64,000 nt of DNA from Muricea muricata (taxonomy: Eukaryota > Cnidaria > Anthozoa > Malacalcyonacea > Plexauridae), in the NCBI GenBank assembly GCA_963855995.1, contig OY979716.1, forward strand, positions 25,183,001-25,247,000, in the 5' to 3' direction. Shown here piece after piece: positions 1-64,000 of the stretch. Numbering within the stretch: position 1 is the first letter of the stretch; every line of letters begins with the position of its first letter. The position numbers were made by a program, and so were the translations under genes. The notes under the pieces are model-generated. The model saw nothing but the letters and a program-made list of their open reading frames with translations. It made no database searches and was not told the origin of the DNA.

Positions 1-637
1 TATAGACGAGGCAGTGTACGTTACATGTCAAGTTGCGCACATATATGACATGATGGCCAATATTTGAAAGAATATAATATCGTCAATAAACCTAAAATAA
101 GAGCATACAACTGTTGTATTTTCCTCGGAATCTCTTATTACTTTTGAACAACATCTATCACTAGCTAAATGCGTGGAGCATGGGCATTCCGGTCGAATCA
201 TTTGGCATACATGCACAATCATACAGTTTCGCACAATGATAATGATATGTTGCACATGTGAAACTTGTTTACAGCAGACAAGCTGCTATACTGATATCAA
301 CCAAGGACCTATTTTAGTAACTTTGATGCATAAAAAGAATTTATAATATGGAGTGCTATATGGTACAGGATTTTTTCTCCTTTTTCAAAGGAAAGTCATG
401 ACTGGGTGGTGAAGTTATTAAAGCAATGAATCAAGGACAAGAATGTAGGCTTAAGACGAAATCTGACATTCAGGTCACAGGTATGATAGCTTTCTTTGTT
501 TTAACAAAATAACAACATCCTTTTGGAAATGGATCTCATCGAACGAGCAATATCGTGAAAAGGAATCCAGTTACGTTAAAGAAACTAGCCGATCTCAGAG
601 CTTGAAAATTTGTTTCATTGTTGATCAGCCATAAGAT
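1..637. other. No gene recognised
   Basis: AT-rich sequence with no coding pattern I can support. A minus-strand open frame at 28-255 has several cysteines but no recognisable domain and no neighbouring exon. Confidence 0.4.
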
Positions 638-640
638 TAA

Positions 641-940
641 GGGGCTGATTATATGGTCCCATTTACCTGGGACTAAGTGAAGCGCAAAATAATCTTGAGG
701 TATTGAAAAATGTCATACGACCAAAGTTCGAACGCTTTATGCATTGATCAATACAAAGATAGATTTAACAAAAATCAATGCGATATACACCATTTTGTTT
801 ACTTCATATTTCGGCGAAACGAAAATCTCAAGTAATCAAGGATTAAGAATTTTTTACAACGTAAACTATGACTTATTTCAATACTTCAAAATCATGTTAC
901 GCTTCACGTAATCCCGGGTAAGCGGGATATAATCAGCCCC
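641..940. mobile_element. Harbinger-like MITE, 300 bp
   Basis: The ends are inverted copies: GGGGCTGATTATATGGTCCC at 641 and the reverse complement of AATCAGCCCC at 931-940. Similarity extends about 65 bp inward on each side (for example AAGCGCAAAATAATCTTGAGG against the reverse of TTCAAAATCATGTTACGCTT). The trinucleotide TAA flanks both ends (638-640 and 941-943), as expected for the three-base duplications of PIF/Harbinger elements. No coding capacity. Superfamily assignment rests only on the duplication and is tentative. Confidence 0.72.
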
Positions 941-943
941 TAA

Positions 944-2165
944 GAGTAGATCGTACGAAGCCTTGAGGTATTCTTTTGTGAGTCAGGTGGTGACGTGCAA
1001 CGGACTGCTAAGGCCAAAAAATACACCGAAGACGTGTATATATAACTACGGCATACGAACATCAACTGAAGAAGAGAAAATATAGTGAAATAATGCAGTG
1101 GGTTGAATAACACTGAAAAGATTAGTATATAATGACAGATAATAAACTAATACAGGAAGGGTTTGTTTCTTAGATGGTATTGTCTTAGATGGTAACTGAG
1201 GCCCTTCGCTCGAAACGTCAGATTTTACTTTTTCGTTTCAAGTTGTGAAGGAACCGATTTCTTTTGTACTATTAACCACCCCAGCTAGACTGGAAACGAT
1301 AGTTCGAGGCTTTTAGCGTGCTAATATATAGGGCGCGTAATTTTGTTGCACGGAAATAACAGTTGACAATAACAGTTGCCACATCAAAGCGGGGAATTAA
1401 TGTAGTTTTTGCTGGACCGTTCTTAGGTCGCGGACATATTGATTCAGATCATTGACCGACCCCAACCAGTTCTTCCCGCCGAGCGCAGAAATTTTTCAGA
1501 TCACTTGCGCGCACAGGAACCTTTGTAACTGCAATGAAATTGTATTTACTTTAACATACTACCATTTACATTTTAACGGTATTTTTTAGCGTGCTTTGAA
1601 AGGTGCATAAACTCAGTGCCTCAGTACCGCTTGTTATTTATTTCACTTTTTTCATATGTGTTGAAGTAAATGTTGAAATTTGACCAATGGCCAGTGTTAG
1701 TGTCTACAAAGTTTCTGCTAAGCTTCCATCTGCTAAGTTGTTTTTTTTCTCAAAGATTTTTTAATGTCTTTTCCTTTCTGCAATGCATTCAAAAAATTAC
1801 AATGAAGATCAATGGTTTGGGGCCAGGAAGTTTTATTCAAGCACGGCTATAAAGTTCTCGACGAAACTGATCTCCAAAAACTTTAGAATGCCCCGCATGT
1901 GATGAGAGCAATTTACAGACGGCAATTTCTATCCCTATTTGCACCCATGAAATTTCAAATAGTTTTGAAGACCAATGGTATCGAGCATATTACCACGCAA
2001 AATCAATCCATCTAGTCCATCTTAATGTATTTCTTTTAATTACTAATGCAGTTGAATATTGGCTAATAGCGGTAAGTACTGAAAGGTAAGACCTTTCTAT
2101 GTCAAGTTATATATCCATTCTAGTTATGAAATTCCAGAGAACGTAACTGTTTTTCGGGGTTAATG
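944..2165. other. No gene recognised, downstream of the decarboxylase gene
   Basis: Apart from the ribozyme-like motif at 1196 no coding or repeat structure is evident. The stretch just left of 2166 holds the 3' untranslated region and polyadenylation region of the minus-strand decarboxylase gene. Confidence 0.35.
1196..1221 (+). other. Hammerhead-ribozyme-like remnant (Penelope-type terminal motif)
   Basis: CTGAGGCCCTTCGCTCGAAACGTCAG resembles the core of the hammerhead ribozymes found in Penelope-like elements: CUGA, a short GGCC/GCUC stem, GAAAC, then GUC. The GA of CUGAUGA is missing, so activity is unlikely. It may mark a Penelope terminus whose body is gone; no reverse transcriptase is visible between 940 and 2160. 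Confidence 0.3.
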
Positions 2166-2686
2166 CTATTTACCCGCGTGTTTTGGCTCAGAAATTACGG
2201 CAATTTGGCCTCGAACTGGAATACTCAACAGGTCACCAGTGCCAGGTGTTTGCCCACGCAGGTCAAAAGAAAGATTCACTCCAGGTCGGAAAACGAGGCA
2301 ATGACTGGAGCCACCAAAATGAAACATACCAAGCTGGTCTCCCTTCTTAACACGATCTCCAGCCTTTACTGTAATCTCGTTGGTAGATACTTCTGCCATA
2401 CCAATTGAGATGAAGGCCATCAAACCAATATCGGGGTTATCTGCTTGGATATAGATAATACCCCGAGCAGCCACATGGGCAAGATAGGTTTGAGATTTTT
2501 CCATGGCTTTGTGATCATTTTTGATATGGTAGGTGTGAGAATAATATGAACCATCAACTAACTCTGTCTTCAGGATTATACCGGAAACAGGACTATGCCA
2601 TCGATGATAATTAGTGGCGTACAGTATACCTTGGTACACTGTCCCACCGTAGAACTTCTCAGCCATTTCAGAGTTGAACATGTGAT
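2166..2686 (-). CDS. Decarboxylase exon: catalytic core and pyruvoyl site
   Basis: The acceptor is TTTAG/ATCAC. It encodes GGTVYQ, the histidine motif YHRWHSP, GMAEVSTNEITVKAGDRV and the processing site FHFGGSSHCL, then a short tail ending in a stop at 2166. This is the alpha/beta cleavage part of the enzyme. Confidence 0.88.
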
Positions 2687-5600
2687 CTAAACATTTTAAT
2701 AATTTATAAGATCAAGGACACCTAATTTTGTTGCTATATAATATTTAAACAAACACATTTCATTTTTCGTGCACGTGTACTATAATAGATTACAGACAAC
2801 GTCATGCAGTGGCATAAACGAGTGCAGTGACTTTTTGTTTTTCACACGCAATGACGTTTTCCGTGATATATTTAATATAGATTTAGAAAACACGACGCGA
2901 CAGTGCATGAAAATGATGTGATACGACTGGCATCTACTTCGAGCTTTGATCATATTTGTATCTATTTTCCACTTGTCTGCTCCTTTCATGGGGCTCCATC
3001 ATAAAGGAAATATAACACTTTTTTCCTTGTTGGCCGGTATAGCTTTTAATCAACACTCGCGAAATTTTAAAGAAACTCGAAATTGCGTGAAAACACTCAA
3101 TTCCCCCTCACTATTTCTCATTTTTCACCATCAACACTTCAAATGATTTATATTTTTAAAATTTAATGTAAGTCTTTGAGAAACATAAAATTCATTTAAT
3201 TTGGTATCTATCCAAAGTTTAACCACATGGTAAACGTCATTAACGTACGATTCCCAAAATAGACAAATTTGGCTAACAATGTTTTTTCCGTTCTAATCGC
3301 CCAATTCCCAACTTTGGATTATTCACAGGGTTGAATACCATTGTTCTCGCTTGTGGAAGAGTACATTAGGACAAAAGTAACCAGGCATACGAGTGATGAA
3401 TACGAGTTATTCACTAATGTCCATACTTCTAAATGCATAGTTACTGTTGTTCTCCGTTACGCTGCTGCATGCTAATATAATAGTAATTATATAGGAGTGA
3501 TCTTAAAATGTGAATTGGGTATAAACAAACGTTAGCCAAATTTGTCTATGCCTTTAAAAATTCCCTCACAACAATAATTTCATAATTTGATGTTATAATT
3601 TTACAAAAATGTGAGAAAAAATAAACCGAACGATTTAAATTTAAAAAAATTGAAATATTGCTGCTAATTAATTAATAAGTTAACTTGCCTATGGAATATC
3701 GTTGATTCTTGATCCAAAACAAATCATATTTCTTTATGTTATAAGCCAGTTTGAAAGGTGCAGATTCGCAGGCATTCGCGATAATACTGTCGTCATCAGG
3801 CGCATCGACTGGCCGAATTCCATCACGATATTCTCTTACGAAGAAATCATCCCAAGATTTGAAACCATAGTGAGGTTGACTTGGATCACATTTGAATTCT
3901 TCAACGAAGTTAGGCATCGCCTCCATCGCATCTTTACCAAACCAGCCTTTATGTGGATCATCGTTCAAAACATGTGTAGATGCTGGACTCGACAAAAACT
4001 TTCCCCAGTGATTTAAAATGTTCTTGAAATGTCGGTTCACCTTAAAAATAAAGGTCATCAAAACTTGCCACACGGTTGTTAAGATTTATTTACTCTTAGA
4101 TACTTGCGATCCGAATTTAGTGCAGGTACACATAACAATGGCCTGAAAACAAAACGGGGTATGAAAGCTGTTCAAAAGAAGCAGTTTTCATGTCCAAGGA
4201 ATACATTCGTGAGGTGCCTATATCACAATCTCCTGAAACCTCAACGTTGAAGTTGCTAATAAGAGTAGGAAACGCTTCAACCAGCAAAAGAAATTTTAAA
4301 ACATATATTCCGCAAAACACATTTTATTTGAAAAAATATTCTTCCTATTATAATAAATATCATAATAGTTAACTAAACTAAATTAAAATTAAGGGGGCCC
4401 TCTACCTTAAGAACTTTGAAAATTTGAAAAAAAATTTTTTTGCACAAAAATCCAGTTTAGTGCTTGTAGAAAGTTGTAAAAATAAAATTGAGCTTAGTAC
4501 GACCTTCATTCGTCTCAAAATTGCACTTTTTTAGCAGGGTATATAAATTTCTTTCCCGTTGCCATGGCAACGCATTCATATTTACTGTTTATTTGGTCAG
4601 TTTTCTCCGTTGTTTACAAGCGTTTTGATTTTTTTATGTGTTCATGAGACTTCACACATAAGGGACTGGTAATGATACTATATGCCTGGTCACCAAGCCA
4701 TTTGAAAACACATTTTATTCCGTTCTTTGAGAAAATAAGTATCAACACAAAGTATTCTTGAAATATATATATATTGAGTCGGCTATATTTTATTTTGTCG
4801 TTTATTTGTGACTGAAAATATTCTCTCAGTGATTGTCCTTTCTTGGCAATGCCAAAAATTTCGAAAAAGAAGCGATTTCGTGGCAAGAATCGATGGAACA
4901 ATGAGGCAGTTTCAACTTCAACATCGACACCGTCATCGCCATGTGGATCAACATCGGTCAATGAAACCGCTTCGGTAAGAAAGATAACAAGTCAAAATAA
5001 AGATAGGAGAGAAGATTTTGATGGGGAATATAGTTATAGGCTGATAGAATTTTCAAACTTAGCGAAAGCATTTCAATCTTTGCATAACTGTGAATCAGGG
5101 GGAGAGTTGAGTGTTACTGATGATGAGGCTCGTAGATATGGAAATAGCGTTGTTATCATAATTGAGTGCTCAAAGTGTGACACGAAAATTGAGCTTCAAA
5201 CTTCTGGCAACAAAAGCAAAGGATGGAACCCTAAGAATTCTGTTGACATGAATCGCAGAATGGTTTACTCTGCAATGGAAATGGGAGTGGGGAGAGATGG
5301 TATGTCAGTGATGTGTGATGTCTTCAACATGCCTCCGCCTTGCCATCCCAATGCATGGAAAAATCATGTCACTGCACTGTACGAAGCTCACAAGAAAGCA
5401 GTATCTGAACAGTTCAAGAAAGCAAGAGATGTGTCATGTGTCAATTTTAAAAATACATCTTATGTAAATCAAGGGAAATCTGTGCAATTATACAGGATCC
5501 CTTGCACTAATGATTTCTTTTGTATGTTTTTAATAAATTATTTTGATATAAATATACGATATTTACAATTTTCAATTGCCTAGTTTACCCATTTTGGACT

Positions 5601-8600
5601 GAAGTATACCTGAAAGAGAAAAGTGGGCGAGTTGTAAGAGAAAAGTAGGCAAAGGGATTATTCCTGGATTTAATGTGGATGATGAGCAGGTCTCACCATT
5701 CGGTAGACTATCAACAAAGATTTTTGCAAAAGACGTATATGGTATGGTTGGATCCACAACGTAATGAATTGTAAAATCACGATTGTTTTTACCACAAAAT
5801 TTTTTCACCCCTTACAAATGGAAACAGTTTGTATACAGTATGTTTCCATTCGCAAAGGAACCCATATCGATTCTGGTGAATTTTTCTTTGGGATACGGTA
5901 CGAAACTCGTATAAAATAATTTTATGAAATAATAGATTGTAACACGGATGCTGCTTTGACTCCTGGAGAATACGCTATTTGATATTGCATTGAAGGCATT
6001 GGAAGCCTCACCAATATTCAAAGAAGCAAAAACGTCCAAAGCATTAAAATATTAGTGACGATATAGTTTGTTATGTCACAAATTAGTGTGACGAGTAGCA
6101 TTTTCAAATGCTGTTTTCAACCTACAATAGCGCTCTTTCAAGCCTGCTTTAGGTCTATATAATATTTGACTTAAAAACAGGTTTAAAAGGGCGCTATTCT
6201 AGGGAGGAAAACAGTGTTTAAGAATTGTTGACTTTTGCGGGTTCTGGTTATTACCTCACTCAACGAATGAGCGTTCAGAATTTACAAATTATAAAATTAT
6301 GTACTTTGCATATACATCCCATACTTGTATTTTCAATATTGTGAAGAATCATTTAAAAATAGTGGTAACAAACCACAATTGGTAGTGCAAGAAATACCAT
6401 CGTTCATAAGCACAGAAGAAAGGAAAGAGAATGTATCTTGAAAAGATTAAAAATTAAATGTAAAGCTTTTATGGAGAATTAGTAAGTATAATGAGAACAT
6501 GCGATATTTTTAGTGACGCATGTTTCTATAGTCCATAACATATCGAAAAAATTACAATTTGTGAATTTTTAGGATGTGCGTGGATGCAACTACCTGAAAA
6601 TCATCATAAACTTGGGTAATTTACAGAACGGGTATAGAAGAAAGGAAACTCGTTGTCTAGGTCATTCATCCTTTGTATCAGTAATTTGGCACCTGAATGA
6701 CTGTCGTTGGTTTGGCTAATTTGGATAGCAAGGTTGCCCTTGTCCAATATTTATTGAATAAGTTGACTGAATAGGTAAGTAATATGATCCCTGTCATTAA
6801 AATGTCAACCAAAAGCTCTAATATCCAAACTTATTCATAATATTATATAAGTTCAATTTTTTAAAATGAAGTTAGTATAAAATTGTCCTGCCAAGTTCTG
6901 AATTGAATTTATTAAATTGCAAATCTTTCCCTGACAATGAGCAACAAAGACTGAATCCCACCAACTCAGGGATTGATGTCTTCTGTGACAACTTGAAAAT
7001 GGGTGTCTTACCTAAAGGCTGTATACAGTATGTACTGAAATTAGTCAAATTGTGCAACACACTCCAGGCCATACACCCTGTTAATAATTATTATTGCTAT
7101 CACTATCTCCAATGGCACTGAGGCAGGTGTGCGATATGAATAAAACAACTAAAACAACATGAGTTTTACATAATTGTTTACATTTTATACCATTTGCAAT
7201 GGAGCAAATATGGGACAGTAAACTTCGAAATTACTGGAATTTTTGCATAAAAACCCTAAATAACGTAATTATTATGCAACAAATTAGGAACATTAGCAAA
7301 AATCTGACTCAGTCTGTTTAAGTTAGCAATATGGAATGTAAAACCAGAGGAGAAGGAAAGAAGAGTCGAGTTTTTAACCCAAAGCAAAACCACTTTGGAT
7401 ATTTCAAAGTTAATTAATTGAGACTATCACACACAAAAAAGATTTTTAGTATCAAATATCGATTTTGTTGATTCAAATTTCAAAAAACTTTTACGTAATT
7501 TTTTTTTTATTGTATTCATGAAAATGAATTCTGAAGAACTTTCTCTAGACAAAATATGCCAATGGCATGTGGGCGCTTTAAAAGAGTTCTGCCAAAAGAG
7601 AAATTTAAAAACGTCAGGCAGGAAAGACGAACTTGTTGCACATGTTTTTGCTGCAAGTGAGATGAAAGTACCTTTCTGTGCTATGGCTGTTGAGTTAGTT
7701 CTACAGAGAACAAAAAAGGCAAGCTGTTACAAGTCTCAAATATTTGTTTACCCAATCCTCTAAAAATAAAAGATAGCTGAATAGGGGAAGCAGACGGTAT
7801 CAAGTCTTGGCCACCTTTATTCTTAAGCGATATTACAATTTTTCTAATGGCTGATCATCCAGGCAAAGATGTTACTTTAATGAAAAACATGCACAAAACG
7901 ATTAAAAAAATAATGCCGATGACTTAATTCGTTCTTCAAAATTCAGAAAAGGAAACAAGAAAATGCAACGAGCATGGCAGTGCTAATTGTGTTTGGCAAT
8001 TAGTGTAGGCAACTAACGAGTGATGTTTGGAAATTTTGCCAAAGTAGGCTAGCTGGCAATTATTTATTATTACCATGAAAAAATATACACCTCTGTAGCG
8101 ACTTTCAGCTTGCGTAAACAGGAACAATCAATATTTAGTGGTTATGCATGACGCAAGGACTAGTTCAGATTTGAAGGGGTTATGCCTTGCGCGAACCATG
8201 TTTTATTCAGTTAGTTTTGTGCATTCGTGCAGAAGGCAATGTTTGAAATTTCATAAACCCTTCGCACGATTTCTCAGTTGTTCAAGCAATTGGGACATCT
8301 TGGTTCGTGCACCAATCGCCTCAACAAAGCAGAACTTTTGTGTGTAAGTTTACCTTATACAATTGTTATGATTATATTAATTATTATGATTATGTTATGA
8401 TTATGTTAATTAAGTAGTTTGATTAGTAGTTTTCACCTAATCCGTTTTATGAGATATAACTTAGTTGTTGCATTGACGCGCTCGCAAGACACATAAGTCG
8501 CTCATCGCCCATTGATTACTCGATGAACCGCCCCCTGTTTATCGCCTACAATATAAGCAGGAGAATAATGGCAAGTCTAAACCTGTCGTATTAATCAGTT

Positions 8601-9309
8601 TAGAATTAATTGTTTGGTACGTGTTTAACTGTAGAACACCGTTTCGCATTTATTTACCATACCACAACGCGTTTTTACATTTTGTCTTAAAATAATTGCA
8701 TGGGGTTATGGTATGCCGAATTCTAAACAGAATGATTTTTTCCTGTTGGAATCTTTCACAAACCAACGCAAAGATATTGAGAGCTCTAGATTCAACGCAT
8801 CATCATGCATTGCACACCCCTTTCATATTATTTTTTTTAGAAAATGTATATGAGCGATTTAGCCCCTAAAATATGGCAACCAGACCTGATACACAAAGCT
8901 CAACAATGCATATCTGCTTGATGCCCAAAATGTATCTATGCTTGCATGAAAAGATATAGTACACTATGAAAGTATAATACGAGCATAAGTTTAGTAGCAT
9001 AAACAACGCTCGATAGCGTATTAAATTAGCAGAGGAATATCATAGTTTGTTCATACTTTTTCTTCACTGCAAAACTCCTCACCTTTTCATTGCGGAACGC
9101 AGCAAAACCAGCAGGAGTGGCTATTGGCCAAACCAGAATAGCTGAGATTGGAAGGCCGGCCCAGTAAGAGTTCTTGTATTCAGGAGCTTTGTCCATGACA
9201 CTGTTAATGATAAAGATCATTTTTTGCCATGAACAAATAGTTACTGCTTCAGAAATATTTACCAGTTGTCTCTGTTGCCAGAACATCTCATGGAAGAACA
9301 TGTTGACCT
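2166..9309 (-). CDS. Phosphatidylserine decarboxylase family protein, PsiD-like architecture (partial, 3 exons)
   Basis: Three minus-strand exons, 9309-9083, 4040-3689 and 2686-2166, join in frame into about 365 codons ending in a natural stop. The product is a pyruvoyl-dependent decarboxylase of the phosphatidylserine decarboxylase family, with the N-terminal extension (Pfam PSDC type) found in fungal and bacterial relatives, including the tryptophan decarboxylase PsiD. Shared motifs are TPAGFAAF, LNHWGKFLSSPAS, FKSWDDFFVREYRDGIRP, GGTVYQ, YHRWHSPVSG, GMAEVSTNEITV and FHFGGSSHCLVFRPGV. The GGSS holds the expected self-cleavage serine that becomes the pyruvoyl group. Substrate cannot be told from sequence; PS, tryptophan or another amino acid is possible. 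Introns are phase 0 and phase 1; the second uses a GC-AG donor. The first exon visible starts in mid-codon, so one or more 5' exons lie right of 9309 and were not found. Several small transposons sit in the introns. No frame break is seen, so it may be functional. Confidence 0.85.
2763..2930. mobile_element. Decayed MITE copy in an intron
   Basis: Segments such as AGATTACAGACAACGTCATG and GACTTTTTGTTTTTCACACGC resemble the better preserved inverted-repeat element at 53151-53314. The two arms around GACTTTTTG are recognisable but degraded. It lies in the intron between the last two decarboxylase exons. Confidence 0.4.
3259..3550. mobile_element. Small TIR element (MITE) in an intron
   Basis: ATAGACAAATTTGGCTAAC at 3259 is repeated inverted as GTTAGCCAAATTTGTCTAT ending at 3550, giving about 20-bp terminal inverted repeats around 290 bp of non-coding DNA. 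The superfamily is undetermined. Confidence 0.68.
3689..4040 (-). CDS. Decarboxylase exon: PSDC domain end and start of catalytic domain
   Basis: The acceptor is TTTTTAAG/GTGAAC. It encodes VNRHFKNILNHWGKFL, GWFGKDAMEAM, PHYGFKSWDDFFVREYRDG and NACESAPF. The donor is ATAG/GCAAGT, a GC-AG type. The nearest GT would shift the frame, while the GC site joins ATAG to ATCAC and gives the expected ...YSI-D-HMF junction. Confidence 0.82.
4843..5583 (+). pseudogene. Mutator-like transposase N-terminal fragment
   Basis: The open frame of about 246 codons begins with a basic, serine/threonine-rich tail (SKKKRFRGKNRW). It continues with IIECSKCDTKIELQTSG, VDMNRRMVYSAMEMGVGRDGMSVMCDVFNMPPP and HVTALYEAHKKA. 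This order (CxxC, 'NRR.VY..' block, 'NMPPP' block) matches the N-terminal part of the Mutator-like transposase family (Pfam 'Mutator-like transposase domain') abundant in cnidarian and echinoderm genomes. The catalytic DDE region that should follow is not recognisable after about 5450, where the frame runs into low-complexity sequence. It sits on the plus strand inside a large intron of the minus-strand decarboxylase gene. GGGGGCCCTCTACC at 4394 might belong to the element's 5' end, but I found no matching inverted end. Confidence 0.62.
6111..6214. repeat. Fold-back inverted repeat
   Basis: CTGTTTTCAACCTACAATAG...AGCCTG (6111-6146) pairs with CAGGTTTAAAAGGGCGCTAT...GGAAAACAG (6178-6214), an imperfect palindrome with a loop of about 30 bases, typical of a fold-back MITE. 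It lies within an intron of the decarboxylase gene. Confidence 0.6.
6215..7517. other. Intronic sequence without recognisable features
   Basis: AT-rich intron of the decarboxylase gene. The open frames here (for example 6903-7121) show no domain, repeat or splice pattern I can support. Confidence 0.35.
7518..7930 (+). pseudogene. SAP-domain fragment of a SWIM/YqaJ transposon protein
   Basis: The open frame 7518-7763 has an N-terminal SAP-type DNA-binding motif: ICQWHVGALKEFCQKRNLKT followed by SGRKDELVAHVFAA, roughly residues 11-50. After a stop and frame change, 7790-7925 reads GIKSWPPLFLSDITIFLMAD. That combination is what I recall at the start of the accessory proteins that carry SWIM and YqaJ-nuclease domains further on, the same class as the gene at 14.75-16.7 kb. 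No SWIM or nuclease part follows, so this is a truncated relic inside the large decarboxylase intron. Confidence 0.55.
7931..9082. other. Intronic sequence without recognisable features
   Basis: No gene identified. The open frame 8138-8347 ends at a donor-like TGTGTGTAAGT but has no recognised domain and no partner exon. Confidence 0.3.
9083..9309 (-). CDS. Decarboxylase exon: N-terminal (PSDC) domain
   Basis: The acceptor is CATTCTTAG/AGGTC and the donor GAAAAG/GTGAGG. It encodes a stretch with MDKAPEYKNS, WAGLPISAILVWP and ATPAGFAAFRNEK, typical of the N-terminal extension preceding the catalytic domain in PsiD-like proteins. The exon begins with two bases of a split codon and ends on a codon boundary. 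Confidence 0.82.
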
Positions 9310-11852
9310 CTAAGAATGAGCAAAATATAATTATTTAGTAACAATATTTAAAGAATTTCATAGTGTAATACGTAAATCATATATTGTTGAGATTCAAATT
9401 AGCTTAATGCATAAACAGTCCGAAGTCTCCGGTGGGTAAAGAATAAGCAACGAGTGTCTCACAAAGAGTTAATTTTGAAAGGACTTGCATTTAAAACGTT
9501 TGAGCGCTCCGCGAAATGCTCCTTCTTGAAGGAACATTTTGATACGTAAAAGAGCGCCGTACTTTTTGCAATGCTAGTCGCTAAAATAAATACTTTCTTT
9601 CGTAGAAAGTCGCTGAAGAAAATTTCGCACAAATAAGAAGAACAACCAGAAGAATAAACGTCTTGCGGACTTCCAGCGGGCGTTATAAATTGCCCATCAT
9701 TTTTATTAGATCTTAAGTAAACAAATAAAATATACGTTTTTCTGATCGTCTACCAATTCATCGATTTCATTGCGCAAATTATCGGCATTTAAATCAAAAG
9801 CGCAAGCCAGGAGAGTGGAGTTTGTACAAAAAATTTAAATTTACGCCCATAGCGTCGCGTGATAAATACGTGTAAAGTGGCCGGAACTTCCCAATAGTGA
9901 TGTATGCTATTTAAATAAATAGATTTCGTTAAAAAACCAGCGAAATTTGAACGTAATTGCTCTCAAATTTCACCTGCCATGTTTGTGTTGTTTTGTTTAG
10001 TAAATTTGCACTCCCGTTTTCTTACGGCAAATTTGATTACTTCTTCTGTTGTTACAGATTTTTGCACAGTTGTCAGAAGAGGTTGGACAGCTGCCACATC
10101 GACAGAAATTTGCGAGATTGAGCCCACGGTATGTCAGCGGTGATTCAAAATACGAAATATTTAAGCAAATAAAAATACTATACTTTTGATAGAGCGAGTT
10201 AAAATAATATCAAATATTTTTTAAATAACGTAATTTATCAATTTTGTTTCGATAGTTTTTCATTCTAGTCCAGTTTCTGCTTATAATGTTGTAAAATAGC
10301 TTGTAAAAGTGATCACTAACTTGTTCCTCTCGAAATGTTTGCTACGACACGTTTGTCCCTTGTTTAAGACTATTAAATATACTCAAAATGCGCCAAAATG
10401 CGATAAAAGATGACCGATTACAAAAAGCATACAATTAATTTTGACTTTGTTTCTACGGAGTCATGACGATAAAACGTACCTTAACTCATTGCGCATGTTT
10501 CTTGTCTGAGTTTTAGAAGAAATTTGTTCCAAAATTCACTTCAAAATACGAACACCGCGCACTGTCCCTGAAGCAATGTCTTTGTGCGATCCGAAGCATG
10601 CTTTGGAATTTGTAGAAAACATTTTTCAAGCTTAGACAACGATAAATATTTGACCTTTGGTACCAAAATAATCGAGAAAATATGAACTTTTTGAATCTGG
10701 TGTAGCTGGAGTCAGCGGATTATTTAGGCTCCAGCGATAATCACTTTATGTAAGCTACCATGTCCTCTCCCGCTTTGAGAACGCGCGAAAATTAGAATTG
10801 CAAATCCATTTTCGAAATTCAAATGCGTCGTTGCCGAGATGGTTGCTATAAATATTAATAAGCTGCGCGATTTTGCCAAATTACGTGACTGTTTTTCTAT
10901 TAAGCGTATTGAGGGGGGCAAATCTTTCCAACTTGTGTTCAACATAAGTGCTTAAAAAGCTGGTATGACCTTAAAAAAGATCACCGGATATATCGTATGT
11001 GCAAATCATAAATGGTTTTCTCGAAAGAAGCTATGCTGTACTTGTGAAAGAACGCAGTGATAGAATTGAAAATTGCGTTAATCAACTGGAGCACATCGCT
11101 TCGCAGCCATATTGATTTTGAATTTAAGCTGGTTACCGCTGCTTGCTTTGCGGGCTCAAATGTCGCAAATTTCTGGCGATCACATATTTTCTCAGCGCTA
11201 GCTAGAGGAAAGTCGACTTGAAAATAGGCATCTGGCTAAAAATATTCAAATATTTCGCGTTTTGATGTAAAGTTACATTTGAATACCACTCAGAATGTTT
11301 CAACAAGAATTGAAGGACCCACAAACAAAAAACTGCGTAAGGAGAACATAGTTTGCTAATTAAATTTCGTTCTTGAAGTTGGTGCTATGCCGTCATGTGA
11401 TTATTCAAATCCGTTTCGGGTGTCAATTTTCAAAAGCAAATATTTCAAATTTCCATGGTTTGATTTTGCTTACTTTTGGCCACACGCAAGATCAAACTCT
11501 TGTCTTTCGTTTAGCTATCGGAACCCATCGGAGCTTTTCACTGTTTTCGACATATTTGCTTTCCAAATTTGCCTACCATTTTTCATACGGAAAGTTTTGT
11601 AGGTCTTAATTTTGGGCGGATTTCCCTAGTTTTTCTTGTGTTTTAGCAAAGGTTTTTTATGCTTTAGTGTCATTAATGCATCTACTGCTGAAAGAATGCT
11701 TTGTTAGGGCAAAAGAATGTTTAAAAAGTGTAACCCCAATTTACATTGTCAAGTTTTGTATATCACAACATGTGTGTTACTAATTATCCTCAAAAACGAA
11801 TTTTAGTATACACTCAGCCATCGACTATTAAAAATGCAGACTTTTGATTGGC
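9310..11852. other. No gene recognised; expected to hold the missing 5' exon(s) of the decarboxylase
   Basis: The decarboxylase gene must continue here, because its first visible exon starts mid-codon and lacks the family's first 60-80 residues. I could not find a convincing exon. A short minus-strand stretch at 10048-10125 reads NFCRCGSCPTSSDNCAK, cysteine-rich but unsupported by splice sites or context. Confidence 0.35.
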
Positions 11853-11893
11853 TTCTCAACCGTGGTCTATTCGTCATAGACCATGGTTGAGAA
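11853..11893. repeat. Near-perfect 18-bp hairpin
   Basis: TTCTCAACCGTGGTCTAT (11853-11870) is followed after TCGTC by ATAGACCATGGTTGAGAA (11876-11893), an 18-bp stem with one mismatch and a five-base loop. Its function is unknown; it may be the centre of a small fold-back element. Confidence 0.7.
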
Positions 11894-11964
11894 AAACAAC
11901 AAAACAAGACGGCGGAAAAAATTGTTTGGTGAGTGTTTCGAAGGAATTCCTCAGAAATGGGACG

Positions 11965-12115
11965 TTTTCGTCTCAGTTGCTCTCGCCTTTTTAGATGCCT
12001 TATAAGTATTTGCTTCTCCTGATAGTCCGCCATGTTCTTGAGATCATAAATGACCACCCTTCGTTGGCTGTGAAAGTTGCCAAATCTTTTTGCAAAAATA
12101 CAAAATATTGTAGTG
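11965..12115 (+). repeat. Dispersed repeat, copy 1 (partner at 52818)
   Basis: About 150 bp (for example GACCACCCTTCGTTGGCTGT and AGTTGCCAAATCTTTTTGCA) recur at 52818-52967 with scattered mismatches in the same orientation. No coding content; a dispersed non-autonomous element of unknown type. Confidence 0.75.
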
Positions 12116-12689
12116 CAAAAAGCAAATTTAGATATTTGCTGTCAGTTGAATTCGTGATTAATCAATCAACAATAAATTTTAAATCTGGCCATTCAGTGTT
12201 AGCCATTCATGATAGTCTGCCATATTGATGAGATCAGTGAGGATGACGCCATGATCAACACCAGCAACGACTTTGAGCTCCGCTAGTGCGAAATTGGTAA
12301 CCCTTGCCCCAGGCTTACGCCCGGAAGGCAACCATTGGGGACAACAACCATTTACATTTAACTGTTAAATGCTCCCCATGAACATTGTCATGTGAATATT
12401 ATGTAATATATCCATATAGATTTACGTCCAGGCATATAAATTATTCAAAACCGACGGAAAACAAAAGAATATGGTCTCATGAGCATATAAACATGTACAA
12501 GTTGAATATAATATACAGTTGAAAAATATATGTATACAACCGTATATAGTGAATATATAGATAGCTACAGTTGAACAAAACCTCTCCCTAGGCGTTTAAC
12601 CTACACATAAATGTTTGGTTTGTTGTGTGTATTCAAATATAAAAGCTTTAAATTCATATCATTGTGTGAAATTAATAAATATATATTTA

Positions 12690-14361
12690 CGTACAAAACA
12701 TCAACTTTTTATGGCCCCAAGATTCACAAATCAACCAGTATTACAACAGCCATCAAAGAACAAAACACGGACTACATAAAACTACCACCACCTCCAAACC
12801 TTAAATTCAGACCCATAGTCGCCGGACCTACATCACCCACACATCGACTCAGCAATGTCGTTGATATAATATTGAAACCTCTGTGAAGGCACGTACCAAG
12901 TTATATAAGGGACGACTTTGATTTCCTGAAACAATATACCACACAAGGTAACGGAGGATACCATATTGGTTTCCTTCGACGTGAGAAGTCTGTACACCAG
13001 CATTCCTCACGAACTGGGATTAAAAGCAATAGAACACCTTTTGGATAATTTCCCCACATTCTACAGCGACCCTTCTCGAAAAAAATTATATTGACAGCTA
13101 TTTCTATTGTACTCAAAGAAAACACATTTAAATTTGATGGAAAGAATTATAAACAAGTACAGGGAACGACTATGGGAAAAAATTGCACCAACATACGCCA
13201 CCCTCGTAGTGGGCTTCCTAGAAAAACAGTTGTACCAAAGAATTGAGGAGAAATACGGAGAAGCGACCAAAACGGAATTTATTAAGAACTTCAAAAGATT
13301 CTTGGACGACTGTTTTATATTCTGGCAAAAATCACGAGAAGAACTGGAAATATTGTTCAACATGCTCAACAACATCAACCCAAAAATTCATTTCACAATG
13401 GAATTCAGCTCCGAAAATCTCCCATTTTTAAACATACTGATCTGTAAAGAGAACACAGAAATACATAGTTATTACAAAGGAACAGACAGTCACCAATATC
13501 TAGACTTTTTTCATGCCATCCAAGACATGTTAAACAGAATAATTATACCGCATGCGTTAGCAAGAAGAATATGCACCTTTGCAACAAAAGACGACATACG
13601 AAACATTCGATAGGGAGAACTAGAAACCTTTTTAACCAACTAAAACCACCCAAAGAAACTTGTTAACAACGGAATATTAATCGAGAAAGCAAAAAAGCTA
13701 ACGATTGAGGAGCTACGTAATCCAAAGAAAAAATCAGACAACAACAACAAAACTCTCCCATTGGTCATTACCCAAAACCCCAATAACCCACAAATCGTAA
13801 ATATGGTTAGACAGAGCATGAACTTCTTGCGACACTCAAAGAAAATGGAGTCAACACTCAAAAATACTGATCTCATTGTAAGCAGAAGACAACCAAAAAA
13901 ACTTAAAACAAATTTTAACGAAGGCAGAATTTTCACAGCGCGATCAAGAGGGAAGTATCAAAGTGCAATGAACCTAGATGCGGGACATGTAACATCATCA
14001 TAACAGGGGATTCCCTAATCCTGAAAGGCAATAAGACGTGGACCACACACTCCTCAATGTCATGTTTGAGCAGGGACGTGATTTATATTATCATTTATTC
14101 AAAATGTCAAGATCGATTACTATATTGGTCAAACTCAAAATTTACGAAATCGTGTTACTCTACACAAGGAACAGATAAAACACGAACAGTATAGATATCT
14201 ACCGGTAAGCAAACACCTCCACAGCTGCAACAACGGGATGTTCAGAATAATGCCAATTTACCAATGTTCGAACAATAATAGAATTGAAAAGGAGTCTAAA
14301 GAAAATAACATTGTATCAATCCTCGAACCAAAGCTTAATGCATGTAATAGCACTTATGTGG
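12690..14361 (+). pseudogene. Penelope-like element: reverse transcriptase plus GIY-YIG endonuclease, broken
   Basis: Read through several frame changes, this encodes a Penelope-type retroelement protein. The parts in order are YGPKIHKS and FRPIVAGPTSPTHRLSNVVD (12711-12880), SFDVRSLYTSIPHELGLKAI (about 12970-13035), QGTTMGKN then APTYATLVVGFLEKQLY, the catalytic segment FKRFLDDCFIFW (about 13290), and FTMEFSSENLPFLNIL. After more breaks comes KCNEPRCGTCN, then a GIY-YIG domain with YYIGQTQNLRNRVTLHKEQ (about 14115-14175) ending SILEPKLNACN. Penelope elements use this RT with a GIY-YIG nuclease to insert. The reading frame shifts near 12890, 13190, 13610 and 13980, so this copy is dead, and the N-terminus is missing. 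An ISL2EU-type transposon inserted at about 14348, directly at the stop codon; the 3' tail resumes at 18709. Confidence 0.82.
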
Positions 14362-14749
14362 GTTTTTTACTTCCGGTATAGTCGGAACATGAAATCGAGG
14401 CTTGGTGGGTGTGGCGCGAAATTAAAAAAGAAAACATGTCAACCACTACAGTCTGTAAATAACTCAAGCGTTGTAAATAAGACTCTCAAGCTTTTCCCAA
14501 ACGATATTGAAGGAGCTGAAATAAGCGTTGACCTTCTAAAACAGAAAAGGTAAGTAAAGAAAAGTCAGTAAGATAGTTAAAATGCAGGAAAGGTGCTTCA
14601 ACAAGTGGTTCAAAAACAGTGTTATTGAAAAGGTTAGTAAAATAAACGATAAAATATGTGTGTTTTTTAAGACGTTGTGAGCTGTTTTCTTTCATTATAA
14701 TCGCAAGCTAAGAATATTTATTTCAATATTACTTAGAGTGATGTGTTAG

Positions 14750-16730
14750 ATAGAGAATGGCTGGAATAAGGACCTGATGAATCCAGATATTCCAAAAAAT
14801 ATTGATCGAAAAGTAAAACTACTGCGACCATCAAATTGGTTTCCGGACGGCTCGGAAAAATGGAAAAATGTAACAACAAAAGAGGAAAGTCTACCGAATT
14901 CTCCCTAAGCAATATCACAAACTGCTTTATTAACAGACAACTTATGGATGGACTACCAGCGAATGATTTTAAAAACATCAATCAAAAATCGTATTGACTA
15001 TTCAAAGCAGGGCATATTCAATATGTTAAACTACTACGGAAAGATTTGTGCGAAGTGTACATCAAATGTGCATGCCTACCGGAAATGCGAAAAAACACGG
15101 AATATACCGTTAATCTGATTATAAAAAAACGGACGGTGAAATTGAGTTTGCAAGATGCGGTTGCCCGCAGTGAAAGGTCCTCACGGAAGTTGCAAACACA
15201 TAGCAGCTCTGTGCTATTGCTTGGTAGAGTATGCGACTGTTGGTGCAGTAAGAAATCATGAAACATGTACAGCAAAATTGCAAACTTGGAATCAGCCTCG
15301 AAGCAAGAAACTACCTGGGATGTTAGCACGCGACATAAACTTTCAAAAACCAAAAAAAAAAAGGGTTGTAATAAAAGCAGTAAATGCAGAGCACCTAGAG
15401 ATGCAAAATCTGCTTTTGAACATATAAGCACCCCTAGTAAATACCAGTCGAGAAGTTCGTCAGAGGCCAATGATGCACTGAGATCATTTTGTACAAAATA
15501 CAAATTAAATTCATGTTTTCTTCACTGCTTGAGAGAAAATACTGGTGGTAATGAAAATTCCACAGAGAAGGAAACAGTAAATAATAGTAATAAAGTCATA
15601 AAAAGTAGTAAAGACATAAGATAATTGTATATCCTGTAGATAGCAACCCAAATTCTAAATCAAATAATGTGAATAGTAAGGTAAAAGACAGTATAAATAG
15701 TAATACTAATACCACAATGAGTAATGGAATTATGAATGATATAATTAACAATGCAACCACTGACATATTAATGAGTAATGAATTAGAGACACCAACAAAG
15801 AAGTCTCCACAGAATCAAACACAAGCATCAATACAGTCCGTTTTAAGATGCTTAATGATGCCAGATAATGAAAATAGTTTCTCCATCAAGCGGTATCAGG
15901 TGAGAGACAACAAAACTTTAACCTTACTCGAGTTTAATTTAAAGAAACAGTGAAAGACTACAAACCTAAACTTGATCACAATTCGGAAACGTTCTATTCC
16001 AGCAAAGTAGAAGTAAACTGCCAACAAACAATTCAAATGGAAGCTTCAACAAGGGAGCAGGGCAACAGTTCTTTATGGCATTCCGCTAGATCTGTTCGAC
16101 TGACTTCATCACAATTTGGGGATGTTATTTGCCGGAAAAAAGCAGATGTCACAAAATTATTTGAGTCCATGTTTAGTCAAAAAGATATAAGTCATATACC
16201 AGCAGTAAAAGCATTCAGGGAAATGGAGCACACAGTTGCAAACTGTAATAAAATATACAAGAAGAGAAATGGATGTCTTGAGACTGAAATATACTGTTCA
16301 GGATTGGTTCTAAACCCAGATTACCCATGGCTAGGTGCCTCGATCACCTGATAGGATTGTGTATGATCCTTCATCAAATCCATGCATTGTTGGGTTAGAA
16401 TGTAAATTCATTTCTTTAGCTAAAGGACTTTCCCCCATGCAGGCTTATCATGCAAAGAAACAAAACAAAAAAGCATTTTGCCTTAATGTAGAAGGATACC
16501 TTTCACTGAAGACAACTCACAAATTTTACTATGAAATCCAAGGACAATGTGCCATAGCGAACTTTGCCTGGGTTGACTTAGCAATCATGACTGATCCACT
16601 ATTACATGACCATGGATTTTTTACTCAGAGGATCTATTTTGACAAAGGCAGATGGGAATCAGATTGGCTGCCAAAACTGACTAATCTTTACTTTGTTCAT
16701 TTGCTTCCGAAAATGTTGGGTATAAACTAA
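14750..16730 (+). pseudogene. SWIM zinc-finger plus YqaJ-type nuclease accessory protein, broken
   Basis: The accessory gene of the ISL2EU-type element. Successive frame fragments read RPSNWFPDGSEKW (14820), LPANDFKNINQKSY-stop-LFKAGHIQYVKL (14950-15040), CACLPEMRKNTEYTV, and a SWIM motif split by a one-base slip: FARCGCP, then AVKGPHGSCKHIAALCYCLV (15145-15230). An asparagine-rich linker follows (15650-15780). The nuclease domain has SARSVRLTSSQFGDVICRKK (16080-16140), then SPDRIVYDPSS and GLECKF, giving the D...ExK catalytic signature of YqaJ/lambda-exonuclease folds, and QGQCAIANFAWVDLAI. A frame break at about 16340 separates LGA from SPDR. SWIM domains bind DNA or protein; the nuclease probably helps process transposon ends, by analogy only. 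At least four breaks, so not translated as one protein. Confidence 0.8.
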
Positions 16731-17149
16731 AAATATGAACACAAACAGTTGAAACAGTAAATTATTATAATCATTATACACAGGACAAATGCTTAGATAA
16801 TAATTGAGCCAGTAAATCTAATATCTACATGGCTGTGTTACCAATGTTAATTAGTGGGATTAATTGGTAAAAGTAGTTAACATTGAGCTATTCCATTCAA
16901 TATACCCCCACCTGTAATGAGTATTTTCTTGATATCCAAGGGAAGAGAGAAATCCCACCGTGGGGGTAACTATGGGAAAATCCATCCAAGGGGGTAAAAG
17001 TATAATTTTATTGAAAGGGATTCAAAATTTATCCCTTAATAGGAGGTGCATTAATATGAAATGAACTGGTCCATCATGACATGAGAGGTGGTTGAAAGTT
17101 TGTTAACATAGCACAAACAAAAAAAATTTGGTCAATTTATTTGTTCTGA
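16731..17149. other. Spacer between the two convergent ISL2EU-type genes
   Basis: Non-coding AT-rich spacer carrying the 3' ends of the two convergent transposon genes. No separate feature seen. Confidence 0.4.
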
Positions 17150-18526
17150 CACATTGAAACAGGGCTGAAGTCCAAAATATGATAATTCTTTATCCTCTCA
17201 ATGGATCGCTTTACATGAATTCGAACAGTGGCAATTCGCCTAGTTTGCATTAACTTGTTTTCACTCAACTCTGGTTTTCATTCAAAGATGGTGGAATATT
17301 TACCCTAACTCCTTTTTGTTCAAATAAACCCTGAATAGTAAACCCACGATCAGCCATGAGTACAGTACATCCTTCCTTTCCCAATCTTTCTCACAAATAC
17401 GACACTTTATTGTTAGCTCTCTGTCAGAAATCGATCCCTCATACAAATCTGAAATACATGTCAATGAGCCAGAAGGATCATGCCGACCAAAAGCTTGAGA
17501 GTGTTCCTATTTTTATAAGTGAAAAATTAATGTAGCTTGTTGCGCTGTGGCATTTGATGGTTTTTCAATATATATTTCAGTTGCATCTGAGTTCTGGATA
17601 GAGGTTTCCAACATGTTCAGGCATATACTCGTTGCATTGCTGACGAAATGGCCATAATCTATCAAGCTCCTTAAATTTGGCATACATGAAGGGAATCCAT
17701 GTTGTAATGATTCTGGAGACAATACTTTGGTGCAGCTGAAATCTAACAGCAATGTCCTGCTCAAGTAGACCAACCTTAAGTCTTGTAAGTACAAGAAGGA
17801 ATTCATTGACAGGTGACAGCATTCTGGAAGGTCCTCTCTTTGACCCAGTCACTTGTCCTTCTTGTTCGTAGTCACTGGTTCCTTTGTATCGAAGACAAGA
17901 TACCGATTCACCAAAAAATTCCAAGCATGCCTGAAATTGCATGTACGAAAATCCGGTATACAACTTGAAGAGTTTATCATCCTTAGCGAGACTTTCTGCG
18001 CAAAGTTTCTTGACTTCACCATCAGCCAAAAGTTGTTTGAGGTTTTCTTGAGTGTTCTGTAATTCCGCTTCCAATGTGTCTTTCCGCTGTTGCAACACAT
18101 CTTCGTTGAGGAAAGAAAATGTCTCCTCGTTCTCCAAGGGAAGGGAACCATCTTCACCTTCGTCATAGTCAGACTGTTTAGACAAAATTTCACCTGTGTT
18201 GACAGTGTTAGTGTTGACAGTGTTGGTCTTTTCCGCGAGAGGAAGTCGCTGTTTAGGGAGAGTACGTTCTTTAGGTGGTTTGGTGAACGAAGGGTGGCGT
18301 CTTTTCTGAGCATTTTCCTTCCATTGTAGGAGATTAAGAAGCATGAAGGCTCAAAATGCTCGCTGCAAATTCTCACATGCTTGCTCACTGGTGTATGTGT
18401 CTTTCGAATGTTGATAATCCATCTTGCAAGAACCTTGTTGTTTTTCAATGGCAGCCGATGAAATAAAATATCTGACGATTTACTAGATGTATTAGGACAT
18501 CCAAACGATATACAATTTTGAGGCAT
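17150..18526 (-). pseudogene. THAP-domain DDE transposase of the ISL2EU-type element, broken
   Basis: It starts at 18526 with a THAP zinc finger, MPQNCISFGC...RLPLKN...RWIINIR...ICSEHF, so the C2CH residues are intact. One frame shift later (about 18350) comes a linker with a coiled-coil-like stretch, then FKLYTGFSYMQFQACLEFFG (about 17950) and a helix-turn-helix segment LEQDIAVRFQLHQSIVSRII before the DDE core. The first catalytic Asp lies in SDATEIYIEKPSNATAQQAT (about 17580). The third acidic residue, expected as HVER, reads RIHVKRSIERIK (about 17200), a Glu-to-Lys change that should abolish catalysis. Several more frame breaks separate 17150 from 17580. It is convergent with the nuclease gene and shares the element with it. 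Confidence 0.82.
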
Positions 18527-18708
18527 TTCGCCAGTGACTGTTATACTCCTGGAACGTTAAACAGTTCTCAAAATAACTTTAAAAAGTGCTGATATTTTCA
18601 GACTAAAATGTTCGAAGCGTTTGTTTACAATTTCGCGCCGCTCGCCACCAAGCCTCGCTTTCATGTTCAGACTATGTCGGAAGTAAAAAACCCACATACG
18701 TGCTATTA

Positions 18709-18850
18709 AACACCGTTCATAACATTCCAACATCATTATGAATATAAAAGATACAATCACACTCGTAAACCTCATGAAGAGCTTTTAGCGAAAACGTTTG
18801 TGCAATAATATTGTAAATAAAAAGATTTTAAAACAAGTGAGTTATGTTTA
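18709..18850 (+). other. 3' tail of the interrupted Penelope-like element, with hammerhead-like motif
   Basis: This resumes the Penelope element beyond the ISL2EU-type insertion. CTCATGAAGAGCTTTTAGCG followed by AAAACG (about 18765-18790) resembles the hammerhead core CUGAUGA-stem-GAAAC described in Penelope-like elements, with one substitution in the first box. A tail with GTGAGTTATGTTTATTTTT follows. Assignment depends on the junction with the upstream GIY-YIG domain. Confidence 0.5.
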
Positions 18851-19440
18851 TTTTTTGTTGACTAATCAAACTATTCTTATATATATATATAAATAATATA
18901 TAATACTAGAGTAGTTTGGAGAGGCCCAAAATCCAATATTGACTCAATATTTGAATAGGGAATACATGGTACAATTCTAAGAGAATGGATCTTATTTACT
19001 TTATTGTGTTCTTGACATAGCCTAAATTACAGGATATTAAAAACTGTCAAATTGAAATGCAAATAAACTAACCTGAAAATTGGACTTGTACAATCAGACT
19101 TTGTATTCAGAAGGCAATTTGGCCCATCGAAAACAGTAAATTAGAAAAACTATAGCAAAAATCGTAGTGTCGATCACAGCAATATGATAATATTCAGACA
19201 GGCTATATTCATGAAATATCGTATCTTGACCCGCTAGCTTGGCGAGCGCGCACGTGGAGTTAGACGCTCGTTGCCCATGATGCTTTGCGAGTAGCTGTCC
19301 AAAATACTCTGTACTGTGGTTACAGATTTTTGCACTGTTGTTACGGATTTATACACTCCTGTTTGGGATTAACTACACTGAAATAGAGACCAATCACAGT
19401 CGAGATACCTCTCCTGGTATATTTGTATAAATGAAAACCA
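18851..19440. other. Spacer without recognisable gene
   Basis: AT-rich, with a short (TA)n run near 18881. It may contain the undetected 5' end of the Helitron that follows. Confidence 0.35.
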
Positions 19441-19444
19441 AATT

Positions 19445-19783
19445 TTGTATATAAAATATGGTGATGAGTGTCAAGGTCTTGCTATAATGGAAGGAGAAAT
19501 TGAATCTCATTATTATAATATTCACACAGCCCATTTGAATGCATTTTTTAACGATAGTTATGCTATTTTAATTTTGGAAGGCTATATGATGGCCTTAATT
19601 AAGCAAACGGAATTTTTCTATTTGATTGACTCCCATGCTAGAGAGTTAAATGGCATGCCTAATCCTAATGGCACTGCTGTTGTAATGAAATTTGCCAATA
19701 TTCTAGAGTTAGAACAAAACTTGTATGGCCTTGCAGTGGCATTAAATACAATTTATTTGAAATTGTGCCTCTCATTTACATAA
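19445..19783 (+). pseudogene. Helitron N-terminal protease-like domain
   Basis: The open frame of 112 codons contains AILILEGYMMALIKQTEFFY, LIDSHARELNGMPNPNGTAV and VMKFANILELEQNLYGL. The F-Y-L-x-DSHAR block with the later NGTAV resembles the His/Asp end of cysteine-protease-like domains (OTU or herpes tegument protease type) at the front of some Helitron proteins. The catalytic cysteine would lie upstream of 19445 and is not seen. The family assignment is from memory and moderately secure; the enzymatic role is inference. Confidence 0.55.
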
Positions 19784-19955
19784 ATGTGGTGCTCAGCAAT
19801 AGGCTAAATGTGCTAAAGATACCAGAAAAAAAGGCGGTCAGTAGAAACTGAACTTGATAAACAACTACGGCTTAAAAATGCTGTTGTGTATAAAAAAGGC
19901 AACAGTTAAATGAAATTGACAGTGATAGACAAATTAGACTTCATAAAGTGAGTCT

Positions 19956-20419
19956 ATGAAACGGAAACGGTCAGAAGAAAGTGACAATGAGAGGCAAATC
20001 AGACTTGAGATCAGGATCGTGTGTCTAAAAAAAGTAAGCGGTCAGAACAAATTGACAATGAGAGACAAATCAGACTTGAAAAGGATAGTCTGTCCAAAAA
20101 AAGTAAGCGGTCAGAGGAAACTGACAATGAGAGACAAATTAGAATTGAAAAGGATAGTCTGTCTAAAAAAAGTAAGCGGTCAGAGGAAACTGACAGTGAG
20201 AGGCAAATTAGACTTGAAAAGGATAGTCTGTCTAAAAAAGTAAGCGGTCAGAGGAAACTGACAATGAGAGACAAATCAGACTTGAAAAGGACCGTGTGTC
20301 TAAAAAAAGTAAACGGTCAGACGAAACTGAAAGTCAGAGACAACTCAGACTTGAGAAAGAAAGGTATGATAAGAAACAAAAGCGGGCAAATGAAGTTTCA
20401 CAGTCTCAACATGAAATAG
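19956..20419 (+). repeat. 69-bp tandem coding repeat, about six units
   Basis: A 23-residue unit close to SLSKKSKRSEETDNERQIRL-EKD is repeated in tandem, with unit starts near 20019, 20088, 20157, 20226 and 20294 and degenerate copies at both edges. It forms the charged linker of the Helitron protein. One unit at about 20236 has lost an A from a run of seven, shifting the frame, and another shift lies near 20010. Nucleotide identity between the central units is high, suggesting recent expansion or conversion. Confidence 0.85.
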
Positions 20420-20564
20420 ATCAACAGCACTATTTAAATATGTTTGATAACACCAACAATGGTGTTATTAAGAGCAATGTTGGGCTAAAACTAACATTAA
20501 TTAATTCTATAAGTCTGTTAAGTACATTGTCAGTCAGTGTACAGTGTGTCAGGAGGCATAGCCT

Positions 20565-21193
20565 TTGAAATCTAAACCTAGGACTCCTTATGTGTGTTCA
20601 CGATGTTGTAGAGATAAAAAATCTCCAAAGAAATTTTCTTCAGAAAATTCAATGATGCCTTCAAATGTTCCACATGAACTACAAAATTTAACTCAAACTG
20701 AAGAAATGTTAATTGCTCGTGCTTTGCCATTCATGAGAGTTTATATTAAACCTGTTGGTCAACGAAGTTACTCAGGGCATTGTATTAACTTGCCCCAAAA
20801 TGTCACAGAACTAGCGACATCTTTGCCAAGATATCCCAAAGACTTGGCTGTGATTATTGTTAAGGTTAAAGGTAGAGACAATACCTTGAAAGATGTGACA
20901 GTGCGAAAACAAAAAGTGCACAATGCTTTAGTTTGGCTTAAGAACAATAACCCACATTATTCTGAGTTGATAATACATAAGATGCATTAAACATATTGCC
21001 TGAAAATGGTGTACCACCAGAGCTTATGACAGTTGAGGCTGATGATGATATCATCTCACATGATGATTGTTCACCTGATACAGGTCCTCCTACTGATAAC
21101 CCATCAGATGATATTGTTTATAATGCTGCTACTGAAATGAGTAGTTTTCTACCTGTTGGTGAACAACAACAACAGGAAATTAATGCTTTCTGA
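20565..21193 (+). pseudogene. Helitron DUF6570-like segment and acidic linker
   Basis: 20565-20990 reads [51 protein letters not shown] and [20 protein letters not shown], the DUF6570-type region that precedes Rep in metazoan Helitrons. A frame change then leads into LPENGVPPELMTVEADDD and an acidic linker to 21193, where it stops again. It is adjacent to the Rep domain and originally part of the same protein. Confidence 0.8.
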
Positions 21194-21245
21194 AAATGTG
21201 GACAACGAGCCACTAAATTAATATCAAATATCTCATCTGGACACA

Positions 21246-22915
21246 ATGGCTTTCCCAACCTTATTTCCAGATGGGCAAGGTGATCCTACTAATCAAGGAC
21301 TTCTAAGAGATGTCCCTCTTAAAGAACGAATAAAGCATCTATTAAAAATTGCTAAAATTATTGATGGTAAATGGGTATACCGTTTTGCTGACCATCCCAG
21401 ATTTTCTTATTGGGCTTTTAATATGATTCAGAGGAAACGAATCTTGCAAGAAAGTGGAGTATTCCTCAAACAGAACCCAGGTGAAGCACATCTTACCATC
21501 GATGAACTGCGTGAAATGGCTGCCAGCAACAATGCTAATCTATTTATGTCTAAGGTATCTAGATATGTTGGGAACATTGCTGGCACAAGTTCTTACTGGA
21601 ATAGAGTACGAGAAGACCGGAAAGCTATTATAACTAATGTTGGAGCACCAACATTATTCTTTACTTTCTCCTCTGCAGATATGCATTGGCCAGAATTACA
21701 TGGCCTGTTTAAAACTGATCGTGACTGTGAAACTGGTAACTCTACCAGTGATGTAAGGCGCCAAAATGTTATTAGCAATCCCCATCCTGTGGATTGGTTT
21801 TGTACCCAACGATTACAAAGCTTCATAAAACACTGGCTTTACGAATCACTGGGGGCAAAATGGCACTGGTTTCGATATGAATATCAGGGAAGAGGCAGTA
21901 TCTAATGTCATGGCACTGCAAAACTATATAATGACCCAGGTTTGTGTCAACTTACACAAACTGTTTTGAAAGGTTTCTTAGCCCAAAAATACAAAGATGA
22001 AAACGATTGTTCTGACACAACTGAGCTAGATGAAGATGTTGAAGCTGGGCAAAGAGCAGCTGAAACAGTATGTCAGTATGTTGACTGGCTATTATCAACT
22101 GTTAATCCGAATCCACCAGATGAGGACATCTGGATAAGACCTCAAGCTCATCCATGTCAAAGGCGTCATAATGATATTCCAGAACATGAAAAACAATCAG
22201 ATTATATAGATCTGTGAAACATGGTTCAGCGATACACCCGTTGTAGTACAAGCTATTGACTTAAAAGAAAGTCAAATGAAACTGAATTAAAATGTAGATT
22301 TCATTTCCCTTTTGATCATTGTTTTCAGACAAAATTAGAATTTGAAAAGATTCACACTTCAGGGGAAGAACATTATCGAGCTAAGATTGTGACTAAACGA
22401 GTGATTCAAGGTTAAATAACCATCACAAACTTCAACTCCAAGGATGGACAGCTAACTGTGATAATCAAGTTGTTATTGATCATTATGCTTGTGTTGAATA
22501 TCTCACAAAATATGCAGCTAAAGGTGAAGCAAGGTAACCTATGTTAACACAGGCATTTAATTCAATTGTGCAAAATCTTGACAGTAATACTGACCCTTGT
22601 AGAGCTATTAAGAAGATGGTTATGAAATCTCTTGAAGAAAGAGATTATGCAGCTCAGGAGACAATGCGTCATTTATTGTCTTCAAAACTTCACAGCTCAT
22701 CCTTTAAAGTGATGCCAGTCAGTCTGAATGGATCACGTAGAGTGCGTGATACAACTGAAGAAGGTGAATCATGTACTGATTACTCACTTCTTGATGTGTA
22801 TGCTAATCGAGAGCAGCAATTCAAACAGAAAATGTTATACCCAGAATATTCCCAACATATTCTCCTAATCCCAAAGGCCCAAATTTTGGGCTTTATTGTA
22901 GATATCAACTTTTAA
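21246..22915 (+). pseudogene. Helitron Rep (HUH endonuclease), with a stop inside the HUH motif
   Basis: [41 protein letters not shown]-like ([16 protein letters not shown]) and [20 protein letters not shown] mark the Helitron-like N domain. The metal-binding HUH motif should follow GRGSI as H-C-H; here it reads GRGSI-stop-CHGTAKLYNDPG, the first histidine codon replaced by TAA at about 21904. Downstream come HPCQRRHNDIPEHEKQSDYI, and the catalytic-tyrosine block VVIDHYACVEYLTKYAAKGE (about 22470-22530) after more breaks, then ALFNSIVQNLDSNTDPCRAI-like text (QAFNSIVQNLDSNTDPC). It cannot make an active Rep. Confidence 0.85.
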
Positions 22916-22979
22916 GGTATAAACCCTGGAAAACAACCCAGAATAATGCTTGGGTTGATCAATAAGCAGCAGATGAGAT

Positions 22980-24720
22980 TTTAATCAATTCATGGCAAGA
23001 ATTCTTGCAAACACCGTATGGACAATCTAATGTCCCAGACTGGTTTGACAAGTTACAAGATGTCATTCAAAGTCAAGAGCCAGAAAATGAACTTTCTCAA
23101 GAACAGGAGAGAACTCGGGAAGAGTGGATGGTAATATCAGACCTTCACACTTCATTTGATAACTCACTAGGGCAAACCCCAGAAACAATGCAAAACTGGC
23201 ATTTTAACAGTGCAAATTATTCAGAACAACAAATCCAAGAAATGCCAACTTGGATAAAAAAGAATAAAGAGGAATGCACTATTGATGGGCACTATGAGGT
23301 TGTTGACATCAACGGTTTTAGTGAAATGCAAAAACTTGCCTATGATATTGTCACGTCTCATTTTGATAATACATCATCTGACAGAGAGTCATTATGTCTC
23401 ATTATAAATGGTGTTGCAGGAACTGGTAAAAGTTACCTCATTAATGCAATTCGCAACTTGTTACAAAGCAGATGTACAGTTACTGCTACAACTAGTAAAG
23501 CAGCATATAATATTAGAGGTGTAACTATACATTCTCTATTAAAGTTACCTATAGGGTCAAGGGGTAATAAAGATCTAACAGGACAAAGTTTGTGTAGGTT
23601 ACAAGAGAGTCTTAACAACATTAATTGCATCATTATTGATGAACACTCCATGCTTGGCCAAGTTACTTTTGGTTGGATGGACAAACGTTGTAAACAAGCA
23701 ATAGGTTTCATTGACAAAGTATTTGGAGGCAAATCTTTGATTTTGACTGGTGATCCAGGTCAATTACCACCAGTAGCAGATAAGCCTCTTTACCATGCTA
23801 AACCATCAAATGCTGTTGGTGAACAAGGTTTTCAAGCATATCATATGTTAAACAAAGTTGTCAAACTGACTGTAAATCAACGTGTGCAAGGTATGACACC
23901 TGAACAAGTTCAGTTCACAGATTTATTACTATGACTTCGCAAAGGCGAATCCACAGTTGATGACTGGGAATTACTTCTGACTCGTCAGCCATCTAATGTC
24001 ACTAACTTGTATGAATTTGAAGATTCTACTAGACTCTTCTACAGTAATAAACAAGTTGGTAATTACAACCACGAGCAACTAACAAAACTTGGGCTTCCAA
24101 TTGCTCATATCAATGCTCTACATTCTTCTGCAGTGGCCAAGAAAATATCCTCAGATGACATGTCTGGATTAGAACAAAAAGGTGCTAGAGTCATGTTAAC
24201 CATGCATTTATGGTCATGTGTTGGTCTTTGCAATGGGGCCACTGGAACAGTTGTTGATATAATCTATTAGAATAACTATCAACCACCTGATTTACCTATT
24301 GCAGTAATGGTAGAATTTGAGAACTACAGAGGTCCTGCATTTATTGAAAGCAAACCGTTGTGCAATATGTCCAATTACTGTCTCATCGCAGACAGAAATA
24401 GGCATCCATGAGAGGCAACAGTTACCTCTCAGACTTGCCTGGGCTCTAACAATACACAAGACCCAGGGACTGAGACTTGCAAAAGCATGGATTGATATTG
24501 GCAAATCTGAAAGAACTGCTGCAGTTTCCTATGTTGCTATTAGCTAAGTAAAATCACTTGCATCCTGTGTCATTGAACCAATGACATATGAACGATTATC
24601 ATCCTTGAAGTCATCAGCTGACTTACAATATAGACTTGAAGAAGAAAACAGGCTAGATCAGTTAGCACAGGCTACTATACCTGTGCATTTAGAACAGAAA
24701 ACTGTTGAGTTTCAACAATA
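22980..24720 (+). pseudogene. Helitron Pif1-like helicase, broken
   Basis: This SF1B helicase domain has an intact Walker A, INGVAGTGKSYLINAIR (about 23405), the motif TATTSKAAYNIRGVTIHSLL, Walker B IIIDEHSMLG (about 23630), and LTGDPGQLPPVADKPLY (about 23745). After a stop at 23932-23934 the frame resumes with DDWELLLTRQPSN; after another at about 24268 it shifts, and motif VI appears as LRLAWALTIHKTQGLRLAKA (about 24430). A final segment PMTYERLSSLKSSADLQYRL runs to the end near 24720. Unwinding of the transposon strand is the known role in Helitrons. Confidence 0.87.
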
Positions 24721-27074
24721 GAGGGATTCAATATGTAGATATAATAATTTAATCTATAGCATAATAACTACTTTACTCATTGTTATCACTGCATGGATAG
24801 AAATAATGATTTGAAAGACAAGAAAATAGTAAGTTTTTTTTGTACCCCCACCCCCCCCCTCCATTTCATTTATTTATGTTTCTAATTAAATATTATCAAT
24901 TATTTCTTTGCAATCCAGACTGATTTGAAAGGTGCCATATGATGCAAAACTGCTGGATAAAACATAAAAGATACCAAACTGCTGGATAAAATCAAATGGT
25001 TATTACAGTCATATTATATTCTGGATATGTTACACCACATGTAAAAATAGGATGGGAATTCTCAACAGAAATGTATTCCATTGAAAGAAAAATGCTGATT
25101 TTCAAGATTGTATGGAATATATAGTACATCATATACAATGGATGGAATGTGTTACCATGTATTATTAAATTCCTGTACCTAACGTTGCCTGTTTCAAATC
25201 CACCAAATGGATGGATCTTGGGTTCATCATAATGTATGCAATTGGATGGAATATGCCACGCACAGTATTGTTAAATTACCATACTTATTTTCAAACTACA
25301 ACATGCACATCTGGGATTAATTTGTATGCCAAGATTATATCCGTACATGTACAGTAGCATAACAAGTTATCGATACTACATGCTAACTAGTTAATCGATA
25401 GTACGTACATGCTAAATAGATTTGGAACATCTACATATTGGACAAAAAATCATGCTGTTGACTACCATCATTATTTAAATTACCTGAAAATAGTATTGCA
25501 AGAAAGAAGGTGTGTATCACCTTGAAAGACATATTTTCTCCTTGAAGTCTGGTATGACTTCCATTGACATGTTGAATGGTAGTTTAAAATTATTATTGGC
25601 ACCAAGAATCGATGACAGTGCTCAAATGTAATTCAAAGTGCACTTTATAGTATATAGTAATTAATTTATAGCATATTATAATTTCAAATATTTTAAACAA
25701 AATAAATCCATTCATACAGTGTGTAAAATGATGTTAATAAATTGGTATAGTCAAGGCATAGGTTGTACGGCAGCACTTTCATTGCGATAGTAACTTCTAG
25801 TAATAATTCTAAAGCCACATCACAAGACGCTTATTGTTCTGTCTATTTGTGCATAATTTGCTCGCTTTTGTTGATTTCAATGAAACAGAAGCAAAACTGA
25901 TACGCCTCACCCTTGTACTTGCCGAGCGTGAACTATAAAGATGGAATGACAATAGTTTTTGATCCAAGCTATTCAATGTTATTCCAAGCAGTAATTATTT
26001 TTATACAATAACTACAATGAACACGCAATTTGATTGGTCAATACCCGTGCAGGATGAGACAATCCTGTACGGGAAATTTGAAAGTTGATATTGCTTCGCA
26101 TTTACGAGATTGTTATACGGGTTTAAAATTGCCGACAAAAACTATTTCATCTTCTGCAATCATCAGATAATGAAGGCAAAGTAAAATATTAAAGTATAAA
26201 GTAGAGAAACTAATCGTTCATGTTGTCAAACGTTTATAATGGGTTGTATACTTGTCCCCTTGTTTATTTTTGCTATAAATTTAACTGAAATACGATTTTT
26301 TGCATTCGAATTCATATATTTTTGTTTTTCTTTAAGCTGTAGCGAAGAAAAATACAACCGTTCTAACTAGCATAAAGAAACTAAATTATATTCGGCTACA
26401 AGGGTTCCTAGTACGGGAACTGTACTTTAAATGCTTTTATTTTATTTAGTTTTTTTTTATAAAAAGACAAAATTAAAAATGAAACTTACATATCCTCCAC
26501 TTTTGGCTGACCGTTAACATTAGTTTTTTACAATATCTGCTAGTCCTCGTTTTGATACCAATCTGTGTCTCAATTAAAGTACTCTGAGATTTAGAGAAAA
26601 AGAGAACAAAACAAAAATGTTGTGCGAAATGTTTTAAACTTGTGTTATGTACGTTCCGAGAAAACTACAGTTGACCATTCTTGGAAGAATTGCGTACTTC
26701 ATCAAATGCTTTAAAAATGTCAAGCGTTGTTTCAATGCAGTTATTTTATAAAACAATTACCAAATGGCTTTTCAAACAGCGCAAAGCAAGCCGAAATCTC
26801 GCAACATTACGCAAGCATCAATCACGTTATCCTCCACAAAAAAACCATTCGGTAATCCTTTAGGAAAAGGCACCATGCATATTTCATTATATTATCATGG
26901 TTTCAAACCAATAATAAAAAAACTTGACACCCCCCGTTATTGACGGCTAGATATTTCTCTATGAATTCGGCTAATTTGTTAGCTTTTCTTGGCCAAACAT
27001 CAAACATCAAACATCAAAACATCAAACATGACTACATTCATTCCGGTTTCTTGAGGATGCAAGCAATTGCTCAC
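24721..27074. other. Non-coding stretch
   Basis: No gene recognised. It contains a C-rich run (24846-24861), a repeated CTGCTGGATAAAA phrase (24951 and 24979) and the hairpin at 26044. The 3' terminus of the Helitron probably lies in the first part. Confidence 0.4.
26044..26073. repeat. 12-bp stem hairpin
   Basis: CCCGTGCAGGAT and ATCCTGTACGGG flank a six-base loop, with one G-T-type mismatch. Isolated; function unknown. Confidence 0.5.
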
Positions 27075-27350
27075 CTGGATCTTCTAGGATTAAATTCAAT
27101 AATGCCGCAACAGGAGGATGAAGATCAAGTTCAGTAAGGTCAATTTCAGAACTACAAACATCTGGATAATCTTTCAAGAATCTCTCTTCATCTTCTACAG
27201 AAACATCTATTTCCACGAATTCCTCCAATCTCTTCTTAGGCTTTGCTTCTAGATTATCCATTGATCCCTGGAGCCAAATGTTATATTGTTTTTTGCCTTC
27301 GTTGCGGTTTGAGCTCGTGATGTGACATGTTGTGTCTCGTTGCTTGTTTG
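27075..27350 (-). CDS. Isolated internal exon of an unrecognised gene
   Basis: On the minus strand a strong acceptor (TTTCTTTCTGCAG/CAAAC) and donor (GATCCAG/GTGAGC) bound a 276-bp open exon with symmetric phases 1 and 1. The product is acidic toward its end: LEEFVEIDVSVEDEERFLKD then SSEIDLTELDLHPPVAALLN. No domain is recognised. Flanking exons were not found. It could be a host exon or a transposon gene piece; the intact frame and good splice signals favour a real exon. Confidence 0.45.
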
Positions 27351-27472
27351 CTGCAGAAAGAAATTTTTTTAGATGCAATGGACAATTCCCCTATTCAACA
27401 ATCTTTTGAATTCTGAAAATCAATTAGCACAGATGGAAAGGGCATTCTAAATTTCATACAATTGTCACGTTA

Positions 27473-27648
27473 GGTTGCGAAATATTGTAAAATGTAGCTA
27501 AATTTGGTATACTTTTTGTATTACGAACGGAATAGCGTTACCACTATGTGGAATTGTGGTAACGCTTTTTTCCGCATAATACAAAAGTATACAAAATTCG
27601 CAAATTTTGCATTACTATATTTTCAACAGTTTACAATATTTTGCAACC
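27473..27648. repeat. Fold-back element, about 175 bp
   Basis: GGTTGCGAAATATTGTAAAA at 27473 pairs with the reverse of TTTACAATATTTTGCAACC ending at 27648. Inner arms around TATACTTTTTGTATTA and AATACAAAAGTATA, and GCGTTACCAC with GTGGTAACGC, extend the palindrome to its centre. No coding capacity. Confidence 0.72.
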
Positions 27649-28610
27649 GAACTTAACCATTTCACTAAATTTAGGAAGCTCTTTCCAACTGTGCTAAAAT
27701 TGTTTACGAATTTAAAAGTTTGTCTAATTGAGGAATGGTCCATTACTTCGGGAATAAATTGTTTGTCAGCATTCACACGTAAGTGAGAAGATCTACGCAG
27801 AAACGTACCCAGCCAGATCATTTAGTCTCACTATAGCTACAAATATTTTCTACAAATATTTTTCAAACGTTCGAACGTGAATTATTCTTTTGCGTATTGC
27901 AATAACATAAGCGCGAATAATCCAGCAAATATCTTTATGATATTGGGCCCTTTGTATATTATATGTATACGACGTATAGACAATGTGTAGCCTTTCAAAT
28001 TCAAACTGGCTATATATAACCGCCACATTGTTGTAATTTGATAGCTTTAATACCTCATCAAATTTGATCAATCTGCTACCTGCACTTGATGTACTAGTTA
28101 AAATATATAAGCAGCTAAATTAATTATTCAGCAGGACCGCCGGTTTATATTTTATTGTGATTGCAATTTTTATTTTTTTCTGCCAACCTGGCGACTTCAC
28201 TCCACACTTCCACCAACGTATAAAAATATTACTGTGTTGGATATCAATGGATTGTCTCTGGATACGATGGATTGTGTATGGATGGGCAACGATGCTTTTT
28301 TATGTCAACAAGTGTCGTTCAACAAAGATTTGTCGCAGGAAAATTGCTTTGCGATATGAAGTATCGTTTGCTATCGTCAGATCTACTAACCATGGACTGA
28401 TCTGCTTGGCTCTTCCATCGAAGTTATTTGAAGTAGACTTGAAGTATGTATGGATAGTCCTCCAAATCAAGGGTCTGAACTGGGATTCGAATTGAAATCA
28501 ACATGAGCTAATATCCGATTGTATAATTTTGGGTGATTATTCAACCCTCTCAAGCATGCTACAGTAAATAGCCTACATTCCATCAACAGAAACCAGACAT
28601 GTTTTTACTA

Positions 28611-29060
28611 CAGGGTGTCCCAAAAAAAACCCAAAACTATTGAAAATGGTCTATTGTTAGAATTTCAATGCCTAGCACAAAATTGAACCCACGAGTGGAT
28701 AAACTATTGACATAACCGTCATAATTAATACGACGAGTGCATATTAAAAATACAATCAAATTTTATGCATGGGTTATTTTGGCCTATTCAATTTGGTTTT
28801 TATCAATATTACCTACAGGTATAAGTTGTTTCAGCCGGGAAAATGACGACATAAAACAAACTAACAAGATAGTATTGTTTTCATTTTTTCTAAGCCTGAT
28901 TTGCTTTTAGAGTTTAGAGAAAACATTTACAAATGTAAATTCCCATGAGCAAAACAAACGTACTTTACAAAGATATTTTAATTTTTTAGCAAGTGCTAGA
29001 GCATTCAAATGTTAACAATAGGTGATTTCAATAGTTTTTGGGTTTTTTTGAGACACCCTG
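28611..29060. mobile_element. Mariner/Tc1-like MITE, 450 bp
   Basis: CAGGGTGTCCCAAAAAAAAC at 28611 and, reversed, the end GTTTTTTTGAGACACCCTG at 29060. The inverted repeats continue with CCAAAACTATTGAAA against TTTCAATAGTTTTTGG, roughly 38 bp. TA dinucleotides flank both ends (28609-28610, 29061-29062), as for Tc1/mariner insertions. CAGGGTGTCC is a terminus shared by many mariner-type families. No transposase inside. Confidence 0.85.
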
Positions 29061-29431
29061 TATAATGGAAGTCCACAGCACACTTTGCCTTGGTTGTCGA
29101 CTGACCAATACAGTGTGGGTAAATATATATGTAAACGTCGACCAATAATTTTAAATTTGAACTATATTTCTCTCCCTATAACTGTTAATCGCTATCTGAC
29201 ACCAAACAAGCCATTTAAATCTACTGCAAATTTACATATTGTATAGCAGCACAAAGGTCAAAGTGATGAGGATCAAAGAGAACAATTGTCACGTGACTTT
29301 TTTAGTGCATAGCCACATCAGAAATTGTATAGGATTATATTACAGTTGCGGTTTTGACTAAATTTTGCGAAAATTACCATCATTAGATGGCAAACAATCG
29401 ACGATTCTAAGTAGTTTGTAAACCAGAAATA

Positions 29432-29668
29432 ATGGAGGAAAGTTTGGCTGCTATGGATTCTATTTCTGAACCAACAGAAGCGAATATCGACAAAAGCAAT
29501 GTCACCGAGGAGTGGGAAACTCTCGAAGACGAAGTATACGAGGAAGAAATATCCGAAGAAACGTTGCCGTTCAACTTTCAAATTGCCATAACTGTCCTTG
29601 AAGAGGACGAAGAAGAGATAGAAACTGATTTCGTAGAAGCATTGTTACGAAGCAGTAAATTAATGTAG
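29432..29668 (+). CDS. Short acidic ORF, unknown
   Basis: A 78-codon frame beginning AATAATGGAGG and rich in Glu and Asp (EEWETLEDEVYEEEISEETL). It has no recognised domain, signal peptide or membrane segment. It may be the first exon or N-terminal acidic region of a transposon protein, or a chance frame. No downstream exon identified. Confidence 0.25.
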   Translation: MEESLAAMDSISEPTEANIDKSNVTEEWETLEDEVYEEEISEETLPFNFQIAITVLEEDEEEIETDFVEALLRSSKLM

Positions 29669-30207
29669 TAAAATACTCAAGTTTAGTTCCTCTGGGCAAG
29701 ATGGACAATGCATACGTCATGTAGCAGGAAAGATGATGGGGCATGTTTGTTCTTGCAAGTACATAAAGGGAAGTAAATTGGTATCTTGCACAAACATGTC
29801 AGTTATCTCTTCCGTCAGCGTCACTGTATAAGTAATGATACTTGAACGGGTCAAGGTTCGATAGAAGGACATGCAACTTAAACTTTGTACTTACACGTGC
29901 ACAGGTTTGAGGCCTCCCGTCAATCATTTGTATAGGTATTTCGCGCGGTCAGGTAATTAAAGTGCTACGTCATAAAAAATGTAGTATTGTAAAATTGTAG
30001 GAAAGTAAAAGTCAAACATTGAAGTTGAATTCATATATAGAGAGATATTAAGTTTTACTAAGGAAATCAACGAAATAAGTTAAGTTTTGAATATTTTTTA
30101 AATAATATTGACGGAGCATACGACCGACTGAGACAGTGCGACAACGCCTTAAAACGAACAAAGGAAGAGAGCTGGCAGAGAGTTCAGAAGCCAACAATCT
30201 AGAATTT

Positions 30208-30281
30208 GATTGGCTGAGCCCACATCAGCCCACCATTCTGTTCACATGCACAAAAGCTCCTACGACGGTCAGTATAAAAAG
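30208..30281 (+). promoter_or_regulatory. CCAAT box plus TATA box, putative promoter
   Basis: An inverted CCAAT box (GATTGGCT, 30208-30215) stands about 60 bases before TATAAAAAG (30273-30281). A transcript starting near 30305 would run into the zinc-finger remnant at 30490. An AATAAAG at 30461, before the coding part, suggests this could instead be a long terminal repeat; no second copy was found. Confidence 0.4.
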
Positions 30282-30489
30282 ACCCCCACAGCTGAATCTC
30301 AACAGTAGCTGAAGAGTAGCGAAAGGAAGTGAAAACTCTACTCGAGAAGACAAGACAAACAAGACAAGACTGACCAACAAACTCAGAAGAAGAAGACGAC
30401 CTATTGAACTGTAGAATTAATACCTGTAAAGATCTCCTACCTCGCGTAGATATAGTCTGAATAAAGAATACATAACAGCATTATCAGAG

Positions 30490-31129
30490 ATAGGAGGTCA
30501 AAAGCAGTTTCCTTGTGATAGTTGCGACAAGGTTTGCAAGTCGAAAGGTAGAAAGGTGGCTTGACAAGGCATGTAAATGCAAAACATCGAGATAAAGCGA
30601 ACACTGAGCCAAGTAAAGACATGCCCGCGCTAACAAGGATGGTTTAATCTCTATCGTTGATAAAATAAAACAAAATCTATCAAAGGGAGGTTATTGGAAC
30701 AAATAAATAACGTCGGATTTGGAGAAAATCGACTCAAACGATTCTCTGTTTGACGCTGTACTGGGTGGACTTGTGACACTATGCAAGGACTTGGTGGAAA
30801 TTTTAGAGATTGTTGGGGTTATATTTCGACAATTTGTCACCAACCAAAGATCTACTGAAGAAAATTCCTTGTCATACATTATGCAATGATGCACTTGAAT
30901 CACCATTGCTCAAGTCGTTGTGGGAAAACATTTTGCAGGGATGCAACCATGAGTTGTCTAAACAACTACCAAGCTTTGCCTGGAAAACATTATAAAACTA
31001 TATTTAAAGGTCCACAGCTTTTCATATGCAAAAGATTATATTAGCAAAAAGCAAAAAGTCAAGCAAAAAGCAGCAAAGAGCAAAGGACTGCGGAAAGAAC
31101 TAAAAAGGCAGAGTGATGTCATAAATTGA
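30490..31129 (+). pseudogene. C2H2 zinc-finger protein remnant
   Basis: EIGGQKQFPCDSCDKVCKSK begins one C2H2 finger, and GGLTRHVNAKHRDKANTEPS completes it in another frame. The two are separated by a local duplication of about eight bases at 30541-30556 that breaks the frame. Further fragments read DGLISIVDKIKQNLSK-like text, LESPLLKSLWENILQGCNHE (about 30900) and KVHSFSYAKDYISKKQKVKQ followed by a lysine-rich end at 31129. The single finger followed by the VHSFSYAKD block resembles a zinc-finger gene family I recall as multicopy in cnidarians, probably transposon-linked. Here it is broken in at least three places. Confidence 0.5.
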
Positions 31130-31311
31130 AAATTGCATTTTATAAAAACACTCTGTTAAATCATGTATATATTGTAGATATTGTATGAAAAAGCTAGTGC
31201 CAGAAGGATTAATTGCAAATCACTGAAAAAAAGTGTTTTAATCAAAGCAGTTTCATCAGAGTATTCAGAGAGTGCTTTTATTAACCTTTTATCGGGCATT
31301 GTTGCCATATG

Positions 31312-32795
31312 AACAAGGGGGTAAAACGTTGACCAATCAGTGCGTTTGTTTACATTTTGTGCTTTAAGCCAATCAGGTTGCGTGAAATTCGCAAAACGTA
31401 AACAAAAGGAGCGAGGAAATAGTATCTTACTCTAAGCCTCTTGCAGCATTTAATTTTTAGTTTTTTATTCTAAAACTAAAAAAATATGAGAAAGTGATTA
31501 TTTTTCTACAATTTTGTCGTCGGATTTTTTCAGAATCGATCTACAACGAAAATTATTCGTGGTTGAATTATCACGAATTGACTGTCGTTATTAATGCCGT
31601 TTTTTAATGTACATTAGAATTCGATTTTTTTAAACCTGGAGTGGTACGTAAACATGCGGAAACACGTCACAGCATGACATACCGGTTACTTCTACAGTAA
31701 TGCATCACATGGCCTTTGCCAATGGCTTATTTTTTGCAACAGTTCGTTTACAGTTGTTTCATTTTGTTCGGTTTCTGTTTGTTCAACGTCGTCACTATCA
31801 TGTTATCCTCTTCATCGTCAATATTGTCTTCGTCACTTTGAGAATCTATTTCCAAATTGGTCGATGGCGTGAATACAGCATTATTTGCAGTCGTCCCAAG
31901 ATCTTCAACGCTCGACAACAATGTTTCCTCACAAACAGGGCATCGTGTAATATTTGGCAGAACACATTAAATACGAAATGAGTGGCCACATCCGCGGAAA
32001 ACATTCCAGAGAGGGTTAAGTTTTTCGCAGCTGATCAAGTCGCACTTTCTGAATCAGAGATTATTATATAAAAGTAAGTATTATATTATGATCTGAATAT
32101 TTTGGTACTAGATCCCTTGCTTTTTATGCAATTATGGATTTATTTACAATTAAAACTGGCAAATAATAATCCACAGTAGAATATTAGCTGTAGTCTATTT
32201 TGGAAGTCAAAACATGCACTTGTATATTAAACTGTCAAGGGCAGTGGGGCACTAAAGGGCTCAGTACAAATTTGTAATAGCATGGACTTCTAACTGCTGA
32301 TTGTACAGTATTTATGCTGTCTGGGACTGGACTACATTTAGCTCAACTGGGCCCTCTTCGGTAGTTTGGTCCCTTTGTAATTTTCCCCCTTTGCTCTAAT
32401 AACCCCCAATGTCAGTCACATACATATATATGCACAGGGTCTAAATTCCTCCCAACTGGTTTGCTAAAAACCAAACCCAAAAATTCTGTGAAGAAATTTG
32501 CCCGTTGACCCGTCATCTGCAGTAAGTTAATTCGTGATAATTCAACCACGAATAATTTTCGTTGTAGATCGATTCTGAAAAAATCCGACGACAAAATTGT
32601 AGAAAAATAATCGCTTTCTCATATTTTTTAGTTTTAGAATAAAAAACTAAAAATTAAATGCTGCAGGAGGCTTAGAGTAAGATACTATTTTCTCGCTCCT
32701 TTTGTTTACGTTTTGCGAATTTCACGCAACCTGATTGGCTTAAAGCACAAAATGTAAACAAACGCGCTGATTGGTCAACGTTTTTCCCCCTTGTT
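31312..32795. mobile_element. Mutator-like element with long TIRs and 9-bp target duplication
   Basis: Terminal inverted repeats of about 270 bp start AACAAGGGGGTAAAACG at 31312 and, reversed, AACAAGGGGGAAAAACG at 32795, and run inward to 31583 and 32525 (GGTTGAATTATCACGAATT). The 9-bp sequence TGCCATATG flanks both sides (31303-31311, 32796-32804). Long TIRs with a 9-bp duplication are typical of Mutator-like elements. The insertion lies inside the palindromic end of a piggyBac-like element; deleting it plus one TGCCATATG restores that end. The interior holds a zinc-finger gene piece but no transposase. Confidence 0.8.
31748..32048 (-). pseudogene. RING-like zinc-motif fragment inside the Mutator-like element
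   Basis: After a plausible acceptor (TCTCTGATTCAG/AAAGTG at 32048) the minus strand reads CDLISCEKLNPLWNVFRGCG, then HSFRI-stop-CVLPNITRCPVC, then an acidic tail DSQSDEDNIDDEEDN ending at 31748. The CGH...C...CPVC spacing looks like the second half of a RING or related zinc finger. The stop replaces the residue after HSFRI. It may be part of the element's own accessory protein or a captured host exon; I cannot tell which. Confidence 0.4.
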
Positions 32796-33493
32796 TGCCA
32801 TATGGCAACAAATAAATGATCATCGTAGTGTAGCCCTCTTAATACCTTTGAAGATGTTTTACTTTGCTAACATGAAGTATTGCATGTTATATTTTGTTTC
32901 TTGTCCGCCATTTGGTCGAAATTCGAAGTAAAAAGGCAGGTTTTTGAAGATTAGAGGTGAGTGTTTTATGTTTCGTTACCTTAGCATTATTGCTGAGTAT
33001 TGATATACAATTTTTTCAATGGCTAAAGTTTTTTATCGCATAAATACATGAATTAAGTAGAGTTAAAATATGACTTATCATACCTGTGATTGTTTATGGG
33101 CAGAGTTTGAAAATTTCCTTGCTTTCACAGTTGAAAAGTATTTGTTGCCATATGGCAACAATGCCCGTTTAGGGTTACAAATGTGTGTATTGAAGTAATA
33201 TAATATGTCCTTTGGTTTCTCTTGTGAATACTGTGCTGCATTGAGTCTGATTGAGACATTATATATCCAACTAGTGCTTTTCTTGTTCAGTTGAATTATA
33301 GAAAGGAATTTTCAAGGATTTTTAGTAATTTGTGACTTGGGTTTTGCACACAGTTATTTGTTAGAAGAAGTAAACCATCTTGCATTGGTATATACGTATG
33401 TTATCCATAGTAGTTATCAATCAGCTACATACATATCTGTGCACTGCCAGTGTTTAAAGCTATATACATTTATTACAATTAAGGTATGGTTTA

Positions 33494-33694
33494 ATGTACA
33501 GGCGTTCAAAGGTTCAATACAATGCCGAACAAGCAATATATAGTATTCTGGATCTTGGTTCAGATTCTGAACTGTCAGAGCTTTTTTCTTCTGATGAATA
33601 TCAAGATGAAGAAGTGTATTGTGACAAGTGTAATGTGTGCCTATGTCTAAGCAATACAAGAAACTGCTTTCGAGACTTTCACACCACTATATGA
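33494..33694 (+). pseudogene. piggyBac transposase N-terminus fused in frame to its C-terminal zinc finger
   Basis: The 66-codon frame joins an N-terminal-like part (VQYNAEQAIYSILDLGSDSE, ELFSSDEYQDEEV) to a C-terminal-like Cys-rich part (YCDKCNVCLCLSNTRNCFRD, FHTTI). In piggyBac-derived proteins these lie at opposite ends of a roughly 500-residue protein, the acidic N-terminus and the C-terminal CxxC/CxxxxH zinc finger. The catalytic DDD core is absent, so this is an internal-deletion derivative that happens to stay in frame. It has a start codon and stop, so a small zinc-binding peptide is conceivable. Confidence 0.5.
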
Positions 33695-34081
33695 GGGACA
33701 TAAACAATTACCATACGTTGCATGTTCACCAAGAGAAAGTATGTACAGTAATTTAGTTTCAATATCTTTTACACAAGAATTTCTGCCTTTTAAGTACTTT
33801 AGAGAATCTTAATAAAATATTTAAATATGAGATATTTGTGTGTACTATGACCAACATTGTTTTTTACGATGACTAACAACAAAAATTAGATTTTTAGCAA
33901 TAAAGATTGCAGTAAGGCCGCACCCCCCTGATGCCTTCCAACCAACCGCCCATCCGAAAATGGCCTCAAACACAACACTACTCGAATAAAATTGAATTTC
34001 AGGGTTTCAGGTTGCATATTCAAGAAAAGCTGTGTAAAAGATACTATAGCTGACTATGCATGATTTTCACTAAAAATATAC

Positions 34082-34114
34082 GCCTGAACGGGCACTGTTG
34101 CCATATGGCAACAA
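34082..34114 (+). repeat. piggyBac-type terminus
   Basis: GCCTGAACGGGCACTG followed by TTGCCATATGGCAACAA repeats the terminus seen at 31285 and, inverted, at 33174. Its orientation points rightward, yet no opposite end was found between here and 35 kb. Confidence 0.6.
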
Positions 34115-34777
34115 ATAAAAAAACTGACTTATCCTCCCCTTTTCCAAATTTTTTTCATTTCACATTGTTATTGTATTGCATTTGAAGAACATTGTGTTTT
34201 TACTCAAAATACATTACATATTATCAGGGCCGCATGCAGAATTTTTTATCATGGGAGAGGGGCATCATATTATACAGAAAGCTGACTTACAATCAATTTT
34301 AATGTTGCATACTGAATCTTAACCATTCAGCCACAATGCATCCTAATTACTTTATTTGCCAATAATGCCAGATTATTTTACTCATAAATGGTAAGGCTCT
34401 GTGGAAAACATCACTACTGTACCTCAGTACTAGTCTTTGAGTCTTTACAAATCAATTAATAATCCCTTGATTAACCCTTAGGACAACATTGAGATTCTGG
34501 CATGACAGTCATACATTATGAACCACAAGTGAGAAGTTTAAACATTGTATATTGTATCAAAATTCAAAATACTTTGTACATATTTACATTATACTGGTTT
34601 CAATAGTATTCTGTCATGTAGACAGCTGCCAATTATACAGGACCAAAAGCAATGACCACAAAGCAAAGACATTTGAAGTTATTACTTGAAGATAAATAAA
34701 CTATCAAAGAATGGACCTTTAACCTTTTAGACGAAATTTTGAAAAAAATCGAAACATGCAAAAATATTACCCATCTT

Positions 34778-35127
34778 GAAAGAGCATCCAAAACTTAGTA
34801 AAATTGCAAAGTTTGTTTGTCAAAATGATCTAAAATATGGAAAATATAGCCTTGCGAATTTGGCAAATTTTTTATTCATTTGTATTAGGGGCGGAAAATA
34901 ATACCCAGTTTATACCCTTGGGTACTCAAGGCATAATAGCCTTGCAAAGTTGGCAAATTTTCTGTAGTTTTATATTATCCATGAAAAATGAATACCCAAG
35001 GGTGTAAACTGGGTATTATTTCCCACCCGTAATTGAACCAGATCTATAGTTTACAACATTTTACAATTGGTTGTAAATTTTACTGCAATAAATCTTTGCA
35101 ATTTTACTAAGTTTAGGATGTTCTTTC
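34778..35127. repeat. Nested fold-back element, 350 bp
   Basis: The outer arms GAAAGAGCATCCAAAACTTA (34778-34814) and TAAGTTTAGGATGTTCTTTC (35091-35127) are inverted copies. The inner arms GGAAAATAATACCCAGTTTA (from 34892) and the reverse of GTAAACTGGGTATTATTTCC (to 35023) form a second palindrome. The open frame 35051-35296 overlaps this repeat and is not a gene. Confidence 0.78.
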
Positions 35128-35393
35128 TAGCATACGCCGTATTCTTCGCATACGGCATATTTCTCATCTCTGATTGCTTCAAAAAAGTCAACAACTCTAA
35201 CAGAGTCCATTCGTCGCCGGTGCGTAGTATATAAAGGGTGAATATCAGGTAGCAGCCAATTGTAAATATGCAGCGTAAGCTGCAAGCCCGAATCAATCAA
35301 CATGTAAAATGTATTTTGAAATTGAGTAATTTGAATCCCAAAGCTCCATTCTAATCTCCGTGTTGTTGCACGTCGTGGTGATCCATGGATCTG

Positions 35394-35614
35394 TTAAATT
35401 TCTTTTATCTTAATGGAAAACTCTTCTAGGCTTTCTTCGGAAATTAAATTGGTGCTACTCATCTCAACGGGTGGCGAACCTGATGTCGAGCAAGCTTCCA
35501 TCATGGTATATTGTCGAACAAGAGGCCGTCGTGTTTTTGGCTTCGATTCGTGGCTTCTTAACGGGAGATTTTCTGTAGGAACAGCACCAGTTGCTGAGGG
35601 CTTTCGTTTCGCAT
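35394..35614 (-). CDS. Possible terminal exon of an unknown spliced gene
   Basis: A minus-strand acceptor (CATTTCTTATACAG/ATGCG) opens a frame reading AKRKPSATGAVPTENLPLRS, KPKTRRPLVRQYTMMEACST and SEESLEEFSIKIKEI, then a stop at 35394. The 'KRKPSATGAVPT' block recalls the linker after THAP domains, but no THAP exon was found to its right. A possible first exon with ATG near 35845 and donor TTCAAC/GTAAGT (about 35750) would read another frame here. Confidence 0.3.
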
Positions 35615-36227
35615 CTGTATAAGAAATGAAGGCAGAATATAAACAGTCTGCACAATGTTTATTGATGCTTTAATACATGTAAATAATATACGAAATATCC
35701 AATTACCATAAATTTGCGGAAAATTAAGAGGTCAATACTTACGTTGAAAATTGGCGACCCAATGAGTATAACGTTGCAGTTTTCGAAAAGAAATACGTCG
35801 CGGCAATACAACGCTCTATTGTATTTTCGTATCCCATGCACTAAAAAGATCACGTGATCCAATTAACTGAGAACAATAACATATTTGGGGGTGTGTCCCA
35901 CTAGCCAAACCATCCTATTTTATTAACTGTGATAGCAGTAATCTCTAACTCAGGAGAACTTTCGGAAACAGTACAATGTGCTAGAGGATTAAAATTCTGC
36001 ACTCTCAATGCACGATCATTAAACAATAAGTTTGCTGAGTTCGTTGATTTTGTTTGCGATCGCAAACCGGATCTCGTTGCAATCAAGGAAACTTGGTTTA
36101 CTGATGATGAATCTGCTTCCAGAGCTCTATGTACTCCAGAAGATTGCGAACTCTTGGACTGCTCTCACCTTTGTCGTTTAAAAGGCGGTACGGGAGTCCT
36201 TTTCAGAAATAGCATTATTACCGCAAG

Positions 36228-36377
36228 CAGTGACGAAGCCAGCCCGACATTTGGTCATGCAAATGCAAATTTTTCAGCGTTTATGGACCGTATAAGGATC
36301 TATTTCTAAAGAAATGAATAATGAAAATGATTCAAATTTGCATAGCATGACTAATTGTCGGGCTGGCTTCGCTACTG
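36228..36377. mobile_element. 150-bp MITE inside the LINE endonuclease
   Basis: CAGTGACGAAGCCAGCCCGAC at the left and the reverse of GTCGGGCTGGCTTCGCTACTG at the right are inverted copies, continuing ATTTGGTCATGCAAATGCAAAT against ATTTGCATAGCATGACTAAT. It interrupts the endonuclease reading frame just after VLFRNSI. Confidence 0.75.
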
Positions 36378-36469
36378 TCCACTAGCTGAAGTGGCAGCGC
36401 TTAGTTACAATCTTTCGAGTACCCCGAATGGAGCATTAGAGCTGGTACGAAACGCCTTAATGTGATCAT

Positions 36470-36571
36470 CCCCGAGCCGCAGCGCTCTGCGCTGCCCGGG
36501 CGAGGGTTACTAATTCTGAGATGTCAAAGTCATCCGCCATTATGTATTGGTTTGGTTTGGACGTTCGACGT
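36470..36571 (+). repeat. Direct repeat, copy 1 (partner 37592-37687)
   Basis: CGAGGGTTACTAATTCTGAG and GTCATCCGCCATTATG and TTTGGTTTGG are shared with 37592-37687 in the same orientation. Both begin CCCCGAGCC. They are copies of one non-coding insertion family. Confidence 0.7.
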
Positions 36572-37261
36572 ATTTGCTTACGTCAGTGAATTCTGAGGGG
36601 TTTTTTTTAAATAAATATCAAGAAATCTGCAAGGAAACAAATCGAAAGCATTAAAAAACAATAAAAATAAAGGAAAAATGCGGAAAAGACGACGAAAAAA
36701 CGCGCCAACAGAAGGAAACAAGAACAGAAACGTACAAAAAGGTGGCCATATTCAGATTATTCAGTAGCCGTAATGATTCCACACTTTAATTTCGAAGTTT
36801 ACGTTTCTTTGCTTTGTAAAAGCAAGACTGTAATTTTTTTATAAGTGGGAAAATAATTTACAGGTAAAAATACGACCGTAGCTATTTTAATGAAAAATGC
36901 ATGGCTTAAAATGGTTTTTATTGCAAAACAAAGATTTAATAAATGTTCATCAAAACGTTTTTATAATGTAGCGTAATAAATTGTATTTCATACCGTTCCA
37001 AAGTTCACACTACGCACGATGACATACGGACCACAGACATTTAAAAATTAAGTATTTTTCATTAAAACTGGTAATTCTTTCATTATTTTCACAGTTGTTT
37101 AAAAAATATAGAACGCATTATTAAAAACTGCCCTGCCGGCGTGTGCTATGACAACAATCCTGGGAATACTTTATGTTCCAAAAATATAGTTGCATCTTTG
37201 ATGTATTAAGGGGAGGGGTTTTGGATGCATGCATGCATGTATTTCTAGTTATATATAGATG
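36572..37261. other. Non-coding insertion material within the LINE
   Basis: No coding pattern. It replaces the middle of the LINE endonuclease domain; at least part belongs to the repeat beginning at 36470. Confidence 0.35.
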
Positions 37262-37591
37262 ACCGTATTCAGTCAATCACCCAGTCTCAACCGGTGTTTT
37301 TTCTGTCGATGCTACAAAGATGCAAGATTTATTCGAAAGCGTAGGACTCATTCAACATGTCAGATGCCTGACACACATTGGACTATTGGAGGTCATGCAC
37401 TTGACAATTGTCACTAGGAACAGTAGGCAGTCTGATAAGTCCAATTCTCAGATCATTTGCCTGTTTTGTGTCATCTACAAGTTAGAAGGCCTTCGTGAAA
37501 GAAATTTCACGTTTCGTATCGTAATACAAAGTCTATTAATTTTGATTCTTTAAGAAAAGACCTATCAAACTCGAACTTAAATAAACATGTT

Positions 37592-38045
37592 ACCCCGAGC
37601 CAGCGGTTACGCCCGGAGCGAGGGTTACTAATTCTGAGATGTGAAAGTCATCCGCCATTATGTTTGGTTTGGTTTGGGCGTTCGACTTTTTAGCTGAAAA
37701 GTCCGTCGTGATTGGCTGAATTGATGTATTTTGTTTTTGTATTAGTCACGACACGAAATTTTACAAATCTAGAAAGCAATTTTTAAACAATTTAACATTA
37801 CTGTAAATCACAAATCATCTGGGAAAATGGAAAGTGTTACCATGGATGTAGTTGCGGAAGCGAATTAAGTAGAATTAGAAAACAAGATCAAGCAAGTGGA
37901 GAAGTATACAGGTATCATTGAAGGGAGGCAGATGTAAGTCATTGTCATTTATTAGCTAAACGTAGAACTATGGAGAGACGAAATGTGGCAAGACGGAAAA
38001 AGAAGAGATGCGGAAGTTGAAACGGCGAGGGGTTTCTGCATGTGA
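37592..38045 (+). mobile_element. Non-coding insertion in the LINE (repeat copy 2)
   Basis: LINE text runs up to LRKDLSNSNLNK at about 37585 and resumes near 38055-38070, so about 450 bp in between is an insertion. Its first 96 bp match 36470-36571. The ends CCCCGAGCC and GGCGAGGGG are only weakly inverted. Confidence 0.5.
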
Positions 38046-38559
38046 TGTATTTCTAGTTGACGGATCTTAATCAGCTCATAATTTCTTATGATAACATGTT
38101 GTCATCAGTACTTGAAAATCATGCATCGCTGATCACTCACTAAGAGACCTAGTTTTCCATGGTTTAATGATGACATAAAAAGTACCAAGCGAGCCCACAG
38201 ACAAGCAGAGAGGAAGCTTATCGATTCTCCTCTTCATATAGCCTGCTACTAAAACATCATCCACTTTCTACTACCCCCTTTGACAAGTTTAAAATGATGA
38301 ACGAAGATGATGTAAAGCATTTAATAAAATCAGGAAAACAAATCATGCGCTCTGGATCCTGTGCCTACTTCTTTTGTTATCGACTGCCCGTAATCACCAA
38401 GTTGATAAATTAGACTCTGGCTTGTTTCCAGACAATTTAAAAACCTGCTGATGCTCGTCCTAATGTGAAGGTTAATTCTAGCTTCGATAATTCTAGCTTT
38501 CTCCAACCTTCGTACACAGCAAACTAGAGCTGTTGGTATGCAAGATATTAAGGAACTGC

Positions 38560-40175
38560 TCCAAAAATCACGACTTTTAGAGGACGATGTTGACTTCTGT
38601 CAGACTTCATCACGTCCTCTTGGCGACCAACTGCCCAGTGCATTGTCTACATCAACAATGGCTATATTTTTGTGATCAACAACAAATTGATCCCGTGCAT
38701 TCCTGTGTGACTTCGGTTCGCAAGTTCCACCACAGCTTAGTTGTGAAAGGTCTGAGTTATTCAGGCCTTAATTAACACGGTGTGCTCGGTAATTTCTAAT
38801 CTACATTTTGAGTTGACCCATAACTGCAGTATTAGGGAGCTTTAGATTTGACTACGGCTACGGCTACGGCTACGAGATTTGATGGCGTGCGCAGAAGTCG
38901 TATGTCGTTCTCGTTTCTGTTCGAACTTTATTTAGAAGAAAAACAAGCAACGAGAAATGAAGTTTCCGTAAATTAATTTTCATTTAGTCCATAACTCTCT
39001 CTACAAGGTTAGCTCTTTATGCGAAGAACAGTGCACGAACTAACTGCAAGTAAGTGTAGAATAAAAAAACAAACAAGTAAGTGTTGAATAAAAAAAACAA
39101 ACCAGATAATATTTATAACGAGATTGCAACTACAATTATATTTCAAAGTTTTAGGACTACTAGGACTATATATTCAAGAATATATTGTTAAGAACATAAA
39201 AAATCACAAATCTATATATGACACATAAGTACAAAAATTGCTAGCTAGAATTTCGCGGTGTAGTTCGCTCATGTTTGTTTATGGCTATCGTTTGTATAAA
39301 CGCTAAGAATAAGTCGAATATTTCTACAGACAATTTTTGAAGAAAAGCAAACGTAAACTAACTTTCAATAGTATTTAAAAAGTCGTAGTGAGGACTACGA
39401 GATTCCTGCAAAATGTCGTACTCAGATGAGCGACGGCTACGACTTTTTCTCGTTAGTACGAGATGGCGTCAGCATATGGCGTGCGCTTGGCGCAAAAATG
39501 ACGAATCTCGTAGTCGTAGCCGTAGCCGTAGTCAAATCTAAAGCTCGCTATTAAACCAGTAAAGTCGACACCCCTTAGTGTATCAGAACTTAAAGGTGTA
39601 TTCAATAAAAATGATCTGATTCCGAAGTATAACACTATATGGTCGGTGGAAAAGGTGCTGGATTACGTGCAATTGCTATGACTCTGAAGGAACTGACTTT
39701 GAAATTAATCAATGTTGATCGCGCTTACTACTGGTCAAAGGTTTCAAACATTAATCTTTTTTTTGGACATGTCCGAAGGAAATATGCAGAAAGATGACGT
39801 GCTTGTATCTCTGTGTCTGTTTTCATACTTGGTACCAATACTTTGTGAGTATGTATCGCTGCAATGCTACCTTTTCGGAACCTCTAAGCACAGAACATTC
39901 TCAAAACATGTGGTTTCTTACCTCATAATCCTGTAACATCCAGCACTACTGCACGATGGATTAAGCTGTAGCTAGTTGCATGCTCAGTAAGTGGGTGCAC
40001 CTAGCTCAAACGTTTTCTACTCATAGAATGCGCTTTGCTTCTTTTTTGCTAGGCTGTTGTTTCTGCTTCTGCTGACGTGATTGTAAAGACTGCAGGTTTA
40101 TCTGATCAATTTACCTGTCGTGATAAACTTTTTGTATTATAAAGAGCCTGTGGCCAATACTGTAAAGAGGTGTTG
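38560..40175 (+). pseudogene. Tyrosine recombinase (DIRS-type), interrupted
   Basis: WLYFCDQQQIDPVHSCVTSV and VVKGLSYSGLN (38640-38770) match the core-binding domain of tyrosine recombinases from DIRS-like retroelements. After the 714-bp insertion the gene resumes with TPLSVSELKGVFNKNDLIPK, YNTIWSVEKVLDYVQ (39570-39680), TLKELTLKLI...LIALTTGQRFQTL (box I Arg region, 39690-39750), VTSSTTARWIK-like text near 39930, and SADVIVKTAGLSDQFT (about 40075), the C-terminal region before the nucleophilic Tyr. Several stops and frame shifts. No reverse transcriptase of DIRS type was found nearby, so it may come from a truncated retroelement. It abuts the LINE relic at about 38510. Confidence 0.68.
38835..39548. 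mobile_element. 714-bp TIR element inside the tyrosine recombinase
   Basis: The ends GGGAGCTTTAGATTTGACTACGGCTACGGC and the reverse of GCCGTAGTCAAATCTAAAGCTCGC are inverted copies of about 33 bp. TATTA flanks both sides (38830-38834, 39549-39553), a 5-bp target duplication. The TIRs contain an internal hexamer array (ACGGCT repeated three to four times). No protein inside. Confidence 0.83.
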
Positions 40176-43100
40176 AAAACCGCTAGTGGAGGTGATTAGT
40201 CTGATATACTGCCATGTAACTAAAATTATTGTGAAATGTTACTGCTTGTTTTGATGATCAAATGTCAGTGAGTGTGCACGTTGGTAAAGTTTGCAGCAAG
40301 GGCTAAGTATTTTGTAGTTGATAAAGAACAGGTCATATTTGAATGTTTTTAACTCCTGACGCGACGAGAATACTAATAATTCAGGCTTTGATTACATCAC
40401 TGTAGTATCTAGAAGGGGTTCTGGAGCGGGGCCGGGGAGCAGTGAAGAGCCTCGCTCCACCCAAAACGTCTTTATTTCTTAAATTTATTCAGACTCGCGT
40501 TAATTTATACTTATTTTTTGCGGTAATAATTCCGTGTTCTAATATAAATCTTAATCCAAGCCCTAATCCAAACCCTAATCCTAACCAGCGTTTTATTTGT
40601 CATGTTTTAACTTTGATGGATTGAAGATTAATTTCGCGTACTGAGAACACGGAATTGTTACCTTTTTTGCTATCACATGTACTTTTATGCTATTATTTGT
40701 GGAAGAAAACCTATTTTGTAAAATCTTGGAGGAAAATAGGTTAAAATAGGCTATTTTAATTCTATTTTATTACTTTGAAAGGCAGTCCGCTATAAAAAAA
40801 CACATAAATGAACTCATCAACTAAAAGAGGCTATTTAAATCCTATTTTAAATTGCAATAGTTGACCTGCATCTAAGGACGTATACGTGCTTATATTCAGT
40901 TATGCAAATATGCATACGTTAAAAACTCAAACTTGATTGGTTGCATGAAGGCTATGTGATAATAAGGTGCATAGAAGGGCTAAACGAGTGACCTAACTAA
41001 ATTATGTAGATCTTGTTGCGTAAATAGTATGATCATGATAAAATGAACAAAATAAAATGATCATGATTTTTAAAGTATTAGCTACCTAATGCTGTGATGC
41101 ATGTTTCAAACTAGACCTTACATTATATTGTTCAAGAATTATCGTCAAACATTTGCAAAAGTGTAGAGCGGGCAGTTCACAACATCACCACTCACAATAC
41201 TGTATAATGACACGCAATGTCAATCACATTGAACACATTCTGTTTTAGAATGTTCATAGGACTAATTGTCCGAAAGGTGCATATTAAACACAATGAGGCA
41301 GTTATACAATACGCGAAATTTCTATAGCTTGGATAATATGATGTATTTTCAAATCCCCCGAATATAATAAGTGCGCAATGACTGAAAATTAATGTTAATA
41401 CGCAAATCATAAGTCTTCAGTTCTTGAAGCTCATGCGTGCAAGACAAATCATTTGAGAGATGCCTCCAAGAGCTAGACCAAGAAAACCTCGAAGATTAAT
41501 TCGTAAAGCTGAGCGAAATATGCTTCACCAAATGTACAATAGGCCCGGCCCACAGTTATGACAGACACGCAGCTAGAGTATGTTTTTCATCTACAAATTG
41601 TCTACAAATTGTAGCTGTTATAATAGTGAAGACTAATCACAAATCCCATCGGTCATTAGATTACTGCGAGTTGCAAGCGTAATCCGTCAAAATGACTTTC
41701 TTCATACAATAATCATTTGCATGTATTGACCATGCAAATTACAAAACGATTAACTCAGAACAACATAGTTAGCATATAAGACAGCTCATGCCATAGCCAA
41801 TCAAATATTGCTATGTTTAGTTTAGCCATATTTTGCATATAGGTGATATAGCAAGAGCCAATAAGAAATGGCGATTTTCCGTGTCTTTCGTCCCGGCCGT
41901 TAATGATATTAATGAGGGATGCAGGTCAACTAATACAACGGAGGAAATTTTCAAATGGGAGAAGCGATATACTACGTATAAGTAAAAGAATAAATAAATA
42001 AAGGTAAGAGAATAACTTGGTCATCAAATAAGGATAAAATATGCTATTTTAAACCTAATTTGCTTTGCTAGATACAAAAATATATAAAATAGGCTCTTTG
42101 AAACTTATTTTTCATATACCAAAACTAACAGGGTCATCAAACGATCACAAAAACTCTATTAGCAAGCTTGGATTCTTGGCAAGCAAAATATAGATAAAAT
42201 ATGCCATTTGAGACTTATATTATTTTGCATACGTATACCAAAACTTGCATGATCATGAAACGGACATAAAATGTATTTTTATTAAAATCTATTTGCATAG
42301 CAAAATAAAATACACTATTTTAATCACATTTATTTTATTGAAAGAAATTAAACATGTATATATAGTATAGACGCGTGACGTGTAAGATCTGCTTAAAGTA
42401 ATTAGCAAATTTCCATGCTTTTAAGTTCCTATTATATAACTGCAAAAACATAACTTGCCCCAACTTTTCCAATGGTTTCTGGAACGTTCAAACTCTTGAT
42501 AATCAGGCTCATAGCGGCCATCTTGGATTGACCACATTATAATATGTAGTTATACACAGACAAATGTGAGAGGAAGAATTAAGCCATTTTTGAGAAATAT
42601 ATATTTTTGCAGGCATTATTTATTTATTGCCTTCGATAAGTAACTGGAACTGTTAGAACCCCCTTTGCTACGATACCTGTAGTCCACGGTAAAAACTCCA
42701 ATATGGCGGCTATTTGCCATTATCTTTGCATGCTGGAAGCTCTAATCAGTAACAGTTTTCCTATCATTAGAGCTACATGACAATGCAACGTTGCAGTCTA
42801 CGTTTATGGTGTTTACTTGCTGTGAGCGACAATAGACTAGCTGTGATGGTTTCAAATGCCTGCAGACACAAACTTCAAAGGGTCCGACTCGGGTGGCTCT
42901 GCTGTTCGTTCTGCAAACTGTGACTGATTTCGCGGGATATTCCAATGTCTATAATGCTAAAACATAATTTTCATTTCCCTTGCCGCCTTCGCTTCTTGTT
43001 CGATGGCTTTCTTGGCTTCTTAGTATTTACTGCAGTCAATATACTGTATCGCTACTTATGAATTATAACGTGACAGTGAATAATGCACAATTGAAATAAT

Positions 43101-43561
43101 TTCGCGCAATCATGATTATACAGCAGCAAATATTTAAACGCAATATATTGCACAATAGCGAAGACTGAATGCTATTAAGGTGTGTTCTGTCTAGATGCAC
43201 AAAAATTCAAGAGGCAGCTAAAGTAATGCCCAAAACTAATAAAATATTAGGCAATATTTGCGTCGCGGATAACTGCTCAGTTATGAAATCTTAGCGCTAC
43301 AGCTGGAAAAGATTGTCATACGGTTACCCAATTATGTTATAGTTAGTAAGTGTGAATTATGTTTGCTGACGCTGGCATTGGTTACAGCATCTTCTCCACA
43401 TCATGATCACTGCTACATTTCTCCCTACCTGCATATTACCACCATGTAATATGATAATCATGCAGCATTATATTTGTGTCTTCAAAATAATTGCGTAATA
43501 ATGTCATTGTCATTAGCACAAAGCATACAGAGGTTAAATTTCTCATTAATTGTGCGTACCC
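40176..43561. other. No gene recognised
   Basis: AT-rich with many short CTATTTTA/AAATAGG phrases between 40720 and 42320. A short run of CCCTAA-like units (about 40557-40590, CCCTAATCCAAACCCTAATCC) resembles degenerate telomere repeat but is only about 30 bases. No supported coding sequence. Confidence 0.4.
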
Positions 43562-43655
43562 CTTGCTTAGCCAGTGCGCTAAAAAGAGGCATTTACAATG
43601 GATACTAAAATGGCCAGGAGGAAAAAGACCTCTTCTTAGCGCACTGGCTAAGCTA
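43562..43655. repeat. Hairpin element with about 25-bp arms
   Basis: CTTGCTTAGCCAGTGCGCTAAAAAGAGG (43562-43589) pairs with CCTCTTCTTAGCGCACTGGCTAAGC (from 43629), separated by about 40 bases. Confidence 0.75.
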
Positions 43656-43859
43656 TGAGAAGTTGAACCTCTGTTGACGATACATTTCAAGCTTTAACAC
43701 TGGACATTTAATTTGAACTCTACAGCACTGCACTTTCATCAATACTGGACAAAGTATACCATGCTGCACACTAACAGCATGCTTTCCACAATTGCAGGAA
43801 GTTTCCTTCAAAGAGTTGATCACTGTGGGGGAAGGGTCAATATTATATAATGCATGCAT
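43653..43859 (-). pseudogene. Cysteine-rich fragment, unidentified
   Basis: The minus-strand frame reads ETSCNCGKHAVSVQHGILCP and LMKVQCCRVQIKCPVLKLEM. The CxCxxH start recalls SWIM-like or other zinc motifs, but spacing after it does not fit a known family I can name. Short and flanked by repeats; possibly a transposon gene piece. Confidence 0.2.
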
Positions 43860-46324
43860 TCTACAATTCTTTAAGATGTTCTTTATCTCTCTATTTTTGC
43901 TAATTCCTATGAGAAAAGCCTTCAGCTTTTTTTACAAGACTAAATTTTCTTTGACATGTATATTTCGTGTGCTAAATGTTTTTCACTGTGTAAAAAATTC
44001 AAGATTCACACACAAAATTTGCACATCAAATTTGTGTAAAAGAGGCTTTAATTCAATAACGTGAAGCAAACGTTGGCTAAAGAGGATCTTGATGAAGTCT
44101 GCGATTTATATTAGTAGCTTAGTTTGCTCAACAATTTAGCCCCACTTTGCCAATCTAAACAGTATTATCATTATTCATCTCTTTAACAATTGATTGTTTT
44201 CACGCAGTATTTATTGAAATACCGAAATGTTTGCATAGCAGGACCGAATTATCTTGCTGGCAAGACGCTACTGATTGATAGTTTTGGAATAAAGCCATAT
44301 GTATGGGAAAATGGGACAAACTGCAAAGTCGTCTAATCCACAGCTAGCAATAGCTCAAGCTCAAGCTCAAAATCAGATTTTTCTCAATACTGAAGCTGTT
44401 CATATAAAAAAAAGTAAGAAATTAACCATTTGAGAAAGTTGCCCGGATTTTTCTGAGCATGTTGCATGCATATAATTTATGTAAACTATATAAGCTTTCC
44501 GATCTGGCGTCTTCTTAAATACAAACAGCAAATTCATCCGGGTCCAAAGCAGGGAATCAATTGATAGCTTTCTATTGTACGTTATAAACTCTAGTGATTT
44601 CTGCCCTTTTGTTATTACGTTCCGTCTTTAAATCTCTGCCTAGTCGCCATATCGTCAGCTGAGGATTAAGGGCTTTGTTTACGCCGTATTTGAAAGACCA
44701 CAGAGATAAAATTTTTGAATTATTTTTCGAATCACGTTTAACGTTTAAATTAAGCTTCCTGGCCAGCAGCAACGCTCAAAGCTGCTGAAACGGAGCTGTT
44801 CTGCTGTCAATTTTACTCCTAATTATTATAAATTTTACATGTGCAGCGATAACAACCACTACTGATCTTGCATATTAAATTTTTTATCCTCGTGTGAATA
44901 TATATAGTTTTAGAGTTCAATTAAGTGCAACAGTTCTCGTACAAAACTATTAAACGTTCTTCTGTAGTCTCTAATATTACTAAAATGATCCTTAATCCTG
45001 TAGTACTCAAAGGGTGTCATTATACACACTTTATTCAGAGTAACATAATATATTACATCTATATATAACTACCATCCAAAGGCGTAAACTGTAAAGTAAA
45101 CTCGGAATTACTTTTCTGAAACAGCGTCGAGGGCACATAGGAAACTTACGACGGCAAATTTTCTTCCTACAAACGTAATTCCCTGACTATTATGGCCTAT
45201 TAGCCGCATATTATCTTTTTCATAAACGTCATACCTATATGGTTAAACTATATCTCTCTAGTCTCCAGTTCAAAATATTAAATTTATGAGCATCAACGAG
45301 GAACAAGTGATCATGCCCGTGACACATTGCGCAATTTCTGCAAGGTAAATTAAAATATATGTTTTTTTCTATAGACTGGGGGATAATCGTCTTAACACAA
45401 ATGTTAAAAAGTCTTTCACTGCAGGAAACATTTAAAACTAGATTAATAGCTTTATGCGCATTCATGCATGCATCGTTCGATCATTACGAAATTCCTCTCT
45501 GCATGCTGCAATAAGCTGGTGAAATAAAACTCGATCTACACTGTCTGATATGTAATGACGTTTTTCTAAATTTAAGAAACGTTCGAATTATTTTAGTACT
45601 AAAGCTATTGACGTATTATTTTTTGGATTATGTAAAATATTATATGCACCACAAATTATTACAATTATGATAATCATGGTTGTGAGAGGTAGCACGAATT
45701 TCAAAGTCGTGTGAACGAATTAATAGCTTTACCTAGTATGCCCAATTGATATAGCTAAAAATATCAAGTACATAACACACTCATTCTGCTTATGATGGGA
45801 AAATGGATTGTTAACTAAATACTAGTCGATATTTTAGGAGGGTAGTTACAGGGTTCCTACAAGCATGAAATGTAATAACCCCGGCAGTTGATTGAGACTT
45901 GGCAGAAGACTTCATCTCGTGTTTAAAAAAAGAAAGGTTAACTTTTCTGCAAATAGTGCTTCGCTGTGACAATAACATTTTTATCAATTTGAATTCTTGG
46001 CAAATGTGGCGCAATGGAGGGCCTGCTAGTGCTTCATGTGAAGATACCGGGGAGGTATTTATGCCACATAAAGACCCCGAAGCGCGCTGTTTCTGATGGC
46101 CATGCATATAATTATGACACATATTTTCTTTCACCTTTGAAGAGGTTTTTCAACTGGTGTCGATCAAGTCTAAAGATTCTAAGTCAATATTTTTCGAAAT
46201 TCTATCTATTCATTCAAAAGAATTTACTATCAGATATACTGAATACCGCGATACGTCAAAGTACAGAAAACTGGGCCAACAAAATACAAAACAACGGTAA
46301 CTCCGAAAATAAACATTTTAATAA
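43860..46324. other. No gene recognised
   Basis: The open frames at 43792-44064, 45235-45465 and 45811-46134 show no domain or splice context. 45811-46134 is open on both strands but has no recognisable motif. Confidence 0.35.
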
Positions 46325-46371
46325 TCTAGCTTTCGACTAAGTTTCAGTCATCATCAGGAATGATGCTAGGT
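46325..46371 (-). other. Hammerhead-like motif on the minus strand (Penelope-type terminus?)
   Basis: Read on the minus strand: CCTAGCATCATTC, CTGATGA, T, GACT-GAAACTT-AGTC, GAAA, GCTAG. CTGATGA, a four-base stem II and GAAA are the three hammerhead core boxes, and GCTAG can pair with the upstream CTAGC. The following sequence, ending AAAATGTTTATTTTCGGAGTTA, resembles Penelope element tails such as that at 18.8 kb. Fold and cleavage are untested. Confidence 0.4.
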
Positions 46372-46395
46372 TACATTTCACAAGTATATTATATA

Positions 46396-46600
46396 GAAGA
46401 TTAATAAGGTAATATCTACCTATTGATAAGGTAACTAGGTAATATCTGGTAATAAGGTAATATCAATATTAAGAAGGTGATATCTGTAATAAGATAATAA
46501 GGTAATATATTAATAAGGGAATATATTAATAAGGTAACATATCAATATGGTAATAAGGAAATATATTAATAAGGGAGATTAATAAGATAATATCTGGGCC
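46396..46600 (+). repeat. Degenerate minisatellite, AATAAGGTAATAT-type unit
   Basis: AATAAGGTAATATC/ATTAATAAGG units of 13-19 bases repeat with indels about twelve times. Non-coding. Confidence 0.8.
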
Positions 46601-47087
46601 AAGCTACCTGCATATCACTATTATAGTTAGTAAATACGACTTTATTGTCTGAAATAATGTTGATAGAATCAAAATGATTAGATTTAATCAGGGGCAGGTA
46701 TATTACTATATATAATTTTGTGTAACCAGAATCAATCTTTTCGAGAATGTCGCCTATGATCAGGTTTTAATGAGCGGTACATATTAAGCATGCATGGCCT
46801 CAGCTGACAGTCTTTACCAGCCCTTCATCACTAGCCGTTTCTCAAGATTTTAATCTCAAGATTTGGATCATTACTGAACAATCAATCAGTCTGATGGCAC
46901 CACTTAGAGTGTACGTTATGGAAATGTTTCTCTAGTGGAGGAGAAAAGCCAGGGCGGCGTGATATGAAAAGTTTGTTCATTGTTGATCAAAACAATGGGC
47001 TTTCCGTTAAACCTTACAGTCTGTTACAGTACTATCAGCGCTACACGTCCAGCAAAGAATGCCTTTAAATGTTGAAAGCAATTAACT

Positions 47088-47212
47088 AGTTAGAGTTAAA
47101 TACCGAGAAGGAGGGATTTATGGTGTATACAGCTCCCGAGGACGCGCAGCGTCCGAGGGCTGTATAAGCCATAAATCCCGACTTCCGAGGTATTTAACTA
47201 ACTTATTTTATT
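47088..47212. repeat. Long palindrome, about 125 bp
   Basis: TAGTTAGAGTTAAATACCGAGAAGG...GACGC is mirrored by GCGTCC...CGACTTCCGAGGTATTTAACTAAC. The arms of about 58 bp (GGGATTTATGG with CCATAAATCCC, GTATACAGC with GCTGTATA) meet at GACGCGCAGCGTC, nearly without a loop. It could extrude a cruciform or is a small fold-back transposon. Confidence 0.85.
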
Positions 47213-47348
47213 TTTGAGGAGGTTTTCTAGTAGAATCTTCCGACTTTAAACAATTTAAGTCGAAATTCGTCGAAATGTTTCCACAAGTTTGATCTAATTA
47301 TTTATTCAAGAACTGTATCTGATATACAGCAAGCGGTACATCAAAGAA

Positions 47349-47464
47349 AACCGACTCAAATATAAAATAAAAAATGTTAAATCCATATATACATTTGTAC
47401 ATGTCAAACCGACTCAAATATAAAATAAAAAATGTTAAATCCATATATACATTTCTACATGTCA
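47349..47464 (+). repeat. 58-bp tandem duplication
   Basis: Two units starting at 47349 and 47407 (AACCGACTCAAATATAAAAT onward) differ at essentially one base (TTTGTACATG against TTTCTACATG), so the duplication is recent. Confidence 0.88.
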
Positions 47465-47558
47465 AGGAGCCAGGCACCTAGCTATAATCCTGGCAAAAAT
47501 TATGTGGACAGTAAGCTTTATAAGCTATTGCATAGCTACTTTCTCTTAACTCGCGCTG

Positions 47559-47667
47559 CCCCCCCCCCCCCCCTTTCAATGTTGTAAGTAATAAAATGTC
47601 ATTTGACAACAGCTACACTCAGTTATCATCATGGTCAACATTGGATAGGGGGGAGGGGGGGGGGGGG
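47559..47667. repeat. Opposed poly-C and poly-G tracts
   Basis: A C-run near 47559-47573 and a G-run (GGGGGGAGGGGGGGGGGGGG) near 47647-47667 lie about 85 bases apart and are mutually complementary. GCGCGCGC follows at 47678. Confidence 0.7.
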
Positions 47668-48713
47668 AAACCCAATGCGCGCGCGCTGTCCACAATAATT
47701 TTTGCCAGGATTGTCTGAAAACATCATTATGCAAAATATGGTAATTCGTAGAATGTTCAATACATGTATCAGGGACAAATAATATTTCTTAATGTCACTA
47801 ATATAATGGGGAATCAGTAGTGCGATTTTTATTTAGTTTGAATGAAATGGGTCAGTTTGTTTAAAAGGTTTGTAAAGTGTTACGTTGGCTGTAATGTCCT
47901 CATTTTGGGCTACACATGCGTATCTGTAAACATTTCGCTTAGCCCTAGACTTAATGTTGAAATATTCATATAGCTTTTTCATGAATGATGCTAATATTCC
48001 ATCAGCAAGATTTTTTGTCACTATAAAGAGTTATATTTCCCTGCCAAATGCATTAGTTTAACTGGACAGAACGTTTTGTCTGCGCCGAAATAACAGTTCA
48101 TTTTACAGGGAATTATAGATATCAAGTTTCGGTTGCCCAACTATGAACGTTATGTGTATTAAAAGTATATGCTGTGAAAAGTACTGAAATTATGCCTTTA
48201 CTTTAATTCAGCCACTAAAATATGCAATGTATATGAGCTTTATGCGTGACATACACTTATACGAAATATATACTATATATGATTGGTCAGAATCCATGGA
48301 TTCGGCGTGAAAACCAACGGGGGGCGCTAATTGGTTTTTCTTACAGTGAAATCAGATTCCTTAATAAAAATATAGTAAAATGCCTAAAAGTAAATGCCAT
48401 TTGTCGTCAGAGTATTTATTTTTTCCAGTTTTTTTTAGTTCTGAAGCATTGCAGATAACACAAAATCACAATTTTTTGGGCTGAGTAGGCCAAGTTTAAT
48501 AAAATGCACTTGCGAGAACACAAAGTATAAACATGCATTTCGCGCCGTGTGGCGGTATTTTTATGACTATATATCGTCAACAGGAAATACTTACAAAGCA
48601 AAAATTGCGCAGCGTATCTTTTGTGAACGCGTTATATCCGTATATATTACCAAAGACAAAGTGTGTTGCGCAAATAAAGATAAGTGAACCAGTTCTTTAT
48701 ATTATGAAAAGCT

Positions 48714-49712
48714 ATGGTACGTAGATGCGCTTGGGGTACGTGTAGAAACGATGAACGGTTTCCTCATTTATGGAAGCGAAATGCAAACGGCGATGATATA
48801 TTTTTTATTCGCTTTCCCTCTGCTCAATATGAAAGAGAGAGACGACAAAGATGGATAAAAGCTTGTCATCGAGGTGATAATTTTAAATGCACTAAAAACA
48901 GCTATATCTGTAGCTTACATTTTGCCGATGAAAATGGATCAACGATGGAACACCCCGACCCTATATCTGCAGTAAAAAGTCGTGAAAATGTAAGAATATA
49001 TATCAGTTATACCAGCGTATGGGTATATCAATATACAAATTTGCGCGTGTCCTAAAAGAAATGTTTTTTTTTCGCTTTTTAAGTAAGTAAAAAAACGAAA
49101 ATGCCCTCATAATAGACCGACTAAACCGCACAAGAAACGTCGTTCAACAACATTCGCGGTAGCCTGTGAAACCGACGCAGCATTTGAAAATAACTTGACA
49201 GACGTTGTCAGTAGCAACAATGATATAGTTATGGTTTCACCTAACGTTTTCACTGGCGTAGATTCTCATGTAAAGCCAAATCAGCAAATAAAGATTAATT
49301 CATCCATTCAGGTAAACTGAGTATTTATTGACAATACATGAAAATGATACAGTCACATGTATCAATGGTTTAAACTTTCTAACTGCCAGTTTTTTATATT
49401 TATGTACGAACTCTTCTATTTTGGCAGACTGATATTAAAATGGAACACTTAGAGGCATTCTCAAATGAAGATTTACAAAACAAGAAAAACTTAAAGAGAA
49501 AATTATTTTTGGCCAATGTCAACAGAAACAGTTATCATTGTACAGGTAGATATGCATTAATGCATACACGTTATATAGTTTAAGAATATTTCTTAAAAAT
49601 AAAGACTTTTGCATCATTTGTTACTGTAGGATTGTCACGTGACTGTATTTCTATGCTTCACGAATTTGTAAAAAAAAAGGCCGCTAATCTTACGAAATGG
49701 AAAGGTGATTAG
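48714..49712 (+). CDS. THAP-domain protein, four exons, short
   Basis: Exon 1 (from 48714) encodes a complete THAP zinc finger: VRRCAWGTC, IFFIRFPSA, RRQRWIKACHRGDN, YICSLHF and the following MEHPDPISA, so C2CH and the proline motif are present. Exon 2 (about 49110-49311) is basic (PTKPHKKRRSTTFAVACETD) and ends at CATTCAG/GTAAAC. Exon 3 (49428-49545) follows TTTTGGCAG and reads TDIKMEHLEAFSNEDLQNKK. Exon 4 (49630-49712) continues GLSRDCISMLHEFVKKKAAN, LTKWKGD and a stop. The exon 2-3 and 3-4 joins keep frame (phases 0 and 1); the exon 1-2 join is unresolved. The tail resembles the start of ISL2EU-type transposase cores (compare YTGFSYMQFQACLEFFG at 17.9 kb), but no DDE follows. It is either a truncated transposase or a THAP-only derivative. 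No stop interrupts the exons, unlike neighbours. Confidence 0.68.
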
Positions 49713-49821
49713 AAGACTGCACACCTGAAAGATGGATATGACTTAAAATCGAAGGTTGGCAATTTCTGTCTGTCAAGACCCACCTAGCTCTATGTAAATT
49801 TAATTATGTATGTATGTTGTG

Positions 49822-49831
49822 TGTATGTATG

Positions 49832-49926
<95 letters not shown>

Positions 49927-49957
49927 ATGTATGTACTGTATGTATGTATGTATGTCC
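49822..49957 (+). repeat. Microsatellite (TGTG/GTGC/TATG)n
   Basis: A tract of TGTG, then about 20 units of GCGT/GTGC (49843-49925), then TATG units. Apparent open frames on both strands (CVRACVRACVR and HARTHARTH) are products of the repeat, not genes. Confidence 0.95.
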
Positions 49958-49964
49958 ACAACCT

Positions 49965-50143
49965 CGCAATTTGATACCTTCCCCACCCTACTGAGCAAAA
50001 GATTTTTTTAGAGTCACGTGACCAACCTGAACGAGGGTCTTTACCTACGCCCGGCGCTGCGCCAATGACCCTGGTCCAGGCTAGTCACGTGACTTTTTTT
50101 AAAAATCTTTTGCTCAGTGGGGTGAGGAAGGTATGATATTGCG
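49965..50143. repeat. Fold-back element with CACGTGAC motifs, about 180 bp
   Basis: CGCAATTTGATACCTTCCCC, ACTGAGCAAAAGATTTTTTTA and GAGTCACGTGACC on the left mirror GTCACGTGACTTTTTTTAAA, ATCTTTTGCTCAGT and GGAAGGTATGATATTGCG on the right. The centre CTACGCCCGGCGCTGCGCC is GC-rich. The core motif recurs at 63630-63700. Confidence 0.82.
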
Positions 50144-51385
50144 TGCTTCCACATACAATTAGCGATACATTTCAGATGCAAAGAGTGAGATGTAATGGTT
50201 GTGAGAAATAACATAAGTTTTCTGATCTAAAATTATGCATTTTTCTCTGTTTTTTGTCCGTATTTCTTGTCAGCGTTTGAACTCCAAAAGCATGACCATT
50301 TCATTGACAGTTTAAGTCTGAAGTTGGGCTTTGGCAACCGTGACATCGGCACGCGATCGTAAGCTTATATTAAATCTGTCTTTCGTTGCCGTGTTTATTT
50401 TGTTTTAAAAGACAATTAAAACGGGCTCAAATTGTAGCTTTATTCGTTTATGTCATGTACAATCATGACTTCTTGTTACATTAGATAGTGTGCGCACCGA
50501 TGCAAATATTTAGTGTACGCGCAGAGTGTCACGCCGTACGCGTATCATATGTCTATCATCAATATAACCTGCGATCATGCTCTATACTATGTTGATCATG
50601 ATTGCAGGTTATTATCAATAAAGATCAATATTGCCAAAGGCATATAATTAGATAAGCCATGAGTGACTTTTAAAAACTCTCAATGACCATGTAAAACTAC
50701 TTTGTTAAAACTACTGGATTACTCATGTAAGAAGGGCGAGATACTGTATTACAGAGGAATTCTACACTGTTAATTTCGGGGAGTCATCTTACTCCAAAAG
50801 TGGAGTAAAATAAAAAGGTACAGCACGACTCCATGGAGTCAAAATTACTCCCCAACTAGGGTTAAACAAAAAGAGGAGTCGCTCTGTACCTTTTTATTTA
50901 GTTCACGTGTGGAGTAAAATTGATTCTCCTGTGGAGTAAAATAACTATTGTTAATATCCTTATCAAAACCGACTAAATCATTTGAGAATTCATTTACCGG
51001 TTGAAATATTTATTCAAAATATTTAAATTACCTTTTTTGCAATATTTACACTATTACATACAACTACTACAACAAATGATTAAAAAATTGTGTTCGATGC
51101 ATCTGAGTTAAAATAAGAGTTGTTTTTAGAAAAAAAGTAATAACTTGTCCGCGGAACGAAAATAGTTTACATGTTTACAGTAAACTAGAGTGCCATGAGT
51201 ATAAAATATGAAACCCACGAACGGAAAAATAGATTCGATGCAAAGTCAACTCATATAGATTGGATTATGGCTGCTTTTGTTAACACAAATATCACAATCT
51301 TGCTCAAACGAATCTTTGCCTATATTCTGAGTCACCGTGCCATGTTAATTAGCTTGCTGCATTTAATATTATCACACATGTGATA

Positions 51386-51653
51386 CGTAATATTTCATAA
51401 ACTCGTGGTTTGTGTTTTACCAGGGTTTCCAAACACGCGAGAACAATAGAATACACGAGCTGTTTATCAAGCAACGTTTATTGTTCTTTAGAGCTTGCAA
51501 AGCACGAAAGACAATGGAGATTTTTACTGTCTTGAGTGCTTTACAAGCTCTGGAGAATAATAAACGTGACGAGGTAGACAGTCAAGTGTATTCTATTGTT
51601 CTCAAGTGTTTGGAAACCCTGGTAAAACACAAGCCACGAGTTTATGAAATAAC
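51386..51653. repeat. 268-bp near-perfect palindrome
   Basis: GTAATATTTCATAAACTCGTGG and TTTACCAGGGTTTCCAAACAC at the left are repeated inverted as GTGTTTGGAAACCCTGGTAAA and CCACGAGTTTATGAAATAAC at the right. The arms of about 125 bp meet near 51530 (GAGCTTGCAAAGCAC with GTGCTTTACAAGCTC). The 109-codon open frame across it (51412-51741) arises from the palindrome and is not counted as a gene. Confidence 0.88.
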
Positions 51654-52817
51654 TTCTCAATTGTTTATTGTTAAAGCGGAGCTCCCTAATTGTATTGCGG
51701 TTGCTTTAAAAACGAAGTTATTTACTGAAGCAATGCTGTAAAATGAGTGCGGGAAGGAAACATGAGCGTTGTCTTGTTGAATATTCTTGTGAATAAAGTG
51801 TGAGTGTTAATATAATGGGCTATTGTGTGTAAATATGTAATTATTCAGTTTGGTATGTCTGCTGCGTTTATAATTAAGAAATGTTGTAATATAAAACAGT
51901 TTGCATTGTTTTAAGTGTTTTTATAATTAAGAAATGCTGTAATAACGCACTGGTTAATGTTACAAACGTTTATTATCTAATTTCTTAATCATTTATTCAA
52001 CTTACGGTTTATTACCGGGGTTTGAAAAGTTGGGCACGTGATGTAATACGGGTTTGCGATTGGTTTATTTAATCATGAATTATTAATGAGTTTGAGAATG
52101 ATATATACGTTTGTCACATCTTTTCCTACATAGCATGTCCATTGATATCACACTTTACATAATAATACGTGTTCATTCTGCATTTTCATTGGTCGCGAGC
52201 TGTGTGTTACTAAAGTACACACGCATGGATGACGTCCACCGATGATGGCGTGATCTAAATTAGCTAATTTATTTCGCGGGTCTTCGCATAATTTTTGTCA
52301 ACTTTATTAAATCATAAAACTAGAAATACATGCATGCAGCAGCCCCTCGCCACTAACTAATAGCATGCAACTATATTTTCGGAATTACATGAAGTACTTG
52401 TATAGGTTGTTGTCATTGCAACACAGCAATTGTTATTCTTTCTGTATATTTTTTCAAAATGACAAAATATCAGTTTTTGATCCTTGTTTTATTGACAATT
52501 TTTTTAAATGGCACAACATTTGTCATCAGTATGTTATTACGCCTATTGTAAGCTTAAATTTCGTATAAAATACGACTTATTAATTACATTAGTAATAAGA
52601 AGACAGTCTTGCATTTACAAAACATAAACTTACTCTGGAATTTAAACAGTGAATAGGCTGGATGAGTACGGCTACGCCGGCCTTTTAAAGCATTAAAACA
52701 CAAGTATAAATACGCATTATCAACAAACTTGCCTTGTGTTTCACGCCATAGTCAATTCTTGGCGCTTCTCTGTATTTTCCCCGAATTAATCTCTTTTCAA
52801 GAGTCTTGTGGCAGTCA

Positions 52818-52967
52818 TTTTCGTCTTATTTCTCGCCTTTTTGGATGCCTTAAGTGTTTGCTACTCCTGATAGTCTGCCATATTCCTGAGATCAGAAATG
52901 ACCACCCTTCGTTGGTTGTGAAAGTTGCCAAATCTTTTTGCAAAAATACGAAATATTGTAGTGCAAT
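52818..52967 (+). repeat. Dispersed repeat, copy 2 (partner at 11965)
   Basis: Matches 11965-12115 in the same orientation (GACCACCCTTCGTTGGTTGT, AGTTGCCAAATCTTTTTGCA, AATATTGTAGTGCAA). Located inside the 2.8-kb TIR element, so it was carried or inserted there. Confidence 0.75.
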
Positions 52968-53150
52968 ATAGTCCACCATATTTTTGAGATCAGTGATGAC
53001 CACCCACTCACCGCCACCCTTGAACCACGCGCCCGCGATATTTGATGAACTTCAGACTTCTTTATGCTTTCCTTTTCCCGGGTGTAAATAGCTGTGCGGA
53101 ATTAGTACCCTCGCACGGCGCTTCGCGCCGTTGGCTCGGGGACAAATAGG

Positions 53151-53314
53151 TTTCATTTTTTTTGTGCTTCTGTACTGTAAAAGATCACAGATGACGCCAT
53201 AGCGTCTGATCATGAAGAACAAAAAGTCACAAAAAGAACAAAAAGTCAAGTTGTTTTTCACACGCTATGACGTCACCTGTGATCTATTACAGTACAGACA
53301 CACGCAAAAATGAA
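53151..53314. mobile_element. MITE, 164 bp, related to the decayed copy at 2763
   Basis: TTTCATTTTTTTTGTGCTTC, TGTACTGTAAAAGATCACAG and GATGACGCCATAGCGTC mirror GACGTCACCTGTGATC, TATTACAGTACAGACACA and GCAAAAATGAAA. It is nested in the 2.8-kb TIR element. Confidence 0.78.
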
Positions 53315-53939
53315 ATATATTTGTTAAATAGATGATGGGGGAGTCAAAATAGCTCCCGGGGTAAAATTTTTGGAGTAAAATTACTCTGATATTTCTACTC
53401 CTTTAGTGAAGGTATTTTTACTCCTTTAGTGGAGTCAAATTGACTCCGAGTGGAGTAAAGTCTAATTTCTGTACTGAAGTGGAGTAGTTTTAACTCCACT
53501 ATTTTACTCTCCCAAAAGGAGTTGTTTTTACTCCCCACGTAGAGTTAAAATAACTCCCTGAAAATAACAGTGTAGTGCATGAAATTTAATTACGAAAACG
53601 TGAATGTCCAACGCAGGCCTCGTGCAGTGAAATATGTTTCCCCTTTTGCAACTGACGTTTGCACATAATTTAAAAAATTATCACACCCATTTCTTTTGTT
53701 CTCAATCGGTTTTGCATGTTCACTGAAGACCTGATTCTGAAAGCTGGGGGCAGTTTTGATTTCTACGGCCGTACGGGGGAGAGCGGGGCTGAGAAAATAC
53801 TCACCCAGTCAGGGTCTTGAATTTTGAATTCAAAACCTGTACCACCTCTTGAATTTTAAATTTACGCATATTTTGACTCAACAAATCTTAACACGACTAA
53901 TATAATATTGACACGCTCGTATTCAGTTACTTCAAAACA

Positions 53940-54232
53940 AAATTAAAGCTTATGCTAATCGGAGCTTTTGCCACATTGTCAATTTCTTGATCTGTATTTT
54001 CTTTCTGGATTTTATTCTCTTCCGTGGTCGTCGAATCCCCAGCCTGCTTCCTATTTTGATTCTTGTTAACACTCTCTATCTCGATTGTTTCCTCCTATGC
54101 CCACTTCTCATCTTCGAAACATTCTTCTTTCGCTTTCTTTCGTACATTTAGGCTGTACAGAATATCTGTGACTCTCATTTCTTGCTCTGTTGAAGTTCGT
54201 TTATATGCTCTGACAGCAGAGCTTGGATGACC
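53940..54232 (-). pseudogene. Crypton-like tyrosine recombinase, C-terminal part with nucleophilic Tyr
   Basis: The minus strand from 54232 reads HPSSAVRAYKRTSTEQEMRV then TDILYSLNVRKKAKEECFED and a stop. The GH...AVRAYKRTS block is the last catalytic box (His and the Tyr nucleophile) of Crypton/KCTD-type recombinases. The rest of the catalytic domain lies at 57.66-57.9 kb, so the gene has been split by about 3.4 kb. Confidence 0.7.
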
Positions 54233-57200
54233 TTCAAATTTAAAATAATTACTGTGTTCGTTCATGCACAGTTAATTTTCAAATTTGTTCCTATTACAAT
54301 TATGTTTGAGTTACTTCAGTTTGCTCAGCCACGCTTGGCATAAAATGACGCGAAATCGGCCAAGTTCGCCATTCATTTGATTCAGCGGTTATCCGCAACA
54401 GTGTAGGAAAATTCAATATGGCGCATTTAATGAGTGGAAAAAAGAATGTTCTCGCGATTAAAAATTTTTGTTAGATTGCACCCCAACTTTTTCCCGAAAC
54501 TATTCAAGCATGTGTGAATTTTGTTTGCACATTGTGAGTCGTACTGTTCTTAATACACTGAAAGGATGAATGGCTTATTTGTCTCGTAAAGGAATTAATA
54601 TAAATTTATTGGACATCGTATTTAATGGAACTTGTCACGGACTCACTGGTTTGAAAAAAGCATATAAGGGGCATAAAAATTACTTGTTTCAGAGGAAAAG
54701 ATCACTCACATGCTGGAAACTGAGGATACTTTCTTCAACTGATTTAAACGTGGAAAAGGAAAATTAGATAGGCTTTATCAAGTCATCAAGATACTTGATC
54801 ACTCCATTCACTTGATGTATCTCAAGTGCTTTAATATTTTATCATTAGTTTAGCTTGTATATGAACTTATTGGCCAGGTTTGACTTTCTTGTTGTTACAT
54901 TATTCGCCTTGCTTCTAAAAAGAATTTTTAAAAATTTGTTTATTGCTATAATTAGGCCAGGTCAGCATATTGCATTTATAAAGCTCAAGATCTGTCACTG
55001 TGTAGATGTATCAGTGTTTATCTATATTGGATAATGTTTTGCTTATTTATTGATGAGTGAATATGTACAAACTAGAGTTGAATTGTAGCTGTCACTATTT
55101 AATGAATGAATAAATTGAGTTTATTATACCAAAATCTTCTGTTATGACTTTTTAAAAATACACATTACATTGTGTTATGTTTTCATATTTGATACAAATT
55201 AGTTTCTGCACCATTTTAATATTTTATTCCTGTTATTACATCATCAAATACTTTTATGGTATCAAATGTGGAATCATTGCAGTGGTCACAATGCCCATTT
55301 GGGTAAATAACACCATATAAAGTATGTTTCTGTAACAGCAAATCTAGCAGCTACTCAAGGTGAGGGTAATTTAATGATACTGAAAAGGCCTGATTAGTGA
55401 CACAAACAGTAGTACAAAAAAAATAACCACTTGGACAATGTTTGTTGCTTTAACATCAGTTTACTCTGTTATTTTGCTTACCACTTAGCTATCAAGTGAT
55501 AAACTAATGATGTTTGGTCAGTAATTAGAGGAAAATGTGTACTCAAAATACATTTTGTTACTTCACCAAGTCTAATTCTACACAGCTAATGCTGTGAGGA
55601 GATGGTCCTGGACACGGTGTCCTCTTGCAACTCTTACTCAAATATTGCTTATACATACTGGTTGCTAAACTAAAAGGTTAGTCAGATATATCTCTGGCTA
55701 CTGTGCACAAGCATCATCTTGGAATAGAATTTCCTAAATAAATGTGACACACATGTACAGTAAAACAGAAAAATTGGGTGCATGCCCTTACCTCATTGGT
55801 TGTCGGACAGTGAGAAAAGGTGACAGCTTCTATCATTCCAAATATTGGAATAAAGTCATGTGCATTTGAGCAGAATTTATAGCTTGGACACTAAATCATT
55901 GACAAAAAGAACCTATTTTTGTTGTTAACCAAACTTACTCTGGTGATTGCTGCTTGATGAAGTAACTAATGATATTGCACATGAGATTAATGACTTGTAA
56001 GTTTGGTAAATATCTTTCTTGTGTCAGTCAGTATACCAGTATGTGTTGTTTGCCAATGTTTGGCAAACAACAAATATACTGACTGACATGATTGGAAAAT
56101 GCTTGTTTTGTTCTTAAATTGCAATTTGTTCTTAAATGTAGTTTAGCATTAGGGGCACATTAGAGCAAGAGGTGGCAAATATTTTCTAAAATAGGTAACA
56201 GTAATTCATAATTAATATGACAACTTTAAGAAGGGCATGTTTATTCTGCTTCAGGCTAATCAATGAGAAATTCAGTAGTGACACCAAGAATGCATTTTTT
56301 GCTGGAGCAGGAAGTGACATACTCTTATTTTATGAACTTGTAATCCATGATCAGTCAGTTATGTTAAATTGGGGAAGGCAATTAGGCAAACTCAACTACA
56401 GTACACTAAAACAACATACTTGCTTATTTGTCTACCTTGACACTATAATTAGTATGCTATGCATGACCGTAGTCTGACAACAATTCCTTGTATTTTTAGT
56501 GTATACGAAAGACATGATTTTTTAATCAAAAGCACTTCATTACATGGCATTAAGTATGTTGAGTTGCACAAGGCATGTCACATTGCCCTGACACAAGGCT
56601 GTCAAAGCTGTACTTTGTAAGTATGTTGTTATAACTGCATTAAAAACTTTAGTTGTCACTACTTACTCAGTGAAAACATTAAAAAACAGTTAGTCAAGAG
56701 GTATAAACGTTGTATTTATGCAATCAGTAGACATAATTACACCTAAACCTTGGATTTTTACATTTACCATGAACTATGCAATATACTCAGTAAAAATTAT
56801 TCTAATTCTAAACAAAAGCAAGAAGATTTTAAAATCTTCTAAACCACAATAACAGTTTATTCCCCTCGAAATATTTAGCGGCTAGATAAAGCAAAAAAGA
56901 AAATATAAAATCCTAATCTCACTATGAAAAAGTACAGCGTCGTCTAGTAACATATGTTAACATGTATATGTACATTCTTTTGAATGAACAGATACTAGTA
57001 TTGTTTACAAATATTAATATAAATATAGCCAGCTCGAGGAGATAAACAACTGCTCGATCATCCTATAAAGTACTGAAAATAGATCACTAACTATTTTGTA
57101 GTCATTTCGCTTGTCTAGTCGATAATTCCACCTTTTTCCTCGTCCTTTGTAACGCCAGCATGTTGTAATCTTTAAAGGTCCATTTAACAACACTCGCGTG

Positions 57201-57665
57201 CGGCGCTCCTAGTTCAAAGCGCTTTGTCGCCGTATAAATGCCAAATCCGAAAAAATAAAAACATACGTTTTTAGATAAAAGCCACAGGCTTGTTACCATG
57301 AAAAAATTCTGAACGAATTGATTAAAATACAAAAGTTATTTGAAGCCAAATTTCGGCAATTTTCATGTTATCTACTTCGACGCGCGATTCTCAAGATATA
57401 GTCCTCAAAGAATGCTCAACCGCTGCATAACAATTCGTGTAACTATGGCAACCTTGGTATCATTTTGATCCACTCGTCTCACTCTGTTGATCACAATTGT
57501 TTATATTTATCTAAAGATAACCTGCAGTGCCCCGCAACGGTATTAAAATGACGCATTTTTTAAGAAATAATTTAGGTACCATTCTTCCTAAAAATACGCG
57601 CGCCGTCAAGAAAAAATTGTTACGCTCGAGTTGGCCGAATTCGCTACATTTTATGCCAAGCGTGA
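54233..57665. mobile_element. Insertion of about 3.4 kb splitting the Crypton-like gene
   Basis: The recombinase frame ends at GAAAAAACT (57668-57676 on the minus strand) and resumes with GGTCATCCAAG at 54232. Near both edges are inverted copies of about 40 bp: CACGCTTGGCATAAAATG...CGGCCAA (54332 onward) and, on the opposite strand, CACGCTTGGCATAAAATG...CGGCCAAC (from 57665). The left copy lies about 95 bp inside the frame junction, so exact ends are not settled. The interior is AT-rich, with open frames at 54570-54767 and 56217-56477 that have no recognisable domain. An intron is unlikely because the donor side reads CTCACG rather than GT or GC. Confidence 0.55.
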
Positions 57666-57911
57666 GCAGTTTTTTCGCAGATAAGCTGCTCATCAATTCC
57701 CATGTCATACATTCGTGTTGCAGCAGTGGCTCGCAGTGAATGATTTGTCCGATAGCCAGAAATTCCAGCTTGTTTGCATAATCGTCTCATTGCTATACCA
57801 ACACGTTGATTTGGGGCATTTTAAAGCACTTCGATAAAATTCATTTGCCACTCCAGGTTCTAAGTTCAAGCTAGAGACTGGAATCAAATAGAGTATATCT
57901 ACTAGAAACAA
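57666..57911 (-). pseudogene. Crypton-like tyrosine recombinase, box II part
   Basis: The minus strand contains LNLEPGVANEFYRSALKCP, then, one frame over, VGIAMRRLCKQAGISGYRTN followed by HSLRATAATRMYDMGIDEQL and ICEKT at about 57670. HSLRATAATR is the H-x-x-R catalytic box. The domain is of the Crypton type, related to the recombinase-derived C-terminal domains of vertebrate KCTD1, ZMYM and QRICH1. A frame shift lies near 57800. The N-terminal half of the enzyme was not found to the right. Confidence 0.7.
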
Positions 57912-59392
57912 TAAACGTGCTGTTTTATGTAATAGTTCAAATACGAGACAGAGGACTTTACCGGGATTTCAAGTACGAGAAGTTCGTTCCAGCCCGAGGC
58001 GCAGCCGAGGCTTCTGACTTCAAAAACTCATCAATTATGCAATTCAAAGTACTAGTACCTTGAAAAATTTCAAACTACTAGTACGTTGAAAAATTTCAAA
58101 CTACTACTAGTTTGAAAACGAATACTTAATCAGCCCCGCTGTCCCCTGAGACATTTCAAATCCGCCACCTGCTTTTAAGAGACTTTTCCTCTAGTTTTAA
58201 AACACTAATTAAATATGTATTTCTTTTGAATAACCTTCATGAATCATTAATGAGTTTTAGAATTGACTGTAAACACTTACCAAAAATTAATATAGGTCTA
58301 CTTTTCATACAGACGAACAATTCATCGTCTCTTGTCTGCTATATTCTCATATGAACGCGTAATCTTTCCTTGTATCTTTCTGTCTTTAGTCAGCCAGCAT
58401 TGTTTTAAATATATCTTCACGGCATTCCAAGTACTCCAGTTCGTTTATCTTTCCCTTTAACAATTTTCGAAGTGTGTTTGGCAGATATTTGCCAACATTG
58501 GCTTTTCATACTTCACAAACAAACAGTCAATGCCGTCATAGTCATAGATAAGGGGGAAGCATGAGGATTTTCGAAAGAGACATAGCATTGTTTTCAAGAG
58601 GTGACACAGCATATCTTGAAAATCAGACGAGTATCATCCACACCTTCCCTATCAGGCCCTCAACATATATAAACAGAAATTTTACATCATGAACCAAGGG
58701 ACTACTTCTACAGATATTCCTCGTTTAATAATGTGCAAGTACACTATTCCTGTATCCAACAAAAATAGTATTTGTGATGCATTGTCTACATGTAAGTATA
58801 ACTACATATGTCAGAGACGCATAGTGCACAGTAAATGCAACATTGGATCAACTCAAAAGTTGTATTGTTAAAAATACACGTATAGACGAGCTTTTGACTT
58901 ACCTTTGAATGGTTCTTGTTGGCTTTATAGTAAACTTGATAATATGGATGTTCTCTTCGCCGTGATATTTTTTCGTCGCCGGTCGCCTACGATGCACAGT
59001 TGACATTTGTTTACAAATTTTGCCGTCGCTCGCAGTAGTTCATTCTATATATTTCCACAGATATTTCGCGGTAATATGATTGTATGAATCCAGACTCTCA
59101 ATAATAAATGCGCCTACGAAAACAGACTGCAAACGCCGTCAATGCGATTCCAAAGCCAAGATTACAGGATTATTTTATTTTCGACATTTACATTGCGGCA
59201 AGCATAAACTTTTGAAATGCATGCATGTTTGTGCTTCAAGTGAAATTCGACACGCACTTAAGTTTTGATGCATTGAAAATAATGACCCCAAAAGTGCAAT
59301 TTTTGATGAGCTTTCTTCGCAATATGACCAATTTCTTGTTGAAAAAATATTTTTATACACGAAAAATGCATAAGCCACTCTATCACTCCTCC
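57912..59392. other. No gene recognised
   Basis: It contains a short tandem TTGAAAAATTTCAAACTACT (58061-58110, two to three units) and an AATCAGCCCCGCTGTCCCCT stretch at 58131 that is roughly inverted relative to GGGGGAGAGCGGGGCTGAGA at 53775, possibly old ends of the Crypton-bearing segment. Otherwise featureless. Confidence 0.4.
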
Positions 59393-59710
59393 TTAAAGGG
59401 ACAGTCCACCCCCAAAACAAGTGCCTCTGATGTAAAAGTCCTTCATTAGCATACCTTAGAATAGCCATTCATTCGCCTCAACTCTCTTTTGTTACCAAGA
59501 TATTAGACTTTGTTTCACTGATCTCATCGCCATTTCACCACGGCCATGTTTGTTGAGCTGGGGGGGGGGTGGGGGCGCAAATATTGCTAATCGTTTGAGT
59601 GCTGTGACGTAATTGTGTGATAGAAAACACAGGAAAATAGAGTGAGCACTGTCGTTTACCAAACTTGTACGAATTTCGTGGGTTTATTTCATTTCAAAGC
59701 GATTTTAACG

Positions 59711-60494
59711 ATGTCGCGACAGAGTTCTAGTAGTTTTTACGAGGCAGATGAAGATTTCATGCTGTCTGAGCAACCTGATATAAAGGTTGAAGAGGATGAA
59801 GCAGAAATCTCGCTACAGCCATACCTGTTCGAGCCAACTAGAAAACTGTCCTCTAGTATGGACAGCGACGAAGAATGCGATGATGATGATTCCGATTCTT
59901 CCTCTGATGACGAGGGCCGCTTGAATAACCTAGAGTGGTAAGTTTTAATTTATATGAAAAACATAGCGATATTTTCTATTCGTATATAATATACTAATAT
60001 TTACGAGACTAGTGCGGTTTATTCCTGGTATCAGGTATAGATTGGGTGTGTTTATTCTCCTAATTTATATCAAAACATCCTCAGGTGTAGATGTGGTCAT
60101 TGCCAAATAATGGATAGAGTAGATAAATCTGTTTGCTGTCAAGAAATCACTGAAATGCTATCTCTTAATGAAGAAGCTATGACAATTGACAAATTAAAAG
60201 AGCCCCTTACTTGTGTAACTGATAATCCAGCATTTGCTGCAGTATGTCAGAACAGCCTGGTATCAATACATGCTGCAGTATGAAAACCAATTTGAAGGAC
60301 CTGAGCACCAAAGAAGCAGACATGTCGCATATAGGCAACTTGCACGATTGGGTTGGGGTATTCTTGGGAGACATGTAAGGGTAGTCCTACCATCCTGTGC
60401 AGTAAGTTGTATCAAAGCACATTTTCCACCACCTGGACCTGAAGATGAACACACTTTTGTTGGTTTTAGGCCACCATCCGAGGAAGATGACTAA
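59711..60494 (+). pseudogene. P2X7 receptor C-terminal ('ballast') domain protein, two exons, one frame break
   Basis: Exon 1 (59711-59937) starts MSRQSSSSFYEADEDFMLSE and carries an acidic tract DSDEECDDDDSDSSSDDEGR. The splice CTAGAGTG/GTAAGT to TCCTCAG/GTGTAG restores W at the junction, giving NNLEWCRCGHCQIMDRVDKS then VCCQEI. Next come EPLTCVTDNPAFAAVC, a frame change near 60250, then TAWYQYMLQYENQFEGPEHQ, SRHVAYRQLARLGWGILGRH, VRVVLPSCAVSCIKAHFPPP and TFVGFRPPSEEDD before the stop. This is the zinc-binding domain known from the cytoplasmic tail of vertebrate P2X7 (Pfam P2RX7_C), where CxCGxC and CC help bind metal. There is no P2X channel part here. Relative to the family a few residues are lost at the frame change, so this copy is probably dead. 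It lies inside the Kolobok element, facing the transposase. Confidence 0.85.
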
Positions 60495-60616
60495 ACAATT
60501 CTTGAGTTTGAGAACAATCACTTAGGACCACTGATTTGAATAATGCTGGATTATGTATCCAATATTAAACTTTGAATATGTAAATGTCCATTTGACTAAG
60601 TGAAGTCATCACGGCA

Positions 60617-63282
60617 TTAGATCAAGGCATTTGCCACAAAAAATGAATGGTCTGGCTTCAGTATGATATCATTATAGTAATTATAGTCACTTTGAGTGGA
60701 ATCGACTGATGTGTGCTTTAATTGCAGCTTGTTTTTCCGGCTTTTCATTGCAAGCAATGTTTTTTGCTGTGGATTTTTTCTTTTCGCCCCCTTTGATTTT
60801 TTTTGTTTCAGGATGCTTTCCATTAGTGCATCAAGGTGACCATAGCTTTTTTCTTCCTTTATTGGTTTAAGCACCCATGTTTTCTGCACTTTAGGAAAGA
60901 CCAAGTTATAATGGAGAGAACCCAATGATGAACCGTGCTTGACCACAGCTTGAATTGCTTCCTAGAACAATTGTGATTATGATCAAGGGCAGCAAGTTGT
61001 GTTCTGGCAACCATCCCCTCATGACTAAAGTGCTGTCTTTTAGGACAATACTTATGCATCATAGAATGGTAAACTTCAAGATTTCCAGTGCGATGAAACT
61101 CTGTGACAAACTTGAGATCCTTCAGAAGCTTTTTGTTGAAGACAACCTCCTCAAGGGCCACATGAGCAGCAGTGCCAAATTTTAGCCAAACTTTCTCTTT
61201 TCTTTCCCGTCTTGACAGTTCACGATGGGCACATTTCTTGAAATGCTTTGCACTTCTCCATGAATGCTTATTGGCAACATGGTTCACAATAGACGTCCAT
61301 TTCTCCAATAAAATTACATAGCTGCCATTACATGTAGCTACACTCCACCAGAAATGAGAAGAAACAGACCGGATCCATGCAGTTAGATCCAGAAACTCTT
61401 TCTTCTTGCTCTTCTTTGACAACTTCTTAACCACCCATTTGACATCATACTGGGGCATTATTTTAGAATGTTTTTTTTTTCTCATTTCTGATGTAATGGT
61501 TGTGTGCCTATCGGTTGTTAGACACCTTATTTTGACTCCTTTACTTTTTAAAGTCTTTAATACTCGATTGCGTCCTTCTGCTTCCATTGCACTGGAGGAT
61601 GAAACTTCGGTAATCTGGACAACTGAGAAATCTAGAATTTTATTACTCTCATCCATCACAGTGTATGTGCCATATTTTGCGCTATGCCCCGGGCTGTCAC
61701 ACCGTCCATCACAGATATCTAATTTTTTTTTATTTTTTACTTCTTCTAATCGTTGCGCAAAAGAGTTTATATTTTGAAAAGAATTCCCACTAAAGAGTAT
61801 TGAGCCAGCAAGTAACACATTCCCAGCTATGTTTGCATCTATTTTTGGTTGTGATTGCCATTTGTTCTTGTGTCCATCCACACATAATGTATGGATCTCC
61901 ACCATGCTACCAACCAGTGTTTTAGAGACCTCAGCATTGGGCTTGAAAGAGGTAAAACAGATGACAAACATCAAGATTATCCTCAAAAACTATAAACTTT
62001 TTTTGCTCAAAGGGACTTCTCTTTGTTTCGTCATCACTTTCAGAATCTATGTCATCTTGATTCTCTGCAGAACTTCCAGGCATGTAGATATCATCCGAAT
62101 CTGTGTCACTACCTGTCCATGTAAGTTCTGAACAGATGCTTTTTTGAGGAATAGTTTTTCAGACTAATGTATTTCCAGGAAATGTACTAGCAGAAGGTTG
62201 TGTATCAATAAAACGAATACCAGAATTGGGCTTCAAACAGTCAATAACAGCAATAGGAGTGCCTGGTGTGGAAATATCACTGACATCAACACTACGTGGA
62301 CAAACATCTGCAGTTTGGATGGCGACACTTGTCATTGCTACCTGATTTTCACACACTAAAAGTTCACATTGAATGCCAACTTCCTTAGTTAATCTCAAAT
62401 TTTCTGTTGGATTTACAGTTACAGAGCTTGAACTTGGAGCCTCTGACATGCATCTGTTGGAGAATATTCAAATACACCACAGCTAGATGGGCTGTCAATT
62501 TGGCATTGATCGCCCCTGACTGATGATGGAAATTGTTGTGCAACAAGACAGTTTTCTATCATCTTTAACAAAGAGAAGAATTATGTGCATACTAGAACCA
62601 TTTTTTGTGCATTTATTACTATAGTATGTTAGGTTTATTGTGTACATTTATGTAATTCATATGCATGATAATAGTTTGTGTGTGTGTGTGTGTTGTGTGT
62701 GTGATTTTATGATTTTTAATCTCAATAAGTATTGACTTATTTAAAAAATGTTGTTCTCCCAAGTGTGTATTATTTTATGTCTCATTGAAGAGAACATGCA
62801 ATTTTCATACACAGAATTTTGTACATGAATCAAACAAAGTGTAAATTTATCTATATTTGTGCACATTTGGGTGTTTATATACGTTTTAACTGTTAATGAA
62901 ATTACACGTTCAATTGTATTTGTACATTTGATACTGAAGTATTTTAAAGACCAGCGCTTTACCTCTCGCTTAGCTTGTTCAGAGCGCATTTGTGTTCTCA
63001 TGCGAACTTTCGTTCGTGGCGTTGTGGGCTTACTGCGGGGAAATATCGAAGGAACTGAGTTCGGTCTTAACCTTGCTCTACTTCGGTAGCCGTGTTCCTC
63101 AAGCAATCAGGCGTGAAATTCTCCGTACAAACGTACGAATTATTAATGTTGCGTGGATTTGCTCGTCGAATTCTGGCCATCCATGCTTGACGCAAACGTT
63201 CATCTTTCGGAACTCGGTGGTAGGTAATGCCTGTAGTTTTCCGTGAGTTGTTGGTACATCCCGGAACCATGCAATGGGGCAT
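60617..63282 (-). pseudogene. Kolobok-type THAP transposase, broken
   Basis: Exon 1 (63282-62963) starts just inside the right TIR with a THAP finger: MPHCMVPGCTNNSRKTTGIT, then RQAWMARIRR and YVCTENFTPDC. The zinc-ligand His expected in 'EHF' is Asn here. A one-base loss after PDC shifts to RARLRPNSVPSIFPRS. The donor is GCGAGAG/GTAAAG. Middle segments (62560-62050) include LRLTKEVGIQCELLVCENQV, SDTDSDDIYMPGSS and KFIVFED. The core 61986-60859 carries NAEVSKTLVGSMVEIHTLCV, LDICDGRCDSPGHSAKYGTY (first catalytic Asp region), SSAMEAEGRNRVLKTLKSKG, CLTTDRHTTI (second Asp) and YDVKWVVKKLSKK. It continues in another frame to about 60617 (QKTWVLKPIKEEKSYGHLDA). At least four frame breaks; not functional. 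Confidence 0.85.
62676..62702 (+). repeat. (TG)n microsatellite
   Basis: A short TG-dinucleotide run within an intron of the Kolobok transposase gene. Confidence 0.9.
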
Positions 63283-63625
63283 TTTAAAAAGTATTTGACT
63301 GCGTTTATAGAAATTGCCTAGCTAAAGATGTAAAGCGCTGACTTGAAAATAAAGCTTTCCGCTTTGTAACACACAATGACGTCAAAGCGCTCAAAAATAC
63401 ACGCAATCCCCCCCCCCCCAGTTCAACAAATATGGCGGCGGTAATATGCGCAAAAATCAGTGAAACAAAGTCTAATATTTCGGTAACAAAAGAGAGTTGA
63501 GGCGAATGAATGGCCATTCTAAGGTATGCTAATGAGGGACTTTTACATAAGCGGCACTTGTTTTGGGGGTGGACTGCCCGTTAATAACATGAAGGGGCGC
63601 TAATTAAAAACACCCCAGGTTTTAG

Positions 63626-63712
63626 GGTGTCACGTGACCAGCCTGAACCATGCAGGGTCTTTGCCGCGGCACGGCGCCGGGCGTAGGTTGAAGACCCTGG
63701 GTACGAAGTTGG
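63626..63712. repeat. GC-rich fold-back with CACGTGAC motif
   Basis: GTGTCACGTGACCAGCCTGA then AGGGTCTTTGCCGCGGCACG, GGCGCCGGGCGTAGG and AAGACCCTGG. AGGGTCTT pairs with AAGACCCT. It is related to the core of the fold-back at 49965-50143 (TCACGTGACCAACCTGAAC, GGGTCTTTACC). Confidence 0.65.
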
Positions 63713-63769
63713 TATATTGAGAATGCTAGGAGAGTCTTAGTGATTAATGCTGGGGATCGACAAGATTTC

Positions 63770-64000
63770 TCTGAATTTAAGTAAATTTTCAGATCAAATA
63801 TGCTAAGAAATTTTTCTTGAAATGATAAAATATTTTCTTATTCCAAAAAACATATTTGACTTGAAAATTTTCTTGAATTAGGAAAATGTTGGAGAACAAA
63901 GTCCTATTTTATGAAAATATTTTCTTAATTTAAGAAAATTTTCTTAAGAAAATCTTCTTAATAAGAAAAAAATTCTTATTAAGAAAATTTTCTTGTTATT
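63770..64000. repeat. Cluster of AAGAAAATTTTCTT palindromes
   Basis: TTTTCTT/AAGAAAA units in both orientations recur at least twelve times to the end of the window, for example TTAAGAAAATTTTCTTAAG at about 63929 and TCTTAATAAG...CTTATTAAGA at about 63955. Spacing is irregular, so it is not a simple tandem repeat. It continues past the window edge. Confidence 0.8.

Follow-up and report, generated by a model that had tools for sequence, protein, structure and literature searches.

The last part of the window, a 64,000-nucleotide stretch of the Muricea muricata genome that we analysed as a whole, raises the question of whether a ballast domain like that of the P2X7 C-terminus can be a regular part of a DNA transposon, and whether mobility offers a route by which this domain was captured. 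A precedent exists in the work of Kojima & Bao 2022 (PMC9587614), the available sections of which name the second protein of Kolobok transposons KolX, identify it as a ballast fold, describe the KolX of Kol0 elements as clearly similar to residues 476-595 of P2X7, and derive P2X7 from the fusion of a P2X4-like gene with KolX. The fish protein Nanor is presented there as a likely domesticated KolX. Our literature search, judged by its listings, found no other paper making this link; PMC9319628 contains both words, Kolobok and P2X7, in unrelated places. That P2X7 derives from KolX is thus already published, and the present work is support and refinement of that step. Added here are a family from an octocoral genome, counts of how often the two genes travel together, the conservation of KolX, and a split of KolX into two classes.

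We examined the ends of the element, which spans 4184 bp (window 59397-63580) and is bounded by TTAA on both sides (Table 1). The arms 59396-59522 and 63456-63582 are inverted and 94% complementary across 127 nt, and a gapped alignment extends them to about 230 and 218 nt with a score of 266; the top score among 300 random window pairs of the same spacing was 29. The terminal inverted repeats (TIRs) of 220 bp and the TTAA on either side, as originally predicted, were therefore confirmed. Kolobok termini are given as 5'-RR ... YY-3' in the accessible part of PMC9587614. The left terminus of the window copy, AG, agrees with this, but the right terminus reads ...CCCG, which is not YY; most sister copies end in ...CCCT. 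Long terminal direct repeats of the KolobokP type (about 450 or 660 bp) were not present in 59000-64000, where the ends are inverted. An Rfam scan of the whole window gave no match.

Table 1. Features of the Kolobok element, in window coordinates.
Feature	Position	Strand	Basis and remarks
TTAA target-site duplication, left	59393..59396		sequence
Left terminal inverted repeat	59397..59626	+	first 126 nt 94% complementary to other end, weaker to about 59626
KolX exon 1	59711..59937	+	ATG at 59711; acidic, Ser-rich N-terminus; motif QPYLFEP
KolX intron	59938..60084	+	GT...AG, 147 nt
KolX exon 2	60085..60494	+	ballast (P2RX7_C); CRCGHC, VCC, LTC, PSC cysteines; two frames here
Transposase body	60617..62467	-	pieces 62159-62467, 61931-62158, 60859-61989, 60617-60961; ORFs, relatives
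THAP-domain ORF of transposase	63067..63321	-	Pfam PF05485, 53.5 bits
Right terminal inverted repeat	63363..63580	-	arm alignment
TTAA target-site duplication, right	63581..63584		sequence

The KolX gene of this copy could be read across its intron, with its donor GT at 59938 and its acceptor AG at 60083-60084; splicing brings ...LNNLE[W] next to CRCGHC. When both predicted genes were run against Pfam, the THAP domain was found on one strand, and the ORF at 60219-60494 (+) matched the ballast family PF20478 (P2RX7_C) at 23.7 bits (cut-off 23.5), a value obtained on a broken copy; the same model gave 40.0 and 40.3 bits on the open exons of two sister copies (L021 and L019). The ballast exon of the window copy is broken across the frames 60041-60283 and 60219-60494, and single-frame versions were found in six other stretches (L011, L016, L017, L019, L020 and L021). 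Taking both frames together, all seven zinc-site cysteines are readable in the window. The prediction of a spliced gene with the P2X7 C-terminal domain thus held for the splice pattern and the domain, but in the window copy the gene is broken.

The transposase gene is broken as well, so that the window copy as a whole is decayed. Between the end of its body and the stop of KolX lie 122 bp, and the two genes converge. Pfam recognised no DDE domain in the window, and the transposase was identified by its relatives. The window core is 75-76% alike to P0098, and among 15 relatives of a sister-copy transposase the motifs GDGR, TDRH, DxWH and LE...H vary little or not at all. These motifs fit a Kolobok DDE-type transposase with D/CxxH, the catalytic roles being our own assignment. 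The transposase relatives showed no second CCHC finger following the first D. Of the THAP-DDE transposase foreseen in the original prediction, the THAP part and the motifs of the relatives stood, while in the window itself the gene lies in pieces and the DDE part escaped Pfam.

Other features of the window were also recorded. At 14345-18708, a THAP ORF and an HTH_Tnp_4 ORF (17577-18556, minus strand) are enclosed by an 81% inverted pair (14345-14461 and 18593-18708), which looks like another DNA transposon and is presumably ISL2EU-like. A Helitron with Helitron_like_N and PIF1 helicase ORFs lies at 21222-23934, and on the minus strand 2166-4085 contains fragments of a phosphatidylserine decarboxylase gene that seems to belong to the host. 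Elsewhere in the genome, contig C74 (19,292 bp) has COX1, the small rRNA and an apparent NAD1 on one strand, with apparent COX2, ATP8 and ATP6 on the other, the genes other than COX1 and the rRNA being named by eye; this is the mitochondrial gene order of octocorals. Another COX1 match, interrupted by one stop, lies on a nuclear contig (C1:38414782-38416095, L065) and probably represents mitochondrial DNA copied into the nucleus.

We then collected sister copies by searching the genome (453 Mb, 74 contigs) with the left TIR, which gave 42 candidates and 40 scored matches. Twenty stretches chosen around these matches, together with the window, made 21, and both ends were present in 16. The results showed KolX pieces between the TIRs in 15 of the 16 two-ended copies, bearing out the expectation that most full-length copies contain the domain gene; L022, a relative of 1.4 kb, has THAP pieces alone. 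KolX was also present in four of the five one-ended stretches, one of which (L024) is the distal part of a copy starting in L023. TTAA was found at both ends in 14/16 two-ended copies. The window copy, L009, L010 and L023/L024 were rejected as independent copies: the window stretch and L009 are 99.8% identical across 4786 aligned bases, and the left flanks of the window and L010 are 99.3% identical across 296. The shared flanks indicate one insertion that was duplicated with its surroundings. Likewise not independent are L026 and L027, which share flanks and are 99.8% identical across 4870 bases; some 0.6 kb ahead of the first window position lies L027 (C1:25177000-25182418), which belongs to the same family and has its duplicate, L026, at C1:25.90 Mb. 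Judged by flanks of 12 bases, the two-ended copies represent 14 distinct insertions, and 13 of them have KolX. The ballast exon is open to the stop in 6/21 stretches, and a GT...AG intron of 119-147 nt fits five of these six; for the remaining open copy (L017) the acceptor pattern search gave no intron acceptor.

These copies bear on the explanation that the ballast gene is part of another transposon that lies nested within the Kolobok. Nested or neighbouring elements do occur in this genome, as at L063 beside a Polinton-like ATPase, but the constant place of the ballast gene between the TIRs (15/16 two-ended copies, 13/14 distinct insertions) makes us regard nesting as extremely improbable. 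The gene keeps a constant side of the transposase, and no separate TTAA-bounded insert was noticed when the gene layout of the copies was compared; to this extent the gene lacks insertion scars of its own, as had been expected.

The pairing of the two genes was further assessed across the genome with four queries. The P2RX7_C profile yielded 740 candidates, of which the best 150 were scored, and all 150 passed the cut-off. The open exon of L019 gave 151 matches from the best 150 of 883 candidates. For the transposase, the best 130 of 734 candidates were scored with the core of another subfamily, and the best 74 of 1459 with the window-type protein, giving 83 matches. Further pieces of already listed copies were dropped (12 for the L019 exon, 6 for the other-subfamily transposase and 18 for the window-type transposase), leaving 150 + 139 rows for the ballast and 124 + 65 for the transposase, which merged into at least 289 ballast and at least 183 transposase loci, duplicated regions being counted separately. 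The results showed a ballast locus within 5 kb of 134/183 sampled transposase loci and a transposase within 5 kb of 133/289 sampled ballast loci, with convergent order in 132 of the 133 pairs; when loci were placed at random in 200 trials, the count averaged 2.7 and never exceeded 8. Among sampled window-type transposase loci, 58 of 65 had a ballast within 5 kb. In a separate test of the 30 best ballast loci, two queries of which were transposase ends recognised by eye in L029 and L030, 24 had a Kolobok transposase end within 1.5 kb, on the opposite strand in every case.

Within the same sample, 49/183 transposase loci (7/65 of the window type) had no sampled ballast within 5 kb, and 156/289 ballast loci had no sampled transposase within this distance; some of the latter may be host genes or relics. 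Contig C1 (124 Mb, 27% of the genome) holds 207 of the 289 sampled ballast loci, an excess for which either the elements cluster there or the search sampling favours C1. A 2543-aa frame with a ballast end at C1:21231323 (L059) was discarded as an artefact of a stretch reading as N. At L063 (C1:67157600-67165600), a Kolobok transposase and a ballast ORF directly adjoin a Polinton-like ORF for a Pox_A32-type ATPase. We rejected the ballast of the L054/L063 region as part of a Polinton-like element, because a Kolobok transposase stands in the usual convergent place; the region is therefore tentatively read as neighbouring or nested elements.

To compare the histories of the two parts, we used 26 of 37 stretches in which both were long enough, L036 and L062 being the same place. 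Ballast and transposase distances were correlated over these 26 loci (r 0.865; 0/2000 permutations as high), and after near relatives had been collapsed into 7 families the correlation was 0.862 (36/2000 permutations as high). The two histories are thus related, as the original prediction required. We also estimated dN/dS from pairs with dS of 0.1-1.5; the pairs share sequences, and the class A loci (the other KolX class of this genome, described below) were picked by Pfam score. With these provisos, the median was 0.119 (0.078-0.242) for the class A ballast in 23 pairs, 0.289 (0.207-0.413) for the transposase C-terminus in 15 pairs, and 0.107 for the ballast of the window family against L028 in 7 pairs of 63 codons. 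No pair had a dN/dS above 1.

The correlation and the dN/dS values argue against the ballast gene being host DNA captured by chance, as transduced cargo useless to the element. Capture does occur, and Kolobok lineages are described as carrying various accessory genes in the consulted sections of PMC9587614. However, the same convergent pair is found in two deep KolX classes, the distances of its members are correlated, and ballast dN/dS lies near 0.1; chance capture is mostly refuted by these results, and we consider it very unlikely. As judged from the sequences, KolX is a constant part of these elements, conserved and inherited together with the transposase. The expectation that the domain is regular cargo proved right in that KolX is regularly in the element, but "cargo" is too weak a word because KolX is so conserved.

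To place KolX relative to P2X7, we searched PDB and constructed a tree. As a single query, the window class found P2X7 weakly, at E 0.29 and behind an unrelated chain at 0.11, whereas class A from the same genome found it strongly, at E 7e-25 (91 bits). A profile of 25 KolX relatives gave P2X7 as the best match (2.2e-8) and as the only one at E <= 0.01. In a tree of 28 sequences (2 P2X7, 14 class A and 12 window class), the window class was split from class A plus P2X7 with a support of 100/100; the P2X7 branch is long and its position inside class A unsettled, and two further rows are also long. The genome holds two deep KolX classes, a split absent from the available part of the KolX account in PMC9587614, and the donor of the P2X7 domain was probably class A, not the class of the window.

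Features of the proteins were also compared. At class A left ends (L055, L056 and L058 among the matches listed), TTAA is followed by AG[AG]CCATGTAAAGTCC, with differing flanks; self-comparison of five class A stretches yielded no long inverted ends. Upstream of the class A ballast and on the same strand, a cysteine-rich motif was found in 19/34 stretches (17/30 without repeated places), against 0/34 on the opposite strand, a control made for this motif only, and RG repeats in 22/34 (20/30 without repeated places). Of the 120 class A relatives listed, 5 have the cysteine-rich/RG part and the ballast in a single chain; these are proteins of Dendronephthya, Paramuricea, Ptychodera and Saccoglossus. 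No Pfam family was found for the cysteine-rich part in 8 proteins. The window class has an acidic N-terminus; [PG]Y.[FY]EP occurs in 10/97 listed relatives, and 12/97 exceed 180 aa. Proteins of the octocorals Xenia, Dendronephthya and Paramuricea are among the named relatives of KolX. The model of a coral KolX (P0006) had a mean pLDDT of 78.7; residues 71-160 reached 86-97 when averaged by block, and the N-terminus was poorly predicted. In an alignment of both KolX classes the seven cysteines are nearly invariant. Rump et al. 2020 named R546-H547, R574, R578 and K583 as GDP residues of P2X7 in the passages available (PMC7016195); in our alignments the window class retains the R546-H547 match and R578, without R574 and K583.

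This partly retained guanine-nucleotide site touches on a further explanation, namely that KolX is selected but acts on the host, through anti-silencing or expression control, and not in the transposition reaction. Selection and co-inheritance are silent on which function is selected, and the P2X7 ballast has such a nucleotide site, but the upstream parts of class A (cysteine-rich motif, RG repeats) appear more like nucleic-acid binding. We regard a host-directed role as unlikely, although it is the most serious of the alternatives.

Compared with known systems, the window element resembles Kol0 elements with KolX (Kolobok-1_XT type), as described in parts of PMC9587614, in its TTAA, its transposase and its second, ballast-domain protein. 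It differs in apparently forming a separate family, found in an octocoral and compared with Kol0 by published description, and in that the Muricea muricata genome also has a second KolX class. KolobokP, KolobokE and KolobokD belong to the same superfamily and also carry an accessory gene, but the sections available describe theirs as a His-Me nuclease, a lambda-exonuclease-like protein and a DEDDh nuclease, respectively, whereas the window element has KolX. With the P2X7 ballast (PF20478; PDB 6u9v, 9e3m) KolX has in common the seven cysteines (WCxCxxC, CC, C-I/V-T and PSC) and the RH..AYR stretch, without the channel part. The stand-alone ZCD proteins and Nanor treated in PMC7016195 are short and carry this domain C-terminally. 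In the passages seen, ZCD proteins number one or few (<10) per species with conserved linkage; here, in contrast, there are 740 candidates, the best 150 of which were scored and pass, and a large share adjoin a Kolobok transposase. The stem "transpos" is absent from the main text of that paper.

Taken as a whole, the element is with high probability a decayed Kol0-like Kolobok with KolX as a standing accessory protein and the other KolX class as the probable donor of the P2X7 tail. It carries convergent THAP transposase and KolX genes, with KolX, a small cysteine-rich ballast protein, conserved and inherited along with the transposase. KolX may aid or regulate transposition as an accessory protein, and its seven cysteines would hold zinc as in P2X7. 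The domain would later have been fused to a P2X4-like gene to form the P2X7 tail, a published step with which our data are consistent. The idea that a mobile element provided the route for this capture is therefore supported, and was already in print in the part of Kojima & Bao 2022 (PMC9587614) available.

A stronger proposal is that KolX is an obligate transposition cofactor in two ancient classes, that the P2X7 tail came from class A with its nucleic-acid-binding-like N-terminus, and that in invertebrates many of the ballast genes regarded as stand-alone belong to transposons and not to the host; we offer this tentatively, as somewhat doubtful. The binding sites of the P2X7 ballast are called of unknown function in the accessible text of PMC9859053. 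If the ancestor of the ballast was a conserved accessory protein of a transposon, the role of KolX in Kolobok would be a direct clue to ballast function in P2X7. If descent from class A is true, the cytoplasmic domain of an inflammatory receptor would go back to the zinc core of a transposon protein associated with nucleic acids. The name "P2X purinoceptor 7-like" in invertebrate genomes can mark transposon genes.
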